DNA of 64,000 nt. It comes from Longimicrobiales bacterium. Lineage in GTDB: Bacteria; Gemmatimonadota; Gemmatimonadetes; Longimicrobiales; Gaopeijiaceae. The first letter of the stretch is position 1. Every line of letters starts with the position of its first letter. The stretch covers positions 3,422,501-3,486,500 of the forward strand of contig OX638356.1 of assembly GCA_951813395.1 (NCBI GenBank), given 5' to 3'. The notes below the pieces were generated by a model. That model was not told the origin of the DNA, did not search any database, and worked only from the letters and a program-made list of their open reading frames with translations. This document shows positions 1-64,000 of this stretch, one piece after another. Made by a program: the position numbers and the translations under genes.

Positions 1-308
1 TGCAGCCGGAATGGCCGGACCGAGAAGTCGACCTCGACGATGTCCTCGGTGAGGACCCGGGTGTCGAAGCGGAGCGCCTGATTCTTGAAGTGCATCATCA
101 TGTCGATGCCCCCGATGCCCTCCGGGAAGCCGGGGTAGTTCTCCACGTCCGTTGTGAACATGAGCTGGCCGCCCGGGATCATGGTGCGGCTTCCGGCGCC
201 CTCGAAGACGAGCGGGGCAAGGTTCGCGCGCGCCCCGTAGATGGCGGCGGTCCAGCCGGCGGGCCCGGAGCCGATGATCACGAGGCTTTCGATATTGGTG
301 TCGGACAT
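1..308 (-). CDS. trxB: Thioredoxin reductase, N-terminal part (runs off left edge)
   Basis: Only the first 102 residues lie in the window. They begin with a beta strand leading into GSGPAG, the FAD-binding Rossmann loop, followed by [10 protein letters not shown]. Next come [16 protein letters not shown] and a GIGG(I)DMM segment, both characteristic of the NADPH-dependent thioredoxin reductase family. The redox CxxC lies beyond the edge and cannot be checked. In the family the enzyme passes electrons from NADPH to thioredoxin in the cytoplasm. The ATG overlaps the TGA of the upstream permease gene (TGATG at 306-310), so translation is probably coupled. It is the last visible gene of a long minus-strand operon. 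Confidence 0.9.
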
Positions 309-1576
309 CAGGGGACTTCTTCCTCCGTGTACAGCGTGGAGTTGCGGTAGTGTTCCAGGCCCCGCACGAGAAGCAGCTTCGCGCCCACCGCGACCGGCAC
401 ACCGATCAGCAGGCCGGCGAATCCGAAGAAGAAGCCGCCGAGAGACAGCGACAGGACGATCCAGACGGGGTGCAGGCCGACCGATTCTCCCACGATGCGG
501 GGGCTGATCACCGTGCTTTCGAGCGCCTGTGCGGCGCCGTATACGGCCGCCACCTTGACGAGCGAGACGCCGATGTTCTCGCTGACCAGGGCGATGACGA
601 TCGCCGGTACGAGCGAGACCCCAACGCCCAGATAGGGCACGATTCCAAGTACGGCAACGGTCGCCCCGAGCAGGAAGGAATACGGGAAGCCGACGATCAG
701 GAGGCCGAGCCAGGTGATGGCCCCCGTCAGGAGGGACGCCGATACCTGGCCGCGCAGATAGCGTGAGAGAAGCTCGTCGTAGTCGCGCAGGAAGCCGGTC
801 GCGCCCGGCCGGATTCTGCGGGGAAGGAGGTCGCCGATGCCCGCGACGATGCGATCGTAGTCGCGCAGCAGGTAGAACATGAGCACGGGCGTCAGCACGA
901 CGTAGCCCAGGATCACGAGCAGGGCGCCGAAGCCGCGCCCCAGCCCGAGGACGGTCGCCCAGGCCCGCTCGGTGAGGTCGGCGCGCCTCGACTCCAGGAA
1001 ATCGGCGACCATCTGTCCGTCGATCGCCTGCACGCGGGCCAGCAGGGACGCCTCGTCCACAAGCGGAATGTCGAACCCCAGCGACGCGGGGGTCAGGCCT
1101 TGCAGCCATGTCGTGAAGGTCTCGAAGGCCCGGGGCGTCTCACCGATCAGCGCGCGAACCTGCTGCACGATCTCCGGCAAGCCGAAGACGACCGCCAGGG
1201 CACCCGCCGCGAGGAAGGGAACCAGAATCAGGAAGATGGCCAGGGTGCGTCCGATGCGCGGGTGCGCGGAAACCCGGTCCGCCAGCGGATCCAGGATGTA
1301 CGCGAGGACGAACGCCAGGAAGAACGGCGCGAGGAGCGAGCCCGCCGTGTCCAGCACCCACAGCGCAATGAGGACCGTGGCCACCGTGACCGTGAGGGCG
1401 TGCCCGCGAACACCGCGAAACGGAGTAAGCAACGCAATGAGCACGCAGTAGATGAGGAACGGGTTGAGCAGGGCGCCCAGGCTGTACAGGAAGTAGCCGG
1501 CGACAAGGATGAGCACGGCCGCCTGCGCGATGTGCCAGGGCCCGTTTGTGCCGCGGCCGGAACCCGGGCTCACCAT
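308..1576 (-). CDS. AI-2E family transporter (PerM/YdiK-like permease)
   Basis: This 422-residue polytopic membrane protein has the AI-2E/UPF0118 layout. There are three N-terminal hydrophobic segments (about residues 12-110), a soluble amphipathic middle (about 150-215), and a C-terminal block of four to five helices. That block contains [12 protein letters not shown] and the typical P-R-I-V-G followed by HPVWIVLSL. Family members export autoinducer-2, sodium/protons or unknown solutes, and the substrate cannot be read from sequence. The ATG is preceded by GGAGG at good spacing and overlaps the 3' end of the Nudix gene by 7 bases. The 3' end overlaps the trxB start. Confidence 0.88.
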
Positions 1577-2010
1577 CCCGCCTCCGCGATCTTCGCGTCC
1601 GAACTCAGCACGACGTCCCGGGTCTCCTTGTACGGCACCCGTGACGCCGCGTCGGCGATCGGGAGCCAGGCACAGGCGCTGATCCCTTCGTCCCTTTGCG
1701 GGACGGGCTGGCCCGCGCGGCTTCGCATGAGAAAGAACGTGCAGTACTTGTGAATGGTCCTGTCCCCCTGCCGGAATGTCCAGTCGACGGTGTCGATGCG
1801 CGGGCCGACGACCTCGGGTCTGATCCCGGTTTCTTCCTCCACCTCGCGCAGGGCCGCCTCACGCAGGCTCTCGCCGCCCTCAATATGACCCTTCGGCAAC
1901 GACCAGCGGCCGTAGGGGTCCCGGATCAGGAGCGCGTGCCATTCGCCGGCCACAGCGCGCACGACGACCCCGCCCGCACTGCGTTCGACCGTTGCCGTCT
2001 CGTCGGGCAT
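1570..2010 (-). CDS. Nudix (MutT-family) hydrolase
   Basis: A 146-residue single-domain protein. The Nudix box is complete at about residues 41-63: G, then five residues, E, seven residues, then REVEEETGI, which supplies the Mg-binding glutamates. The KGHIEGGES lead-in and the early SAGGVVVR strand fit the subfamily that hydrolyses nucleoside diphosphate-linked metabolites such as Ap4A or sugar nucleotides. The exact substrate cannot be deduced. The start ATG follows GGGGAC, and the upstream mlaD-like gene ends 6 bases before it. The gene sits inside the envelope operon and overlaps the permease gene. Confidence 0.85.
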   Translation of the reverse strand: MPDETATVERSAGGVVVRAVAGEWHALLIRDPYGRWSLPKGHIEGGESLREAALREVEEETGIRPEVVGPRIDTVDWTFRQGDRTIHKYCTFFLMRSRAGQPVPQRDEGISACAWLPIADAASRVPYKETRDVVLSSDAKIAEAGW

Positions 2011-2016
2011 CGTCCC

Positions 2017-3003
2017 CTAGAAGATCGAGAAGCTCAGGTAGCGACGGGGGTTCTGCTGGATGTCCCGCAGCAGGTCGCGCATTTGTGCGACCGCGTCCAG
2101 CGCGCCCTCCGCGAGCGTCGGGTCCGCCAGCAGGCGGCCCAGTGATCCGTCCTCGTCCTGCACCGCGACAAGCAGCGCGTCCAGGCGCGCAAAGGTCGCG
2201 TCGGCCTGACGGGCGGCGGTCTGGAGGTCTCCGAGCGAGGCCTCCATGGTCTCCGTCAGGTTCCTCAGATTCTCCACTCCGGCGCCGGCGTCGGCGAACA
2301 GCTTCTGGACCTGGCCATCCGCGACAATGGCATCGACGCGCTCGAACGACACGCGGGCCGCCCGCGCGGCGGCGCCCAGCTCACGCGTGGATGCGTCGAC
2401 GCCCTCGGCGAGAGCGTCGAAGCGTTCGGCCTGCTGGTTGATGATCTCCGAGAAGCGGTCGCTGACTTCGCCCAGGTTGTCGATCGCCCTGCCGAGGTTC
2501 TGCGCCGTCTCCTCGGTGAACGCGACCTCGAACCTCTCCGAAATCGTGGTGAGATTCTGCGCGATCTCGTCCGCGGTGGCCGTGAGGCGCGAGAAATCGG
2601 GGAGCGCCACCCCGGGAAGCACCCCCTCGCCCGGATAGTCCAGGTAGGGGTGGGTGTCGTAGTCGTCCCGCCGGATGATCTCCGCCTGCCAGTCCCCGAA
2701 CATCGACTCGGGTGCGATAAGGACCGCCGCGTCGGTGGGAATGATCAGGTCCGGCCGAACAGACATGTCGATCAGCACGGCCTCGCCGCTCGGCACGACC
2801 GCCACCGACTCCACCCGCCCGACGGCGACCCCGCGAAACTTCACCGAGGCCCCCTCCACAAGCTGCCCGACGCCGGTCGAAGCCGCCCGTATCGTTACCC
2901 GGTCCCGGCCCCATCCGTCCTGCAGCCAGATCGTGCCCACCACGCCGACCGCGATCCCGAGCACCACCACCAACCCCACCATGATCTCTCGTCTACGGTC
3001 CAT
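2017..3003 (-). CDS. mlaD: MlaD-family (MCE domain) lipid transport protein
   Basis: 328 residues: a short cytoplasmic start (MDRRREIM), one transmembrane helix (about 8-25), then an MCE domain (about 35-110) including GASVKFRGVAVGRVESV. A long helical region follows (about 150-310), probably forming the periplasmic shaft or needle seen in longer MCE proteins. The protein ends in the hydrophobic sequence RRYLSFSIF. In the family this is the substrate-binding part of an ABC system moving phospholipid between inner and outer membranes. I chose ATG 3003 because the helix follows directly and a GGACGGGGGG purine run precedes it. Earlier in-frame starts give a non-conserved extension inside the ATPase gene. 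It overlaps that gene by 11 bases. Confidence 0.88.
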   Translation of the reverse strand: MDRRREIMVGLVVVLGIAVGVVGTIWLQDGWGRDRVTIRAASTGVGQLVEGASVKFRGVAVGRVESVAVVPSGEAVLIDMSVRPDLIIPTDAAVLIAPESMFGDWQAEIIRRDDYDTHPYLDYPGEGVLPGVALPDFSRLTATADEIAQNLTTISERFEVAFTEETAQNLGRAIDNLGEVSDRFSEIINQQAERFDALAEGVDASTRELGAAARAARVSFERVDAIVADGQVQKLFADAGAGVENLRNLTETMEASLGDLQTAARQADATFARLDALLVAVQDEDGSLGRLLADPTLAEGALDAVAQMRDLLRDIQQNPRRYLSFSIF

Positions 3004-3763
3004 GATCCCCCCGTCCTTGAAGTCCATAGTACAGCCCCGGGTCACCCTCCACGAACCCGCGCAGCACGTCGTCGCGCGCGGCACGCACCTCCGCAGGCGT
3101 ACCCGTGAACCGGGCCTTTCCTTCATGGAGAAGCGTAATCCTGTCGGCAACGCGGAAGGCACTGGTCATGTCGTGCGTCACCACGAGTCCGGTTACCCCC
3201 AGTTCGTCACGCATCCGGAGTATGAGTTCGTCGATCACCGAAGTGGTCACCGGGTCCAGTCCGGTCGTCGGTTCGTCGTACAGCAGGTACTTGGGCGAGG
3301 CGGCGATCGCCCGCGCCAGTCCGGCCCGCTTCTTCTGGCCCCCGCTCAGCTGCGACGGATAGCGCTCGCCCATGCCCTCCAGATCGACGAGCGACAGGCA
3401 CTCCTGCACGCGGTGATCGATGCGGTCGGCACTCCAGCCCGGCAGGCGTTTCAGCCCCATCCCCACGTTCTCCGCGATCGTCATCGAATCGAACAGCGCC
3501 GCGAACTGGAAGACGTAGCCGACGCGCCTGCGAAACCGGGCGAGGTCCTGCCTGCCCAGATCGGGGACCGATTCGCCGTCCACCAGAACGGACCCCATGT
3601 CCGGCCGCATCAGCCCGACCAGGTGCTTCAGGAGCACCGACTTGCCGCTTCCCGACGGCCCGACGATAGCCACCGTCGCGCCCACGCGAACCTCCAGCGA
3701 GAAGCCCCGCAGGACCTCCTTCGGGCCAAACGCCTTGTGGAGTTCGACGATGCGGATGCTCAC
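2993..3763 (-). CDS. mlaF: MlaF-type ABC transporter ATP-binding protein
   Basis: 256 residues, a complete ABC ATPase. Walker A is GPSGSGKS, the signature is LSGGQKKRAGLARAI, Walker B is YLLYDEPTTGLDP, and the switch His is in VVTHD. It powers lipid transport with the MlaE permease and MlaD. The GTG start at 3763 gives MSIRIVELHKAFG, the expected first strand, and makes a 4-base GTGA overlap with the mlaE stop. Longer upstream readings in the same frame are only the mlaE gene read out of frame. The short tail after residue 240 continues into the mlaD start. Confidence 0.92.
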   Translation of the reverse strand: MSIRIVELHKAFGPKEVLRGFSLEVRVGATVAIVGPSGSGKSVLLKHLVGLMRPDMGSVLVDGESVPDLGRQDLARFRRRVGYVFQFAALFDSMTIAENVGMGLKRLPGWSADRIDHRVQECLSLVDLEGMGERYPSQLSGGQKKRAGLARAIAASPKYLLYDEPTTGLDPVTTSVIDELILRMRDELGVTGLVVTHDMTSAFRVADRITLLHEGKARFTGTPAEVRAARDDVLRGFVEGDPGLYYGLQGRGDHGP

Positions 3764-4572
3764 AGCAACGTCGCCGCCCAGAAGGCGTCCAGGCAGAGGA
3801 TGATCATGCTCGCGATCACCACGGTCTGGGTCGCGCTTCGCCCGACACCCTCGGCCCCGCGCTCCGTCTGCAGTCCGTAGAAACAGCCCACGCCGGTCAC
3901 GATCGCCCCGAAGGAAACGGACTTGATGACGGCAAACCAGACGTCCCAGGGCTCGAAGAGGAGGCGAAGTCCCTTCACAAACTCGGGAGAGGACATGTCC
4001 AGCAACTGGAGCGCGGTGAGCCACCCGGAGACGATGCCGACGGTCATCGCGAGAAGAACCACGATCGGGAACATCACGATCCCCGCGATGACTCTGGGCA
4101 CCACGAGGTACGCGAGCGGATCGTAGGCGAGCGTCTCGAGCGCGTCCACCTGTTCCGTGACGCGCATCGTCCCCAATTCGGCGGAGATGTTGGCCCCCAC
4201 CCGCCCCGCCAGGGTGAGTCCCGTCAGTACGGGACCCAGCTCCAGCATCATCGTCTTGCCGACCAGCGCGCCCACGAAGTAGAGCGGAATCGTGCCCGTC
4301 AGCGTATACGACGCCTGCAGTGACATGACGATGCCGGTGAAGGTCGCGATAAAGAGCGCGATGGGAACCGAGGCCACGCCGATGCGGGCCAGCTGCGGAA
4401 CCAGCTGCGGCCCCCAGATGCCCGGGTGGCGGAGCGCGCCCGCCGTGCCGGCGAAGAGAATCCACGCACGTCCTACGGAACCGAGGATTCTGACCGTGCC
4501 CCGTCCGGCCGAGGCGAAGGGTCTCACGACGAAGTCAAGCATGGAGAATAATAATGGATGTGGGGGTCTCAT
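3760..4572 (-). CDS. mlaE: MlaE-family lipid ABC transporter permease
   Basis: 270 residues of the MlaE/YrbE permease family. An amphipathic N-terminal interface helix is followed by about five membrane segments. Conserved stretches include GPVLTGLTLAGRVGANISAELGTMRVTEQVDALE, here only paraphrased as the coupling-helix region (about residues 115-150), and FGAIVTGVGCFYG near residue 225. It forms the inner-membrane channel of the Mla-like system with the adjacent MlaF and MlaD. The start is uncertain: ATG 4572 has only a weak GGG upstream, and ATG 4542 (MLDFVVRP) would also fit. Confidence 0.9.
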   Translation of the reverse strand: MRPPHPLLFSMLDFVVRPFASAGRGTVRILGSVGRAWILFAGTAGALRHPGIWGPQLVPQLARIGVASVPIALFIATFTGIVMSLQASYTLTGTIPLYFVGALVGKTMMLELGPVLTGLTLAGRVGANISAELGTMRVTEQVDALETLAYDPLAYLVVPRVIAGIVMFPIVVLLAMTVGIVSGWLTALQLLDMSSPEFVKGLRLLFEPWDVWFAVIKSVSFGAIVTGVGCFYGLQTERGAEGVGRSATQTVVIASMIILCLDAFWAATLL

Positions 4573-4594
4573 CCCGGCGGGACGGGAGTGCGTC

Positions 4595-4939
4595 CTAGCG
4601 AAACGCCGTCACCGTGAACGAGATCCGGTCCATCAGGGGATCGACGCCCCCCGACCCACGCCAGTGCACCTCGATCTCGCCGACCTGGCCCACCGCCGCC
4701 CGACAGACAATCTCCACCTTCAGGTCCTGCTCCCGGCTCTCGATCGTGGTCCGGACCAGCCCTCCCTCCCGTCTGTCTCGCGCCCTCGCCGGGTTGCGGA
4801 AGAGCGTCCTGGTCGACTGCCGCCCGGTACTCAGCCGGCGCGTCACGCGGATCCGGTCCACCCAATCCGGTTGATAGCTGATGCGGTAGTGAAAGCCGCG
4901 CTGATCGACGCCCGAGGCCTCGCGGTTGTGTCTTGCCAT
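4595..4939 (-). CDS. Conserved-type hypothetical protein in the Mla operon
   Basis: 114 residues with no signal peptide or membrane segment. I do not recognise the family. It starts MARHNREASGVDQRG, contains FHYRISYQPDWVDRIRVTR and a stretch of alternating charged and hydrophobic residues (about 55-112), and is probably an all-beta fold. It starts one base after the M50 protease stop and ends 22 bases before mlaE. That spacing makes it very likely to be translated and co-expressed with the envelope genes. A role with lipid transport is guesswork from position only. Confidence 0.6.
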   Translation of the reverse strand: MARHNREASGVDQRGFHYRISYQPDWVDRIRVTRRLSTGRQSTRTLFRNPARARDRREGGLVRTTIESREQDLKVEIVCRAAVGQVGEIEVHWRGSGGVDPLMDRISFTVTAFR

Positions 4940-4940
4940 C

Positions 4941-6086
4941 TCACAACTGCAACGGTGTGGGTGAAAAACTGAGGAAGAAGATCGCGATGGTCGCCCATCC
5001 CAGGATCCGGCGACCCCTTTCCAGCGGGACTTCCTCCATCAGCACCGGCGGGTGGGCAAGCCTGCCGCGGCCCACCACCAGCGCGACCACTCCCCAGAGC
5101 CACCATCCCCACCAGACGAAGCCCAACGGGATCATCAGAAGCACGAATGCCAGCGCGAAGGCGCGCTGCCGTGGCCCGGCGAGGGCGTAGAGGATGTGCC
5201 CGCCATCCAGCTGGCCCAGGGGCACGAGGTTCAGCGCCGTAACGAAAATTCCCAGCCAGCCGGCGAACGCCAGCGGATGAAGCAGCACGGTGTTGCCGCT
5301 CTCGAATCCCGGCACGGCGACGAGTGTCGCGGCGTGGAGCACGACGTTATTCCCGATCTCGATCGGCACATCCAGGAAACGGACGAGAAACGGGCGGAGC
5401 CCCGCGTCAGTGGTGGCGATCGTCTCCGACAGGCCCAGTCCGATCAGAAGCAGTGGAAGCGACAGCAGAAAGCTCGCCACCGGCCCCGCCACGCCGACGT
5501 CGAAGAGCACCGACCGCCGGACCATGGGACCGTGGAGCCGGATGAAGGCTCCGAGGGTTCCGACAAGCGAGATGTAGGGCGGGCACGGCAGGAAGTACGG
5601 AAGTGAAACGGGGATTCGATGCCGGCGCGCCGCAAAGTAGTGCCCGAGCTCGTGAACGAGGAGGACGCCGATAAAGGCAACCGCGAATGGCAACCCGGCC
5701 GCAAGGGCCGACCCCCGCACGCCCGTGGGCACCGGGAACCATTGTCCGCCGATCTGCCGCGAAACCGTGTCGAGCACATCGGTGCCGGCGAGAAACCCGC
5801 CCGCCACCATCGTGCTCGCGCAGGCCGCCAGAAAGAGGCCCAGGTGCAGCGCCAGACGCGGGCGCGGAGCCGGTGCCTCCCGGCGCAACGCCACCAGCTG
5901 CGTGACGGCTCCATTCCGGTGGGTGTGGACTTGGTCGGCCCACGCCACCAACTTTAGCATATCCTCTTCGGAGACATCGTCCCGCACCTGTCCGCGCACG
6001 ACCTGGTACGCGCCAGCTCTGCCAGCCCCGTGGTGCGTCAGGATACTCGCCCACGGCGGATCGGGATGGGGAACTTTGGCCTCCAT
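4941..6086 (-). CDS. M50-family intramembrane zinc metalloprotease
   Basis: 381 residues. A soluble N-terminal part (about 1-65) is followed by membrane helices. The zinc site HELGHY lies in a helix (about residue 185), and the second motif ALNLVPLGQLDGGH (about 300) supplies the Asp ligand. This is the site-2 protease/sporulation IVFB class, which cleaves transmembrane substrates within the membrane. No PDZ domain is visible, unlike RseP. I chose ATG 6086. Upstream in-frame sequence overlaps the opposite rho leader and looks non-coding. It is the first gene of the minus-strand operon that continues through mlaEFD to trxB. Confidence 0.85.
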   Translation of the reverse strand: MEAKVPHPDPPWASILTHHGAGRAGAYQVVRGQVRDDVSEEDMLKLVAWADQVHTHRNGAVTQLVALRREAPAPRPRLALHLGLFLAACASTMVAGGFLAGTDVLDTVSRQIGGQWFPVPTGVRGSALAAGLPFAVAFIGVLLVHELGHYFAARRHRIPVSLPYFLPCPPYISLVGTLGAFIRLHGPMVRRSVLFDVGVAGPVASFLLSLPLLLIGLGLSETIATTDAGLRPFLVRFLDVPIEIGNNVVLHAATLVAVPGFESGNTVLLHPLAFAGWLGIFVTALNLVPLGQLDGGHILYALAGPRQRAFALAFVLLMIPLGFVWWGWWLWGVVALVVGRGRLAHPPVLMEEVPLERGRRILGWATIAIFFLSFSPTPLQL

Positions 6087-6168
6087 GGATACGGTGTTGT
6101 CTTCTCGAACCCCGGCGCGGGGTGCTCCTTCCCGGACCGTCGATTCCGGTTCCATTCCGGACTTCCCA

Positions 6169-7422
6169 ATGGAAATCGCCGACCTCAAGAACAGAACGGT
6201 AGCGGAACTGCAGGGGTACGCGGAAGCGCTGAACATCCCCAACCCCGGCGGACTCCGCAAGCAGGATCTGATCTTCATGATCTACCGCGGCCTAGCGGAA
6301 AAGGATCAGACCCCGCAGGCCGAAGGCGTGCTCGACATCCTTCCGGATGGATACGGCTTCCTCCGCTCCGCCAGCTGGAACTACCTGAACGGTCCCGACG
6401 ACGTCTACGTCAGTCCGGCTCAGATCGCCTCGCTCGGTCTCCGGCGCGGAGACACGGTGGCCGGAGCGGTTCGCGCACCGCGGCGCCGCGAGCGATACGT
6501 TGCGCTGGTGCGCGTGGACAGCGTCAACGGGCAGGGTCCGGCCACCGCCCGCGAGCGTCCCGAATACGACGACCTGCGTCCGTTCTATCCCCAGCAGCGC
6601 CTGTCGCTGGAGGTGGCCGGTGGCGAGATGGACATGCGCATCATGGACCTGATCGCTCCGGTTGGACTGGGACAGCGTGGCCTGATCGTGTCCCCGCCCA
6701 AGGCCGGCAAGACCACGATCCTGCGCAACATGGCCAACGCGATCGCGACCAATCACCCGGACGTGAAACTTGTGGTCCTGCTGATCGATGAACGCCCGGA
6801 AGAGGTCACGGAGATGGAGGAGACCGCCGGCCCCAGGGTTTTCGCATCAACCTTCGACGAGCCCGCGAGCCGCCACCGGCAGGTTGCCGAAATGGTTCTG
6901 GAGAGAGCGAAACGACTGGTCGAACAGGGGCGCGACGTGGTGATCCTGCTGGACTCGATCACGCGCCTCGCCAGGGCCTACAACATCCTCGCGCCACACT
7001 CCGGGAGAATCCTCTCGGGCGGCGTCGACGCCTACGCGCTCTCCAAACCGAAGCGATTCTTCGGATCGGCCCGCAACATTCACGAGGGCGGATCGCTTAC
7101 CATCATCGCGACGGCACTGGTCGAGACCGGCAGCCGTATGGACGAGGTGATCTTCGAGGAGTTCAAGGGTACCGGCAACATGGAGTTGGTGCTGAATCGC
7201 GAGATCGCGGACAACCGCGTATACCCGGCGATCGACCTGAACCGCTCAGGCACCCGGCGAGAAGAACTGCTGCTCTCCGAGACCGAATTGAACCGCGTCT
7301 ACCTGCTGCGCAGCTTCCTCGCCGACATGCCCGCCCCCGAGGCGATCCGGTTTCTGATGGACCGAATGAGTCGCCACAGGACCAACGCGGATTTCCTCAG
7401 GGCGATGGTTGCGGGAGAATAG
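6169..7422 (+). CDS. rho: Transcription termination factor Rho
   Basis: 417 residues, close to the usual 419. It opens with the Rho N-terminal helical domain ([19 protein letters not shown]), then the cold-shock-like RNA-binding domain ([15 protein letters not shown], about 50-120), then the RecA-type ATPase. Walker A is PPKAGKTT, Walker B is [16 protein letters not shown], and the Q-loop region carries [10 protein letters not shown]. The hexamer unwinds nascent RNA to end transcription. I see no clear ribosome-binding site before ATG 6169. An in-frame ATG at 6085 would add 28 residues. It is transcribed divergently from the M50 operon. Confidence 0.96.
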
Positions 7423-7474
7423 CGGTCCGCGAAGAGAATCCCGCGTCGCACCGCAGGCGGCGCGGCGGCGGTTG

Positions 7475-8011
7475 TCAGCCGTCCAGATCCTTGTAGCGGG
7501 GATTGACCACCAGGTTGTCGCCCTCGAAGACCTTGCGGTCCCACGGATAGACGAGCGTGGCATCGGTAGCGAGCGCCTGGTAGTCCGGCGAGTAGCCCCG
7601 AGTGCGCACGAAGCACGTGGCCGTGCGCACCTCCGCCGGGCCCACATCCCGAACCGCGGCGAGGGCCAGGCGCAGCGTTTCGCCCGAGGTGGTGATCTCG
7701 TCTACGATCAGCACCCGCTTCCCGCGCGCCTGTCGTGGAGCCGCGGACAGTATCGAGGGGCGGTGCCGCACGACACGCCCGCCTTCGCGCCGCGTGATCT
7801 TGAGGGAGAAGAAGTCCCGGCGCATGATGGAGGCGATGACCGCACCCGGGATTACCCCTGCGCGCGCCACGCCGATGACGATCTCGGGGTCGTAGTCGGC
7901 CGCTACCTTGAGCGCCAGCGCGCGGCAAAGTTCGCCGAACATCTCCCACGAGAGTTCCATGTAGTCTTCGGACGGCATCACGTCGCGCTGGTCGAAGGAA
8001 CTGCCCAGCAT
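7475..8011 (-). CDS. Phosphoribosyltransferase-domain protein
   Basis: 178 residues with a type I phosphoribosyltransferase fold. The PRPP-binding loop is RVLIVDEITTSGET (about residues 108-121), preceded by the PRTase strand VIGVARAGVIPG. A conserved basic flexible loop holds KITRREGG. The C-terminal YPWDRKVFEG resembles xanthine/guanine-type or regulatory PRTases of archaea and deep-branching bacteria. A purine salvage role is likely but the base is not assignable. ATG 8011 is preceded by GGAGAGGAG at ideal spacing, so I prefer it to the earlier in-frame ATG at 8047. Convergent with rho; 52 bases separate the two stops. Confidence 0.82.
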   Translation of the reverse strand: MLGSSFDQRDVMPSEDYMELSWEMFGELCRALALKVAADYDPEIVIGVARAGVIPGAVIASIMRRDFFSLKITRREGGRVVRHRPSILSAAPRQARGKRVLIVDEITTSGETLRLALAAVRDVGPAEVRTATCFVRTRGYSPDYQALATDATLVYPWDRKVFEGDNLVVNPRYKDLDG

Positions 8012-8045
8012 TGTGTTCTCCTCTCCCCGCTTTAGACTTTCCGCC

Positions 8046-8489
8046 ATGACGACCGATCTCCAGGAGAAGGCCGACGCCCGCCTTGCCGCGGCCCTGGCTG
8101 CCAGCGGCGCCCGCGACCCCAGGGAATACTATCGCACCCAACTCAGGGAGTTGAAGCGATCCAATCCCGAGGGGTACGATCGAGCCGTCGGATATTATCA
8201 GGACGAACTGGTCCCGTCCATTGTCGAGCGGGACGCCGATCCCGTGCAGGCGTGGCAGGCCTACGGTCTCCTGATCGCCCAGGTGACCTCTCCAGGGCGC
8301 GCGGTGGCGATCGATCCCAGCGGACGATCGCGTCCCGTGGAATCCTCCGGCGCCCTCGACGACATGGTCCTGCACCTGCCGGACGCTCGACAGGCGCCGA
8401 TCCTGCTCGTGGGGCTGCCACCGAAGCCATCGCCCGCGCAAATGGCCACGCACAGGTGGCTGGTCGCGGGCCGACGAGCCCTCGGCTAG
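8046..8489 (+). CDS. Hypothetical protein, 147 aa
   Basis: An acidic soluble protein with no recognised motif. The first two thirds look helical (DLQEKADARLAAALAASG, then REYYRTQLRELK, and a YYQDELVP helix). The last third is more beta-like, with SGALDDMVLHLPDARQAPILLVG. It has no signal peptide. No Shine-Dalgarno is visible before ATG 8046, so it may be leaderless. It diverges from the phosphoribosyltransferase gene with only 34 bases between starts. Its TAG stop shares a CTAG tetramer (8486-8489) with the opposing DhaL-DegV gene. Confidence 0.6.
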   Translation: MTTDLQEKADARLAAALAASGARDPREYYRTQLRELKRSNPEGYDRAVGYYQDELVPSIVERDADPVQAWQAYGLLIAQVTSPGRAVAIDPSGRSRPVESSGALDDMVLHLPDARQAPILLVGLPPKPSPAQMATHRWLVAGRRALG

Positions 8490-10342
8490 TCCTCCACCAT
8501 GTAGGCGATGCCCCACGCTCCCGGCCCAAGGTGCGTCGAGATGGTGGGCGTGATCGGTGAAACCAGCATCTCCGCGTCGCCATAGCGCTGCCGCAATTCC
8601 TCGCACACCTGGCGCGCGATCTCCGGCGCGGCGACGTGTACGACCCCGAAGCGGACCTGCCTGACATCATGCGGGATCTCCGCCGCGACCAGCTCCATCA
8701 TCAGCTTGCGGGCGCGCGAGGAGCCCCGGGCCTTGCCGTAGGCCTTGATCCTCCCGTCCGGACCCACCCCCAGCACCGGCTTCAGGTCGAGAAGGCCGCC
8801 GAACCAGCCAGCGAACTGGCTCACTCGCCCTGACGCGATCAGCCGGTCCAGGCTTTCCACCGTGAACAGAATGCCCGACTGGCCCCGGACCCGCCGCACC
8901 TCGGCAACGATCTCGTCCGCCGACAAGCCTGCTTCGGCCAGCTCCGCGGCCTTCAGCGCCAGCAGTCCGACGAGCAGGGACGCCGCCTCGGAATCAACGA
9001 GCCGGATGTCCAGCTCGGGCACCATGCGTGCGGCGCTCTCGGCCGACCGGTAGATCCCGCTCAGCGCCGCAGCCACCAGCACCCCGATCACCACCTCCGC
9101 GTCGCTCGAAGCCCGCTCAAAGGCGGCCATGAAGTCACCGGGCGGAGGCTGCGATGTCGACGGCAGCGTCCGGCCGCTCGCCAGGCGAGCGTGGAACTCC
9201 TCCGCGGTTACGTCGATGCCGTCCCTCAGGGTCTCGCCGTCCTCTATGAGAAGCAGGGGCACGACGTGGATCCCGTGCGCCCGCACCACCGCCTCGGGAA
9301 GATCCGAGCCCGAATCCACCAATACGCCCACCGGACGCCGCACGGCCTCCTCGCCCGCGCGCCGGGCCGCTTCGAACTGGGCGAGCATGTCTTCGGCCTT
9401 GTGGGCGGTTACCGTCCCCAGCGTCGCGCAGTAGTCGATCGCCGACTGCGGTTCGTCGGTGTGCACGTGGACCTTGAGGATGTCCTCGCTCCGTATGACC
9501 AGGAGCTCTTCCGTACCTTTGGACAACGCCGCGCGCACGGTCTGCTCGGAGGGGAGGTTCGCCCCCTCGACGAGGATCTCCGTGCAGTAACGCCTGGTGC
9601 CGTGTGTGAACGGATGCGAAACGCCGCCGATCGGGGACCAGTCCGGACGCGACAGGTCGGCGACAACATCCCCGGTGACCGCCTCCTGGACGGCGACCTC
9701 GTCATCACCCTCCTCGATCAGGCGCACGACGCCCTCCAACATCTGCACGAACCCCATCGCACCGGCGTCCACCACACCCGCCTCGGCAAGGACGGGAAGC
9801 AGTTCGGGGGTGCGGGCGAGCGACTCCCTCGCCGTTTCGAGCACGCGGCCCATCGCCTCGGTGAATTCCCCCTCGCCGTTCTCGTCTCCTTCCTCGACCG
9901 CCTGTGTGGCCGAGTCCCGGACCACGGTGAGGATCGTCCCCTCGACCGGATTCTCGATCGCGCCGTCCAGCGAACGCGCGCCAGCCATGAGCGCCCGGGC
10001 AACGTCGGCGAAGGATGCCCGCGCCCGCCCGTCCAGCTCTCTGGAAAACCCCAGCAGGAACTGGGAGAGCATCGTGCCGCAATTGCCGCGGGCACCCAAC
10101 AATGCGGAGCGCGCGACGGCAGCCGCTACGTGGTCCACGCGCCTTTCCAGGGACCCCGCCAGACCACTGGCGACGGCGTCGAGCGTTATCGCGAGATTGG
10201 TACCCGTATCGCCGTCGGCTACGGGAAAGACGTTGATCCGGTTGAGCTCGGCCCTGACCTGCTGTCCGGAGCTGCACGCTGCGAGCACGGCACGCTTCAG
10301 GCGGGGACCGTCCACGTACGCGATCTTGGACCTGTCGGTCAT
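8486..10342 (-). CDS. DhaL (DAK2)-DegV fusion protein, fatty-acid-kinase-like
   Basis: 618 residues in two parts. The N-terminal DhaL/DAK2 domain (about 1-200) has NRINVFPVADGDTGTNL, the Mg-ATP-binding DGDTGTNM-type motif, and ARGNCGTM. A linker region follows. The C-terminal DegV domain (about 330-610) begins VGVLVDSGSDLP and carries the lipid-binding TLPSTSQPPPGDF loop. In Firmicutes, separate FakA (DhaL-type kinase) and FakB (DegV) proteins together phosphorylate fatty acids. Here kinase-like and lipid-carrier-like domains are on one chain, suggesting fatty acid phosphorylation for membrane lipid synthesis. ATG 10342 follows GGGAG. An earlier in-frame start exists but lacks conserved sequence. 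Confidence 0.87.
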   Translation of the reverse strand: MTDRSKIAYVDGPRLKRAVLAACSSGQQVRAELNRINVFPVADGDTGTNLAITLDAVASGLAGSLERRVDHVAAAVARSALLGARGNCGTMLSQFLLGFSRELDGRARASFADVARALMAGARSLDGAIENPVEGTILTVVRDSATQAVEEGDENGEGEFTEAMGRVLETARESLARTPELLPVLAEAGVVDAGAMGFVQMLEGVVRLIEEGDDEVAVQEAVTGDVVADLSRPDWSPIGGVSHPFTHGTRRYCTEILVEGANLPSEQTVRAALSKGTEELLVIRSEDILKVHVHTDEPQSAIDYCATLGTVTAHKAEDMLAQFEAARRAGEEAVRRPVGVLVDSGSDLPEAVVRAHGIHVVPLLLIEDGETLRDGIDVTAEEFHARLASGRTLPSTSQPPPGDFMAAFERASSDAEVVIGVLVAAALSGIYRSAESAARMVPELDIRLVDSEAASLLVGLLALKAAELAEAGLSADEIVAEVRRVRGQSGILFTVESLDRLIASGRVSQFAGWFGGLLDLKPVLGVGPDGRIKAYGKARGSSRARKLMMELVAAEIPHDVRQVRFGVVHVAAPEIARQVCEELRQRYGDAEMLVSPITPTISTHLGPGAWGIAYMVED

Positions 10343-10476
10343 GCGGAGTAGACTCCCACGAGGACGCTGCGGTCGAGGGACACTGGCTGCACAGTACGGA
10401 ACCCGCACCAGACGCGACAGTACGGGCGCCACCGGTGTGACATCGCGAAAGCGGGACAACTGCCAGGGAGTGCGAG

Positions 10477-11181
10477 TTGAAGTCCTTGCGTGACGGAATC
10501 GTCTACATCTGGGAGGGACGGCTCGATGTCAGCCCCGCCTGGACGGCAGAGGCGCGGAGGCTGCTGTCTTCCCGCGAGCGGGCGCGGGCCGACCGGTTCG
10601 TCTACGACCGCCACCGTCGGCGATACACCGTGGCGCAGGCCCACCTCCGCCGCGTGCTTGGAAACCTGACGGGAACCGATCCGGCAGACATCGGCTTCGG
10701 CCATGGCGAGCACGGCAAGCCGTTTCTGTCCGGCGGCCCCGCTTTCAACCAGTCCCACTCATCGGAGAGGGTCATGATCGGCGTCGTCGCCGACGGCCGC
10801 CTGGGAATCGATATCGAGAAGAGAAGGACCGTGCGCCTGATGTCCGAGATCGCCCGGAAGAACCTCGCACCGGACGAATCCGAACTGTTCCGAAGAACAC
10901 CCGCCCCGGACCGGCAGCGCGCATTCTTCCGGTTGTGGACGTGCAAGGAGGCATTCCTCAAGGCGCTCGGAGTCGGGCTCACCGCACCGCTTCGCTCCTT
11001 CTCGGTCGATCCGTCCCGCAATCCGCGCAGCGCCCTGGTGCGCGCCGACGCCCACGGGGAAGACCCGGCCGATTGGCACGTCGGCAACGTCCCTTGCTCG
11101 ATGGGTGCGGAAGCGGCGGTCGCGATTGACCGCCCGGCTATTGCTGTGGAGCGGCTCGGCTACGATCCCGCCGGTCCGTGA
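10477..11181 (+). CDS. 4'-phosphopantetheinyl transferase, Sfp/AcpT type
   Basis: 234 residues. The two Sfp-superfamily signatures are present: GIDIE (about residue 110, Mg-binding Asp/Glu) and RLWTCKEAFLKALG (about 155). An upstream HGEHGKPFL plus FNQSHS supplies the CoA and substrate contacts. It transfers the phosphopantetheine arm of CoA onto acyl or peptidyl carrier proteins. No polyketide or peptide synthetase lies in the window, so it probably serves fatty acid synthase ACP or a distant cluster. Divergent from the DhaL-DegV gene across 134 bases, which must hold both promoters. Confidence 0.9.
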   Translation: MKSLRDGIVYIWEGRLDVSPAWTAEARRLLSSRERARADRFVYDRHRRRYTVAQAHLRRVLGNLTGTDPADIGFGHGEHGKPFLSGGPAFNQSHSSERVMIGVVADGRLGIDIEKRRTVRLMSEIARKNLAPDESELFRRTPAPDRQRAFFRLWTCKEAFLKALGVGLTAPLRSFSVDPSRNPRSALVRADAHGEDPADWHVGNVPCSMGAEAAVAIDRPAIAVERLGYDPAGP

Positions 11182-11191
11182 AGCGTGAAGT

Positions 11192-12163
11192 TCAGCCGCA
11201 GGTGCTGACGGCGCCCTCGCCGCAGGTGCTCGCCCTCGGGGCCACATCGCCGCACGGACTCGCACTGCCCGAATCACCCGGGCCCGTCGTCGCATTCGAG
11301 CAGATCGCGCCGTTCTCGTAGCAGGTGTAGCAGGCCGACTCCGCCAGCGGCGCACGCATTTGGACCGCTTCGGCGAGCGTGTCGGCAAGGCGCGCGCTGG
11401 GGTAGTCGAGCAGGATCGGACACGCGTAGACGCCGGCAGCGGTGACAAGGCGCGCGCGCGCGCACAGCAGCTGGTCGAGATCGTAGCCGTGCAGCATCTC
11501 GTGGGTGACCCGCTCGGACGAGCGATATGGCCGGCTTCGCTTCGCCTCTTCGCCGATCAGGAGCGGCGGCAACACCTTGAGGCGCGGTTCATCGTACCCG
11601 ACGGTTCCGAGCGCGTCCCGGAACGCCTGCAGCATGCACGGCATCTCCTCGCAGGGCCAGCTCTGCATGGTCGTGATAATGGGCCGGAAGCCGGAGGCCA
11701 CCAGGTGCCCCACGCCCTCCATCGCGCGCTCGAAGGTGCCGTCTCCCCGGATCGGGTCGTTGATCTCGGCCGACGGGCCGTCCACGCTCACGCGCAACTC
11801 GAGCGGATGCGGGCTCTCCGCCTGTATGCGCCGGAGTTCTTCGACCCGCCGCCGAGGAAACAGTGTCGCGTTGGTCAGCACCGTGGCCGGCCCGTATGCG
11901 AGCGTGTCCTCGAGGATCCCCTCGATCTCCTTGTTCATGAAGGGCTCGCCACCCGTGAAGTAGTACTCCTTCACATTCATGCCCGAGGATTCCTCCAGGG
12001 CGCCGCGCACCTGTTCCCTGGTCATGAACCAGAAGGAGTGGTTGTCGGGCGAACACGAGATGAAGCAATGGCTGCAGCGCAGGTTGCAGACCGTGCCGCT
12101 CACCTGGATCCAGAGCTGGTCCAGCGACGTGAGCGGGACGCTGGGTGTCAGGGGGGCAATCAT
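11192..12163 (-). CDS. Radical SAM protein with SPASM-like Cys region and Cys-rich tail
   Basis: 323 residues. The 4Fe-4S site binding S-adenosylmethionine is CNLRCSHC (CxxxCxxC, about residues 27-34), followed by the family's GGE motif in YYFTGGEPF. The C-terminal half has Cys residues spaced like a SPASM/twitch auxiliary cluster (LLCARARL, VYACPIL, CYTCYENGAIC). An unusual final 25 residues are Gly/Ser-rich with three more Cys, ending STCG. The specific reaction cannot be named. Relatives modify peptides or build cofactors. It faces the PPTase gene with 10 bases between stops. The gene has its own upstream region of about 180 bases. Confidence 0.82.
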   Translation of the reverse strand: MIAPLTPSVPLTSLDQLWIQVSGTVCNLRCSHCFISCSPDNHSFWFMTREQVRGALEESSGMNVKEYYFTGGEPFMNKEIEGILEDTLAYGPATVLTNATLFPRRRVEELRRIQAESPHPLELRVSVDGPSAEINDPIRGDGTFERAMEGVGHLVASGFRPIITTMQSWPCEEMPCMLQAFRDALGTVGYDEPRLKVLPPLLIGEEAKRSRPYRSSERVTHEMLHGYDLDQLLCARARLVTAAGVYACPILLDYPSARLADTLAEAVQMRAPLAESACYTCYENGAICSNATTGPGDSGSASPCGDVAPRASTCGEGAVSTCG

Positions 12164-12347
12164 GATCCGGGAACTCCTGGGGGTTCGTAGCCGCGGTCAT
12201 TCGAGCGCATCGCGGGCACACGACCACTGGCCGTGTTCAATCGGAGCGCGTAGGGTACTTCCCCGCAACCCCGTTGCGTAAGATCGTTCCCCGGCGGTTC
12301 CGCCGCGAGCGATCGACAGCCGCGTCCAGAAAGCACCCGGGCCTTCC

Positions 12348-13718
12348 ATGGGATTCACCACGATCGACCCCACCAGCGGCGAAATGCTGCGCAGGTATCC
12401 GTTCATGTCCGGCGAATCGCTGGACACCGCGCTCACCAACGCCCGGGAAGCCCAGCGCGCGTGGGCCGGCGTGCCCGTGGAGGAGCGGGCGCGTACCGTA
12501 GCCGGTCTCGCGCCACACCTTCGCTCCCATGGCGGGAGGCTCGCGGAAATCGTCACCATGGAGATGGGCAAGCCCCTGGGCGAGGCGATGATGGAGGTGG
12601 ACAAGTGCGCGTCCGGGTGCGAGCACTACGGCGAGATGGGTGCCGCCTACCTGCGCGACCAGGTGATCGAGACCGAATCGCACCGGAGCTACGTGACCTT
12701 CCAGCCCCTCGGACTCGTTCTTGCGATCATGCCGTGGAACTTCCCCCTCTGGCAGGTGATCCGCGCCGCGGTTCCGGCACTGATCGCCGGCAACGGAGTG
12801 CTCCTCAAGCACGCCCCCAGTGTCCCGTGCTGCGCACTGGAGCTCACGGACCTGTTCCTTGCAGCCGGGCTGCCGGAAGGGCTGTTCACCAACCTCTTCA
12901 TCGACCTGCCGGCCACGGCGGACCTGATCCGCGACGAACGCGTCCAGGCGGTCACGCTGACCGGCAGCACCCGCGCCGGCCGCGAGGTCGCACGCATCGC
13001 CGGATCGGAGATCAAGACGTGCGTGCTGGAGCTGGGCGGCAGCGACCCCTACATCGTGCTCGAGGACGCCGACCTGCCCCGCACCGTCGAAGCGTGCGTG
13101 ACCGGCCGCCTCATCAACGCCGGACAGAGCTGCATCGCGGCCAAGCGCTTGATCGTCCACGAGGCGGTGGCGGACGAATTCACCGAAATGGTGATCGCAC
13201 GGATGGCCGCCGTGCGGGTCGGCGACCCGATGGCCGAGATGACCGATGTCGGGCCGCTTGCGCGAGAGGACCTGCGCGATCATCTGGCCGGACAGGTGGC
13301 GCGCAGCATCGAGGCCGGCGCGGAGTGCCCGCTGGGCGGCAAGGTCCCCGACGTGCCGGGGTGGTACTACCCGGCCACGGTCCTGACGGGGGTGAAGCCG
13401 GGGATGCCCGCCTACGAAGAGGAGATGTTCGGGCCGGTGGCGTGCATTATCCGCGCGGGGTCCGAAGAGGAGGCGGTCCGCATTGCCAACGACACCGCGT
13501 ACGGGCTCGGAGCCGCGGTCTTCACGCGGGACCTCGAGCGCGGCGAACGGATCGCCCGCACCGGGATCGAGGCCGGGTCGTGCTTCGTGAACGACTTCGT
13601 GAAGTCCGACCCGCGACTGCCCTTCGGAGGGGTGAAATCCAGCGGGTTCGGGCGTGAGCTGGCGGACTTCGGCATCCGCGAGTTCGTGAACGTGAAGACG
13701 GTGCGGGTGGAGGCATAG
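12348..13718 (+). CDS. NAD(P)-dependent aldehyde (succinate-semialdehyde type) dehydrogenase
   Basis: 456 residues, the short ALDH form typical of Sad/YneI-like succinate-semialdehyde dehydrogenases. Visible elements are PWNFPLW (substrate/cofactor region), the cofactor-binding TGSTRAGREVA, the general base Glu in LELGGSDPYIV, and the nucleophilic Cys in NAGQSCIAAKR. The closing motif is EEMFGPVACI, then LPFGGVKSSGFGRE. It oxidises semialdehydes to acids in the cytoplasm. It stands alone, divergent from the radical SAM gene and convergent with the amidohydrolase gene 29 bases downstream. Confidence 0.92.
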   Translation: MGFTTIDPTSGEMLRRYPFMSGESLDTALTNAREAQRAWAGVPVEERARTVAGLAPHLRSHGGRLAEIVTMEMGKPLGEAMMEVDKCASGCEHYGEMGAAYLRDQVIETESHRSYVTFQPLGLVLAIMPWNFPLWQVIRAAVPALIAGNGVLLKHAPSVPCCALELTDLFLAAGLPEGLFTNLFIDLPATADLIRDERVQAVTLTGSTRAGREVARIAGSEIKTCVLELGGSDPYIVLEDADLPRTVEACVTGRLINAGQSCIAAKRLIVHEAVADEFTEMVIARMAAVRVGDPMAEMTDVGPLAREDLRDHLAGQVARSIEAGAECPLGGKVPDVPGWYYPATVLTGVKPGMPAYEEEMFGPVACIIRAGSEEEAVRIANDTAYGLGAAVFTRDLERGERIARTGIEAGSCFVNDFVKSDPRLPFGGVKSSGFGRELADFGIREFVNVKTVRVEA

Positions 13719-13747
13719 CCAGGGGTCTTCCACACGCCAAGCCCCGA

Positions 13748-15295
13748 TCACTCCCGCCTCAGCACCACTCCCGGCATCGCCCCCGTCACCGCGCCGTCCT
13801 CGTACACGACCATGCCCGCGACCCAAACCCGCTCGACCCCCTCCGCCGTCCGGTGCGGCTCCGACGTGGTCGCCCGGTCGATCACCGTCGCCGGGTCGAA
13901 GAGCACCATGTCGGCAGGCGCCCCGGCGCGCAGAACCCCCCGGCCCGTCAGGCCCATGTGCGCCGCCGCCAGCCCCGTCATCTTGTGGACCGCCTCCTCC
14001 AGCCCGAGCCGCCCCTCCTCGCGCACGTAGCGCCCCAGCACCCTCGGGTACGCTCCGAATCCGCGCGGGTGCGCTCCCCGAAGGCCCCCATCGCTCGACA
14101 CGTTGGTGTGCGGCCACGCCATCAGCGTCGCGATGTCGTCGAAGGTCATGCTCGTCGCGACGATGCTCTCGCCGCCGCGCCCGCTCTCCCGCCCGGCCTG
14201 CGACTGCGCGATCAGGTCCAGGTAGGTCGTGATCGCGTCGGTCCCGCGTTCCTCGGCGATCTCGGCCAGCGTCTTCCCTTCCAGCGTCGTGTCCGCCTCG
14301 AAGCGCCCGATCAGCATCCCCTCGGGCGCGGCCAGCTCCTCCAGGGCGTAGCGCGCGGCCTCCCGGTCCGTGAAGTCGCGTTCCGGGAAGAGCACCGTCA
14401 TCGTCGACTGCCAGTACTCGTAGGGGTAGACGTCGGCGGTGATGTCCAGGCCGGCCGCGCGCGCCTCGTCAAGCCGCGCCAGAATCTGCGCCGCCTGCCC
14501 CCACAGCCCCCGCGCGGCCAGCTTGAAGTGCGAAATCTGCACCGGCAGCCGGGCGCGCTCCGCGATCTCGATCGTCTCCTCGACCGCCTCGTGCAGGGCC
14601 CGGTCCTCGCTGCGCATGTGCGAGATGTAGCGGCCCCCCACCGCGGCGGCGGTCTCGGCGAGCGCGACCACTTCGTCCGTCGACGAATAGATCCCCGGGT
14701 CGTACTCCAGGCCGGTCGAGAGCCCCAGGGCGCCGCTGGCCAGCTCGATCCCCAGCAGCAACTGCATTGCCACGATCTCCTCGTCCGTGGCCTCGCGGCG
14801 GAAGTCGTCGCCCATGACCTCCCGCCTGAGCGTGCCGTGCCCCGCATACGACGCCACGTTGACCGCCGCCGGCGTGGCCTCCAGCGCGCCGAAGAAGTCG
14901 CCGATCGGGAAGCGCGAACCGCCGTCCTGCCCCGCGACAATCGTCGTGATCCCCTGGCTGACCGCCGCGAGCGCCGTCGGTTCGTCGAGAAGGCCGCCGT
15001 CGTGGTGGCTGTGGGTGTCGATGAAGCCGGGCGCAAGCACAAGCCCGCCGCCGTCATGGACCGGTTCGCCGTTCTTGGGGGTGAGGGCGTCGTCCGCGTC
15101 GGCGGCGGCCACCTCGACAATGACCCCGCCCTCCACCCGCAGGGAACCGAGGAAGCCGGGGCTCCCCGTTCCGTCCACGATGGTGGCGGCCCGGACGAGG
15201 AATGATTCGGCGTCCGGAGTGGCGGCCGTGTCGGCGCAGCCGGGCAGGAAGAGAAGCCACGCGGCGACGAACAGCGCCGGGCCCAGGCGATCCAT
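13748..15295 (-). CDS. D-aminoacylase-like amidohydrolase (N-acyl-D-amino-acid deacylase family), lipoprotein
   Basis: 515 residues. A lipoprotein signal (LFLPGCAD) is followed by the amidohydrolase barrel. Metal ligands are DTHSHHDG (HxH), YISHMRSED and QISHF, with the catalytic Asp in NVSSDGGLRGAHPRGFG. Family enzymes release D-amino acids from N-acyl forms, and the lipobox places this one at the periplasmic membrane face. The position of the family's metal-bridging Cys (in GNCG) reads GQDGG, as in part of the family. I chose ATG 15295, whose signal peptide is better. ATG 15313 adds six residues. A 22-bp palindrome lies just upstream. Confidence 0.85.
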   Translation of the reverse strand: MDRLGPALFVAAWLLFLPGCADTAATPDAESFLVRAATIVDGTGSPGFLGSLRVEGGVIVEVAAADADDALTPKNGEPVHDGGGLVLAPGFIDTHSHHDGGLLDEPTALAAVSQGITTIVAGQDGGSRFPIGDFFGALEATPAAVNVASYAGHGTLRREVMGDDFRREATDEEIVAMQLLLGIELASGALGLSTGLEYDPGIYSSTDEVVALAETAAAVGGRYISHMRSEDRALHEAVEETIEIAERARLPVQISHFKLAARGLWGQAAQILARLDEARAAGLDITADVYPYEYWQSTMTVLFPERDFTDREAARYALEELAAPEGMLIGRFEADTTLEGKTLAEIAEERGTDAITTYLDLIAQSQAGRESGRGGESIVATSMTFDDIATLMAWPHTNVSSDGGLRGAHPRGFGAYPRVLGRYVREEGRLGLEEAVHKMTGLAAAHMGLTGRGVLRAGAPADMVLFDPATVIDRATTSEPHRTAEGVERVWVAGMVVYEDGAVTGAMPGVVLRRE

Positions 15296-15313
15296 GTCAA
15301 CTTTACTATACAT

Positions 15314-15335
15314 AATGTAAATTACGGTTTACATT
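15314..15335. promoter_or_regulatory. 22-bp palindromic operator-like site
   Basis: A perfect 8-bp inverted repeat, AATGTAAA and TTTACATT, separated by six bases, in an AT-rich island between thyX and the amidohydrolase gene. It lies 18 bases upstream of the chosen amidohydrolase start, where a repressor would block transcription or initiation. No regulator gene is adjacent. The repeat is seen directly; the operator role is inferred. Confidence 0.6.
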
Positions 15336-15357
15336 TTTCGGCGCGGCGCGGGCGCTG

Positions 15358-16356
15358 TCAACCCCGGTCCACCTCCGGCACTGCCCTGTCCATCTCGGCC
15401 GCCACGTCCTGCGGATCGCGCATCTGCGTCAGGTCCAGCTCGTAGTCCGGCACCTCTCGCGGCACGAGCTTCTCCTTGAGTTCGCGGATCTCCCGGCCCG
15501 ACAGGCCCAGCCCGGCGAGTTCGGCGTTCGTCAGCGCGGCGCCGGTGCGGGCGGCCAACCCATCCGCGTCGGCCGACACGAGCTGCGACAACGCGGCGAT
15601 CTCGGCACCGGTGAGCTTGTCGCCCATCACCTGGTAGTCGATCCAGGCCTCGTAGCTCAGCGGCGCGACGCGCTTGACCATCCCGGCCATGACGCGGCCG
15701 TACTCCTGGATCTCCCACTGGGCGTGGTCGTCGACCCGAAGCGTCAGGAAGTGGAGCAGGTTGTGCAGGTCGATCTTCCAGTACCACTGCGTGTAGGTCG
15801 AAAGCGGCAGGTCGATCCGGGCAAGCTCGCGGGCCACGTTCTCGCCGACCAGCCAGCCGTAGTCGTCCGCCGCCCTTGCCCGCACGTCCTCCCAGCGGCG
15901 GATGGCCTCGCGGTAGAACTCGGGACCGACCGACCCCGGCGCCCGCCCCTGGTTGCTCGTTGCGCTCTGGAGAGAGAACTGGTCGTGTTCGGGGCTGTAG
16001 AAGAGGAGCGGCATGAGGCTGTACCTGCCGCTGTATTCGTTGACGGAGGCCGTCCGATGCCGTATCCACTGGCGCGCCACGAACATCGGCATCGCGCAGT
16101 GGAACTTGAACTCGACCATCTCCGACGGCGTGGTGTGCAGATGGCGGCGCAGGTAGCGGATCAGCCCCCGCGTCGCCGACACCTTCCGTGTTCCGTAGCC
16201 GTAGCTGACACGCGCCGCGCGCTCCACGGAATCGTCGGTCCCCATGTAGTCGACCAGCGCGACGAAGCCGTGGTCGAGGACGGGGAAATAGCCACCGAGG
16301 ATCTCCTCGGCGGCGGGGACGGTGGGGCGGCGGGTGGGGTGGGAGGTCGGTTCCAT
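15358..16356 (-). CDS. thyX: FAD-dependent thymidylate synthase ThyX
   Basis: 332 residues, longer than the usual 220-250. The ThyX signature RHRTASVNEYSGRYS (about residues 98-112) binds FAD and dUMP. Flanking PSEMVEFKFH and LPLSTYTQWYWKIDLHNLLHFLTLR are typical. The enzyme makes dTMP from dUMP using methylene-tetrahydrofolate and reduced flavin. About 80 extra C-terminal residues (from ALSQLVSADAD) are charged and helical, including SGREIRELKEKLVPRE. Such tails occur in some ThyX proteins and have no known function. ATG 16356 is used; an in-frame TTG three codons earlier is possible. Confidence 0.94.
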   Translation of the reverse strand: MEPTSHPTRRPTVPAAEEILGGYFPVLDHGFVALVDYMGTDDSVERAARVSYGYGTRKVSATRGLIRYLRRHLHTTPSEMVEFKFHCAMPMFVARQWIRHRTASVNEYSGRYSLMPLLFYSPEHDQFSLQSATSNQGRAPGSVGPEFYREAIRRWEDVRARAADDYGWLVGENVARELARIDLPLSTYTQWYWKIDLHNLLHFLTLRVDDHAQWEIQEYGRVMAGMVKRVAPLSYEAWIDYQVMGDKLTGAEIAALSQLVSADADGLAARTGAALTNAELAGLGLSGREIRELKEKLVPREVPDYELDLTQMRDPQDVAAEMDRAVPEVDRG

Positions 16357-16461
16357 GGCTCCCAAACTAACCCGGTGCCGCCGAATCGGGCGAGACGCGG
16401 TTGCGCCCCTTCCCGGGCCGGACTATCGGTACCCGCACCACTCGCGACACCAGAGGATCCC

Positions 16462-18186
16462 ATGCCTTTCCGCGCCCCAATCAATCGGCCCGTCCCGCTC
16501 GCTGCCGCAGCCGCCTGGCTGATTTTCCTGTCGTGCAACCCCGGGCCCGACGCCCCCACCCCCCGCGGCATGGTCACCGGAACCACCGGTGCACAGGCCA
16601 TCGAAGGCGGCGTCGAGATCCTCAGGGCCGGAGGCAGCGCCGCCGACGCCGCCATGTCCACCGCGCTCACCCAGATCTGCATGGCCGTGGGCTCGTGGGT
16701 CAGCTACGCAGGCCTCATGACGATGGTCTACTACGACGCCGAGAGCGGCGAGGTCCACAACCTGAACGCGGCCTACAACACCGTCGCCGCCGAAACCGAC
16801 CCCCTGACCATCCCCGGAATCGACCTCAGCGCCGGACTGGGGGCCTTCGAGGCCGAGCCCAACGGCCGCACCGTCCTCGTTCCCGGCTTCATGAAGGGCG
16901 TCGAGGCCGCCAACGAGCGCTTCGGCAAGCTCCCCTTCCAGGATCTGTTCGCGCCGGCCATCGCGTGCGCCGAAGACGGGTTCGAATACCAGGCTGGCAA
17001 CGCGGGTCAGTACGCCTACAGGGAACCAGTCCTGAGCCGACTGCCCGAAACGAAGGCCGTCTTCACGAAGGCGGACGGATCGCCCTACGAAGCGGGCGAC
17101 ATGTTCACCCAGCCCGCGCTGGCCGAAACGCTGCGCATGGTCGCCGAACAGGGCGCGGACTACATGTACACGGGTCCGTGGGCCGAGAAGCTCGTCGCGT
17201 TGGTCGGCGACATCGGCGGCCGGATGACCGTCGAGGACCTCGCCGCCTACGAGGTCGTCTGGAGCGAGCCCGCCCGCGGCAGCTACCGCGGCTTCGACCT
17301 CTACGCCCACGGCAGCCCGGCGGAAGGCGGCGTCGGCCTGATCGAGGCCATGAACCTGGCGGAGCTGGCCGGCGTCTCCGATTACGGCCACTACGGCGAC
17401 TCGGCCGAGGCGCTGTTCTGGCTGACCCAGATCGCGCGGCCCGGCCTCACCTTCGCGATCGGTGGCAAGCAGGCCGCGGACGGCATCGCGGCGATGATCG
17501 GCGCCGACCTCACGCACGAGACGCGTGTCCGGCAGGAGACCTCGGCGAAGCTCTGGGGCGCAATCCGGGACGGATCCTTCCCCGGTGTGGTCGTCCCGGC
17601 CGCCGCCGCCCCTCACTCGGACGCCGTCGTCGCCATCGACCAGTGGGGCAACATCGCCGCGGTCGTGCACTCCATCAACACGGTGAGCTGGGGCACCACC
17701 GGCATCTTCGTCGACGGCATCTCGATCCCCGATTCGGGAATCTTCCAGCAGGGCATGATGGCCCAGATCGAGCCCGGCAGCCGCCTGCCCGACCCCACCA
17801 ACCCGGGCCTGGTCCTGAGGGACGGCAAGCCGTTCATGGGATTCAGCTCGATCGGCTCGGGGCTCCATCAGCGCACCATCGGCGGCCTCATTAGCGTCCT
17901 GGACTTCGGCCTGACCCCGCGCGAGGCGGTCGACAAGCCCGCGCTGGGCTCGTTCTCGTTCAGCGCGCTCGCCCAAGGCGCGTCCGGCCCCGCGGCACAG
18001 GAAGTGGGAGTCGGCGACTACCCGCCCGAATTCATCGCCGAGGTCGAGGCGATGGGCCAGCCGATCGAGGAGAACGACGCGACACGCGGCTACTGGATCG
18101 CGATCACGATCGACCCGGAGACCGGCGAACTGCACGGCGCGTCGATCCGGGGGCTCGAGCTGGGCGGCCGGGCGGTCGGGTATTGA
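16462..18186 (+). CDS. Gamma-glutamyltransferase-family protein lacking the catalytic Thr
   Basis: 574 residues with a lipoprotein-type signal (LIFLSCNPG). The GGT large-subunit start is clear (RGMVTGTTGAQAIEGGVEILRAGGSAADAA), as is the general Ntn-hydrolase layout. At the self-cleavage site, where active enzymes read TTHxSVVD, this protein reads APHSDAVVAID (about residues 383-393). The nucleophile Thr is missing, and the oxyanion GG region reads SSIGSG. It may therefore not mature or transfer glutamyl groups, although a Ser at 386 could conceivably substitute. ATG 16462 follows AGAGGA. Divergent from thyX. Confidence 0.8.
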   Translation: MPFRAPINRPVPLAAAAAWLIFLSCNPGPDAPTPRGMVTGTTGAQAIEGGVEILRAGGSAADAAMSTALTQICMAVGSWVSYAGLMTMVYYDAESGEVHNLNAAYNTVAAETDPLTIPGIDLSAGLGAFEAEPNGRTVLVPGFMKGVEAANERFGKLPFQDLFAPAIACAEDGFEYQAGNAGQYAYREPVLSRLPETKAVFTKADGSPYEAGDMFTQPALAETLRMVAEQGADYMYTGPWAEKLVALVGDIGGRMTVEDLAAYEVVWSEPARGSYRGFDLYAHGSPAEGGVGLIEAMNLAELAGVSDYGHYGDSAEALFWLTQIARPGLTFAIGGKQAADGIAAMIGADLTHETRVRQETSAKLWGAIRDGSFPGVVVPAAAAPHSDAVVAIDQWGNIAAVVHSINTVSWGTTGIFVDGISIPDSGIFQQGMMAQIEPGSRLPDPTNPGLVLRDGKPFMGFSSIGSGLHQRTIGGLISVLDFGLTPREAVDKPALGSFSFSALAQGASGPAAQEVGVGDYPPEFIAEVEAMGQPIEENDATRGYWIAITIDPETGELHGASIRGLELGGRAVGY

Positions 18187-18212
18187 GGGACAACAACAGC
18201 ACGGAGGCAGGC

Positions 18213-18955
18213 ATGAACAGGCGGAGTCCGGCAACAGCGGGTGCAATGGCGATCGTGATCCTGGGGCTCGGTTGTGCCGAAGCCCCGCCCGCCGAAGGGG
18301 ACCAGCCCGGAGGCCCCGAGCCTTCGATCTGATCCGGCCCGGCATCCCCGAGATGATTCTCGTCGGCATCGGATACCCGGACCCCTACCGCGCCGGGACG
18401 TTGCGCGCGCGCGATCTGACCCCGGAGGGCTCGCTGTCGGACGAATTCGACCAGCTCCTTCGCTCCGCCCCGGTCTTCGACGGCCTGGGAGGCGCTGCCG
18501 AGTTCCTGCGCTTCATCGAGGACGAGCTGCACCCGCGCATCGTCGCCGACTACCGTGTCGAGACGGAGGGAGTGGGATTCCTGGGCGACTCCTTCGGCGG
18601 GCTGTTCACCGCATACGCCTTCCAGCAACGGTCACCGATCTTCGACCGCTACTGGATGGGCAGCCCCGGACTCCTTCCGGCCACCGAGCTTCTCGAAGGG
18701 CTCCCCGCTGCGATAGCGCAGGGCTTCGAAGGCGACACGCGGGTGTTCATCACGCTCGGCGAACTGGAGGAGACGGGGGCGGTCGACATCTACAACGATC
18801 TCGCCGTCGGGACGCGCCGGCTCATCGAGATCTTCGAGGCCAATCCCGCGGACAACCTGACCGTCACATGGAAGGTCTACCCGGACGCGACCCACATCAC
18901 GACCGTGCCCCCCGCGCTGACGGACGCGTTTGCGGCCCTGTTCATGAACCGGTGA
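18213..18955 (+). pseudogene. Decayed esterase (Fes/IroE-like alpha/beta hydrolase) with lost middle
   Basis: A start ATG after ACGGAGG encodes a good lipoprotein signal (VILGLGCAEA), but this frame stops at 18330-18332 after 39 codons. In another frame, from about 18320 to 18955, lies the C-terminal 205 residues of a siderophore-esterase-like hydrolase: PGIPEMILVGIGYP, nucleophile elbow GDSFGG, acidic residue in ITLGELEE, and His in DATH. Roughly 80-100 residues normally present between signal and IPEMI are missing. A frame-changing deletion near 18330 explains both observations. Such enzymes hydrolyse ester bonds of siderophores or other esters in the periplasm. Confidence 0.75.
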
Positions 18956-19422
18956 CCGATCGTGAGAAAGGCCGTGACCGCAGGTTCGTGGCCGAACACC
19001 GCGGCGGGGCGCTGACCCGGCAGGACCATCGCGCGCTCGCCACGTGGGCCGCCGAGTGCGCCGAACACGTGCTCTCCGTGACCTGGCCCGATAAGGAGGA
19101 CCGGCGACCGTTTGACGCGGTCCGGCAAGCCAGGTCCTGGGCAACGGGTGAGGTCCCTGCCGGTAGAGCCATGCGGGCGGCGGTGGCGGCCCACGGCGCA
19201 GCCAGAGAAGCGAGTGGTCCGGCTGTCGCCGCGGCACGCGCGGCCAGCCATGCTGCAGCGACCGCCCACATGGCCGACCACAGCCTCCGGGCGGCGGGTT
19301 ATGCACTCAAGGCGGTCGCGCAGGCGGGAATGGACGCTGAGGAGGAGCGTCGCTGGCAGGAGCGGAAGCTCCCCGACGGGATCCGGACGCTGGTGATGCA
19401 AGCGGGAGACAGCAGTCGATAA
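18952..19422 (+). CDS. Imm-5-like immunity protein
   Basis: 156 residues starting at a GTG that overlaps the esterase stop (GTGA, 18952-18955). The sequence matches my memory of the Imm-5-like family: HRALATWAAECAEHVL, a charged stretch, FDAVRQARSWATGE, then an Ala-rich helical half with AVAAHGAAREA and ASHAAATAHMADHSLRAAGYALKAV. Members are thought to protect against polymorphic toxins. No toxin is adjacent, so it is an orphan, perhaps acquired from competitors. It contains no Cys and no membrane segment and is probably cytoplasmic. Confidence 0.65.
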   Translation: MTDREKGRDRRFVAEHRGGALTRQDHRALATWAAECAEHVLSVTWPDKEDRRPFDAVRQARSWATGEVPAGRAMRAAVAAHGAAREASGPAVAAARAASHAAATAHMADHSLRAAGYALKAVAQAGMDAEEERRWQERKLPDGIRTLVMQAGDSSR

Positions 19423-19424
19423 AT

Positions 19425-19439
19425 TGCGTAAATTATGCA
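19425..19439. promoter_or_regulatory. Operator-like imperfect palindrome before Phd/VapC operon
   Basis: TGCGTAAATTATGCA is a 15-bp palindrome with one mismatched pair. It is followed by a near-duplicate TTATGCAT/TTATGTAT (19433-19440 and 19442-19449) in an AT-rich patch ending 10 bases before the antitoxin ATG. This is the expected place for an autoregulatory site bound by the antitoxin-toxin complex. The role is inferred from position. Confidence 0.5.
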
Positions 19440-19458
19440 TATTATGTATTTTCTTGAC

Positions 19459-19761
19459 ATGTCCAAGCCATCCGGTCCTCCCGAGGGCCGCGCCGTCAGC
19501 GCCACGTACGCGGCCAGGAACTTCGCAACCCTCGTCAACCGGGTTCGGGAGGAGCGCGCGGCCTACATCGTAGAGCGCAGCGGAAAGCCGGTCGCCGAGA
19601 TCCGTCCCGTGAAGGACCGCGTCGTCACCATGCGCGAGTTCGTCGCGCTTTTCCCCGCAGAGACTCGCCGGCCCGCCGACGAGGAGTACCTGCGGGCAGT
19701 GGAGGAGGGGATCGCCTTCCTCAACCGGGTAGCGATTCCGGAGAGTCCTTGGGACTCCTGA
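19459..19761 (+). CDS. Phd/YefM-family antitoxin
   Basis: 100 residues. The N-terminal Phd/YefM DNA-binding fold is recognisable in SATYAARNFATLVNRVREERAAYIVERSGKPVAEI, paraphrased as the strand-helix-helix-strand core around residues 14-48. The remainder (FVALFPAETRRPADEEYLRAVEEG) would wrap the toxin. It is expected to neutralise the downstream PIN toxin and repress its own promoter. The start MSKPSGPP at 19459 is preferred over an upstream ATG inside the AT-rich operator. The gene overlaps the toxin by 13 bases. Confidence 0.8.
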   Translation: MSKPSGPPEGRAVSATYAARNFATLVNRVREERAAYIVERSGKPVAEIRPVKDRVVTMREFVALFPAETRRPADEEYLRAVEEGIAFLNRVAIPESPWDS

Positions 19762-20150
19762 TAGACTCGAGCGTGCTGATCGCGGTGGAGCGGGGCCAGC
19801 TCCGGGCGGATACCGTTGCAGGGGCAGCCCGCCCGGAAGAGCCCGTCGCGATCGCGGCAATCACCGCTTCCGAGTTGCTCCACGGCGTTCACAGGCTGGC
19901 AGGAGCGCGGCGGGTCCGGACCGAGCGGATGGTCACAGCATGGCTCGCGGAGCTTCCGGTCGTTCCCTTCGACGTTGAAGTGGCAAGGGTCCACGCGACC
20001 CTGGCGGCCCAGCACAGGCGCTGCGGGAGACCGGTCGGAAGCCACGACCTGATGATCGCGGCGACGGCCGTGCATCTGGACTACCGGGTGGCCACGCGCG
20101 ACCGCCGCAGCTTCGCGCGCATCGACGGGCTGGCGGTTGAGTACTTGTGA
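19749..20150 (+). CDS. vapC: VapC-type PIN-domain toxin
   Basis: 133 residues beginning with a TTG start, MGLLIDSSVLIAVERG. The four PIN acidic positions are present: Asp in LIDSS, Glu in TASELLHG, Asp in GSHDLMIAA and Asp in TRDRRSF. Family members are Mg-dependent ribonucleases that cut tRNA or rRNA when freed from antitoxin. The 13-base overlap with the Phd-type antitoxin gene means coupled translation. The stop is followed six bases later by the convergent typA stop. Confidence 0.88.
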   Translation: MGLLIDSSVLIAVERGQLRADTVAGAARPEEPVAIAAITASELLHGVHRLAGARRVRTERMVTAWLAELPVVPFDVEVARVHATLAAQHRRCGRPVGSHDLMIAATAVHLDYRVATRDRRSFARIDGLAVEYL

Positions 20151-20156
20151 ACCGCT

Positions 20157-21989
20157 TCACAAGCGCTTCGTCCGGGCCGCCTTCCTCCGCCTGCTCCTAT
20201 CCAGTTCGCGCTTTCGCAGCCGGATCGCGTCCGGTGTGATCTCGATCAGTTCATCGTCGTCGATGAAGTCGAGTGCCTGTTCCAGGGTCATGCGGAGGGG
20301 CGGCTCGATGCGGACTGCGTCATCTGCGGCGGTGGTTCGCATGTTGGTGAGCTTCTTGGTGCGGGAGATGTTCACGTCCATGTCGCCGGGGCGGGCGCAC
20401 TTGCCGACGATCATGCCGCCGTAGCAATCGAGTCCCGGCTCCACGAACATCGTGCCGCGCTCCTGCAACCCGAAGATGGCGAACGCCACCGCCTTGCCCG
20501 CGCGGTCCGCGACCATCGCCCCGCGTCCGCGCCCGCGGATCTCGCCCGCCCACAGGTCCCACCGCTCAAAGCGATGGTGCAGGATGCCGTCGCCCTTCGT
20601 GTCGGTGAGGAACTCGGTGCGGTAGCCGAAGAGTCCCCGCGCGGGAACGCTGAACTCGAGGCGGGTCGTGCCCGAGTCGCCCATCGGCTTCATCGAGACC
20701 AGTTCCCCGCGCCGCCGCGCGAGCTTCTCGATCACCGTCCCGGAGAGCCCCGACGGAACCTCCGCCACGACCTCCTCGAAGGGCTCCAGGCGCGCCCCGT
20801 CGCCGTTCCTGCGCAGGATCACCCGCGGCCGCGAGACCTGGAACTCATAGCCCTCGCGCCGCATGGTCTCCATCAGGATCGTCAGGTGCAGTTCGCCGCG
20901 GCCGCTCACCGCGAAGGTATCCGGACGGTCCGTGTCCTCGACGCGCAGGGCCACGTTGCGCTCCAGCTCGCGCCGCAACCGGTCCCGCAGCTGCCGGGTC
21001 GTCACGTACTTCCCCGCCCGCCCCGAAAAGGGGGAATCGTTCACCACGAAGTCCACCGAGATCGTGGGCTCTTCGACCGTGATGCCGCTCAGCCGCTCAG
21101 GAAAGCGCGGGTCCGTCAGCGTATCGCCGATCTCGACGCCGTCGGTGCCCGCAAGACCCACGATGTCGCCCGCCCGGGCCTCGTCGATGTCGACGCGGTC
21201 CAGCCCGGTGAAGGTGTAAAGGCCGGTGACGCGCGCTGCGTCGCGGGGATCCGGCGTGGTGGTGGCGGTGGCGGCCAGCCGCAGCGCCCGCTGTCCCACC
21301 CTCACCGCACCCCGCTCCACCCGCCCGATCGCCATCCGCCCCAGGTACGACGAGTGGTCCAGCGTCGAGACCAGCATCTGGAACGGCCCGTTGGCGTCGA
21401 CCGGAGGCGGCGGGATGTGCTCCACCACCGCGTCGAAGAGCGGCGTCAGGTCGTCCCCGCGCACCCCGGGCTCGACCGCGACCCAGCCGTCGCGCCCCGC
21501 CGCGTACAGGAAGGGCGCGTCGAGTTGATCGTCGCTGGCCTCCAGGTCCATCAGCAGCTCGAGCACCTCGTCGTGGACTTCCTCCGGGCGCGCGTCCGCC
21601 CGGTCCACCTTGCTGATCACGATCAGCGGGGTCAGCCCGAGCGCCAGCGCCTTGCGCGTGACGAAGCGCGTCTGCGGCATCGGTCCCTCGGCGGCATCCA
21701 CCAGCAGGAGCACGCCATCGACCATGCGCAGGATGCGCTCGACCTCACCGCCGAAGTCCGCGTGGCCAGGCGTGTCGACGATATTGATCTTGGTGCGCCC
21801 CCACTTCACCGCGGTGTTCTTGGCCAGGATCGTGATCCCGCGCTCGCGTTCCAACGGGTTCGAATCCATGACCCTCTCGACCACCTCCTGACCCACCCGG
21901 AAGATCCCGGCGTGTCGGAACATCTGGTCCACGAGCGTCGTCTTCCCGTGATCCACGTGCGCGATGATCGCGATGTTGCGCAGGCTCAT
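20157..21989 (-). CDS. typA: Ribosome-associated translational GTPase TypA/BipA
   Basis: 610 residues, normal for TypA. The G domain carries AHVDHGKTT (G1), ERERGITI (G2), [12 protein letters not shown] (G3) and ISKVDR (G4). EF-G-like domains II, III and V follow, and the TypA C-terminal domain has [15 protein letters not shown]. It binds ribosomes and affects assembly and stress adaptation. The protein ends in a basic tail ([19 protein letters not shown]). ATG 21989 gives [15 protein letters not shown], the standard beginning. The Ig/spondin lipoprotein gene ends 4 bases upstream, so the two are probably co-transcribed. Confidence 0.96.
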
Positions 21990-21993
21990 CCGC

Positions 21994-23259
21994 TCACCGG
22001 CGCGTGAATGTGTACGTGCCGATCGGTTCGTCCGAAAAGGGACTGATCCCCTTGAGGTTCCTGATCGGCTGCCTGGGTGACGAGTCCGCGTTGGCGGAGC
22101 GGTAGGAAGCGCCGTCGTCCGTGCCGGAGTCGTAGGGGTAGAGCACGACCTGCAACTCGTCCACCCACTGCCCGAATTCGTCCTGGAGCGACTGGCCCGC
22201 AACGCCCACGAACCAGTCCGGACTGGGCGCGATCATCGTGACCAGGGTGATGAGGGGGTGGTCGAGGCTGACATGAACGCTCTCAATGGTAGTGTTCGCC
22301 GGGCTGCCGATCCCGCGGCCGTTGATGACCGAGAGCGCGTTTCCGGGGATATGCGCGCGGATCTCGCGAGCCAGGATGCTCGTCCCGCCGGTCTCGGCCA
22401 TCTGTTCGATTCCCGCGCTCGCGATCTCGCCGGAGGCCCAGAAGCTGACGCTGTCGTTGTGGACCGCTCCGATGAGTGGGGAGAAGTGCGGGCCCGGCGG
22501 GAAGTCGGTGGGATGCGTGGTCGCGCTCCAGGTGGCGTTGAAGACCACCCGGTAGACCGCGGTGTCCGAGGGCGGGGGGACTTCCCCCGCGACGGCCCTG
22601 ACCTCGGCGGAGACGCCGTCGGCAGCGGACGCCATGAGGGATTGGATCCCCGAAACCTCGCCGAGCGTCCAGTGGGTGCTCGCCATTCCGGCCGGATCGG
22701 TGACGGCCGACGGCGGATCCGCGGCGCCGTGCCCCTCGGCCGCCGTGAACGATACCGTGACGTCCGCGACCGGCGAGCCGCCCGCGTCGTCGACGCGCAC
22801 GACGACGGGTTCGGGCAGCGCACGCCCCGCGAGGCCCTCCTGGGCACCGCCCGACGCGACCGCGACCGCGGCCGGAAGCTGCGCCACCGTGACCTGCGCC
22901 GTCGCGCTGAGCGCCTCGATGGCCGCCGTGAGGGTTCCCGACCCGTTCGCGACGGCCGTGACCTCGCCGACGAAGGACACCGTGAAGACCTCGCCGTCGT
23001 TGCTCGACCAGGTGATGGGCGCGGCGAACGGGTCGCCGTACTGGTCGGTCACCGTCGCCGTGAACGAGGCGGTCTCTCCCAGCGAGGACAGCGTCGCCGA
23101 CTCGGGCGAGATCGCGATCGCGGCCGCACGGGGCGGATCCCGCACCGGCTCGCTCCCGGAATCGCCGCAGGCGCCAAGCGCGGCCACGGCGAGCAACGCG
23201 TACGCGCCGCCGGCGATGGCCACGGCTGCTCTGAGGGGAATCGTGATTGGGGTGGCCAT
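21994..23259 (-). CDS. Lipoprotein with BIG2, Ig-like and Spondin_N domains
   Basis: 421 residues. A lipoprotein signal (VAALGACGDS) precedes a BIG2 Ig-like domain (about 45-125: AIAISPESATLSSLGETASF to TAQVTVAQL). A second Ig/Big1-like domain follows (about 128-225, VVVRVDDAGGSPVADVTVSF). The C-terminal Spondin_N domain (about 232-420) begins YRVVFNATWSATTHP, contains HFSPLIGAVHNDSVSFWASG and MIAPSPDWFVGV, and ends YTFTRR. Spondin_N is best known from extracellular matrix proteins, where it binds partners in a C2-like fold. Surface adhesion is plausible here. The gene lies upstream of typA on the same strand. Confidence 0.82.
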   Translation of the reverse strand: MATPITIPLRAAVAIAGGAYALLAVAALGACGDSGSEPVRDPPRAAAIAISPESATLSSLGETASFTATVTDQYGDPFAAPITWSSNDGEVFTVSFVGEVTAVANGSGTLTAAIEALSATAQVTVAQLPAAVAVASGGAQEGLAGRALPEPVVVRVDDAGGSPVADVTVSFTAAEGHGAADPPSAVTDPAGMASTHWTLGEVSGIQSLMASAADGVSAEVRAVAGEVPPPSDTAVYRVVFNATWSATTHPTDFPPGPHFSPLIGAVHNDSVSFWASGEIASAGIEQMAETGGTSILAREIRAHIPGNALSVINGRGIGSPANTTIESVHVSLDHPLITLVTMIAPSPDWFVGVAGQSLQDEFGQWVDELQVVLYPYDSGTDDGASYRSANADSSPRQPIRNLKGISPFSDEPIGTYTFTRR

Positions 23260-23455
23260 CCGGTCGACTCCGGCGGAAGCGGGTGTTGCCTGGCGAAGGC
23301 GGCAAAGCTAGCCGGATTGCTCCTCGATTGCATGCCGGAAGGGACGACAGTCGGCTCCCGGCCCGCCGTCAGCGACCAGGTCGGCTTGCCCCACCCCGCC
23401 CTTCATACCATATGACAGTGCGATTCATACGAACACTCGAGCCCAGAGCACGGTC

Positions 23456-25603
23456 ATGCCCACGCCATCCACCCCGTCCCGCCGCAGGCAGGCGCTCCTG
23501 CTCGCCACTGCCGCCATCCTCGTCACGGCCCTCGGCATCTACGCCACCACGCGCCAGCCCACCCTGACCGGCTTCACCGACGAACGCGCCGCATGGCAGC
23601 TGGCGTGCGAAGCGCGTTTCCTGGAACTGCCGCGGAGCGAGTCCTTCCGCGAACATCTCCGCACGATCACCGCGGAACCCCACCCGGCAGGCTCGGCCGC
23701 CCAGGCCCGCGTCGGAGAGTACATCGCGGGCGCCATGGAGCGCGCGGGGCTGGAGGTCACCCGTCATCCCTACGACGTATACCTCCCCGAGCTCACGGAC
23801 GATGTCGAGGTCCACATCGTCACGCCCGTCGCCATGCAGCTCTCCAACCGCGAACCCGCGCTCCCCGAGGACCGCTTCTCCGGCCACCCCGACCTCCTCA
23901 ACGGCTGGAACGCGTTTTCCGGCTCCGGCGACGTGACCGGCGAAGTCGTGTACGCCAACTACGGGCGCCGCGAGGACTACCTGGCGCTGGACTCGATGGG
24001 GGTGTCGGTCGAGGGCAAGGTCGTGATCGCCCGCTACGGGGGGAACTTCCGCGGCTACAAGGTCAAGTTCGCCGAGGAGCGCGGCGCGGCGGGCGTCGTC
24101 ATGTTCAACGATCCCGGCTTCTCGGGACTCGACGTCTACCCGGAAGGCCCGATGATGAACGGGCAGACGATTCAGCGCGGCTCCGTCCTGACGCTGCCCT
24201 GGACCGGCGACCCGCTCACTCCCTTCGTGCCCGCGCTGCCCCTCGACGGGGACACGCAGGTCGAGCGCCTCGACCCCTCCGAGGTGCCGCTGCACACCAT
24301 CCCCGTGCTGCCCATCGGCTACGAGGCGGCGAGCGAGATCCTGACGCGCATGACCGGCAGCGAAGTTCCGCCCGGCTGGGACGCTTCCATGGAGCTGGAC
24401 TACCGCCTGACCGGCGGCCCCGATCTCACGGTGCGCGTGCGCGTCAACCAGCCCAAGAAGCTGACGCGCGCGACCAACGTGGTCGGGACCCTGCGCGGCA
24501 CCGAGTTTCCGGACGAGTGGTTCATCCTGGGCGCGCACTACGACCCGTGGGGCTTCGGCGCGATCGACCCCAACGGGGGCACCGCGATGCTCCTCACCCT
24601 CGCCGAAGCGCTCGGCGAACTGGCCAACGACGGTCAGTGCGCTCCCCGCCGCGCGATCATGATCGCGCACTGGGACGCCGAGGAGTACGGGATCATCGGG
24701 TCCACCGAGTGGGTGGAGGAGTTCCGCGAGGAGCTGGAGGCGAACGCGGTCGCGTACATCAACGCGGATGCAGCGGTGTCGGGATCCAACTTCGGCGGCT
24801 CCTCGTCGCCATCGCTGAAGGGGCAGATCCTGGAGGCGACGAAAGCGGTCACCTATCCGGGCACCGGCGAGCCGCTCTACGACTGGTGGTTTGAGCGGGC
24901 ACCGGCCGACGCCGACGAGCCGGCGCTGGGCAACCTCGGCGGCGGGTCGGACCACGTCGCCTTCTACACCCATGCCGGCGTGCCCTCGGCCGGCCTTTCC
25001 TCGGGGAATCCCAGCGGCGTCTACCACTCGAACTACGACAACTTCGCCTGGTACGAACGATTCGGCGACAGCACATTCGCATACGGGCCGATGATCGCCC
25101 GCACCGACGGCATCCTCGCGCTGCGCTTCGCGAACGCCGACGTGCTGCCCTACGACGCCGCACGCTACGCCACCGACACCCGCACCCACGTGGAAACGCT
25201 GTACCGCGTAGCCGAGGCGCGACGGCTCGAGGTGGATCTCTCGGCGCTGGTGGAGGCGAGCCGCGAACTGGACGAGGCATCCGCCGATCTGGTAGCGGCC
25301 CGCGACGAGTGGATCCGGTCCGGCGACGTCGATCCCGCCACCGCCGAGGCCGTGAACCGGGCGCTGATCGGCCTCGAGAAAGCGTGGCTGAACGACCGGG
25401 GGCTGCAGGGACGCCCGTGGAGCCGCTCGATCTACGTCTCGCCGGACCCGTTCAGCGGGTACGCGTCCTGGATGCTGCCGGGTTTGCGCTACGAGATCGA
25501 GACCGACGACCGGGCCGATCTGCCGGGCTGGGAGCGCGTGTACATCAACGCGATTCGCGACCTGGCGGAGCGGATGCGCAGCGTGGCGGGGATGATGCGG
25601 TAG
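23456..25603 (+). CDS. M28B-family metallopeptidase, glutamate carboxypeptidase II-like
   Basis: 715 residues. An N-terminal signal/anchor (about 10-30) is followed by a protease-associated domain (about 130-290, with GKVVIARYGGNFRGYKVKFAEERGA, here paraphrased as the PA core). The catalytic M28 domain has zinc ligands HYDPWGFGAIDP, Glu-Glu in WDAEEYG, Asp in INADAAVSG and His in YHSNYDN. A helical dimerisation domain closes the protein. Human relatives remove C-terminal glutamate from peptides and folates. The bacterial enzymes probably degrade peptides in the periplasm. Divergent from the spondin lipoprotein gene. Confidence 0.93.
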   Translation: MPTPSTPSRRRQALLLATAAILVTALGIYATTRQPTLTGFTDERAAWQLACEARFLELPRSESFREHLRTITAEPHPAGSAAQARVGEYIAGAMERAGLEVTRHPYDVYLPELTDDVEVHIVTPVAMQLSNREPALPEDRFSGHPDLLNGWNAFSGSGDVTGEVVYANYGRREDYLALDSMGVSVEGKVVIARYGGNFRGYKVKFAEERGAAGVVMFNDPGFSGLDVYPEGPMMNGQTIQRGSVLTLPWTGDPLTPFVPALPLDGDTQVERLDPSEVPLHTIPVLPIGYEAASEILTRMTGSEVPPGWDASMELDYRLTGGPDLTVRVRVNQPKKLTRATNVVGTLRGTEFPDEWFILGAHYDPWGFGAIDPNGGTAMLLTLAEALGELANDGQCAPRRAIMIAHWDAEEYGIIGSTEWVEEFREELEANAVAYINADAAVSGSNFGGSSSPSLKGQILEATKAVTYPGTGEPLYDWWFERAPADADEPALGNLGGGSDHVAFYTHAGVPSAGLSSGNPSGVYHSNYDNFAWYERFGDSTFAYGPMIARTDGILALRFANADVLPYDAARYATDTRTHVETLYRVAEARRLEVDLSALVEASRELDEASADLVAARDEWIRSGDVDPATAEAVNRALIGLEKAWLNDRGLQGRPWSRSIYVSPDPFSGYASWMLPGLRYEIETDDRADLPGWERVYINAIRDLAERMRSVAGMMR

Positions 25604-25681
25604 CCGGCGGCGGCCCGCATGCCGTGCTCGCAACGGTCACAACCATCGCGCCGGATGCTGCCAGTAGGAGCCCGGTCTGCG

Positions 25682-26101
25682 TCACGGCCCGACATCCACC
25701 ACAAACGGATACACCATCTCGACTACCCGGCGGGCGCTGTCCCTGGCCGACGCGGCGTCCGTCTGCGAGTAGAAGTCCGTCGGTGTAAGATCCTCCGCGC
25801 CGTAGAACGCGAGTTCCCGGTCCCGGCGAAGTTGCCGGGAGGTGTCGGCCAGCCACTCGACATCGCAGCCCAACTGGGTCGGCAGGCGATTCCTTTCGGC
25901 CAGCAGGATCGCCGAAACGTCGTGAATCCGGGGCGGCTCGATGCCGTGGGACCGCAACAATCCTTTCAGGGCCAGCTCGAGGATCTCCTGGGACTCCCGA
26001 ACCACGTCCGCCCAGCTTCCGGCGTCGAAGAGCACATCAAGCGCGTCCAGGCGGACTCTCGCTCGGCGCAGATAGTCCCTCGCGAGTTCCGAGTTCCTCA
26101 T
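25682..26101 (-). CDS. HEPN-domain toxin of HEPN/MNT pair
   Basis: 139 residues, all-helical. It starts MRNSELARDYLRRARVRLDALDVLFDAG, the usual HEPN opening. The later RRDRELAFYGAEDL carries an RX4Y motif, the catalytic or modified site in HepT-type HEPN ribonucleases. Its start overlaps the stop of the nucleotidyltransferase gene by four bases (ATGA, 26098-26101), giving antitoxin-then-toxin order. In characterised HepT/MntA systems the MNT partner AMPylates the HEPN Tyr to silence it. The same reaction is likely here. Confidence 0.8.
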   Translation of the reverse strand: MRNSELARDYLRRARVRLDALDVLFDAGSWADVVRESQEILELALKGLLRSHGIEPPRIHDVSAILLAERNRLPTQLGCDVEWLADTSRQLRRDRELAFYGAEDLTPTDFYSQTDAASARDSARRVVEMVYPFVVDVGP

Positions 26102-26697
26102 GGCTCGTGCACCCAGTAGCGCTGCCCACCAGCTTTCCGGAGAGAGAGGTCACCGCGTGCAATGCGGCGCCGCACGTTCGCCAGATGCCGCGACACCGCG
26201 AGTCCGCGTTCGAAGAGGACCAGTCCGTCGCGGGCCACCTCCGCCCACAGCCCCGACACGGCCGCGCGGCTCGACGGCAACCGAACGAAATGCGGTGTCA
26301 CTTCGTGGCCGTCCCAACTGAGGCCGGGCCCCGCGTCCCAGCGGCGATACAGCGCGCGCACAACCGGCACCCCTTCGCCGGCAATCAGGAGTACGTCGAG
26401 ATCGGAGGTCGAGGCTTCTTCCCCGCGTGCCCATGAGCCGAACGCGACAACGCCCACGAGCGAGTCGCCAAGGACCGAATTCGCCCGCCCAGCAACCGCC
26501 GCCATGGCCGGATCCATAAGGCCCCCCGGCGACGCCAGCTTGCGGGCACAAAAGTCGTTCAGCGATGTCTCGGCCGCGCGTGCCGCAGCGCGCAGAGACG
26601 CGTGCAGGTCGGGATCGATACGAAGCACAAAGCGCCCGGAAGGACGTTTCCTCGCTCGGCCGGCAGCGTGGTGCTGATGTATAGTATCATATGGCAT
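26098..26697 (-). CDS. MNT nucleotidyltransferase antitoxin with N-terminal ribbon-helix-helix domain
   Basis: 199 residues from ATG 26697. Residues about 15-55 (SGRFVLRIDPDLHASLRAAARAAETSLNDF) match a HicB/Arc-type ribbon-helix-helix DNA-binding domain. Residues about 75-190 form a minimal nucleotidyltransferase with GS-x10-DLD (VAFGSWARGEE to SDLDVLL), the motif of MntA-type AMP-transferring antitoxins. The fusion suggests the antitoxin both neutralises the HEPN toxin and represses its promoter. ATG 26706 and an upstream TTG are alternative starts. A 10-bp inverted repeat spans the start region. Confidence 0.75.
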   Translation of the reverse strand: MPYDTIHQHHAAGRARKRPSGRFVLRIDPDLHASLRAAARAAETSLNDFCARKLASPGGLMDPAMAAVAGRANSVLGDSLVGVVAFGSWARGEEASTSDLDVLLIAGEGVPVVRALYRRWDAGPGLSWDGHEVTPHFVRLPSSRAAVSGLWAEVARDGLVLFERGLAVSRHLANVRRRIARGDLSLRKAGGQRYWVHEP

Positions 26698-26714
26698 TGA
26701 TAGCATGATACTAT
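26681..26714. promoter_or_regulatory. Long inverted repeat over the start of the MNT-HEPN operon
   Basis: ATAGTATCAT (26681-26690) and ATGATACTAT (26705-26714) form a perfect 10-bp inverted repeat with a 14-base centre that contains the likely ATG. It is AT-rich in a GC-rich setting. The adjacent gene encodes a ribbon-helix-helix domain, so autorepression at this site is likely. The repeat is observed and the function inferred. Confidence 0.6.
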
Positions 26715-26785
26715 CGTTTCCGCACGGTGCCAACACTACTGCCCAGCCTGCGCCAGGCGGGGAGCCCGAGGCGCCGACCCACGCG

Positions 26786-29700
26786 CTACGTAATCGTCCG
26801 GCCCGTCCGCTCCCGCAGCAGCTGATTGTAGCGTGCCAGATCGTCCGCGAGCACCGCCTCCAGCGCCCTTGCGACCTCCTCCAGCTGCTCGCGCAGGATC
26901 TCGGCGACCTGCATGTGCTGGTCCGGCGGCGGGAAGTCGGCGACCGAAACGACGTCCTGCAGGTAGCGAAGGCGCCCCACGATCATGGACGGCCACCGCA
27001 CGCCGTCGCTACCGGTGTCCCTGAGCCGGATGAGCTCGCTTTCGACCGCGATCAACCGCGCGTCGAGTGCCGCGCCCGCCTCGATCACATCGGCCGCGTC
27101 GCCACGCTCCTCGAGCACGGGGCGCAGGTCGTGAATCTGGCGGCGCAGGAGCTCGATCCGGTTCACCAGGTCGGCCGCGCCGTTGCGGTCGGCCATCAGC
27201 TCCTGAACAAGCGCGAACTGCGCGTCGATGTCCGCCAGGGAGCCTTCCGAATTGGGGTCCTTCACGACCGTCAGTCCCTCGCTGCCCACCTCCGCCCCGT
27301 CCACCAGCAGCGTCACCGTGTAGGTGCCCGGAGGCTGCAGCGGTCCCCGTACGCCGAAGAAGCCCCCGCCGGCCACGCGGTACCCCTCGTCGGGCATGCG
27401 GAACCAGTCCGAATGGAGGGGCTTGGTGCGCAGCCGGATCTCGGTGGGGGGCTCGCCGGTCAGATCCCACCACAGCCGATTGAAGCCCTCGTGAGTCGTC
27501 CCGTCCAGGGTCTTCACCGTCTCGCCGGCCGCGTTGTCCACGCGGATCTGCACCCGCGCGCCGTCAGCGGGGCCGCCGTCTGAAGTCACCCCACCCAGCC
27601 AGTAGCTGATCGCCGCGCCCGCCGGCGGGTTTTCGCCATCCGACCAGTCGCCCAGCATGGTCGACGGTTCCGTGATCGGGAGCAGCCTGTACGTTTCGCG
27701 CAACCGGAACAGGTGCGCGTCCGACGCCGCGATCTCCTCGGTCAGTTGCTGCACCGGGCCGAGGTCGTCCAGGATCCAGTAGCCGCGGCCGTACGTGCCC
27801 GCGACGAGGTCGTTGAAGTGTTCCTGGATGAAGAGGCCGTAGTAGGGCGCCGGCGGTAGTCCCGGCATGAACCGGCGCCAGCTGTCGCCGTCATCATGGC
27901 TGATGTACAGGTAACTCTCGGTTCCCAGGTACAGGAGGCCGGGGCGCACGGCGTCTTCCAGCAGGTAGCGCGTGTAGTCGACCGGGTCGTTGTCCACGCC
28001 GTCGGTGATCCGGGTCCACGACTCGCCGAAGTCGTCGGTGCGGTACGCGCGCGCCTCGAAGTCGCCCACCTGGTGGTGCTCAATCGTGATGTAGGCCTTC
28101 GCCACGTCCCAGCGCGACGCGTCGATGCTGCGCACCACGCCGTCGGGCGGCAGGTCCGGGATGTTGGCCGTCACGTCCGTCCAGGTGGCGCCGTCGTCGC
28201 GGCTGACGTGCATGAGTCCGTCGTTGGTCCCCGCCCAGAACACCCCCTGCTGCACGGGCGACTCGTCGAAGGCGTAGATCACGCAGCAGAACTCGACGCC
28301 GATATTGTCGGGGGTGAGGCCGCCCGAAATGGTCTGCCGCGACTTGTCGTTGGTGGACAGGTCCGGGCTGATCACCTCCCAGCTCTGCCCGCCGTTGCGG
28401 GTGCGGTGCACGTGCTGGCTGGTCACGTAGATCGTGTTGTTGTCGTGCGGCGAGATCAGCAGCGGGAAGGTCCACTGGAAGCGGAACCGCATGTCCTCGG
28501 CGGGCCAGCCCAGCGTGGACATCGGCCAGACCTCGACCTGGCGGAACTGCCCCCGCGCCACGTCGTGCCGCACCACGATCCCGCCCGCCGCCCCGGCCCC
28601 CGACGCGCTCGACCACACGATGTTGGGGTCGGTCGGGTCGGCGGTCGCGAAACCGCTCTCGCCGCCACCCACCCCCCGCCAGTCCCCGCGCGGGATGCGC
28701 CCGCTCGCGAACAGCCCCGACAGCCGCGAGTTCGACGGCCCGCGGAACGACGGCCCGTCCTGCCGGTTGCCCAGCACGTTGTACGGGATCGCGTTGTCGG
28801 CCGTGACGTGGTACATCTGCGCGATTGGCAGCTGCACCCGATACCACGAGCGCCCCCGATTCTCGCTGATCGAGAAGCCGCCGTCGTGGGCGACCGCGAT
28901 CCGGTCCCCGTCCATCGGATCGATCCAGATGTCGTGGTGGTCCCAGCCGGGTCCCTCATTGCCGCCCAGCAGGTACCGCACCGTCGTATGGGACTCGCCG
29001 CCGTTCGTGCTCCAGCTGAAGCTCGACGACAGGAAGTAGATCTCGTCGCGGTCGTCGGGTGACACACCGCAGCGCGTGTAGTAGGCCTGCCGCGTGGCGA
29101 GGTCGTGGCTGTATGACGTAACCCGCCAGGTGTCGCCGCCGTCGCTGCTGCGCCACAGCTCGCCGCTGTCGGTCTCCTCGCCGTCGATCGGGACGCCGTC
29201 ACCGGTCTCGATGAGCGCGTAGATGCGGTCGGAGTCGCCAGCCGACATGCACACCGCGATCTTGCCGATCCTCCTCGTGGGGAGGCCGTTTCCCTCCAGC
29301 CGACGCCACGTGTCGCCGCCGTCCATCGTTACATGGAGGCCGCTGCCGGGGCCGCCGCTGTCCCGCTTCCACGTCTTGAGGTCCAGGTCCCAGGTAGTGG
29401 CGATGATCTTCCGCGCGTTGTGCGGATCCATGGCCATCTCGTAGGCGCCGGTGTTCTCGTCGACGAAGAGCACGCGCTCCCAGCTCTCGCCCCCGTCCAT
29501 CGTGCGGAACACGCCGCGCCGCTGCGCGGGAGCATAGGCGTGCCCGATCGCGGCCACATACACGACATCCGGATCGCGCGGATGCACGATGATCCGGCCC
29601 ACGCGCCCCGTCCCCTCCAACCCCATGTGCACCCACGAATCCCCACCGTCCGTCGACTTCCACACGCCGTTGCCGATCGAAACGTTCGAGCGGATGGAGC

Positions 29701-30022
29701 TCTCCCCGGTCCCGGCCCAGACGATGGCCGGATCCGTGGGCGAGACCGCCAGCGCGCCGATCGAGTGCACCGGCTGGTCGTCGAAGACCGGCTCCCAGTT
29801 CAGGCCCGCGTCAGTGGTGCGCCAGACTCCGCCGCTCGCCGCGCCCGCGAAGTACGTGGAGCGGTCGCCCGGCACTCCCGTCACCGACGCCACCCGGTTG
29901 CCCACCGGGCCGATGTGGCGGAAGCGCAGGCCCTGGAGCTGATCGGGCCCGAGCTGCTGGGCAGCGAGGGGTGCTGGGGCGAGCACGAGGGCGAACACGG
30001 CGACAAGGCGAAACTTCGACAT
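26786..30022 (-). CDS. VPS10/sortilin-like BNR-repeat propeller protein, secreted
   Basis: 1078 residues with a cleavable signal (VFALVLAPAPLAAQ). Many propeller repeats of the BNR/VPS10 type follow, each with a hydrophobic strand then S-x-DGG-x-[ST]-W: GVWRTTDAGLNW, GVWKSTDGGDSW, VFRTMDGGESW and HVSRDDGATW. A C-terminal beta domain (about 830-960) and a helical tail follow. Annotation pipelines call these glycosyl hydrolases or sortilin-like. No catalytic site is evident, so binding or scaffold functions are equally possible. ATG 30022 follows AAAAGGACC. It runs in the same direction as the RES/Xre genes upstream, 46 bases away. Confidence 0.8.
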   Translation of the reverse strand: MSKFRLVAVFALVLAPAPLAAQQLGPDQLQGLRFRHIGPVGNRVASVTGVPGDRSTYFAGAASGGVWRTTDAGLNWEPVFDDQPVHSIGALAVSPTDPAIVWAGTGESSIRSNVSIGNGVWKSTDGGDSWVHMGLEGTGRVGRIIVHPRDPDVVYVAAIGHAYAPAQRRGVFRTMDGGESWERVLFVDENTGAYEMAMDPHNARKIIATTWDLDLKTWKRDSGGPGSGLHVTMDGGDTWRRLEGNGLPTRRIGKIAVCMSAGDSDRIYALIETGDGVPIDGEETDSGELWRSSDGGDTWRVTSYSHDLATRQAYYTRCGVSPDDRDEIYFLSSSFSWSTNGGESHTTVRYLLGGNEGPGWDHHDIWIDPMDGDRIAVAHDGGFSISENRGRSWYRVQLPIAQMYHVTADNAIPYNVLGNRQDGPSFRGPSNSRLSGLFASGRIPRGDWRGVGGGESGFATADPTDPNIVWSSASGAGAAGGIVVRHDVARGQFRQVEVWPMSTLGWPAEDMRFRFQWTFPLLISPHDNNTIYVTSQHVHRTRNGGQSWEVISPDLSTNDKSRQTISGGLTPDNIGVEFCCVIYAFDESPVQQGVFWAGTNDGLMHVSRDDGATWTDVTANIPDLPPDGVVRSIDASRWDVAKAYITIEHHQVGDFEARAYRTDDFGESWTRITDGVDNDPVDYTRYLLEDAVRPGLLYLGTESYLYISHDDGDSWRRFMPGLPPAPYYGLFIQEHFNDLVAGTYGRGYWILDDLGPVQQLTEEIAASDAHLFRLRETYRLLPITEPSTMLGDWSDGENPPAGAAISYWLGGVTSDGGPADGARVQIRVDNAAGETVKTLDGTTHEGFNRLWWDLTGEPPTEIRLRTKPLHSDWFRMPDEGYRVAGGGFFGVRGPLQPPGTYTVTLLVDGAEVGSEGLTVVKDPNSEGSLADIDAQFALVQELMADRNGAADLVNRIELLRRQIHDLRPVLEERGDAADVIEAGAALDARLIAVESELIRLRDTGSDGVRWPSMIVGRLRYLQDVVSVADFPPPDQHMQVAEILREQLEEVARALEAVLADDLARYNQLLRERTGRTIT

Positions 30023-30068
30023 GGTCCTTTTCCGCATGAAGTGAGCGTGGAAGCGTCTGGGTACCGTC

Positions 30069-30551
30069 TCAGGTAAACAGCCGTTGGTCCCACCACACCG
30101 GCGCTTCCGCACCTGGCGTCATTCGCGGGAACTCCGGGTGACTCGCGTTGATGATGACGTGCCGCTCCATCCGCACAACGACGGAGGGCACGATCAGGAT
30201 AGCGCTCCGCCCCTCGGCGTACCATTGATGGCCGAACCGGCGGGCCGACGGACTGTCCGGAAGTTGCCAGCCCGGAATCGTGTCGGCATCGGCCGTCTCA
30301 CAGCTCGTACCCGCCGGTATCTCGATCCTGAGGAAACGCTGGTTTCCCGGCGGAGGACCGTTCCATCGAACCAGCGTCTCCAGCATCGCGGTAGCATAGC
30401 GCTCCGAAGCGTAGATGACCTGGTCCCCGACTTCGTGCCAGCGCCCGGAGACCCGTCGGGCACCCTCGGAGCTGAAGACGGGCCATCGGCCCTGCGAGTC
30501 ACCGATTCGATAGGCGTAGAGGGTCTCTGCGAGCCGACGTGGAGCGGTCAA
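30069..30551 (-). CDS. RES-domain toxin
   Basis: 160 residues from the TTG at 30551, which overlaps the antitoxin stop as TTGA. A GTG at 30578 is an alternative start. The RES fold is visible: AYRIGDSQGRWPVF, then GARRVSGRWHEVGDQVIYASERYATAMLETL paraphrased as the central core, and a C-terminal VVVRMERHVIINASHPEF. RES toxins degrade NAD+ with an Arg-Glu-Ser-type active site related to ADP-ribosyltransferases. The Xre-MbcA-ParS antitoxin gene precedes it, as is usual. Confidence 0.82.
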   Translation of the reverse strand: MTAPRRLAETLYAYRIGDSQGRWPVFSSEGARRVSGRWHEVGDQVIYASERYATAMLETLVRWNGPPPGNQRFLRIEIPAGTSCETADADTIPGWQLPDSPSARRFGHQWYAEGRSAILIVPSVVVRMERHVIINASHPEFPRMTPGAEAPVWWDQRLFT

Positions 30552-31015
30552 ACGGCGACGCCGGCCTCTGCCCGCCACACCAGATTCAGCACGGCGTCTG
30601 CACCGGGCGAAGACGCAAGCGCCAGTTCGAGGGGCGACTCACCACCCAGCAGCGGGTGGGGCCGAAACAGGAAGTCATGAATCCGCGGCACGTCGCCGTG
30701 AAACGCCGTTCCGATCGCGTCGAGCACCCGCACCGCGTCGTAAAGCCTCTCGCTATGGGTCCGGGACAGGGGTCGGCCGCTCCTCCTGTGCCGATGGAGC
30801 GTGGCCTCGGAAGCAACCTTCCCCTCGATTCGAGCGCGCCCGACGAGTTCGCCTAGTGCATTCACGGTACTGACCGGCAACCCCTCGGCGACCATTCTTG
30901 CAAACGCCAATTCATCCAGCTGTTCCGGTTCCTCCAGATCCAGGAGCCGGGCAAGCCTGCGCGAGGCGGTCGGAGGCAGGCAGCCGGGATCAGCGTAGGC
31001 GGCAAGGGCGTTCAA
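30548..31015 (-). CDS. Xre-MbcA-ParS-type antitoxin of RES/Xre pair
   Basis: 155 residues from a TTG start preceded by GGAG. An N-terminal Xre-like helical region (VSTVNALGELVGRARIEGKV, with SEATLHRHRRSGRPL as recognition-like helix) is followed by the MbcA/ParS toxin-binding domain: SERLYDAVRVLDAIGTAFHGD, then the hallmark FLFRPHPLLGGESPLELA. The final residues would plug the RES active site. It neutralises the RES toxin and probably represses the operon from the upstream 154-base divergent region. Confidence 0.82.
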   Translation of the reverse strand: MNALAAYADPGCLPPTASRRLARLLDLEEPEQLDELAFARMVAEGLPVSTVNALGELVGRARIEGKVASEATLHRHRRSGRPLSRTHSERLYDAVRVLDAIGTAFHGDVPRIHDFLFRPHPLLGGESPLELALASSPGADAVLNLVWRAEAGVAV

Positions 31016-31169
31016 ACTCCAACGGTGTGAGCGAGCGGGACTGCGACGCGATCCGTCACGCCATCCTCTACGACGGACTCTTCCACGAAGCGTGATGGCG
31101 GCGAGCCCAAGCCGCCCCTAGACTACCCCTCCGGATTCGCTGCTTGTCACCCCAGTCGAGAGGTCTTCC

Positions 31170-34016
31170 ATGTCCGGCATCCGCGCCGCCCTCGCGCGCC
31201 TGTTCGCCCCCGCCGTCCTCGCACTCACGATCCTTGCTGCTGCCGCGCTCGCGCCCCGCGCCGTGGTCGGCCAGGAGGCCGATGAGCCTTTGGTGAACCA
31301 GAGCGACGACCCCATCCTGCGGGCGTTTTCTTGGCGTTCGGTGGGTCCCTTCGGCCAGGGAGGGAGGGTAGACGATCTCGCCGTGCACCCCGACGACCCC
31401 CACACGTACTACGTCGGCTTCGCGACGGGCGGGCTCTGGAAGACCACGAACAACGGCACCACGTTCGAGTCCATCTTCGACGGCCACGGCACGCACTCGG
31501 TCGGAGACCTCGCGATCGCCCCCTCGGACCCCGACATCGTCTGGGTTGGCACGGGCGAGCCGAACAACCGGCAGAGTTCGTCGTTCGGCGACGGGATCTA
31601 CAAGTCCACCGACGGCGGCGAGACCTTCACGCACATGGGGCTGCGCGAGACGCAAACCATATCGCGCGTGATCGTGCACCCCGAGAATGCCGACGTGGTC
31701 TGGGTCGCGGCGAACGGGCACCTCTTCGGCGCCAACCCCGAACGCGGCGTCTACAAGACCATCGACGGCGGCCGCACCTGGAATCTGACGCTGAGTGTGG
31801 ACGACGACACCGGCGCGACGGACCTCGTCCTCAATCCCTCCAACCCCAACACGCTATTCGCGGCCACCTACCAGCGGCGCCGGACAGCATGCTGCTTCGT
31901 CGGCGGGGGGCCCGGCAGCGGCATCTGGCGCTCGGACGACGGCGGCGACACCTGGACCCGGCTCACGGGCAACGGGCTCCCGCGCGGGACGATGGGGCGC
32001 GTGGCGCTGGCGATGACGCCCGCCGACCCGGATGTCGTGTATGCCCAGATCGAGGTGGCGGCGGACAGGGAGGAGCCTCTGACAGCGGACGAGCGGCGCC
32101 AGCTCGAGAGCCTCGCCGAGCAGGACGAACCGCTTCCGCTCGATCCCGAGTACAACGGCATCTGGCGCGCCGCCGACGGCGGCGCCAGCTGGGAATTCCG
32201 CAGCAACGAAAACGGACGGCCGATGTACTTCAGCCAGATCCGCGTCGACCCGAACGATCCGGACCTCGTGTACGTGGTCGATCAGCGCGTGCACAAGTCG
32301 AGGGACGGCGCGAAGACGTTCGAGGTGCTGAACGGCTACGGGCACGTGGACCAGCACGCGCTCTGGATCAACCCGGCGAACAGCGACCACGTCATGATCG
32401 GCAACGACGGAGCGATCGACGTCAGCTACGACCAGGGCGAGACCTGGGAGGCGTTCCGGCGCTGGGCGGTCGGGCAGCCCTATCACGCGTCGGTGGACAT
32501 GCGGCGGCCGTACTACGTCTGCACGGGACTGCAGGACAACGGCAGCTGGTGCGGGCCGAGCGCGGTGCGGACCGGCGACATCCTCAGCGAGGACTGGTAC
32601 CGCGTCGGCGGGGGCGACGGCTTCTACACGGCCGTGGACCCGACCGATCACACCGTCGTGTACTCGGAGTCGCAGAACGGAAACCTCCGGCGGCTCGACC
32701 TTACGACCGGCGAGCAGGGCAGCATCCGGCCGCGAGCGCCGACCGACAACAACTCGCGCACCAACATCGTGCCGGCGCCGGAGCTGAACACCGAGATCCG
32801 CTGGAACTGGAACACGCCGTTCATCCTGTCTCCGCACAACCCGGACGTGGTGTACGCGGGCGGAAACCGGCTGTTCAGGTCGATGGACCGCGGCGAGACG
32901 TGGACGATGAGCCCGGATCTGACCCGGAACCTGGACCGCGACCGGGTCGAGATCATGGGCTACATGAACGCCCTCAGCCGTTGCAACCGGCTGGACCGGG
33001 GCCGGCAGTGCATTCTGTCGCGGAACGACGGCGTGAGCCGCTTCAGCACGATCGTGTCGCTGGCGGAGTCGCCCCTGGTGCCCGGGCTGCTGTGGGTCGG
33101 GACGGACGACGGAAACATCCAGGTCAGCCAGGACGGCGGCGCGACGTGGAGCGAGGTGGGCCGCAACATCCCGGGCGGGACGATGGGCTATTACGTCTCG
33201 CGCGTGGAGGCGTCGCACTTCGACGCGGCGACGGCCTACGTCTCGATCGACGGTCACAAGAGCGACGACCTGAGACCGTACGTGTACGTGACTCGCGACC
33301 ATGGTCAGAACTGGACCGACATCACGTCGAACCTGCCCGAGTACGGCAACGTCAACACGGTCCGGCAGGATCCGGTGAACGCTTCGCTGCTCTACGCGGG
33401 CACCGAGTTCGGGTTCTTCGTGTCGCTCGACGAGGGCGGCACGTGGAGACCGTTCATGAACGGTCTGCCGGTCGTGCGCGTTGACGACGTGGTCGTACAT
33501 CCGCGCGACGGGGACCTCGTGCTCGCCACGCACGGGCGCAGCGTGATGATCATGGACGACATCACGGCGCTCCAGCAGCTCACCGACGAGGTGATGGCGC
33601 AGGACGTGTTCCTGTTCGAGCCCAGGGAGGCCGTCCGCTGGAAGCAGGACCGCACGCTGTCACGCTCGGTCACGGGCGACAAGGTACTGCGTGGCGAAAA
33701 CGCGGCGCCGGGCGTGGCGATCCAGTACTGGCTGCGCGAGGCGTCCGGGGACGTGCAGCTCACCGTGACCGACGTCGCGACGGGCGAACTCTTCCGCGAT
33801 CTGACCCCGATCGGGAATTCGGGAATCAACCGCGTGCAGTGGAATCTGCGCGGGAATCGCCGCGAGCAGCCCGGTGGCGGCGGCGGCTTCCAGTTCGGCG
33901 GAGGTCAGGGGCCGATGGCCCAGCCGGGGCTGTACCGGGTGACGCTTACCGTGGACGGGCAGGAGACGTCGCGGGTGGTGACGGTGCTGGAGGACGTGTG
34001 GATGGGGGTTGGATAG
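31170..34016 (+). CDS. Second VPS10/sortilin-like BNR-repeat propeller protein, secreted
   Basis: 948 residues. Signal peptide (LTILAAAALAPRAVVGQ), then two stacked propellers. BNR repeats include GLWKTTNNGTTF, GIYKSTDGGETF, GVYKTIDGGRTW, GIWRSDDGGDTW, FRSMDRGETW and QVSQDGGATW. A Gly-rich segment (QPGGGGGFQFGGGQG) near the C-terminus precedes a final beta strand. It shares the architecture of the 1078-residue protein at 26786-30022 but diverges clearly in sequence. They are transcribed away from each other with the RES/Xre pair between. Function is unknown: extracellular binding or glycan processing. ATG 31170 follows GAGAGG. Confidence 0.82.
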   Translation: MSGIRAALARLFAPAVLALTILAAAALAPRAVVGQEADEPLVNQSDDPILRAFSWRSVGPFGQGGRVDDLAVHPDDPHTYYVGFATGGLWKTTNNGTTFESIFDGHGTHSVGDLAIAPSDPDIVWVGTGEPNNRQSSSFGDGIYKSTDGGETFTHMGLRETQTISRVIVHPENADVVWVAANGHLFGANPERGVYKTIDGGRTWNLTLSVDDDTGATDLVLNPSNPNTLFAATYQRRRTACCFVGGGPGSGIWRSDDGGDTWTRLTGNGLPRGTMGRVALAMTPADPDVVYAQIEVAADREEPLTADERRQLESLAEQDEPLPLDPEYNGIWRAADGGASWEFRSNENGRPMYFSQIRVDPNDPDLVYVVDQRVHKSRDGAKTFEVLNGYGHVDQHALWINPANSDHVMIGNDGAIDVSYDQGETWEAFRRWAVGQPYHASVDMRRPYYVCTGLQDNGSWCGPSAVRTGDILSEDWYRVGGGDGFYTAVDPTDHTVVYSESQNGNLRRLDLTTGEQGSIRPRAPTDNNSRTNIVPAPELNTEIRWNWNTPFILSPHNPDVVYAGGNRLFRSMDRGETWTMSPDLTRNLDRDRVEIMGYMNALSRCNRLDRGRQCILSRNDGVSRFSTIVSLAESPLVPGLLWVGTDDGNIQVSQDGGATWSEVGRNIPGGTMGYYVSRVEASHFDAATAYVSIDGHKSDDLRPYVYVTRDHGQNWTDITSNLPEYGNVNTVRQDPVNASLLYAGTEFGFFVSLDEGGTWRPFMNGLPVVRVDDVVVHPRDGDLVLATHGRSVMIMDDITALQQLTDEVMAQDVFLFEPREAVRWKQDRTLSRSVTGDKVLRGENAAPGVAIQYWLREASGDVQLTVTDVATGELFRDLTPIGNSGINRVQWNLRGNRREQPGGGGGFQFGGGQGPMAQPGLYRVTLTVDGQETSRVVTVLEDVWMGVG

Positions 34017-34021
34017 AAAAC

Positions 34022-34064
34022 CGGGGTGGCCGCCACCGCCACGGCGGCAGTGGCGGCCACCCCG
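34022..34064. terminator. Bidirectional hairpin terminator between convergent genes
   Basis: A perfect 15-bp stem: CGGGGTGGCCGCCAC at 34022-34036 pairs with 34050-34064 around a 13-base loop. It is flanked by AAAAC on the left and GTGTTTC on the right. It fills the 53-base gap between the convergent VPS10-like and BIG2 genes. T-runs are weak, so it may work with Rho. Confidence 0.7.
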
Positions 34065-34069
34065 TGTTT

Positions 34070-35338
34070 CTAGGGTAGGCCGCCGGCTCTCACGAGTTCG
34101 CCGTCCACAATCAGCCGAACCGGACCTCGGAACCTGAAGAACCGTCGCACGACCTGATCCGCCGCATCGCCCGCGGTGTCCCCGCCACTGTCCTGGAGTA
34201 CCGTGATCGATGCCGTGCCGACGTAGTTGCCTCCCGCCCGCGTGGCCCGGACCTGGATGGTCCCCGATCCCTTCCCGGTCGCGGTCACGAGTCCGTTGTT
34301 GTCCACCGTCACGATGTGCGGGTGGCGGGCGGTCCATATGTAGTCCGTGTCCTCGACCTCGTATCCGTTCGCGTCACGCGCCACCGCTGTCAGCTGGAGC
34401 GTATCTCCGACGACATCCAGCGTGTCCGTCTCCGGCGTCATTTCGACTCGCACCGCCAGTTGCGCCACGCTGATCGAGGCCGAGTCCGCGAGCGCTCCAG
34501 CTTTCGCGTAGATGTTCGTGCTTCCGGTCCGCACCGATGTGACCAGCCCGGACATGTCGACGGTCGCGATGCCGCTATTCTCCGAAGTCCAGGTGACGCT
34601 GATGCCGGGGACCGCATTCCCGTTGGTGTCAACGGCTTCGGCCGACAGGCGCAGCGTTTCGCCAATCGAGAAGAGCGTACGGGCGGACGGAGTCACCTCC
34701 AGCCCGACAGCCTCGACGGTCACGGTAAGCTCCGCCGCAGCGCGAACACCTCCGGCCCCGGCCGCGATTTCAGCGCTTCCGATGCCCGTGGAGGTGGCCA
34801 GCCCCGCGGCGTCCACCGTCGCGACGGACGCGTTCGACGAAGTCCAGGTGAAGGCGGCGCCGGCGACCGCGTGGCCGTTGGCATCGAACGCCTCCGCCGT
34901 GAATTGCACGGTCTCGCCGATCGAACTGAGGGACGCGGTGCCAGGCGCCACTTCGACCCGCACCGGCTGCTGCGCTACGGTCACGTTGGCGGTGCCGGAT
35001 GCACTGCCGGACGTCGCCGTGATCGACGCGCTCCCGTTTGCGACCGCGGTCACGGTCCCGTTGGAACCAACGCTGGCAACCGAGGCGTCGTTGCTTCCCC
35101 ACGTGACCGACACGCCAGCCATGGGCTGCCCCCGCTGATCCAGCACGGTGGCATTCAACTGGACCGTGGCCCCGATCGACGCCAGCTGGGCGGTCGCGGG
35201 GGTGATGTTGATGGTCGTGGCGACCGGAGGCTCGACCGGATCCGTCGGCGGTGCCGAACCGTCGCCGCCGCCGCAGGCGCCGTTGAAGATCAGGACGATG
35301 GCGGCGAGTGCGCCCGTCCACGGCTCTACTCTACGCAT
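34070..35338 (-). CDS. Lipoprotein with four BIG2 Ig-like repeats
   Basis: 422 residues. A lipoprotein signal (IVLIFNGACGGG) is followed by four consecutive BIG2 domains of about 83-85 residues (roughly 40-125, 126-208, 209-292, 293-380). Each starts with a V/I-x-V/I-TP strand and has W(T/G)S-N/E and VT-x-VTNGS-like turns. The C-terminus (RFFRFRGPVRLIVDGELVRAG) is a short extra beta segment. Bacterial Ig-like proteins of this kind usually act at the cell surface in adhesion or as spacers. ATG 35338 follows AAGGGA. Convergent with the VPS10-like gene. Confidence 0.82.
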   Translation of the reverse strand: MRRVEPWTGALAAIVLIFNGACGGGDGSAPPTDPVEPPVATTINITPATAQLASIGATVQLNATVLDQRGQPMAGVSVTWGSNDASVASVGSNGTVTAVANGSASITATSGSASGTANVTVAQQPVRVEVAPGTASLSSIGETVQFTAEAFDANGHAVAGAAFTWTSSNASVATVDAAGLATSTGIGSAEIAAGAGGVRAAAELTVTVEAVGLEVTPSARTLFSIGETLRLSAEAVDTNGNAVPGISVTWTSENSGIATVDMSGLVTSVRTGSTNIYAKAGALADSASISVAQLAVRVEMTPETDTLDVVGDTLQLTAVARDANGYEVEDTDYIWTARHPHIVTVDNNGLVTATGKGSGTIQVRATRAGGNYVGTASITVLQDSGGDTAGDAADQVVRRFFRFRGPVRLIVDGELVRAGGLP

Positions 35339-35889
35339 TCCCTTATCCCCCTGGTGATGAGACGTCACGGGGTTCGCAGGTTGCGCCCCTTAACTATAAC
35401 CCTCATGCCCAGACGTGTGCCCTCTTCCGTTTTGCCGGTGATCGGCGGAAGTGTCCAGGCAGTCGGTTGCAGGGATTTCGGGCGGGCCAACGGGACCGCA
35501 TTCGCCTCCAAGACTGTCAATCTGCATGGAAGATGTCCCGGTTCGGCGGCTGGTAAAACGCTGCTGCACGGCCTTCGAAATGGGCCGGTGCGCTGGCGGG
35601 TAGAGCGGGCGGGCGAGGCTGGCGGGTTGCGGGCGAATCTGCAGCGGGCCGGCCGGCGGCGGGCGGGCCATCAGCGGGCGGGCTATCAGCGGGCGGCGCG
35701 CCCATAGAAGCATGCCGGTGTCCCGCGTTTTGCCGCGGAAACGTGGTGAGCGCTCCAGCGCGCGGCCGATCCCCCACATGTGCCCGCCAGCCCGCGTCCT
35801 GGGCCAATACAGAGGGCCGGAATCCTGCCGTTAGCTTATGGGGACAAACGCTAACTCTTTGCCGGACTTGAACTTCGAAGGAGTCAGCC
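35339..35889. other. Gene-free stretch with short repeats
   Basis: I see no supportable gene. It contains 2.6 tandem copies of a 15-base unit, GCGGGCGGGCCATCA then GCGGGCGGGCTATCA (35659-35698). It also holds the left copy of the inverted repeat flanking the DUF222 remnant (35706-35743) and a possible degenerate third copy near 35411-35437. Reading frames here are low-complexity Arg/Pro/Ala. Confidence 0.5.
35706..35743 (+). repeat. Left copy of inverted repeat flanking DUF222-HNH remnant
   Basis: The core TTTTGCCGCGGAAACG (35728-35743) is found exactly, reverse-complemented, at 36514-36529. The flank toward AGAAGCATG and GTCCC also matches imperfectly, giving about 38 related bases per arm. 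The arms are about 770 bases apart and enclose only the decayed DUF222-HNH gene. Confidence 0.65.
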
Positions 35890-36497
35890 ATGACCATCAC
35901 CCAGCTTGGCGAGCGCATTGTCGAACTCGCCGCACGGATCAACATCGCCACCTACGAGATGCTCACCCTCATCGCCGAGTTCGATCGCCGCGAGGGGTGG
36001 GCCGACGCCTTCAACTCCTGCGCCGAGTGGCTGCCTGGAGCACCGGACGCACGATCGGCACCTGCCGCGAGAACGTGCACGTCGCCCACGCGCTACAGCA
36101 CCTGCCCAAGACCTCGGCCGAGATGGAGGCCGGGCGGCTCTCCTACACCAAGGTGCGGGCGATCACCCGGGTGGCCACGAAGGCAACGGAAGGTGAACTG
36201 CTCGAATTGGCCGACAAGGGCTCCGCCGCCGAGCTCGAACGGATGGTGCACGAAGTGCGGGTGCGGATGGCGCTCGACGCGAAGGGCCAGGCGGTGTTCT
36301 TCACGCGCGGCGGCAAGATGCTCGGGAGCGTCCCGCCGCCGGTGAACGAGCCGAAGCTGACGCCCGCGCTGCCCCCCGCCCCACCGCTTCGGCCCGGGCA
36401 GATGTACAACGGCCCGGCCCGGCTCGCGGCCGGCGCGGTCCCCTGGGAGATCGAGGCCGCGGCACGGGAGGCGATCGAGGCGGGTGCCGGCGGGTGA
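35890..36497 (+). pseudogene. DUF222/HNH endonuclease (13E12-like) remnant, frameshifted and internally deleted
   Basis: ATG 35890 after AAGGAG opens a DUF222 protein (QLGERIVELAARINIATYEML, FNSCAEWL). The frame is lost at about 36033 in CTGCCTGGAGC by a one-base deletion. The next frame continues correctly: STGRTIGTCRENVHVAHALQHLPKTSAEM, paraphrased as the DUF222 core, then SYTKVRAITRVAT and ELERMVHEVRVR. It then jumps straight to MALDAKGQAVFFTRGGKMLG, which in intact relatives follows the HNH nuclease core. The nuclease domain is therefore gone. Intact members are mobile or repeated HNH proteins of about 400 residues. Confidence 0.75.
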
Positions 36498-36513
36498 CGA
36501 CGCGCCCGCAGCC

Positions 36514-36550
36514 GCGTTTCCGCGGCAAAAGCAGGGACCCAAGCATGTCT
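36514..36550 (-). repeat. Right copy of inverted repeat flanking DUF222-HNH remnant
   Basis: CGTTTCCGCGGCAAAA (36514-36529), then GCAGGGACCCAAGCATG, mirrors the left copy at 35706-35743. The following 140 bases up to the beta-lactamase-like gene contain no supportable gene. Confidence 0.65.
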
Positions 36551-36691
36551 CGATGGGACTCCCGCCAACCAGACAACGACGAGTGCAGGCAGCAGGCCTG
36601 GCAGATGGTGCCGCGGGCGTACCGCCAGGCTGGCCTCCGGCGCACAAGACCACGGCCTGCCTCGCGCGCACCGCCTGGTCCGGTCGCTCGG

Positions 36692-38203
36692 CTACCAGCT
36701 CCAGGCCGGGTCCACCGCCTTCACCGCGAGGCCCAGCGCTTCGAACTCGCGCTCCTGCCGGTCCGGCGCATGCCTGGCCACCGAGCGGTGACTTTGCACG
36801 ACGATGACCAGGTCGCGCGACGGGATGACATAGGTACTCTGGTTCCCCGCCCCGAGCGCGAAATACGCATCGGTAGGCAATGTCGGCACGCGGCGGCCAC
36901 GCCCGCTTTCATCCGGGGTGTTGACCCAGAACTGGCCCCCGTAGACAGCCGGATCCCACGCGGGCGCCGGCGAACTCACAAAGTCGACGAACTCCTCGGG
37001 CAGCAGCCGCTCGCCGTTCCACACGCCGCGCTGCAGGTAGAGTAGCCCTAGCCGTGCCCAGTTGCGGGGCGTGCCGTAGTTGTAGCCGGTGAGGATGAAG
37101 TTGCCGTAGAGGTCGGTCTCCATGACGAAGCGGCGGATCCCGATCTTGTCGAAGAGGGCGCGCTGCGGCCAGGTGAGGTATTCCTCGCCGATTTCGTTTT
37201 CGACCACGCGCCGGATGATCGAGCCGAGCGTCCAGGGATCCGAGTTGCGGTACCGACCCACGGTGTTGGGCGGAAATTCGGACTCCCGACTTACCGAGAG
37301 GGCAAAGATGTCGACCGGAGCTACGTAGCCCAGCATATGGTCGAACTGGCCCGGAACAACCGACAACGCCATCTGCTCCTCGGTCGAGCCCCCGTTGGTG
37401 AAGCGAAGGCCGCTGGACATGCGGAGCAGATCGGCCACCCGGATCTGCGCACGGGGATCACCCGCCGTGTGTTGCCACTCGGGCACGGGCGCGGGCTGCC
37501 ACAGTTCGAGGTGTCCCATCTGCATCAGACGGCCGATGAGGGTGGCCGTCATGCTCTTCCCCATCGACCAGCTCTCGAGCTGCATATCCCGATGCGCACC
37601 GGATCCGTACTCCTCGGCGACGATGCGGCCCCGGTGCACGACCACGAACGCGGCCCGGATGTCCTCCGGGTTCTCGAAGATCACCCGCCCGGCTTCCGCG
37701 AGGAGTTCGCCGTTCACGTCATCGGGCAGCGGCTCCCGGGACAGCAGGTCGCCCATCGGCCATGGTGTGGTGGCCGCATCCGGCAGCGCGCTCTGCACGC
37801 TTCGGGGCGTGAAGAACGCGCCCTCGGCGTACGGGGGCACGATGACGCAACCCTGGTCGCCAAAATACCGCGCCCGGGCCACCGCGCCGCTCTGCGACGC
37901 GGTCACGATCCCGCTCTCCCCGTCGATGTCGAACGTCAACTCGCCAGCCTCGTAGTCCCGGACCTGGTCCTCCGTGTGCAGGATGCTGTTGTGGAGCGCC
38001 TCCTCCAGGTCGCGTTCGGACACCCAGGTCGCGGAGCAGAGCCGCTTGGCCGGGCTGGTCAGAGCGAAATACACCGGGTTCAGGGCGGTTTCCGGCCCGG
38101 TCCATTCAAAGACGCCGGCGTTGCCACCCGCCGAGTCGCCGTTCGTCCCGCAACCGGCGGCCAACAGGAACAGCACCGGTCCGACCCCTGCAATCCTCTT
38201 CAT
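36692..38203 (-). CDS. Class C beta-lactamase/penicillin-binding-like serine hydrolase, lipoprotein
   Basis: 503 residues. A lipoprotein signal (LFLLAAGCGT), a divergent N-terminal domain (about 30-170), then the beta-lactamase fold. Ser-x-x-Lys is SMGK in ESWSMGKSMT (about residue 247), the second motif Tyr-x-Asn is YRNSDP, and the third region is GAGNQSTYVIPSRDLVIV. Such family XII-type proteins act as peptidases or esterases more often than true beta-lactamases. It sits at the periplasmic face. ATG 38203 follows GGGAG. Divergent from the S9 peptidase gene over 125 bases. Confidence 0.86.
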   Translation of the reverse strand: MKRIAGVGPVLFLLAAGCGTNGDSAGGNAGVFEWTGPETALNPVYFALTSPAKRLCSATWVSERDLEEALHNSILHTEDQVRDYEAGELTFDIDGESGIVTASQSGAVARARYFGDQGCVIVPPYAEGAFFTPRSVQSALPDAATTPWPMGDLLSREPLPDDVNGELLAEAGRVIFENPEDIRAAFVVVHRGRIVAEEYGSGAHRDMQLESWSMGKSMTATLIGRLMQMGHLELWQPAPVPEWQHTAGDPRAQIRVADLLRMSSGLRFTNGGSTEEQMALSVVPGQFDHMLGYVAPVDIFALSVSRESEFPPNTVGRYRNSDPWTLGSIIRRVVENEIGEEYLTWPQRALFDKIGIRRFVMETDLYGNFILTGYNYGTPRNWARLGLLYLQRGVWNGERLLPEEFVDFVSSPAPAWDPAVYGGQFWVNTPDESGRGRRVPTLPTDAYFALGAGNQSTYVIPSRDLVIVVQSHRSVARHAPDRQEREFEALGLAVKAVDPAWSW

Positions 38204-38328
38204 CGTGCTTCTCCCTGGCGCATCCGCGCCCCATGGCCCGTTTGATTTCTGCGGCGGGGCCATCAACATTGGCACCCCACCCTGCCAGCAAGCCAGTCGG
38301 GACAATGCAATACCCAAGGAGGTCCTCG

Positions 38329-40353
38329 ATGCAAACACCGCGCTCCCTCCTCACCGCCGCACTCCTCGCCCTCTCCCTGCCGACCGGAGCATCCGCCCAG
38401 CAGCCCACCGGACTGCTCGACATGGACACCTACATGGAGATGGAATCGGTCGGCAGCCCGCGCATCTCGCCGGATGGGAATCACATTCTGTTCACGCGTG
38501 GCAGCGTGGACAAGATGAACGATCGGAACCAGAGCGACCTCATGCTCATGGACCTGGCCACCCGTAGGATCCGCGAACTGGAGACCGGGAGTTTCGAGGT
38601 GTCGTCGCCCATCTGGTCGCCCGACGGCACCAGAATCGCGTTCCTGTCCGACAAGGGCGGGACCAACCAGATCCACATGATGTGGCTCGACACTCGCGAA
38701 ACCGTGCAGCTGACCAACGTCGACCGCGCTCCGGGCGGGATCCGGTGGTCGCCAGACGGCACACGGATCTCGTTCACGATGTTCCTCCCCGAGACGGGAT
38801 CGCCGCTGCCGATCAAGATGCCGGCCTTCCCGAAGGGCGCGAAGCTGGCTGCGCCCGCGGTGGTGGAGGACCGCATGGGCTGGCAGCGCGATGGACGCGG
38901 ATACACGCCGAAGGGGAACACCCAGATCTTCATCGTAGACGCGGAATTGGGCGGAACGCCCCGTCAGATCACTTCCGGCGAAAACTCCCACAACAACCCG
39001 CGCTGGTCACCCGATGGCACGAAGCTCTACTTCAGCGCCGACCTGATCCCCGACGAGGGCTACGAGCGTGGCAACTCGGAAGTGCACGCCATCGATCTCG
39101 CAACCCTGGAGATCACCACGCTGACCGACCGGCTCGGCCCCGACAACGGCCCGAACCCGTCGCCGGACGGCAGCATGATCGCCTACACCGGCTACGACCA
39201 GAACGAGAACTACAGCAATCTGTCGAACCTGTACCTGATGGACGCCGACGGCCGAAACAGCCGCATGCTCGCCGGGAACCTCGCGAATTCGCCGAGCGGC
39301 GTGACCTGGGCGCCGGACGGTTCGGGGGTGTACTACACGCTGGGCAAGGAGGGCTCGTCGAACCTCCACTTCGTGTCCACCGATGGGCGTGGCGAGCAGG
39401 TCACCCAGGGCGTCCACTACATCACGGGCGTCTCGATTGCGAAGACCGGAAGAGTCGCGGCCACGAACTCGACGTTTTACCGGCCCAATCACCTGATCAC
39501 CTTCGACCTGGATGACCCGAGCGAGCTGGAGACCCTGGTGGACTACAACGAGGACGTCCTGAGCGGCGTCAAGCTCGGCGAGGTGGAGGAGATCTGGACC
39601 GAGTCCTTCGACGGCTTGCCGGTGCAGGGCTGGCTCATGAAGCCGGCCAACTTCGAGCCCGGCCGGAAGTATCCGCTGCTGCTGTGGATCCACGGCGGGC
39701 CGGTGGCGATGTATACCGTGCGCTGGAACTGGAACTGGCAGAACTTCGCGGCGGACGGCTACGCGGTACTGTGGATGAATCCGCGCGGCAGCACCGGATA
39801 CGGCCAGGATTTCGTCAACGGGATCAACTACCTGTATCCCGGCAACGACTTTCACGACCTCATGGCCAGCGTGGACGCCGCCGTCGAACGCGGCTTCATC
39901 GACGAGGAGAACATGTTCGTCACCGGGAGCAGCGGGGGCGGAGTCCTCACCGCCTGGATCGTCGGCCACTCGGATCGTTTCCGTGCCGCCGTGTCCCAGC
40001 GCCCGGTGATCAACTGGCACTCCTTCGTCGGCACCACCGACGGGTCGGGCTGGTACCGCCGCTTCCGCTCCTTCCCCTGGGAGGACCCGGTGGAGTACGC
40101 GGAGCGGTCGCCGCTCCACTACGTCGGCAATGTGACCACGCCGACAATGCTGCTCTCGGGTGTCGAGGACCTGCGCACGCCGATGCCCCAGGCGGAGGAG
40201 TTCTACCGTGCGCTCAAGGTCCTCGGCCAGGAGACCCTGCACGTCAAGATTCCGGACGAGTATCACGGATCTCGCTCCATATCGCACAGGATCATGACCC
40301 AGCTCTATCTCAAGGCCTGGTTCGACAAGTTCAGGGACAAACCGGTGGCGTAG
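38329..40353 (+). CDS. S9 family (acylaminoacyl/dipeptidyl) peptidase
   Basis: 674 residues with a signal peptide (LLALSLPTGASA). An N-terminal TolB/WD40-like propeller (about 40-400) has repeated SPDG-x-x-I/L motifs: RISPDGNHILF, WSPDGTRIAF, WSPDGTKLYF and PNPSPDGSMI. The C-terminal alpha/beta hydrolase has nucleophile GSSGGG (about 545), Asp in SGVEDLRTP and His in DEYHGS. These enzymes trim N-terminal residues or dipeptides from oligopeptides. ATG 38329 is preceded by a perfect AAGGAGG. It leads a six-gene operon extending to 47850. Confidence 0.93.
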   Translation: MQTPRSLLTAALLALSLPTGASAQQPTGLLDMDTYMEMESVGSPRISPDGNHILFTRGSVDKMNDRNQSDLMLMDLATRRIRELETGSFEVSSPIWSPDGTRIAFLSDKGGTNQIHMMWLDTRETVQLTNVDRAPGGIRWSPDGTRISFTMFLPETGSPLPIKMPAFPKGAKLAAPAVVEDRMGWQRDGRGYTPKGNTQIFIVDAELGGTPRQITSGENSHNNPRWSPDGTKLYFSADLIPDEGYERGNSEVHAIDLATLEITTLTDRLGPDNGPNPSPDGSMIAYTGYDQNENYSNLSNLYLMDADGRNSRMLAGNLANSPSGVTWAPDGSGVYYTLGKEGSSNLHFVSTDGRGEQVTQGVHYITGVSIAKTGRVAATNSTFYRPNHLITFDLDDPSELETLVDYNEDVLSGVKLGEVEEIWTESFDGLPVQGWLMKPANFEPGRKYPLLLWIHGGPVAMYTVRWNWNWQNFAADGYAVLWMNPRGSTGYGQDFVNGINYLYPGNDFHDLMASVDAAVERGFIDEENMFVTGSSGGGVLTAWIVGHSDRFRAAVSQRPVINWHSFVGTTDGSGWYRRFRSFPWEDPVEYAERSPLHYVGNVTTPTMLLSGVEDLRTPMPQAEEFYRALKVLGQETLHVKIPDEYHGSRSISHRIMTQLYLKAWFDKFRDKPVA

Positions 40354-40375
40354 AGCCCCAACGAAAGGAAGCTCC

Positions 40376-40873
40376 ATGACATTTCCCACCATGGCCGTGA
40401 TGGCCCTCGTTCTTCTCGCGGCAGCCTGCGCGCCACAAGCCGAAGCGCCCGAGGCCGAGCCCGACCCCGAGGAGGCGGCGGTCGTGGCGGCGGTTGAACA
40501 GCTGTTCGAGGCGATGCGCACGGGCGACAGCGAGATGGCGAGAGCCGTATTCCACCCCGATGCCCGGCTGGGCCGCGCGGGCGAGGACGGGATCAGCTTC
40601 CGGCCCGCCGAAGGCTTCATCGAGATGATCGGCCGTCCCAGGGACGAGGTCTACGACGAGCCCGTCTGGGACTGGACCGTCCAGATCGACGGCCGGCTGG
40701 CGCAGATGTGGACCCGATACGCGTTCTACCTTGACGACGAGTTCTCCCATTGCGGCTGGGAGGGATTCCAGCTCTACAAGGGAGACAGCGGGTGGCAGAT
40801 CACCCAGCTGGTCGACACGAGCCACCGCGGCGAGGACTGCTGGTATCCGCCGGGACGCGAGCCTGCGGCGTGA
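40376..40873 (+). CDS. NTF2/SnoaL-like lipoprotein
   Basis: 165 residues. A lipoprotein signal (LVLLAAACAPQ) precedes an NTF2-like alpha+beta cone. The fold begins EEAAVVAAVEQLFEAMRTGDSEMARAVFHPDA, paraphrased as the two N-terminal helices, and ends in strands MWTRYAFYLDDEFSHCGWEGFQLYKGDSGWQITQL, again paraphrased. The two Cys in the mature part could pair. Such domains bind small ligands or form enzymes. No catalytic residues can be assigned. Its stop overlaps the next gene's GTG start (GTGA). Confidence 0.8.
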   Translation: MTFPTMAVMALVLLAAACAPQAEAPEAEPDPEEAAVVAAVEQLFEAMRTGDSEMARAVFHPDARLGRAGEDGISFRPAEGFIEMIGRPRDEVYDEPVWDWTVQIDGRLAQMWTRYAFYLDDEFSHCGWEGFQLYKGDSGWQITQLVDTSHRGEDCWYPPGREPAA

Positions 40874-42690
40874 GAAAAAAGCTCCCGGGCACCAATTCCG
40901 GCCTGTCGGCGGCGGTGGCGGCGCTGGTCCTGTCGGCGTGCGCGGCTCCCTCGGAAGCGCCCTCCACCGCAGAGCTCGACGCCCTCGCCCGGGCGGTCAA
41001 GGACGCGATTGCCACCGACGCGCTCATGACCTTCTCCGCGGCGATCACGGAGCACGTCCGCCCGTCGGGCAGTCCCGGCGAGAACGCCGCGATCGACACC
41101 ATCGTGGCCACGCTGGAAGCGCACGGCGTTCCAGTCGTCGTGCATGAGCTCGATGCCTACGCCAGCGACCCCGTTTCGGCCTCCGTGACCATCCCCGGCA
41201 CCGACTTCGCGCCCGCGGCCATCACGATGGCCTACTCGGCCTCGAGCACCGGCACCGTCGGCGAGGCCGTCGACATGGGGACGCTCGCGGATCTGCCGCG
41301 GCTCGAGGTCGGCACCGGCGAGCGCCTCGTGATCGAGAACGAGGAGTTCGGCGCCGATCTGCCCGATCTCACCGGCAAGGTGGTCATCGTCGACGGCCAG
41401 CCGCGCAACGTGCCGACCATTGCAATGGAGCGCATGGGCGCGGCGGCCGTCGTCTTCGTCAACCCGGAGGAGCGCCTCAACGAACTGATCGTGACGTCCA
41501 CCTGGGGCAGTCCGTCGCTGATGAACCACCACCGCCTGCCGACCATCCCCGTGGCCCAGATTGCGCGCGGCGCCGGAGAGCAGTTGCGCGCCCGCATGGC
41601 CGCGGCACCGGTCCGGCTGCGCGTCGAGACCGAACTCGCGACCGGGTGGAAGCCCATGCGGCTGGCCGTGGCCGCCATCGAGCCGGCGGGCGTGGAAGAC
41701 GCACCGTACGTGGTCCTCGGCGGCCACATCGATGGGTGGCACCACGCCGCGACCGACGAGGCCGCCTCGAACGCGGCGATGCTCAGCCTCGCGCTGGCGT
41801 TCCACGATGTGCGGGACCGGCTTCGCCGCGGCCTCGTGGTGGCGTGGTGGCCCGGGCACAGCAACGCGCGCTACGCGGGTTCGACCTGGTACGCGGACGA
41901 GTTCTTCACCGATCTCCGCACGCGTGGGCTCGCCTACATGAACATCGACGGGATCGGGCAGACGGGCGCCAGGCGCTTCGGCGCCTCCGCGTCCGAGGCG
42001 TTCCAGCCCTTTGCCGTCCGCGTGGTGTCGGAGACGCAGGGCGAGGGAATCTCTCCGACGAGACCGGGCCGCAATTCGGACCAGGTCTTCAACGGCGTCG
42101 GGCTTCCCCTGCTCCAGTTCAGCCACACGCGGCTCGCCGAGGACGGCGGCTACTGGTGGTGGCACACGACGGAAGACACGTTCGACAAGATCGACCCCGG
42201 GGTCCTGAAGACGGACACGGACATCTACGCGCACGCGCTGACCGGGATGCTGGCCGGCGCGCGCTACCCGGTGAGCGTGGAGGCTCAGGTCGAGGCGCTG
42301 GCGGCGGCGATCGAGGCGCGGGACGAGGCCGCGGGCGGGGCCCTGCAACTGGTACGGCACCTCGGCGACCGCATGGAGCGCCTCCAGGAGGCCGCGGCGG
42401 CGATGGACCGGGCCGCCGATGCCGGCGAGGTCGAGGCCCTCGAGCTTGTGGCCTTTCTCCGGCCGCTGCACCGCGTCATGTACGTGCCGCTGAACGACTA
42501 CCACCCCGACCCGGGCGTCAGCCTGGGCCCGCTGCCCGGCCTGGCCCCGGCGCGAATCCTCGCCGAAGAAGAGGCTGGAAGCGACCGGCGCGGCTTTGCG
42601 CTGCCGGTGCTGGTTCGAGAGCGGAACCGCCTGATCGAAGCGGTGGACGAAGCGTTGCTGGTCGGCGGGTCGATCAGACACGGATGGTGA
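40870..42690 (+). CDS. M28-family peptidase-like protein with altered metal site, lipoprotein
   Basis: 606 residues from GTG 40870 (GTGA overlap). Lipoprotein signal (LVLSACAAP), PA-like insert (about 130-250, GKVVIVDGQPRNVPTIAMERMGAAAVVF in outline), then an M28 fold. First metal motif is GGHIDGWHHAATDEA, the Asp ligand region MNIDGIGQTG, and the last His is in WWHTTED. Where active M28 enzymes have Asp-x-Glu-Glu, this one reads WWPGHSNARYAGSTWYAD, so the catalytic Glu pair is replaced. I recall the same GHS-x-x-RYAGSTWYAD in other annotated M28 proteins, so this looks like a subfamily. Activity is uncertain. Confidence 0.82.
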   Translation: MRKKLPGTNSGLSAAVAALVLSACAAPSEAPSTAELDALARAVKDAIATDALMTFSAAITEHVRPSGSPGENAAIDTIVATLEAHGVPVVVHELDAYASDPVSASVTIPGTDFAPAAITMAYSASSTGTVGEAVDMGTLADLPRLEVGTGERLVIENEEFGADLPDLTGKVVIVDGQPRNVPTIAMERMGAAAVVFVNPEERLNELIVTSTWGSPSLMNHHRLPTIPVAQIARGAGEQLRARMAAAPVRLRVETELATGWKPMRLAVAAIEPAGVEDAPYVVLGGHIDGWHHAATDEAASNAAMLSLALAFHDVRDRLRRGLVVAWWPGHSNARYAGSTWYADEFFTDLRTRGLAYMNIDGIGQTGARRFGASASEAFQPFAVRVVSETQGEGISPTRPGRNSDQVFNGVGLPLLQFSHTRLAEDGGYWWWHTTEDTFDKIDPGVLKTDTDIYAHALTGMLAGARYPVSVEAQVEALAAAIEARDEAAGGALQLVRHLGDRMERLQEAAAAMDRAADAGEVEALELVAFLRPLHRVMYVPLNDYHPDPGVSLGPLPGLAPARILAEEEAGSDRRGFALPVLVRERNRLIEAVDEALLVGGSIRHGW

Positions 42691-44606
42691 CGCGGCGGTC
42701 CGGGCTCCCGGTCCTCGTCCTGGCGTTGTGGACCGGCGCCTGTACGTCGCCCGACGCCCCCTCCCACGGCCCCGGCGACTGGCCCGCGTACGGACGGGAC
42801 GCGGGCGGCACCGGGTTCTCGCCACTGGACCAGATCACCCCGGGGAACGTCGGCGGTCTCGAGGTCGCGTGGCAGTGGGAGACGGGCGAGGTGCCCATCC
42901 CCGGACCGATCGCTCCCATTCGGGGCCAGCGGGTTCGCCCCGGCAACTTCGAGACGACCCCGGTCGCCTTCAACGACACGCTCTACTTCACCACCCCGTA
43001 CAACCGCGTGATCGCCCTGGACGGCAGCACCGGCGAAACGATCTGGGACTTTGATCCCCGCACGGTCGAGTGGGGCCAGCCCCCGAACGGGACGGGGTTC
43101 GTGCACCGGGGCGTTGCGGTGTGGAGCGGGCGCGCGGGCCGGCGCGTCTTCCTGAACACGCGCTGGCGGCTGATCGCCCTGGACGGCGCCACCGGCGAGC
43201 CCGTCGAGTCGTTCGGGCACCGGGGCGAGATCGACCTCACCGAGCACCTGCTCTGGCGCACCAACCGGCTTCACTACACGCAGACTTCGCCGCCGGTCGT
43301 CTTCGAGGACCTGCTGATCATCGGCAACGGCGTCTGGGATGGCTTCGTCTACCCCCGCGACCCCCCCGGCAACATCCAGGCGTTCGACGTGCACACCGGC
43401 GATCTGGTGTGGTCCTTCAACCTGATCCCGCAGCCCGGCGAGCCGGGGAACGACACCTGGGAGGACGGCAGCTGGGACTACACGGGTCACACCAATGCGT
43501 GGGCGCCGATGGTGGTGGACGAGGAGCGCGGGCTTCTCTTCGCCGGCATCGGCACGCCGTCGAACGACTACTACGGCGGCCACCGGAAGGGTGACAACCT
43601 CTACGCCGAGGCGCTTGTCGCGCTCGACGCCCGCACCGGCTCGCTGGCGTGGCACTTTCAGACGGTACACCACGGACTGTGGGACTTCGACCTTCCGGGC
43701 GCGCCGGTGCTCCTGACGATCGAGCCCGATGGCGCGACGGTCGACGCGGTGGCGGTGGCCGGCAAGACCGGCTTCGTGTACGCCTTCGACCGCGATACCG
43801 GCGAACCCGTCTGGCCCATCGAGGAGCGGCCCGTGCCGGCGAGCGACGTGCCCGGCGAGGTCGCCGCCGGCACGCAGCCCTTCCCCACCCGGCCACCTCC
43901 GTTTGCCCGGCAGGGATTCACGCCCGACGACCTGATCGACCTCACCCCCGAGTTGCGCAGGCAGGCCGAGGCGCTGACGGCGGGGTACCGGTTCGGGCCG
44001 CTCTTCGAACCCCCGTCGCTGGAGGGCACGATCACGATGCCGGGCATCCTCGGGGGCGGAAACTGGGGCGGCGCGGCCTTCGATCCCGGCTCGGGCCTTC
44101 TCTTCGTCAAGTCGTCGGAAGACCCGAGCCTGCTCACAATCGGGCCGGCCGACCCCGAGACCACGGTCGCCGACTACGCCATTGACCGGGGGGCACCGCG
44201 CACCCTGCGCATCGGCAACGTGCCCATCACCAACCCGCCGTGGGGCACGCTGACCGCGATCGACATGAACGCCGGCGAGATCCTCTGGCAGGAGCCCGTC
44301 GGCGAGCGGCCTGAAGTACGCAGCGACCCGGCGCTGGCGGGCGTGGCACTGCCGGCGCGGCTCGGCGTGGTCGGTCCGCCGGGCCCCTTTGCGACGGCCA
44401 GCGGACTGGTGTTCCTCACCGGAGGCTCGGACGTGCTGTATGCGTTCGCTGCGGCCGGTGGCGAAGTGCTGTGGGAGGGCCGGCTGCCGGCACGCGGCTA
44501 TGCGAACCCGATGACCTTCCGCACGCGGGAGGGCCGCCAGCTCGTGGTGATTGCGACCGGCGGACCGGAGGGCGGAACGCTGATTGCATTTGGTCTGCCG
44601 GAGTAG
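42684..44606 (+). CDS. PQQ-dependent dehydrogenase (quinoprotein glucose dehydrogenase-like), lipoprotein
   Basis: 640 residues. A lipoprotein signal (LALWTGACTSP) is followed by an eight-bladed quinoprotein propeller starting WPAYGRDAGGTGFSPLDQITPGNV, paraphrased as the family opening. Blade motifs of the type ALDGSTGETIWDF, ALDGATGEPV, ALDARTGSLAW and FDRDTGEPVW recur. HHGLWDFDLPGAPVL and LPARGYANPMTF are typical of membrane-glucose-dehydrogenase-like quinoproteins. It oxidises sugars or alcohols in the periplasm and passes electrons to quinone. No PQQ biosynthesis gene is in the window. ATG 42684 overlaps the M28-like gene by 7 bases. The neighbouring GTG 42687 would give a 4-base overlap. 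Confidence 0.9.
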   Translation: MVTRRSGLPVLVLALWTGACTSPDAPSHGPGDWPAYGRDAGGTGFSPLDQITPGNVGGLEVAWQWETGEVPIPGPIAPIRGQRVRPGNFETTPVAFNDTLYFTTPYNRVIALDGSTGETIWDFDPRTVEWGQPPNGTGFVHRGVAVWSGRAGRRVFLNTRWRLIALDGATGEPVESFGHRGEIDLTEHLLWRTNRLHYTQTSPPVVFEDLLIIGNGVWDGFVYPRDPPGNIQAFDVHTGDLVWSFNLIPQPGEPGNDTWEDGSWDYTGHTNAWAPMVVDEERGLLFAGIGTPSNDYYGGHRKGDNLYAEALVALDARTGSLAWHFQTVHHGLWDFDLPGAPVLLTIEPDGATVDAVAVAGKTGFVYAFDRDTGEPVWPIEERPVPASDVPGEVAAGTQPFPTRPPPFARQGFTPDDLIDLTPELRRQAEALTAGYRFGPLFEPPSLEGTITMPGILGGGNWGGAAFDPGSGLLFVKSSEDPSLLTIGPADPETTVADYAIDRGAPRTLRIGNVPITNPPWGTLTAIDMNAGEILWQEPVGERPEVRSDPALAGVALPARLGVVGPPGPFATASGLVFLTGGSDVLYAFAAAGGEVLWEGRLPARGYANPMTFRTREGRQLVVIATGGPEGGTLIAFGLPE

Positions 44607-44612
44607 CGCGAG

Positions 44613-46049
44613 ATGGCCGGGTCGAGGCCCCGCCGGGGAGCGGGATTCGCGGCGGGGACGCTGCTCACGGCGGGGGCGCTGTCCGCCATGCCCGGTTGCG
44701 GAGGCGAGACCGCGGTTTCCACGGCCGAAATCGCCACCGTCGACATCGAACCCGGTGAGATGTTGCTGGTCGGCGTGGACGATGGCGCGAGCTTCACCGC
44801 GACCGCGCGCGACGCCGACGGCTTCTTCGTCGCCGGCACAGCCCGATGGTCGATCGACAACGCCGCGGTGGCGACCATCTCGGAGGCCGGGTTCGTTTCG
44901 GCCACCGCCGCCGGCACCGCGACGGTCACCGCCACGATCGGCGGGGTGAGCGCCACGGCGCAGCTCGAGGTCTTCGTGCCCGCGAGGATCAACGACTACA
45001 GGCCCGGTCAGAGCTACTACGGGCGCAGGGACTACGTGGAGTACATACCGGGCGAACTGCCGGTCATCCTGTCGTCGTCCCACGGCGGCGCGATGACCCC
45101 GAGAGAGATCCCGGACCGGACATACGGCGTCGTCCGCAACGATACGAACTCGCTCGAACTGACGATGGCCATGCGCCAGGCGCTGATCGACCTGACGGGC
45201 CGGGCTCCGCACGTGATCAACTCCCACCTGCACCGCAGCAAGCTGGACGCCAACCGCGAAATCGTCGAGGCGGCTCAGGACAACCCGTATGCCGAGCAGG
45301 CCTGGGAGGAGTTTCACGACTGGATCAAGGTCGCGCGGGCCACGGTCGCCGCCGACTACGGCAAGGGCATGTACGTCGACATCCATGGTCACGGCCACGA
45401 CATCGATCGCCTCGAACTGGGGTACCTCCTGACCCCGGAAGAGCTGAACCGGCCCGACAACGCTCTGAACTCTCTCGCGGTGGTCGCCGAGACCAGCATC
45501 CGGGACCTGGGCCGCACCTCGCCGATCCCGTTCTCGCACCTGCTGCGTGGATCGACGTCGCTCGGGGGACTCTTCGCGGAGGAGGGCGTCCCGTCCGTGC
45601 CCAGCCCCGCCGCGCCCGGGCCCGGTGACGCCCCGTACTTTCGCGGCGGATACAACACGCGCGAGTACGGATCGTTCCGGGACGCCGAAGTGATCAGCGG
45701 CATTCAGATCGAGCATCACTACGGCGGTGTGCGCGACACACCCGACAACCGGCACGCGTACGCGGCCAGGGCCGCACGGGTCATCCGGGGGTTCATGCTC
45801 GAGCACTACGGATTCTTCGAGCAACCTTTCGCGGTTCGCGGTGTCCTATTAAGCAATCTCCCCAAGTACAGAGGACCGACCGATGCGATCCTTCCCAGCC
45901 GCCGCCCGGAAACCCGTGGCCGGAGTCGTCAGCGCCCTCGCGCTGGGGCTCGCACCCCTCAACGCCCACGCGCAGACGGGCGCCATAGCGGGGCAGGTCA
46001 CCGAAGCGAACTCCGCGCAGCCGCTCTCGGGCGCGCTGGTAACGGTTGA
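44613..46049 (+). CDS. BIG2 domain-N-formylglutamate amidohydrolase-like lipoprotein with abnormal C-terminus
   Basis: 478 residues. Lipoprotein signal (SAMPGCGG), one BIG2 domain (about 38-120), then a catalytic part. That part has LPVILSSSHGGAMTPREIPDR, MRQALIDLTGRAPHVI, SHLHRSKLDANRE and GKGMYVDIHGHGHDIDRLELGYLL (given in pieces), which matches N-formylglutamate amidohydrolase-type zinc hydrolases. Beyond about residue 410 the sequence becomes Arg/Pro-rich and overlaps the next gene by 167 bases. A one-base shift near 45847 would place a TAA immediately, so a lost stop is likely. ATG 44613 lies 6 bases after the PQQ gene. Confidence 0.72.
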   Translation: MAGSRPRRGAGFAAGTLLTAGALSAMPGCGGETAVSTAEIATVDIEPGEMLLVGVDDGASFTATARDADGFFVAGTARWSIDNAAVATISEAGFVSATAAGTATVTATIGGVSATAQLEVFVPARINDYRPGQSYYGRRDYVEYIPGELPVILSSSHGGAMTPREIPDRTYGVVRNDTNSLELTMAMRQALIDLTGRAPHVINSHLHRSKLDANREIVEAAQDNPYAEQAWEEFHDWIKVARATVAADYGKGMYVDIHGHGHDIDRLELGYLLTPEELNRPDNALNSLAVVAETSIRDLGRTSPIPFSHLLRGSTSLGGLFAEEGVPSVPSPAAPGPGDAPYFRGGYNTREYGSFRDAEVISGIQIEHHYGGVRDTPDNRHAYAARAARVIRGFMLEHYGFFEQPFAVRGVLLSNLPKYRGPTDAILPSRRPETRGRSRQRPRAGARTPQRPRADGRHSGAGHRSELRAAALGRAGNG

Positions 46050-47850
46050 GGGCACCTCACACCTTGCCCTGACCAACGATGCCGGACGCTACCTCCTGGA
46101 GCGTGTACCGGCCGGCGAGCGAACCGTCGCGGTCGAGCTGGTGGGCTATGCGGCGCAGCGAGTGCAGGTGGCGGTCTCACCGGGCCAGACGACCGTCCTG
46201 AACCTTGTGCTGCGGCCGGAATCCATCCCGTTGGACTCGCTCGTGATCAGCGGACAGGCCCAGGCCGCGGAGCTGCAACGCGCGCGCTCCGACCTGTCGG
46301 TGGCCGTCCAGTTCGCCACGCCCGAGGAGCTGCAACGCGCGCGCATCACGGACCTGGCGGCGGCCGTCCAGTTCGCCGCGCCTCCCGACTTCAACACCGA
46401 ATCCTACGCGCACATCCAGGAGAACGACTTCCACCTGGTCAGCGCGTCCCCGCTGTCCACCTTCTCGATCGACGTGGACCGCGCGTCCTACGCGAACGTG
46501 CGACGGTTCATCCAGTCCGGCGACCGTCCGCCGATCGACGCGGTGCGTATCGAGGAAATGATCAACTACTTCCCATACGACTGGGGGAACGTGCGAGGCG
46601 ATCATCCGTTCTCGGTCACTACCGAGGTGTGGGAGGCCCCCTGGAAGCGCGAACACCGCCTGGTCCGCATCGGGCTGCACGCGGAGTCGATCGACACCGG
46701 GGACCTGCCGCCCGGCAACCTCGTCTTCCTGCTCGACGTTTCCGGCTCGATGATGCCGCCGAACAAGCTGCCGCTGCTCAAGAAGGCGTTCGGGCTGCTG
46801 GTGGACCAGCTGAGGCCGGAGGATCGAGTCGCGGTCGTGGTGTATGCGGGCGCGGCGGGACTCGTACTGCCGTCGACCCCGGGCGACCGGAAGGGCGAGA
46901 TCCTGGCAGCGCTCGATGATCTCCAGGCCGGGGGCAGCACCGCTGGCGGCGCCGGGCTCAGGCTTGCGTACGACGTGGCCCGCAAGCACTACATCGATGG
47001 CGGCAACAACCGGGTGATCCTGGCCACGGACGGCGACTTCAACGTCGGCGCGTCGAGCGATGCCGAGATGGTGCGCCTGATCGAGAAGGAGCGTGAGAGC
47101 GGTACTTTCCTGACCGTTCTCGGGTTCGGCACCGGGAATCTGAAGGACTCGAAGATGGAGCAGATCGCCGACCACGGGAACGGCAACTTCCACTACGTGG
47201 ACGGGCTGCTCGAGGCGCGCAAGGTGCTGGTGGAGGAGATGGGAGGAACGCTGCTCACGCTGGCCAGCGACGTGAAGCTCCAGGTCGAGTTCAACCCGGC
47301 CCGGGCCGCCGGATACCGGCTGATCGGCTACGAGAACAGGTTGCTTGCCGACGAAGACTTCAACGACGACACGAAGGACGCCGGCGAACTCGGGGCCGGG
47401 CACACGGTCACCGCGCTCTACGAGGTCGTGCCCGCCAGGGTCGAGGTGCCGCGTGGCGATGTCGACGCGTTCCGATACCAGCCGCAACCCGACGATCCGC
47501 CGTTAAGCGATTTCGACGGCGAACTCATGTACGTGAAGGTGCGGTACAAGGATCCCGGCGGCACCCGCAGCAAGTTGCTGGAGCGCCCGGTGGCCGATCG
47601 GCTGCGGTCGCCCTCGACGGATTTCCGGTTCGCGGCGGCGGTGGCGGGTTTCGGCATGCTGCTCCGCGATTCGGAGCACGCGGGCGACCTCACACTGGAC
47701 GACGTGGTGGCGCTGGCCGAGAAGGGCAAGGGCGACGACCCCCGCGGCTACCGGGGCGAGCTGATCCGGCTGGTAGAGGCCGCGCGGGATCTGAGGCTGC
47801 TGGACCGGAAGGCGGACGAAGGCGAGAGCTGGCAGAGACGCTGGCAGTAA
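45883..47850 (+). CDS. VWA-domain protein, YfbK-like, with carboxypeptidase-regulatory-like N-terminus
   Basis: 655 residues. Signal peptide (to AHAQTG), then a CarboxypepD_reg-like beta sandwich (about 28-110, AIAGQVTEANSAQPLSGALVTV in outline). Next is a linker with a tandem 19-residue repeat, the YfbK N-terminal segment (TFSIDVDRASYANVRRF), a VWA domain with MIDAS DVSGSM, and the C-terminal DUF3520-like part (FRFAAAVAGFGMLLRDS). VWA proteins of this class are exported and bind partners via a metal ion. The role is unknown. ATG 45883 follows AGAGGA inside the previous gene's tail. Last gene of the operon. Confidence 0.88.
   Translation: MRSFPAAARKPVAGVVSALALGLAPLNAHAQTGAIAGQVTEANSAQPLSGALVTVEGTSHLALTNDAGRYLLERVPAGERTVAVELVGYAAQRVQVAVSPGQTTVLNLVLRPESIPLDSLVISGQAQAAELQRARSDLSVAVQFATPEELQRARITDLAAAVQFAAPPDFNTESYAHIQENDFHLVSASPLSTFSIDVDRASYANVRRFIQSGDRPPIDAVRIEEMINYFPYDWGNVRGDHPFSVTTEVWEAPWKREHRLVRIGLHAESIDTGDLPPGNLVFLLDVSGSMMPPNKLPLLKKAFGLLVDQLRPEDRVAVVVYAGAAGLVLPSTPGDRKGEILAALDDLQAGGSTAGGAGLRLAYDVARKHYIDGGNNRVILATDGDFNVGASSDAEMVRLIEKERESGTFLTVLGFGTGNLKDSKMEQIADHGNGNFHYVDGLLEARKVLVEEMGGTLLTLASDVKLQVEFNPARAAGYRLIGYENRLLADEDFNDDTKDAGELGAGHTVTALYEVVPARVEVPRGDVDAFRYQPQPDDPPLSDFDGELMYVKVRYKDPGGTRSKLLERPVADRLRSPSTDFRFAAAVAGFGMLLRDSEHAGDLTLDDVVALAEKGKGDDPRGYRGELIRLVEAARDLRLLDRKADEGESWQRRWQ
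46270..46386 (+). repeat. In-frame tandem duplication of about 57 bases in the VWA gene
   Basis: The 17-base start GAGCTGCAACGCGCGCG occurs at 46270 and again at 46327, and the following bases match until GTCCAGTTCGCC. The copies encode ELQRARSDLSVAVQFATPE and ELQRARITDLAAAVQFAAP. The duplication lengthens the linker between the N-terminal beta domain and the YfbK region. Confidence 0.8.
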
Positions 47851-47863
47851 GCCCGCCGGGCTT

Positions 47864-49000
47864 TCAGCCCATCGCCGCCCAGGCCGCCAGAACTTCCGCC
47901 TCCTTCTCGGCGGGCAGCCCGGCGCGGGGTTCGGCACGGCGCTCCTCCGGCAGCGTGTTCCACCACTCGACCGTTTCACGGGCCGTATCGCCGATCGGCC
48001 GGAATGTGAGCCCCGCCTCCACCGCGGCCGCGACCGAGACCTGGTTCATGCCGATGGTCTCGCCCTCGGGCGGCACCCAGTTGGTCATGTGGCCCCAGGG
48101 GCGCACCTCGTGTTCGGCCATGAACTCGGTCGGCACCCACGTGAAGGTCGCGTCCGAGCCGAGTGCGGCGCGGATCTCCTCGAGCATGGCGCCGAACTGC
48201 TGCACCTCGCCCGTGGCGTTGTACGTGCCGGCGTTGCCGGGTGTCTCGACCAGGCGCACGATCCACTCCGAGAGGTCGCGCGCGTCGATGTTCTGCACCG
48301 GATCCGAGGGGGAGTTGGGCGCCATGACCTCGCCGCCGCGGGCGACCCGCACCGGCCAGTAGGTCCAGCGGTCGGTGTTGTCGCCGGCGCCGACGATCAG
48401 TCCCGGCCGCACGTTGATGGCGCCGGCGCCGAAGGTCTCCGTGTTGATCGCCTCGCAACGGGCCTTCATGGGACCGTATTCGCGCATGTCCTCGACGTCG
48501 GGCGCGGACAGCTGCCCCACCGCGTAGCTCTCGTCGATGCCCACGGCGGCGAAGTCGGCGTAGGCCGAGATCGAGGACACGAACAGGTAGCGGTCCACCC
48601 GGTCGCGGAGCAGGTCCGTGGTCATCGCCACCCACCGCGGGATCGAGGCCGAGTTGTCGATCACCGCGTCCCATTCGCGGCCTTCGAGCGCGCTCAGATC
48701 GCTGTCGCGATCGCCGATCAGGTGCTCCACGCGCTCGAAGTAATCGTGAAAGAAGGGCGGCTGCGTGCGGCCGCGCGTGAAGATCGAGACCTCGTGGCCC
48801 CGGTCGAGCGCGTACCTGACCTGGTAGGGACCGATGAAACGCGTGCCACCGAGGATGAGGATCCGCTGCGGCCCGCGCGAGTCGCTCCCGCCTTCGTCCG
48901 CCGGCGCGCAGGCCAGCGGCCCGAACGCACCGAGCACGCCCAGCGCCCCGCCCGTTCGCACTGAATTCCTCACAAAGTCACGTCGAGTCTGCTTCCACAT
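47864..49000 (-). CDS. Tat-exported NAD-dependent epimerase/dehydratase-like protein
   Basis: 378 residues. A twin-arginine signal (TRRDFVRNS followed by a hydrophobic stretch ending LACAP) leads into an extended short-chain dehydrogenase fold. The fold has RILILGGTRFIG, the NAD-binding GGxxFIG loop, then VSSISAYADF and YGPMKARCE in place of the usual YxxxK. The C-terminal part binds substrate. Tat export with bound nucleotide is consistent with folding in the cytoplasm. The reaction is unknown. ATG 49000 follows GGAAGG. It converges on the VWA gene and diverges from the HD gene. Confidence 0.85.
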   Translation of the reverse strand: MWKQTRRDFVRNSVRTGGALGVLGAFGPLACAPADEGGSDSRGPQRILILGGTRFIGPYQVRYALDRGHEVSIFTRGRTQPPFFHDYFERVEHLIGDRDSDLSALEGREWDAVIDNSASIPRWVAMTTDLLRDRVDRYLFVSSISAYADFAAVGIDESYAVGQLSAPDVEDMREYGPMKARCEAINTETFGAGAINVRPGLIVGAGDNTDRWTYWPVRVARGGEVMAPNSPSDPVQNIDARDLSEWIVRLVETPGNAGTYNATGEVQQFGAMLEEIRAALGSDATFTWVPTEFMAEHEVRPWGHMTNWVPPEGETIGMNQVSVAAAVEAGLTFRPIGDTARETVEWWNTLPEERRAEPRAGLPAEKEAEVLAAWAAMG

Positions 49001-49199
49001 CTTCAGCCTTCCCTTCTGCAGTGGTCCCCGGGCGACCCTTCGCCGCCGCGAGACCATCGTATCTCCTGCGCAGGCGATCCCGCCACTCGGCTTGCCCGGC
49101 ACACCTCCGCCACCCTACTGTGTCTCCCTGGATCCAAGGCTTCGCGCGCCGCCGAGGATCGGTGGCGGAGCGGCCGCCGACCCCTGGCTGGAGGTCACG

Positions 49200-50012
49200 A
49201 TGGTGGAAGTTGATCGCAAGACCTTCCTCGCAAGTCTCCCCGCGGGTGCTCTTGCCGCCATGTCGCACGAGGACAAGGCGGAGGAACTCGAGCACTACAT
49301 GGAAGAGGAGCTGGACAACAGGATCGCCGCCCGGCGCGCGGGTGCGGACGGCGAGGCCGGCTCCATCATCACTCTCGAGGAACTGGAGCAGGAGGAGCGG
49401 TCTCCTCGCGGTACCGGCCGTCTCTTCATGCCGCGCGAGGACGAGTTCCCGCCGCTGCCCGACAAGCCGACGGTACTCGACTTCTTCCGGCTGCGCTTCG
49501 CCCCCGCCAACCACGTTCTGCAGAGTGCCACCCACGCGCTCAGGACGGGGCAGCCCGAGCGCACGGTGTTCGCGTGCCTGATGCACGACGTGGTCCTCAA
49601 CCTGATCAAGGTGGACCACGGCTGGTGGGGCGCCCAGCTGGTCGAGCCCTACGTGGACGAGCGCGTCGCCTGGGGCATCCGCTACCACGCCGCGCTGCGC
49701 TTCTACCCGGACGAGGAGTACGGGTACGAGTATCCGGAGATGTACAACCGCATCTTCGGGCACGACTACGTCCCGGAGCCCTACATCAAGGAAGCATACG
49801 AGTACGCGCGCAACCATCGCTGGTACGGCGAGGCGCGGCTGATCACGGTGAACGACACCTATGCGTTCCAGGACGACATGGACGTCGATATCGAAGAGTT
49901 CACCGACATCATCGGGCGCCAGTTCAAGCAGCCGAAGGAAGGGCTGGGCTACGACAACAGCCCGGTCGCACACATGTGGCGGACGATCGCGTTTCCGAAC
50001 AGGCCGCTGTAG
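49200..50012 (+). CDS. HD-domain protein of unknown function
   Basis: 270 residues. An acidic N-terminal part (about 1-85) is followed by an HD-type helical core: FAPANHVLQSATHALR (His), CLMHDVVLNLIKVDHGWWGAQLVEPYV in outline (His-Asp and downstream Asp/His), and GIRYHAALRFYPDEEYGYEYPEMY. The layout suits a metal-dependent phosphohydrolase or the HD-related diiron oxygenases, and the choice cannot be made by eye. The C-terminus (QPKEGLGYDNSPVAHMWRTI) seems well ordered. ATG 49200 follows GGAGGT. No signal peptide is present. It is flanked by a 199-base divergent promoter region upstream. Confidence 0.7.
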   Translation: MVEVDRKTFLASLPAGALAAMSHEDKAEELEHYMEEELDNRIAARRAGADGEAGSIITLEELEQEERSPRGTGRLFMPREDEFPPLPDKPTVLDFFRLRFAPANHVLQSATHALRTGQPERTVFACLMHDVVLNLIKVDHGWWGAQLVEPYVDERVAWGIRYHAALRFYPDEEYGYEYPEMYNRIFGHDYVPEPYIKEAYEYARNHRWYGEARLITVNDTYAFQDDMDVDIEEFTDIIGRQFKQPKEGLGYDNSPVAHMWRTIAFPNRPL

Positions 50013-50140
50013 GGAGTTGACCGGCGGCTTCCGTTGCGCCCCTGCGCCGCCACCGGCATTCTTTCCTTCCACCGTGTCCACCCGGCCACGGCACGTAACG
50101 CCGCAGTGAACGACACACCGAAGTCAAGGAAGCACACGCG

Positions 50141-52132
50141 ATGAAGACACGCAGCACGATTCGGCCCGCCACCCTGATCCTGGCCCTGGCGGCCCTCGCA
50201 ACCACGCAGGCCGCCGCCCAGGACGTCGCGCGGGTCGAAGTCACGCCCGCCACGCTCTCCCTCGAAGTCGGCGAGACGGCCACGGTCTCCGCCACCGCCT
50301 ACGACGCCAGCGGCAACGTGGTCGAAGTGCCCTTCCTCTACTTCTCGCGGGGCGGACGCGGCAGTCTGGCCGTCAACCGGACCACCGGCGAGGTCGAGGC
50401 GTTCAAGGGCGGTGAATTCGAAGTCATGGCGCGTGCGCTGGGCCCGACACGGATCAGCGGCACCATGACGGTCAACGTCGCCTTCCCGCCGCTGGACCGC
50501 GTCGAGATCTCGGCAGAGGGCGGGCGCTACTACGTGGGCGTCACGATGCGCCACAAGGCCACGGTCGTCGACGAGGCCGACGACGCGCGCGACCTGCCCG
50601 TGAACTGGAGCACCTCGGACGAGTCCGTCGCCACGGTCGACCGCTTCGGCGTCTTCTCCGCGCACGCGCCCGGCGAGGTGACCCTTTCGGCCACCGCCGA
50701 GGGCGTGATCGGCCGGATTACCTATCAGGTCGCGGACAATCCGGTCACGGCGATGGCCGTCGAGGCCAGCCAGGGCCGCGGCCGCACCGGCGACGTCATC
50801 CACTTCACGGCCACGGCCAGGGACGCGGGCGGGAGCACCGTCGACGACATCCCCGTCACCTTCGGGCTGATCTCGGACCCCGACGCCGTCGCCACAGCCG
50901 ACTTCGCGCCGGCCGAGGTGGACGAGATGGGCCGCTTCGTGGCCTACAAGCCCGGCGTCTACACCGTCACCGCGAACGTCCCGGGCCAGACGGCGCACGC
51001 CACCGTCGAGATCCTGCCCCGGCACGTTGCGGAAGAGGTGCAGCTGGTCGGCCACGCGCCGGTGCGCAATGTATCCACGTCGGATCTCTGGGTTTGGGAG
51101 GGCGTCGATGGCCGCGACTACGCCATTACCGGCACGCACAGCGGCCATGGCAGCACGTACTGGTGGGATGTAACCGACCCCGCGAGCCCGGTGTTGACCG
51201 ATTCGCTCATCGTCGACGCCCGCACGACCAACGACGTCAAGGTCTCGGAAGACGGCGAGCTCTGCGTGATTTCGCGCGAGGGGGCGTCCAACCGCCGCAA
51301 CGGGATCGTGATCGTGGACTGCACCGACCCCCGGAATATCGAGATCATCTCGACCTACGACGACGAACTCACCGGGGGCGTGCACAACCTCTTCATCTAC
51401 CAGGACCACGTGTACGCGGTGAACAACGGGATCCGCTTCGACGTGATCAACATCGAGGACCCGGCCAACCCGCACCGCGTGGGCCGCTTCGAGCTCGACA
51501 CGCCCGGGCACGCCATTCACGACATCTGGATCGTGGACGGCATCGCGTACACGTCGAACTGGAACGACGGCGTGGCGGTTATCGATGTCGGCGGCGGCAA
51601 CAGGGGCGGCAGCCCGGAGAATCCGGTCGAGATCGCGCGCTTCCGCGACATCGGCGGCGCCACCCACGCGGCGTTCCCGTACAGGAGCCCCACGGGCAGG
51701 TTCTACATCTTCATGGGCGACGAGATCGGCGCGCCCGGATTCGACGGGCAGGAGGCCGGCCGCACGCCGGAGTTCATGTCCGGCTACATCCACGTGGTCG
51801 ACTTCACCGATCCGGAGAATCCGGAGGAGGTGGCGCGCTACGAAATCCCCGAGGCCGGGTCGCACAACATGTGGATCGACGGCGACCGCCTGTATGCGGC
51901 GTTCTACCAGGGCGGCCTGCGCGTGCTCGACATCTCGGGCGAGCTGAAGGGCAACCTGTACCACCAGGGCCGCGAGATCGCCGTGTACAAGTCGTACGAT
52001 CCCGACGGCGTGGTGGCGAACGCCCCCTTCACCTGGGGACCGCAGATCCACAAGGGCAACCTGTTCTTCGCGGAGTACTTCTCGGGCATGTGGGCGATCA
52101 AGCTGCAGCCGCGGCGGACGCTGATTCCGTGA
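50141..52132 (+). CDS. Secreted LVIVD-repeat protein with Ig-like N-terminal domains
   Basis: 663 residues. Signal peptide (LAALATTQAAAQ), three BIG2/Ig-like domains (about 28-110, 111-200 and 201-290), then an LVIVD-type propeller (about 300-655). Propeller repeats are NGIVIVDCTDPRNIEIISTY, FDVINIEDPANPHRVGRFEL, VAVIDVGGGN, IHVVDFTDPENPEEVARYE and LRVLDISGEL. Such proteins are exported; their ligand is unknown. The stop overlaps the next gene's GTG (GTGA at 52129-52132), and three genes follow this coupled pattern. ATG 50141 follows GGAAG. Confidence 0.85.
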   Translation: MKTRSTIRPATLILALAALATTQAAAQDVARVEVTPATLSLEVGETATVSATAYDASGNVVEVPFLYFSRGGRGSLAVNRTTGEVEAFKGGEFEVMARALGPTRISGTMTVNVAFPPLDRVEISAEGGRYYVGVTMRHKATVVDEADDARDLPVNWSTSDESVATVDRFGVFSAHAPGEVTLSATAEGVIGRITYQVADNPVTAMAVEASQGRGRTGDVIHFTATARDAGGSTVDDIPVTFGLISDPDAVATADFAPAEVDEMGRFVAYKPGVYTVTANVPGQTAHATVEILPRHVAEEVQLVGHAPVRNVSTSDLWVWEGVDGRDYAITGTHSGHGSTYWWDVTDPASPVLTDSLIVDARTTNDVKVSEDGELCVISREGASNRRNGIVIVDCTDPRNIEIISTYDDELTGGVHNLFIYQDHVYAVNNGIRFDVINIEDPANPHRVGRFELDTPGHAIHDIWIVDGIAYTSNWNDGVAVIDVGGGNRGGSPENPVEIARFRDIGGATHAAFPYRSPTGRFYIFMGDEIGAPGFDGQEAGRTPEFMSGYIHVVDFTDPENPEEVARYEIPEAGSHNMWIDGDRLYAAFYQGGLRVLDISGELKGNLYHQGREIAVYKSYDPDGVVANAPFTWGPQIHKGNLFFAEYFSGMWAIKLQPRRTLIP

Positions 52133-53241
52133 AGCGGGAGGCTGGACTTGCGGTCGCGACCGCACTGGCCGCCGCCGCGTTGACGGCCGTTACGCCGCCC
52201 ACTCAGGCCGCCGCCCAGTCCTACTGGGTCTACGTCGCCGCCGAGTCCGAGGACGAGGTCTCCCTGCTCCGCTACGACGCGGGCGGCGACCTCGTCGTCG
52301 AGAAGACGATTCCCACCGGGTGGCTCGCGGCCGAGATCGAGGCGCCGCACGGCCTCGCCATGGACCCCGCGGGCGAGTACTGGTACCTGACGCTGGGACA
52401 CGGCTTCCCCAACGGCCGCCTCGTCAAGTACGAGACGGCGTCCGACACCGTCGTGGGCGTCGCCGACCTCGGCCTCTTCCCCGCCACGATCGCCATCCCG
52501 CCGCACGGCGCCCTGGCCCTCGCGGTCAACGCGAATTTCCACGGAGACCACGTCCCCTCGACGGTCACGATCGTCGACCTCGAGACGATGTTCCCGATCG
52601 CCGATGTCGTCACCTGCACGATGCCGCACGGCTCCCGCTTCAGCGCCGACGGCTCCAGGCACTACTCGGCGTGCATGATGGACAACCAGCTCGTCGAGAT
52701 CGACGGCGCCACCCTCGACGTAACCCGGCGCCTCGACCTCATCGCCAACGAGCCCGCGCACGCCCCGATGGACGGGCATATGGCCATGGCGCCGCCCGGC
52801 GCGGATTGCTCGCCCACGTGGACCACTCCGCACCCCGACGGCAGCCGCGTCTTCGTCCCCTGCAACAAGGGTGACGTGATCCTCGAGATCGACCTCGCAC
52901 AGTGGCGCATCACGCGCCGCCTGGAGGCCCCGGGCGCGCCCTACAACCTCGATCTCACGCCCGACGGGTCCAGACTCCTCGCCACCCTCAAGGGGAGCGC
53001 GAAACTGGGAATCTGGGATGTCGACACAGGCGTCTTGCTACACCTCATCGACTCGGAGATGCGCGTGACGCACGGAGTCGTCGCCACCCCCGACGGCCGC
53101 TACGCCGTCGTGACCGTCGAGGGCATCGGCGGCGACCCGGGCACCGTGGAAGTCATCGAAATCGCGTCGGGCACCCGCGTCGCGTCCGCCCAGATCGGCA
53201 AGCAGGCCGGAGGAATCGCTCTATGGAAGATGGAAGGATGA
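52129..53241 (+). CDS. YncE-like secreted beta-propeller protein
   Basis: 370 residues from GTG 52129. Signal peptide (to TQAAAQS) followed by a seven-bladed propeller with YncE/Nitrous-oxide-reductase-like repeats: VYVAAESEDEVSLLRYD, HGLAMDPAGEYWYLTLGHG, TVTIVDLETMFPI, LVEIDGATLDV, VILEIDLAQWRI and LGIWDVDTGVLLH. A few His-rich turns (PHG, PHGSRF, MDGHMAM) might bind metal. Family members bind DNA or unknown ligands, and no enzyme activity is evident. It is coupled at both ends (GTGA upstream, ATGA downstream). Confidence 0.82.
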   Translation: MKREAGLAVATALAAAALTAVTPPTQAAAQSYWVYVAAESEDEVSLLRYDAGGDLVVEKTIPTGWLAAEIEAPHGLAMDPAGEYWYLTLGHGFPNGRLVKYETASDTVVGVADLGLFPATIAIPPHGALALAVNANFHGDHVPSTVTIVDLETMFPIADVVTCTMPHGSRFSADGSRHYSACMMDNQLVEIDGATLDVTRRLDLIANEPAHAPMDGHMAMAPPGADCSPTWTTPHPDGSRVFVPCNKGDVILEIDLAQWRITRRLEAPGAPYNLDLTPDGSRLLATLKGSAKLGIWDVDTGVLLHLIDSEMRVTHGVVATPDGRYAVVTVEGIGGDPGTVEVIEIASGTRVASAQIGKQAGGIALWKMEG

Positions 53242-54197
53242 ACAAGCGCGGCGTTCTGCTCGCGGCGACCCTTGTCGCGTGGGCCTGCCAGCCGGCTCCC
53301 CCGGAGAGCGAGGAGAACCAGCCCGGCTGGCGCTGGTCCGATGAGCGGGTCATGGAGACCGTCAACGCGGTGCGGGCGGGCCGCAGCCTCCAGCCCGAGT
53401 CATGGCCCGGCGGTGCCCGCGTGGCCGTTCTTCTCTCCTTCGACGTCGACAACGAGACGGTCCTTGGCCTTCGCTACGGCGACGCCACCGTCGGCTCCCT
53501 GTCGCAGGGACAGTACGGCGCCCGCGTCGCCCTGCCGCGCGTGGTCGACCTCCTCGACCGCGAGGGCGTGCCCGCGTCGTTCTTCATCCCCGCGGTCAGC
53601 CTCGTGCTCAACCCCCACCAGATCGGCGTGATCCAGGCGGCGGGACACCACGAATTCGCCATCCATGGCTGGATCCATGAACTCAACTCGAGCCTCGAGG
53701 CCGAAGAGGAGCGCGCCCTTCTGCAGCGCGCGGTCGACTACATCACCGAGGTCACCGGCACCCGCCCGCTCGGCTACCGGGCTCCGTCGTGGAACTTCAG
53801 CCCGAACACGCTGGACATCATCCGCGAGATGGGCTTCCTGTACGACTCGTCGCTCATGGCGGACGACCGCCCCTACGAGATCAACGCCCACGGCGAACCC
53901 ACCGGGATGGTGGAGCTCCCGGTCGAGTGGATCCTCGACGACGCGCCGGTCTTCAACCCGCGTGGCGCCAGCTACTCGCACCCGCGCGATGTGCTCGAAG
54001 TGTGGAAGGACGACTTCGACGGCGCCTACGAGGAGGGCACGATGTTCCTCCTGACCATGCACCCGCACGTGATCGGGCACCGGTCGCGGATCGTCGTGCT
54101 GGAGGAGCTGATCGAGTACATCCAGGGTCACGAAGGCGTGTGGTTCGCGACTCACCTGGAGGCCGCGCAATACGTAAAGGAGCAGGCGGGGCTGTAG
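53238..54197 (+). CDS. Polysaccharide deacetylase-family lipoprotein
   Basis: 319 residues. Lipoprotein signal (LVAWACQPA), then the NodB-type barrel: SFDVDNET (catalytic Asp-Asp motif), IHGWIHE (metal-binding His-x-x-x-His), GYRAPSWNFSPNTLDII and a late LTMHPHVIGHRSR. The organisation is close to the PuuE-like subgroup (including allantoin-like or peptidoglycan substrates), so the exact amide substrate is open. ATG 53238 overlaps the upstream stop as ATGA and follows GGAAGG. It ends the three-gene operon. Confidence 0.88.
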   Translation: MNKRGVLLAATLVAWACQPAPPESEENQPGWRWSDERVMETVNAVRAGRSLQPESWPGGARVAVLLSFDVDNETVLGLRYGDATVGSLSQGQYGARVALPRVVDLLDREGVPASFFIPAVSLVLNPHQIGVIQAAGHHEFAIHGWIHELNSSLEAEEERALLQRAVDYITEVTGTRPLGYRAPSWNFSPNTLDIIREMGFLYDSSLMADDRPYEINAHGEPTGMVELPVEWILDDAPVFNPRGASYSHPRDVLEVWKDDFDGAYEEGTMFLLTMHPHVIGHRSRIVVLEELIEYIQGHEGVWFATHLEAAQYVKEQAGL

Positions 54198-54208
54198 CCA
54201 GGCGTGAT

Positions 54209-54229
54209 TGCTAGCATGGAGTGCTAGCA
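54209..54229. promoter_or_regulatory. Double TGCTAGCA operator before FitAB-like toxin-antitoxin
   Basis: The 8-bp palindrome TGCTAGCA occurs at 54209-54216 and 54222-54229, 13 bases apart (about one helical turn), 42 bases before the antitoxin start. This spacing suits side-by-side binding of ribbon-helix-helix dimers. The repeat is observed and the operator role inferred. Confidence 0.6.
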
Positions 54230-54270
54230 TTAGATTCTCACACACTCCAACCTGCAAGGACGTGCATGAC

Positions 54271-54522
54271 ATGAGTTCGGCGATCACGGTTCGCCGCCTG
54301 GACCCGGGCGACAAGGCCTGGCTGAAGAGCGCGGCGCACCTTGCCGGCGTTTCCATGGAAGAGTTCGTGCGCCGGTTGATCCGGGAGCGGCGAGAGCAGA
54401 CCCGGACCCGGCCGAAGCCTTCGGAGGCCTTCAGACTCCACTTCGGTCCGGAGCACGGAGTCGAGCTTCCTTCGTGCCAGGGCTACGGCTACAGGCCGGT
54501 CCGGTTCCGGGACGCGGAGTAG
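54271..54522 (+). CDS. FitA/VapB-like ribbon-helix-helix antitoxin
   Basis: 83 residues. ITVRRLDPGDKAWLKSAAHLAGVSMEEFVRRLIRER (in outline) is a ribbon-helix-helix domain of FitA type. The tail (RLHFGPEHGVELPS) is the toxin-binding portion. It should silence the downstream PIN nuclease and repress the operon through the doubled TGCTAGCA. ATG 54271 follows AAGGA. The toxin GTG lies 5 bases after the stop. Confidence 0.82.
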   Translation: MSSAITVRRLDPGDKAWLKSAAHLAGVSMEEFVRRLIRERREQTRTRPKPSEAFRLHFGPEHGVELPSCQGYGYRPVRFRDAE

Positions 54523-54527
54523 CCATC

Positions 54528-54965
54528 GTGTCCTGTCTGCTGGACACGAACGTCGTGTCCGAGATGATGCGACCTCACCCCGAGCCACGTGTCGCACGGT
54601 TTCTGGACAGGATCGCGGGGAACGGACTCCACGTCAGCACAATCACCGTCTGGGAGATTCTCAACGGAATCGGCGGGCTCGAGCAAGCACCCCGCAGAAC
54701 GGATCTTGCCAGACGATTCCGAGACGCGCTGACGCTCGTTCTGACAGACGAGGTGCTCGCCTGGACCGAGGCGGACGCGGAGGCATGCGCGCGCATAATG
54801 GAGGACAAGCGACGGCTCGGAGAGCCGCTGGACGGCCATCTGCCGGACGCGATGCTCGCAGCAACGGCGGCCAGCCGCGGGCTCGCGCTTGTCACCCGCA
54901 ACACCCGGGACTTCCGTAACACCGGAGTGGCCGTGATCAATCCGTGGGACGATGCGCGCACCTGA
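54528..54965 (+). CDS. vapC: FitB/VapC-like PIN-domain toxin
   Basis: 145 residues from GTG 54528. PIN catalytic acids are Asp in LLDTNVVSE, Glu in VWEILNGI, Asp in LPDAMLAAT and Asp in TRNTRDF. The match is to the FitB branch of VapC, Mg-dependent RNases held by a ribbon-helix-helix partner. The final 14 bases overlap the start of the multicopper oxidase gene, so read-through transcription into that gene is likely. Confidence 0.88.
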   Translation: MSCLLDTNVVSEMMRPHPEPRVARFLDRIAGNGLHVSTITVWEILNGIGGLEQAPRRTDLARRFRDALTLVLTDEVLAWTEADAEACARIMEDKRRLGEPLDGHLPDAMLAATAASRGLALVTRNTRDFRNTGVAVINPWDDART

Positions 54966-57228
54966 GCGGGCGTGTGCCGCGGCCGCGCTTGTGGCGGCCC
55001 TTGCGGCTCCGTCCCGGGCGATGGGCGTCCAGGCCAGCTCGTCCTGCGACGACACCCCCTCGCCCGCCGGCGCCACGCTCACGCCGAGCCGCGACCTCTA
55101 CTGCGTCTTCCTCACCGCGCGCCCCGGCCTCGAGGGCATGTCGGGACGCCTCGAACTGCGCACGCCGCATTCGCCTTTCGGGGTGGCGGTCAACGCCGCC
55201 GGAAACCACCTGTACGAGGGGATCCTCACGCTCGACGGGCTCCCCGACCCGGCCACCCTCGGCAACTACGAGCACATCGTCGCGTGGCTGGCCACTCCCC
55301 TCTTCGACACGGTCGTCAACCTCGGCCCCGTCTCGAACGGCACCCGCAGCGTCGGCGAGGTCAGCCTCAACAAGTTCATGATCCTTGTCACGGCGGAGCC
55401 GCGCCCCGATGCACCCGAGTGGGAGGGGCGGCTGCTTCTGCGCGCGACCTCGCCCAGCGCCCGCATGTCCCCGCCCGACCTGCAGGAGTACATCATCGGG
55501 GCCGGGGCGGGCGGAGGCGGTGCGGGCATGGCGGGTCACGACCATGCCGGAATGGGCACCGACGCGGCCGACGGCCCCTGGCCCCGCCCCTCCATGATGC
55601 CCGGCCTCACGATGTTCCCCGCACTCATGGCGCTGGATCCGCCTGCCGCCGCCCCCTACCTGCCCGGGGCGGGCATCGACCCCGCCACCCTGCCCCTCGC
55701 CCGGCCCCGCGAGGTCATCCGCCTCGGCGACGGCGACGAGATCGACCTGGAGGCGGGGCTGGTGCGGCGCCGGATCCGCAGCCGCGACTACGTCATGTAC
55801 GGCTTCAACGGCCAGTACCCGGGGCCGCTGCTGCACGTGCCCGAAGCGGCCACGATCTCCGTCGACTTCACCAACTCGATCGCCTGGCCGACGACGATCC
55901 ACTGGCACGGCCTGCGTCTCGACAACGCGTCCGACGGCGTCCCCGGCGTCACCCAGGAGCCGGTCGAGCCGGGGGAAACCTTCCGCTACGAGATCCACTT
56001 CAAGGACCCGGGGCTCTACTGGTACCATCCCCACCACCGCGAGGACGTCCTGAAGGACCTGGGCCTCTACGGCAACATGCTCGTCGAGCCGGCCGCACCC
56101 GACTATTTCGGGCCGGTGGACCGGGAAGAGTTCCTGATGGTGGACGACTTCCTCATGACCGGCGACGACCCGCTCCCCTTTGGCCTGGAACGCTCCACGC
56201 ACGCGTTCATGGGGCGCTTCGGCAACCTGATGCTGACCAACGGGGAGCCCGACTACGAGCTGGAGGTCACAGCCGGCGAGGTGATCCGGATGTACCTGAC
56301 CAACGTGTCGAACACGAGGACGTTCAACCTGTCGTTTGCGCGGGAGGGGGATGTCGGCCAGTCAGCCGCCGCACGCATCAAGGTGGTCGGCACCGACGTC
56401 GGCGCCTTCGAGCGCGAGGAGTGGGTCGAGAGCATCGTGCTGAGCCCCGCCGAGCGCTACATCGTGCACGTGCGCTTCGACCAGCCGGGCGACTACGCGC
56501 TCCTCAACCGCGTGCAGGGGATCGATCACCTGGCCGGAGCGTTCTTCCAGGAGGAAGACAGGCTGGGAACGGTGCGGGTGGCCACCCGGCCGGACCCCGG
56601 GCTCTCACCCGCGTCGCCCGCCTTCGACACGCTGCGCACCAACCTCCCCGCCGCTCGCGAGCTCGCCCTCCTGCGGGAGCACTTCGACGACCCCGTCGAC
56701 CGCGAGCTCACCTTCACCCTGGAGGCCTCGGGCGTCCCCTTCGTCGTGGACCGGCTGATGCGCTTCGATTCCGCCTACTTCCACCCGGTGGAGTGGAGCG
56801 GAACGATGCCGATGATGAACTGGAACTCGTCGTCCGAAGAGGTGCAGTGGATCATTCGGGAGCCCGCGACCGGCCGTGAGAACATGGACATCGCGTGGCG
56901 GTTCCAGGTCGGGGACGTGGTCAGGATCCGGCTACACAACGAGCGGCGCTCCTTCCACGCCATGCAGCACCCCTTCCACATCCACGGCCAGCGCTTCCTG
57001 GTGCTCAGCCGCAACGGGGTCCCGAACGAAAACCTCGCCTGGAAGGACACCGTGCTGCTGCCGACGGGCACCACGACCGACATCCTGCTGGAGATCACCA
57101 ACCCGGGCCGCTGGATGGCGCACTGCCACATCTCCGAGCACCTGGAGGCCGGGATGCGGATGCTGTTCGAGGTGACGGATCCGGCGGCGCCGGGGGGAAG
57201 CGGCCAAGTGCCAGGCGTCAGGCCCTGA
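54952..57228 (+). CDS. Multicopper oxidase with extra N-terminal domain
   Basis: 758 residues. A signal peptide and about 180 residues unlike cupredoxins (RDLYCVFLTARPGLEGMSG to NKFMILVTAEPRP) come first. A Gly/Met/His-rich bridge follows (GMAGHDHAGMG), then three cupredoxin domains. Copper ligands are complete: HWHG, YHPHHRE, HPFHIHG and HCHISEHLEAGM (type 1 His-Cys-His with axial Met). It oxidises metals or phenols in the periplasm with O2. The N-terminal domain also precedes such oxidases in other environmental bacteria, as I recall. It converges with the PIN fragment, overlapping by 11 bases. Confidence 0.93.
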   Translation: MRAPERACAAAALVAALAAPSRAMGVQASSSCDDTPSPAGATLTPSRDLYCVFLTARPGLEGMSGRLELRTPHSPFGVAVNAAGNHLYEGILTLDGLPDPATLGNYEHIVAWLATPLFDTVVNLGPVSNGTRSVGEVSLNKFMILVTAEPRPDAPEWEGRLLLRATSPSARMSPPDLQEYIIGAGAGGGGAGMAGHDHAGMGTDAADGPWPRPSMMPGLTMFPALMALDPPAAAPYLPGAGIDPATLPLARPREVIRLGDGDEIDLEAGLVRRRIRSRDYVMYGFNGQYPGPLLHVPEAATISVDFTNSIAWPTTIHWHGLRLDNASDGVPGVTQEPVEPGETFRYEIHFKDPGLYWYHPHHREDVLKDLGLYGNMLVEPAAPDYFGPVDREEFLMVDDFLMTGDDPLPFGLERSTHAFMGRFGNLMLTNGEPDYELEVTAGEVIRMYLTNVSNTRTFNLSFAREGDVGQSAAARIKVVGTDVGAFEREEWVESIVLSPAERYIVHVRFDQPGDYALLNRVQGIDHLAGAFFQEEDRLGTVRVATRPDPGLSPASPAFDTLRTNLPAARELALLREHFDDPVDRELTFTLEASGVPFVVDRLMRFDSAYFHPVEWSGTMPMMNWNSSSEEVQWIIREPATGRENMDIAWRFQVGDVVRIRLHNERRSFHAMQHPFHIHGQRFLVLSRNGVPNENLAWKDTVLLPTGTTTDILLEITNPGRWMAHCHISEHLEAGMRMLFEVTDPAAPGGSGQVPGVRP

Positions 57229-57472
57229 CTCTGCGGGTTCCCCGCCGCCGCACCTCCCACGCCGACGCCAGGCCGCGGTCGAACGTGACGAGATCGCGGG
57301 GCTCGTGGCGGATGCAACAGGCCAGGTGGACGAGGTCGCGGGCCTCGAGCCCCGGGTAGCGATCGGCAAGACCGCGGGCCAGTTCGATATCGGTCCGTTC
57401 GACCGGCCAGACCTCCGACACGGTGGCGTCAACGAGTTCGAAGGCCGCCGAGGCATTGTTAAGCGGATTCAC
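57218..57472 (-). pseudogene. PIN-domain toxin fragment (C-terminal half)
   Basis: 84 residues from a GTG. The C-terminal half of a VapC is clear: LADRYPGLEARDLVHLACC and LVTFDRGLASAW hold two of the catalytic Asp. The first strand with the leading Asp is missing, and the preceding DNA belongs to an integrase remnant. No antitoxin gene is next to it. It is probably inactive and marks the edge of a degraded mobile region. Confidence 0.6.
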
Positions 57473-57546
57473 ATCTGCCTGGTGTGCTTGAACTTACGGG
57501 AATCCGGGCTCGGATTTCCGGCGAATCGTTCCCGCCGAATGCGGGA

Positions 57547-57677
57547 TCAGGTGCGAGTACTCCGGCGCCCTTCCAGCGCGGTCCTGAGTTGTCCCGCGTC
57601 GGGCCTTTGGTAGCACTTGAGGACGGTCTGGGCATCCTTCCAGCCGCCAAGCTCGCAGAGCACCTTGAGCGATGGAG
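57547..57677 (-). pseudogene. Tyrosine integrase C-terminal fragment
   Basis: About 43 residues ending in TGA at 57547-57549. SLKVLCELGGWKDAQTVLKCYQRPD contains the catalytic-Tyr region, followed by LRTALEGRRSTRT. The fragment is cut off at its N-terminal side near 57677, where IS110-related DNA begins. It pairs with the fragment at 58030-58258 as two pieces of one interrupted integrase. Confidence 0.65.
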
Positions 57678-58030
57678 TGGACGCCCCCTCCCGACGGCAT
57701 CGCGATGTGCCAAGATGGTACTGAAGCGATTAGTCGACCATCTGAGGGAGGAGGCATCCACATGGAAGAGGTTAGCGTCATCGGGATCGATCTGGCAAAG
57801 CGCAGCTTTCAGGTGCACGGGGCGAAGTCGGACGGGTCGGTTGCTTATCGCAGGAAGCTTGGCCGCGGGAAGCTGCTGAGCTTTCTCGCCTCACAACCGC
57901 GCTGCACGGTGGCAATGGAGGCGTGCGGCAGCGCCCACTACTGGGGCCGGGAGATCGAGGCGCTCGGTCACCAGGTGAGGCTGCTTCCCCCGATCTACGT
58001 GAAGCCCTTCGTCAAGCGGCACGAGAACGC
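57678..58030 (+). mobile_element. IS110-family insertion sequence, 5' fragment
   Basis: ATG 57762, after GAGGGAGGAGG, opens the DEDD RuvC-like domain of an IS110-type transposase: VSVIGIDLAKRSFQVHG (first Asp), TVAMEACGSAHYWGR (Glu), and VRLLPPIYVKPFVKRHEN. It breaks off at about 58030, just before the usual KNDAxDA. The Ser-bearing C-terminal domain is missing. The 84 bases before the ATG should be the IS left end. IS110 elements insert using an element-encoded guide (bridge) RNA, and whether any part remains here cannot be told. Confidence 0.75.
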
Positions 58031-58258
58031 CCTTTGGCCGGGGGTTGCGCTCTCTCGCCTCTTCGAGCGCGGCGACCGCCTCGGCGGTGACCGGTGTGTG
58101 GTGTTCGTAGCCGGTCTTCTCGTTCTCGGCGCGCCAGCGGATGGTCCTGTCCTCGAAGTCGATATCGGGCCAGCGGAGCTTGCGGATGGCCCCGATACGG
58201 TGGCCGGTCTCGTGCGCAAGCACGAGCGCGACGCGGAATCGCCAGCCGACTGGAGATG
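58030..58258 (-). pseudogene. Tyrosine integrase central fragment
   Basis: About 75 residues in one frame: GWRFRVALVLAHETGHRIGAIRKLRWPDIDFE (in outline), with the catalytic Arg in GHRIGAIRKLRW, then IRWRAENEKTGYEHHTPVTAEAVAALEEARERNP. The N-terminal SAM-like domain is absent because the DNA joins an amidohydrolase fragment at about 58258. The His-x-x-Arg box is also missing, lost between this piece and the C-terminal one at 57547-57677. Confidence 0.7.
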
Positions 58259-58516
58259 CGAGTCGATCAGGCCGGGGAGGACGACGCGGCCCTCCAGGTC
58301 GGTCGAGCGCGTGTCCGGCCCGGCAAGGGCGAGAACTTCCTCGTCGCTGTCGACCCGCATGATCTCCGAGCCGTTCGAGCCCTGACGCCAGGCGATGGCC
58401 TGCGCGATGGAGAAGTCGCCGTCGACGGTGACGACCTGGCCGTTGTGCAGGATGCGGTCGGGGCAGACAGCTCCCGTGGATGTGCCCGGCTCGCATGCGG
58501 CCGCACCGAGGAGCAT
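58258..58516 (-). pseudogene. YtcJ-like amidohydrolase 5' fragment
   Basis: A lipoprotein-like start (VMLLGAAACEPG; ATG 58516) leads into CPDRILHNGQVVTVDGDFSIAQAIAWRQG (in outline). DLEGRVVLPGLIDSH follows, the first metal motif of the YtcJ/amidohydrolase family, where the second His would follow. The sequence then switches to integrase at about 58258. It is the first 85 residues of a gene of roughly 550 codons, cut by the mobile element. Confidence 0.65.
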
Positions 58517-58833
58517 GACACCTGCGACGAACGCGGCAAACGGGTGGGCTCGGTTACACGGGAGGCTGGGTTCCGGGCGCCCGGGTGAGCGGTCGAGTCT
58601 GGATGCGCGCTTCGGATGTTCCGGGTTGGGATGATCGGCGGGGTGGGTGCCAGGTCATTGTAGCGCGCGGACGCGATTCCCGCCCGACATCCGTGGGTTG
58701 CAGCCGCCCGAATGCGGCCGGCGGAGAACGTCGAAGCCCGGCGCCCGCCGGTGAATCCTGCGTTACAGGAAAGGCGAACCCTCCCCGGGGCATCGCTCCC
58801 GGGGAGAGTCACCACACTTCCCGCTCCAAGAAA
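58517..58833. other. Gene-free stretch
   Basis: No supportable gene. It contains the hairpin at 58781-58806 and otherwise low-information GC-rich sequence upstream of the amidohydrolase fragment. Confidence 0.45.
58781..58806 (-). terminator. Hairpin downstream of acidic lipoprotein gene
   Basis: CTCCCCGGG (58781-58789) pairs perfectly with CCCGGGGAG (58798-58806) around an 8-base loop. It begins 28 bases after the lipoprotein stop on the minus strand. No T-run follows, so its use as a terminator is only likely. Confidence 0.5.
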
Positions 58834-59306
58834 TCAGGGATTCACCGTTGCGCTGATCGGCTCGGTGACGAAATCGGGATGCCCTGCCCCCGCCTCGCCG
58901 TGCATCAGCTTGAAGACGATGCCCGTCGAACCCGCGGCCACGCCCCGCAGTTGGCCCCCGTAGTCACGGGGAGCGGCATGCGTGAAGGTGGCGATGGACT
59001 CGTCGCTCACGTCCACTTCCATGTAGTGATCTTCTTCCTCCTCCACATGGACGGGCTCTCCCTCGTGGGTGACGAACTGCACGGTGATCCGGCCCGTCTC
59101 CTGCCCCGCGGACACCTCCAGCGACCCGCTCCAGGATCCTTCTTCTCCGTCATAGCTCGCGATGACCCGTCCGCCGAGCATCAGCACAACTCCCTCCACT
59201 TCGTCCGCATGGTCTTCCTCCGGTTCGGTGGCGCTTTCGCAAGCCAAAGAGCCGGAATTCCCACAGCCAGCAGGACGAGCGACAGCTTCTGTCTTGCATT
59301 TGCCAT
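58834..59306 (-). pseudogene. Acidic, His-containing lipoprotein with frameshift in signal peptide
   Basis: ATG 59306 begins a signal peptide (MANARQKLSLVLLAVG). The lipobox and mature part are in a different frame: SLACESATEPEEDHADEVEG. One base added in the GGG at 59260-59262 would join them as LLAVGNSGSLAC. The mature part (137 residues from an in-frame TTG at 59247) is rich in Asp/Glu/His (HVEEEEDHYMEVDVSDE, FKLMHGEAGAGH), suggesting periplasmic metal binding. It follows the TonB receptor gene. If the frameshift is real, the protein is not exported. Confidence 0.65.
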
Positions 59307-61454
59307 CGTACTATTCCTCATTTTTCTTGAGTTTGTGTCGTTCGTGTCGCGACGGCCCTTCATGAGATGGGCCGTCTCTAGAAGACGACGCGATATGCCA
59401 AGCTGATGGATCTTCCCGCTTTGGGCATGATCTCCTTCACGCGTCACAGGTGGTTTCTGTACTCGGTATTGCCGAGGTTCTCCCCCCCGCACGGTGATCA
59501 CGTTCAGCCGCCCTCTGACCGTGATCCGGATCCCGGCGGAGAGATCGAAAACAGCGTATCCATCGGTTGCGCTCTCAAAGGGGCCGGTCCGGTCCTGGCG
59601 GGCCGCAACCCGGGTCTCGGCCTCAACGAACCAGTCGCGCGGCGCATAGCCGACGGCGAACCGTCCCTGAAGTGGCGGAATCAGAGGAAGCGCCCCGAGG
59701 GTACGCCGCTCGCGAACATCATGCTGATGCTCGTCCGCAGCTGCTATCCTGCCCCGCACGTAGGATGCCACTGCCTCCACGGTCAGATCGCCGACCACCG
59801 CCCATTCGATCGCGCTCTCGAAGCCGGCGAGCACGGCGTCTTCCCCGTGGAACTGGAAGATGGGCAGCCGCACCCGGCTCAGCTCTCCGGTCTCGAGAGG
59901 GAAGACGTATCCCGAGATGGCGTTGCGGAACAACGTCATCTCCGCGTTGAGCCGGTTTCCGGTGACGCGAGTGAAGAGATCGATGCCCGAGCCGCGCTCG
60001 GTATCGAGCGACGGGTTGCCGACTTCGAAGGCATAGGCAGCCAGATGCGGACCTTCGGAGTAGAGTTCGTTGATGCTGGGGGTGCGGAAGGCCCGGGCGA
60101 GAGAGGCGCCCACCGTGACGTGTCTCGTCACCCGTGCGAGAGCGCCCACCGATCCCGATGCCGCAGCGAAGGATCTGGTGCGGATGTGGCCGATATCTGA
60201 AGTGGGATCCTCCCGGTGAGGCCGCGCGCGTGCCCAGTCGTAGCGAAGGCCGGCTTCCAGGCGCACAGGCTCCAGATCGACCTCCTCCAGCGCGAATATG
60301 GCGAAGGAGGTATGCGTGGAATTGGGGGTGTAGAGTCCGCCCCCGAAACCGAAGCTCTCCCAGGATGCCCGCGACCCCACCCCTCCCGAGGAAAACGGAC
60401 CCCAGCTCGCGTGGCGGGCCAGGATCTCGCCGCTCACGGTCTGGCGATCGAAGAGCGTCCCCAGAATGTTGGGGGGCTCGATCTCCTTGTGTTCATACCA
60501 GGTGTGTCCCGCGCCGATCTCGATGGTCTCGAACCCGCCCTCGGGCCGAAAAAGCCCGCGGAGCCGGGTTGCGGTCCGCTCCATCTCGACGCGAACCCCG
60601 GCTTCGTGACCCCCGATGAACCCTCCGGGAATGCCATAGTCATTGTCGTAGTAGCGGAAGGTGGCGCCGACATGGCCCCTGTCATCCACCCAGGATGTTC
60701 CGCCGGAAACCTCCAGCAGGTCCGTGTTCGTGTTGTTCAAGGTTCCGGCCGGAGTCTTCAGGTCGCCACTCGTGCGACGCGTGAATTCCAGCCGTACCGG
60801 AATGTGTTCGGTCAGTCCATAGGTGACGTTCAGGCTCCCGCCCGCCGCATTGCTGACGCTCTGGCCCTGCAGGGTGAACGCGCCCGTCAGGTGGTGCGGC
60901 ACGGACGAGGGCACGTCATCGCGTACGACGTTGATGACGCCTCCGAGAGCATTGCTTCCGTACAGAATCGCGCCCGGTCCGCGGATGACCTCGATTCGGC
61001 GTGCCGACGACGGATCGAGCGCGGTGGCGTGGTCGGGCCCGCTCGCAAACTGGTCGCCGACCCTTTCCCCGTCCTCGAGCATCAGGATGCGGTCTCCGCC
61101 GAGGCCCCGGATCACCGGCTGCGCAGAGCCTGGTCCCATGCTGGTCACCGCCAGTCCCGGCTCGGAGGCCAGGGTTTCCGCCAGGCTTCCGGCAAGCCGA
61201 CGCTGCAGTTCCTCTCCCGTGTAGATGCCGAGCCCCGGCACCGGGACGTGAAATGTGCCGTCACCATGGGTGACTGCCATGCGAGCCGTCCCCTCGACGG
61301 ATACCAGGGCGCCGGCGAGAGGCTCGCTCGAGTCCGCGTCGCGTACGACGCCCTCGATCTCGCCTTCGTGCTCGACCTGCGCGTACGAGCCGACGGCGCC
61401 GAAAGCCATTGTCAGAACTGCCGGAATCGAACCGGCCAGACTCCTCATCGACAT
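59181..61454 (-). CDS. ZnuD-like TonB-dependent receptor with damaged C-terminus (probable pseudogene)
   Basis: Signal peptide (GAVGSYAQ), short CarboxypepD-like segment (IEGVVRDADSSEPLAG), plug domain (VIRGLGGDRILMLEDGERVGDQF, RRIEVIRGPGAILYGSNALGG in outline) and a barrel like those of zinc-type receptors. Near the end the frame breaks at a run of seven G (59482-59488). With six G the reading continues as VRGENLGNTEYRNHL, then TGA at 59444-59446, then RVKEIMPKAGRSISLAYRVVF and TAG at 59378. Thus one indel and one nonsense codon remove the last strands. The open frame instead continues to 59181 in unrelated sequence. ATG 61454 follows AGAAGG. Confidence 0.8.
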   Translation of the reverse strand: MSMRSLAGSIPAVLTMAFGAVGSYAQVEHEGEIEGVVRDADSSEPLAGALVSVEGTARMAVTHGDGTFHVPVPGLGIYTGEELQRRLAGSLAETLASEPGLAVTSMGPGSAQPVIRGLGGDRILMLEDGERVGDQFASGPDHATALDPSSARRIEVIRGPGAILYGSNALGGVINVVRDDVPSSVPHHLTGAFTLQGQSVSNAAGGSLNVTYGLTEHIPVRLEFTRRTSGDLKTPAGTLNNTNTDLLEVSGGTSWVDDRGHVGATFRYYDNDYGIPGGFIGGHEAGVRVEMERTATRLRGLFRPEGGFETIEIGAGHTWYEHKEIEPPNILGTLFDRQTVSGEILARHASWGPFSSGGVGSRASWESFGFGGGLYTPNSTHTSFAIFALEEVDLEPVRLEAGLRYDWARARPHREDPTSDIGHIRTRSFAAASGSVGALARVTRHVTVGASLARAFRTPSINELYSEGPHLAAYAFEVGNPSLDTERGSGIDLFTRVTGNRLNAEMTLFRNAISGYVFPLETGELSRVRLPIFQFHGEDAVLAGFESAIEWAVVGDLTVEAVASYVRGRIAAADEHQHDVRERRTLGALPLIPPLQGRFAVGYAPRDWFVEAETRVAARQDRTGPFESATDGYAVFDLSAGIRITVRGRLNVITVRGGEPRQYRVQKPPVTREGDHAQSGKIHQLGISRRLLETAHLMKGRRDTNDTNSRKMRNSTMANARQKLSLVLLAVGIPALWLAKAPPNRRKTMRTKWRELC

Positions 61455-61619
61455 GGCGTAGCCTTCTTGAGCCCGACCGACGTGCCTGCTCACTCGTGAG
61501 ACAGGCAGCGGCGGAATCGCTGATAATGCTTGAGCGGGTATGGTGAGTCGCGGGATGCATCATCCCCGCGTAACGAGTCGGGTGGAGACTTCCGGGGTGG
61601 GCCAGCCCCCCGGAAGCGG

Positions 61620-61973
61620 TCAGACTCGCGGAGGGGCCCTCGGACCGCTCCCGCCCGGTGGAACTGGGCGGTTGGCCCAGGCAGTAGCGGTCGGGGTGGC
61701 GAGGCTGGCTTCGGATACCAGCCTGAGGTCGATCGGAACCGGGGGCGCGATCCCGGAAGAGAGCGTGCGAGTCAACTGACACAGCAGGTGGCTGTGTCCT
61801 GTGTCGCAGTGCTCGCTGCCCTTCCCCTCGATGTGCACGACAGTGCTTAGCCCCTGGGCTTCCAGCACCGCATCTGCCGCAGGCAGGGCGGCGAAAACAG
61901 CGAGCTGAAGCAGCGCGAAGGCCAGGACGCCGAACCGGCGGGTATCCCGTGAACGAGAAGAGATGTGCTTCAA
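61620..61973 (-). CDS. Small exported His/Cys protein upstream of TonB receptor
   Basis: 117 residues from TTG 61973. A signal peptide (FGVLAFALLQLAVFAALPAADA) is followed by VVHIEGKGSEHCDTGHSHLLCQL, which has three to four His and two Cys arranged as a possible metal site. A Pro/Ala-rich tail follows. I do not recognise the family. It lies 165 bases upstream of the ZnuD-like receptor on the same strand, so a metal-uptake or sensing role is inferred. Longer readings upstream lack conserved features. Confidence 0.5.
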   Translation of the reverse strand: MKHISSRSRDTRRFGVLAFALLQLAVFAALPAADAVLEAQGLSTVVHIEGKGSEHCDTGHSHLLCQLTRTLSSGIAPPVPIDLRLVSEASLATPTATAWANRPVPPGGSGPRAPPRV

Positions 61974-62415
61974 GGAACTGGCCGGATAGTTGGGTGCCCA
62001 ATCACTGGGCAACCTGTCCGATTCGAACAAGCCGGAAGTCCGGAGCTTGCCGCGCACGGCCCAAACACCTTCCGTCATGCAGCAGCAGGCGGAGGTGCCG
62101 CAGCTGCAGGTGCGGGCAAACCGCGAGGCGATCGTCAACGGCGCGGGGTCCCGCTGCCTGAAACGACCGGCAGCGAGACCCCCACCAGACGTGCGCTACG
62201 AGTACGGGGCTTGCGCTGCGCGCCGCCCGAATGCCGGGAGGGCGTTGTCCTCCGGCTGCTAGCCCGAAGTTCGGGCCCGAATCGGGCTGATTCCTGGCCG
62301 TAATCTGTTGTGGGCACGGGACTTGTACGCCAGTTCTCGTATGGGATATATGTACCCATGTAATAACAAGGTGATATCGTTGATATAACACATGATAGTC
62401 GTTACGATCATAGTC
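61974..62415. other. Gene-free stretch with hairpin and AT-rich promoter
   Basis: No supportable gene. It holds a compound palindrome at 62261-62289 (AGCCCGA and TCGGGCT around TTCGGGCCCGAA). It also has an AT-rich patch at about 62340-62415 with ATGGG/CCCAT arms (62341-62359), just before the transposase. This is probably the IS left end and promoter. Confidence 0.45.
62261..62289. repeat. Hairpin-forming palindrome between metal operon and IS
   Basis: AGCCCGA (62261-62267) pairs with TCGGGCT (62283-62289), and the inner 12 bases TTCGGGCCCGAA are themselves a perfect palindrome. It could be a terminator or part of the IS end. No T-run is seen. Confidence 0.4.
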
Positions 62416-64000
62416 ATGTATATCGAACGCGTGCCCAATCGGAACTCCCCGCCCGCCGTCCTCCTGCGCGAGTCCTTCCGCGAGGGCGGCAAGGTCAGGA
62501 AGCGCACCCTGGCCAACCTGTCGAAGTTGCCCGACGACATCGTGGACGGGCTGCGTATCCTGCTCAAGGGCGGCGTCGCCCTGAAGTCCTTCGGGGACGC
62601 TTTCGAGATCCTGCGCTCCCGCCCCCACGGACACGCCGCCGCCGTGCTGGGCACGGCCCGCAAGCTGGGCCTCGAGAGACTGCTGGACCGCCGTCCGTCG
62701 CGGATGCGGTCGCTGGCGCTGGCGATGATCGCGGCGCGCGTCCTCGACCCGCGCTCGAAGCTCGCCACCGCCCGCGGCCTCAGCTCCGAGACCCTGGCCG
62801 ACACGCTGGGCGAGGAGACCGGCACGGCGGACGCGACGGCGGAGGAACTCTACGAGGCGATGGACTGGCTGCTCCGGCGGCAGAAGCGCATCGAGCGGAC
62901 CCTGGCGGCGAAGCACATCGAGGACGGCTCGCTCGTGCTCTGCGACCTGACCTCGGTGTACTTCGAGGGCGCGAAGTGCCCGCTGGCCAAGCGCGGCTAC
63001 TCCCGCGACGGCAGGCGCGGCAAGCTGCAGATCGTCTTCGCCCTGCTCTGCGACCGGGACGGCTGTCCGGTGGCCGCCGAGGTCTTCCGTGGCAACACGG
63101 CCGATCCCGGCGCCGTGGCCTCCCAGGCCGAGAAGCTCGCCGCGCGCTTCTCGCTGTCTCGCATCGTGCTGGTCGGAGACAGGGGGCTGCTGACCGACGC
63201 CCGCATCCGCGAGGATGTCGAGCCGGCGGGGCTGCGTTGGATCACCGCGCTGCGGGCTCCGAAGATCCGCAAGCTGGTTTCCGGCGGCGACTTGCAGCTG
63301 TCGATCTTCGACACCCAGGACCTCGCCGAGATCTCCGCGCCGGAACTCTATCCGGGCGAGCGGCTCATCGTCTGCCGCAACCCGCTGCTGGCCGCCGAGC
63401 GGGCCCGCAAGCGCGAGGCGCTGCTGGCGGCCACGGAGGCCAAGCTCGACCTGGTCGTCCGGGCCACGAAGCGCGAGAACCGGCCGCTGCGGGGCGAGAA
63501 GAACATCGCCGTGCGCGCCGACCGGGCCCTGCGCGCGCACAAGGTCGGCAAGCACTTCACCACCACCGCGAGCGACGACGGCTTCTCGTGGGAGCGTGAC
63601 GAGGAGAAGATCGCCGCAGAGGCGGCGTTGGACGGCATCTACGTCATCCGCACCAACGTGGCTGCCAAGGAGCTCGGGCCCGAAGACGCGGTCCGGGCCT
63701 ATAAGAGCCTCAGCCGGGTCGAGCGTGCCTTCCGGAGCTTCAAGGGGGTGGATCTCAAGGTGCGGCCCGTCCACCACCGCCTCGAGGGGCGCGTCCGCGC
63801 CCACGTCTTCCTCTGCATGCTCGCCTACTACGTCGAGTGGCACATGCGCCGCGCGCTGGTGCCGATGCTCTTCGACGACGACGACCCGGCCGCCGCCGAA
63901 GCCGCCCGTTCCTCACCCGTCGCGCCCGCCCAGCGCTCGAAAGCCGCACGTGCCAAGGCGGGCAGGAAACGCACGCCCGACGGCCTGCCCGTCCACAGCT
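62416..64000 (+). CDS. IS1634/IS4-like DDE transposase (runs off right edge)
   Basis: ATG 62416 opens a frame of 528 codons that is still open at the window edge. MYIERVPNRNSPPAVLLRES and KVRKRTLANLSKLP are the standard IS1634-type N-terminus. The DDE region follows: CDLTSVYFEG (first Asp), FRGNTADPG, VLVGDRGLLTDARI (second Asp) and YKSLSRVERAFRSFK (Glu in the YREK-like helix). HHRLEGRVRAHVFLCMLAYYVEWHM is the usual C-terminal helix. It looks intact so far. The downstream half of the element and its right end are outside the window. Confidence 0.88.
   Translation, partial: MYIERVPNRNSPPAVLLRESFREGGKVRKRTLANLSKLPDDIVDGLRILLKGGVALKSFGDAFEILRSRPHGHAAAVLGTARKLGLERLLDRRPSRMRSLALAMIAARVLDPRSKLATARGLSSETLADTLGEETGTADATAEELYEAMDWLLRRQKRIERTLAAKHIEDGSLVLCDLTSVYFEGAKCPLAKRGYSRDGRRGKLQIVFALLCDRDGCPVAAEVFRGNTADPGAVASQAEKLAARFSLSRIVLVGDRGLLTDARIREDVEPAGLRWITALRAPKIRKLVSGGDLQLSIFDTQDLAEISAPELYPGERLIVCRNPLLAAERARKREALLAATEAKLDLVVRATKRENRPLRGEKNIAVRADRALRAHKVGKHFTTTASDDGFSWERDEEKIAAEAALDGIYVIRTNVAAKELGPEDAVRAYKSLSRVERAFRSFKGVDLKVRPVHHRLEGRVRAHVFLCMLAYYVEWHMRRALVPMLFDDDDPAAAEAARSSPVAPAQRSKAARAKAGRKRTPDGLPVHS

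Follow-up and report, generated by a model that had tools for sequence, protein, structure and literature searches.

A decayed DUF222-HNH gene copy and its relatives between terminal inverted repeats in a Gemmatimonadota genome

Described systems closest to the locus

DUF222 is a protein family of unknown function that is known chiefly through mycobacterial repeats. Among these is the REP13E12 or 13E12 (DUF222-HNH) repeat family of mycobacteria (Gordon et al. 1999, as cited in PMC10589994), and REP13E12/HNH/DUF222 is described as a repetitive element that lies close to insertion sequences (PMC10589994). A 2026 preprint places REP13E12 regions, without a defined function, among the commonest gene-conversion loci of M. 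tuberculosis (PMC13061034). In the open-licence literature, where DUF222 is thinly covered, no paper describing inverted ends for DUF222 elements was found.

The locus analysed here (copy H) lies in a window of 64,000 nucleotides from a Gemmatimonadota genome consisting of a single contig of 4.09 Mb. The element to which it is assigned below resembles REP13E12 in having a DUF222 gene in several dispersed copies, with heavy gene conversion reported for the mycobacterial regions (PMC13061034). It differs in that its copies come from another phylum, Gemmatimonadota, and carry terminal inverted repeats conserved across the genus, REP13E12 having been compared by description. The present family supplies what the mycobacterial work lacks, with defined ends, many copies, members both intact and broken, and traces of past exchange. 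HNH homing endonuclease genes are likewise single nuclease genes; copies apparently overwritten by conversion, the absence of a target duplication and old sites with decayed copies are further points of likeness. In contrast to these genes, the present element, with its inverted ends and putative nuclease, occupies multiple unlinked intergenic sites outside introns and inteins. With REP/RAYT systems (REPtrons, BIMEs) it shares a gene between inverted, palindrome-like and sometimes tandem repeats that seem to serve as a target of an IS110-family element, but its gene codes for an HNH nuclease, not for an HUH tyrosine transposase (no such domain was found), and solo repeats are few in its genome (about 4 versus 11 gene copies). 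Classical insertion sequences also combine one gene with inverted ends common to dispersed copies, whereas the present element has neither a recognised transposase nor a target duplication, and its outer borders vary, with captured flank.

Copy H and its element family

Copy H proper occupies 35699-36559, slightly more than the 35706-36550 given in a preliminary description of this DNA. Its inverted arms (35692-35746 and 36512-36566) are 55 nt each, 75% complementary and 765 nt apart, and within them the 16-base core that had been noticed on either side of the gene is exactly inverted. By itself, the 16-mer is weak within the window (2 matches, equalled in 12 of 100 shuffles); the fuller motif, in which GTCCCATnnnnnCATGCnnGTGTCCC precedes the core, goes beyond chance there (2 matches, 0 of 100 shuffles). 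The gene between the arms is a DUF222 gene (Pfam PF02720, E 6.7e-6, the sole match, HNH being deleted). Alignment to intact copies bears out the single frameshift and the clean loss of the HNH core that had been proposed: one base is missing near 36033, turning AEWLAWST into AEWLPGAP, and an internal deletion that fuses ..ELERMV to ..RVRM has taken away about 215 codons, and with them the HNH motif as well as DUF222's C-terminal half.

Features of copy H (positions in the window) and genome positions of all copies
Feature	Position	Strand	Basis
GC-rich left arm, common to other copies (B, I, J type)	35596..35698 (start approximate)	+	blastn homology to other genomic copies, starting at genome 3458096-3458107
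Left terminal inverted repeat, CGCCCAT variant	35699..35743	+	outer motif 35699-35724, core 35728-35743
DUF222-HNH remnant, 5′ part, in frame until the frameshift	35890..36033	+	tblastn, residues 1-48, 98% identity to intact copies
DUF222 remnant past the frameshift, other frame, to the deletion junction	36033..36239	+	tblastn, residues 49-120, 96% identity; PF02720
Internal-deletion junction (approximate), copy H only	36237..36266	+	comparison with intact copies, junction search
DUF222-HNH C-terminal remnant through the stop codon	36242..36497	+	tblastn, residues 337-421, 95% identity
Right terminal inverted repeat	36515..36559	-	core 36515-36530, outer GTCCCAT end 36534-36559
Right flank with 3′ end of hydrolase gene	36560..36768		counterpart outside element K, genome 3791226-3791428
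Copies A to F	genome: A 84k, B 569k, C 1659k, D 2667k, E 2794k, F 2820k		
Copies G to K	genome: G 3145k, H 3458k (window), I 3526k, J 3700k, K 3787k		

When up to 2 mismatches are allowed, the core has 29 matches in the genome versus 3 for the reversed pattern, most of them inward-facing pairs flanking DUF222 genes, and the fuller motif, which marks both element ends, has 36 matches versus 0 for reversed-pattern controls. This end motif brackets 11 DUF222-HNH copies, among 16 PF02720 matches genome-wide; 8 copies are intact (A, B, D, E, G, I, J and K), C is frameshifted, and F and H are shrunken, both ends being retained in F as in H. The intact unit of about 1.7 kb runs from GTCCCATnnnnnCATGCnnGTGTCCC through the DUF222-HNH gene to TTTTGCCGCGGAAACG, the two sequences forming its terminal inverted repeats. 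No domain beyond DUF222 and HNH, no second gene and no recognised transposase (DDE, HUH, serine, tyrosine or DEDD) was found in it, and three element loci gave no match to structured RNAs in Rfam. At several sites homology breaks off abruptly where the ends lie, outer flanks are unrelated at most sites, and the end motif is better conserved than the adjoining arms, the left of which is ragged, varying in length among copies. The locus almost certainly belongs to a repeated element whose terminal repeat is the end motif.

The closest named relatives are found in Gemmatimonadota assemblies, at 79-87% protein identity. The same motif, present in 22 of 23 congeneric genomes with almost no control matches, brackets the DUF222-HNH genes of congeneric species (65-85% protein identity), and in most of the relatives' loci the end alignments score above those of shuffled flanks. 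Because pairs of the motif flank DUF222 genes both here and in about ten further species examined, the reading of the repeat as a common intergenic hairpin unrelated to such genes, which the preliminary description had named as its own refutation, is ruled out by the genome search that it had proposed. Distant DUF222 genes of Gammaproteobacteria and Actinobacteria have no clear inverted ends. On a Pseudomonadales chromosome (OX638346.1, loci L185-L190), six DUF222-HNH copies with sharp common borders and an AT-rich left end were observed; these have no inverted ends and carry alternative right tails, and inverted ends are therefore not general to the protein family.

Target duplications, which had been suggested as a further check, were not found: none is common to 9 elements, whose own best flank matches measure 0-4 nt versus a mean of 2.4 and a maximum of 5 for mismatched flanks. 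Transposon families without target duplications exist, so that transposition is not excluded by this result, and the missing duplications might alternatively reflect later decay. This bears on the notion of a passive, MITE-like element moved in trans by an unlinked IS transposase that recognises the ends, with the DUF222-HNH gene as mere cargo. Such an element would be expected to show what is seen here in short inverted ends, multiple intergenic copies and solo ends (at 112k, 2748k and 3066k); yet every complete end pair examined, in many species, encloses DUF222-HNH coding sequence, whole or as a remnant, this gene evolves under purifying selection, a target duplication is missing, and the one IS110-type element that lies in the ends invades them and is no user of them. 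Passive mobilisation in trans is accordingly quite improbable.

That IS110-family element (DEDD_Tnp_IS110) has five near-identical copies (genome 571347, 1255031, 2796055, 3526778 and 3787956) and one 50-nt remnant (3702583). Since all six insertions occupy the same position in the terminal-repeat core, it seems to target the terminal repeats, much as related elements target REP sequences (PMC1525189).

Exchange among copies and the history of the site

Codon-based distances were used for dS and dN/dS. Copy H stands at a dS of 0.16 from the other copies of its own genome, which over the same codons differ among themselves by 0.145, and at 0.44 from its positional counterpart in the congeneric genome G016, which is the level generally seen between these two species. 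The three copies of G016, one of which lies at the copy H site, have an amber codon in common. Read together, the difference between 0.16 and 0.44 and the shared amber codon indicate that each genome homogenises or replaces its copies. The amber stop is codon 227 in each case (L108, L109 and L110), where ERYQVTVH has become ERY-stop-VTVH, and the frame is otherwise open. For nine copies of the present genome, the PHI recombination test gave 0.432 versus a null of 0.496 (p 0.002); copy H sits on a long branch of the whole-element tree because of its deletion.

Exchange extends beyond the ends. About 200 bp of the right flank of site H, including the end of the hydrolase gene, are found again at copy K, and this match (170 of 211 positions identical, score 207 versus a null maximum of 32) stops abruptly. 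As the hydrolase gene is whole at H and a fragment at K, site H is the source. A right flank of 68-88 bp is common to E, G and J, and a left flank to A, J and F.

Gene conversion between long similar repeats requires no nuclease. The main rival explanation is therefore passive recombination: the copies would be ordinary repeats that arose by segmental duplication and RecA-dependent recombination, the nuclease would be irrelevant to their spread and the ends would be conserved borders. Recombination among copies, flanks shared past the ends, ragged left arms and the absence of a target duplication all agree with it. It does not, however, sit well with the sharp stop of homology seen at the ends in several places, with outer flanks that are mostly unrelated, or with an end motif that is better preserved than the arms next to it and that still accompanies the gene in species whose proteins are 65-85% identical; this explanation is judged unlikely.

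At the site of copy H, an element is also present in G016 and G019: its intergenic position matches, and the flanks and adjacent genes are homologous. In G003 the element is absent, and since about 330 bp of flank are missing too, this is not an exact empty site. Empty sites in relatives had been proposed as a check; a search with the joined flanks of copies C, F, H and G against 22 congeneric genomes found no exact one, and at the copy C site relatives carry a different gene where the element sits. Homogenisation at an occupied ancestral site and flank capture fit co-conversion of the homing type, no exact empty site having been found.

The deletion junction of copy H is absent from every other fetched locus, and no other copy in the genome aligns across it. 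A MITE reading of H, as an internally deleted structure shared among copies, is ruled out by this uniqueness. A still mobilised, nuclease-free derivative is what one might picture from the clean loss of the HNH core with both ends kept, and from copy F, which has shrunk likewise with both ends in place; but since the junction is unique to H and two other species have an element at this site as well, it is extremely unlikely. For the same two reasons, copy H has decayed where it stands. Of the suggestion that the locus is a small mobile unit or a nuclease-free derivative with recognisable ends, the recognisable ends and the descent from a multicopy DUF222-HNH element are retained and the mobile nuclease-free unit is given up. 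Copy H is an old decayed copy, an ordinary fossil; it is the element family that merits follow-up.

The encoded protein and how the element might spread

The intact copies are under purifying selection (dN/dS 0.16 over 36 pairs, with dS of 0.06-0.14). In copy G, DUF222 (PF02720, E 6.5e-26) is followed by HNH (PF01844, E 2.5e-6), and the HNH residues H312, H313, N327, H335 and H336 are invariant in 14 relatives. The AlphaFold model has a mean pLDDT of 60, being confident only at residues 1-120, moderate in the HNH region and poor elsewhere. Residues 16-129 match Noc/ParB/Spo0J DNA-binding domains over about 100 residues (Z 8-10.8, rmsd 2.0-2.9), and the best 11 matches of the fold search, all to Noc/ParB/Spo0J, reach Z 8.8-10.8 for a helical domain in a modest model. 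A Z of about 10 for such a domain is only suggestive of a ParB/Noc relation. In copy H, this putative ParB/Noc-like N-terminal domain begins within the 5′ remnant. ParB and Noc bind palindromic sites, and the core TTTGCCGCGGAAA is nearly palindromic.

In the fold comparison, the C-terminal part matches the HNH domains of McrA-type enzymes and IscB. The McrA-type likeness, along with purifying selection, would suit a defence or otherwise host-beneficial nuclease (McrA-like restriction) maintained in many copies. Against this stand the lack of a defence-system match in PADLOC and of partner genes, and the presence of 11 copies, several of them decayed, that are scattered between genes and have transposon-like ends, so that a role of this kind is very improbable.

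The reading that is probably correct is that of a selfish nuclease element, in which a single gene for a protein with a ParB/Noc-like fold and an HNH domain lies between the ends and spreads by break-induced copying and gene conversion. The N-terminal domain would bind the palindrome-like core in the ends, and the HNH domain would nick or cut at the ends or at similar sites. Repair of the break would then copy the element from another copy. Where repair is homologous, resident copies would be overwritten, that is, converted; where one side is repaired by homology and the other by end joining, the product could be a new copy whose arms are ragged and which has picked up flanking DNA. The genome encodes Ku, and end joining is therefore possible. 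Copy H would have lost its nuclease through the one-base frameshift and the internal deletion, its ends being left behind. The copying mechanism, read from the traces that it would be expected to leave in the sequences, has roughly an even chance of being right. A wider proposal is more tentative: DUF222-HNH proteins may be site-specific nucleases, equipped with a ParB/Noc-like domain for DNA binding, that define a class of mobile elements which have inverted ends and spread through break-induced copying by HNH instead of a transposase, and the same activity may drive the so far unexplained conversion of REP13E12 loci in mycobacteria. If true, this would be a new type of element, moving by an HNH nuclease alone, and the present family offers a testable cause for the gene conversion of related repeats in other bacteria.

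Several minor observations were made. In G033 the gene itself contains a further copy of the core, which is not conserved in the present genome and was set aside as a coincidence. Tandem ends, with two or three repeats at a spacing of about 61 bp, occur in four loci of relatives (L115, L118, L119 and L124). Solo ends with no gene between them lie at genome 112220, 2748054, 3066377 and 1256613 and are possible remnants; a DUF222 fragment lies near 2745723. A second DUF222-HNH subfamily is present in the same genome (490519-491880, 1054208-1055605 and 3111165-3112547). Its member at 490k has candidate AT-rich inverted ends, ATACTTAACATTAATGTTCAGCAT, which are unrelated to those described above and score no higher than shuffled controls, and the member at 3111k retains the right end only. 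Finally, the palindrome ACCCTGACGTNACGTNAGGGT, which resembles a MerR-type operator, occurs at 20 sites in the genome, five of them (84540, 2669153, 2819916, 3533640 and 3702740) within about 200 bp of elements.
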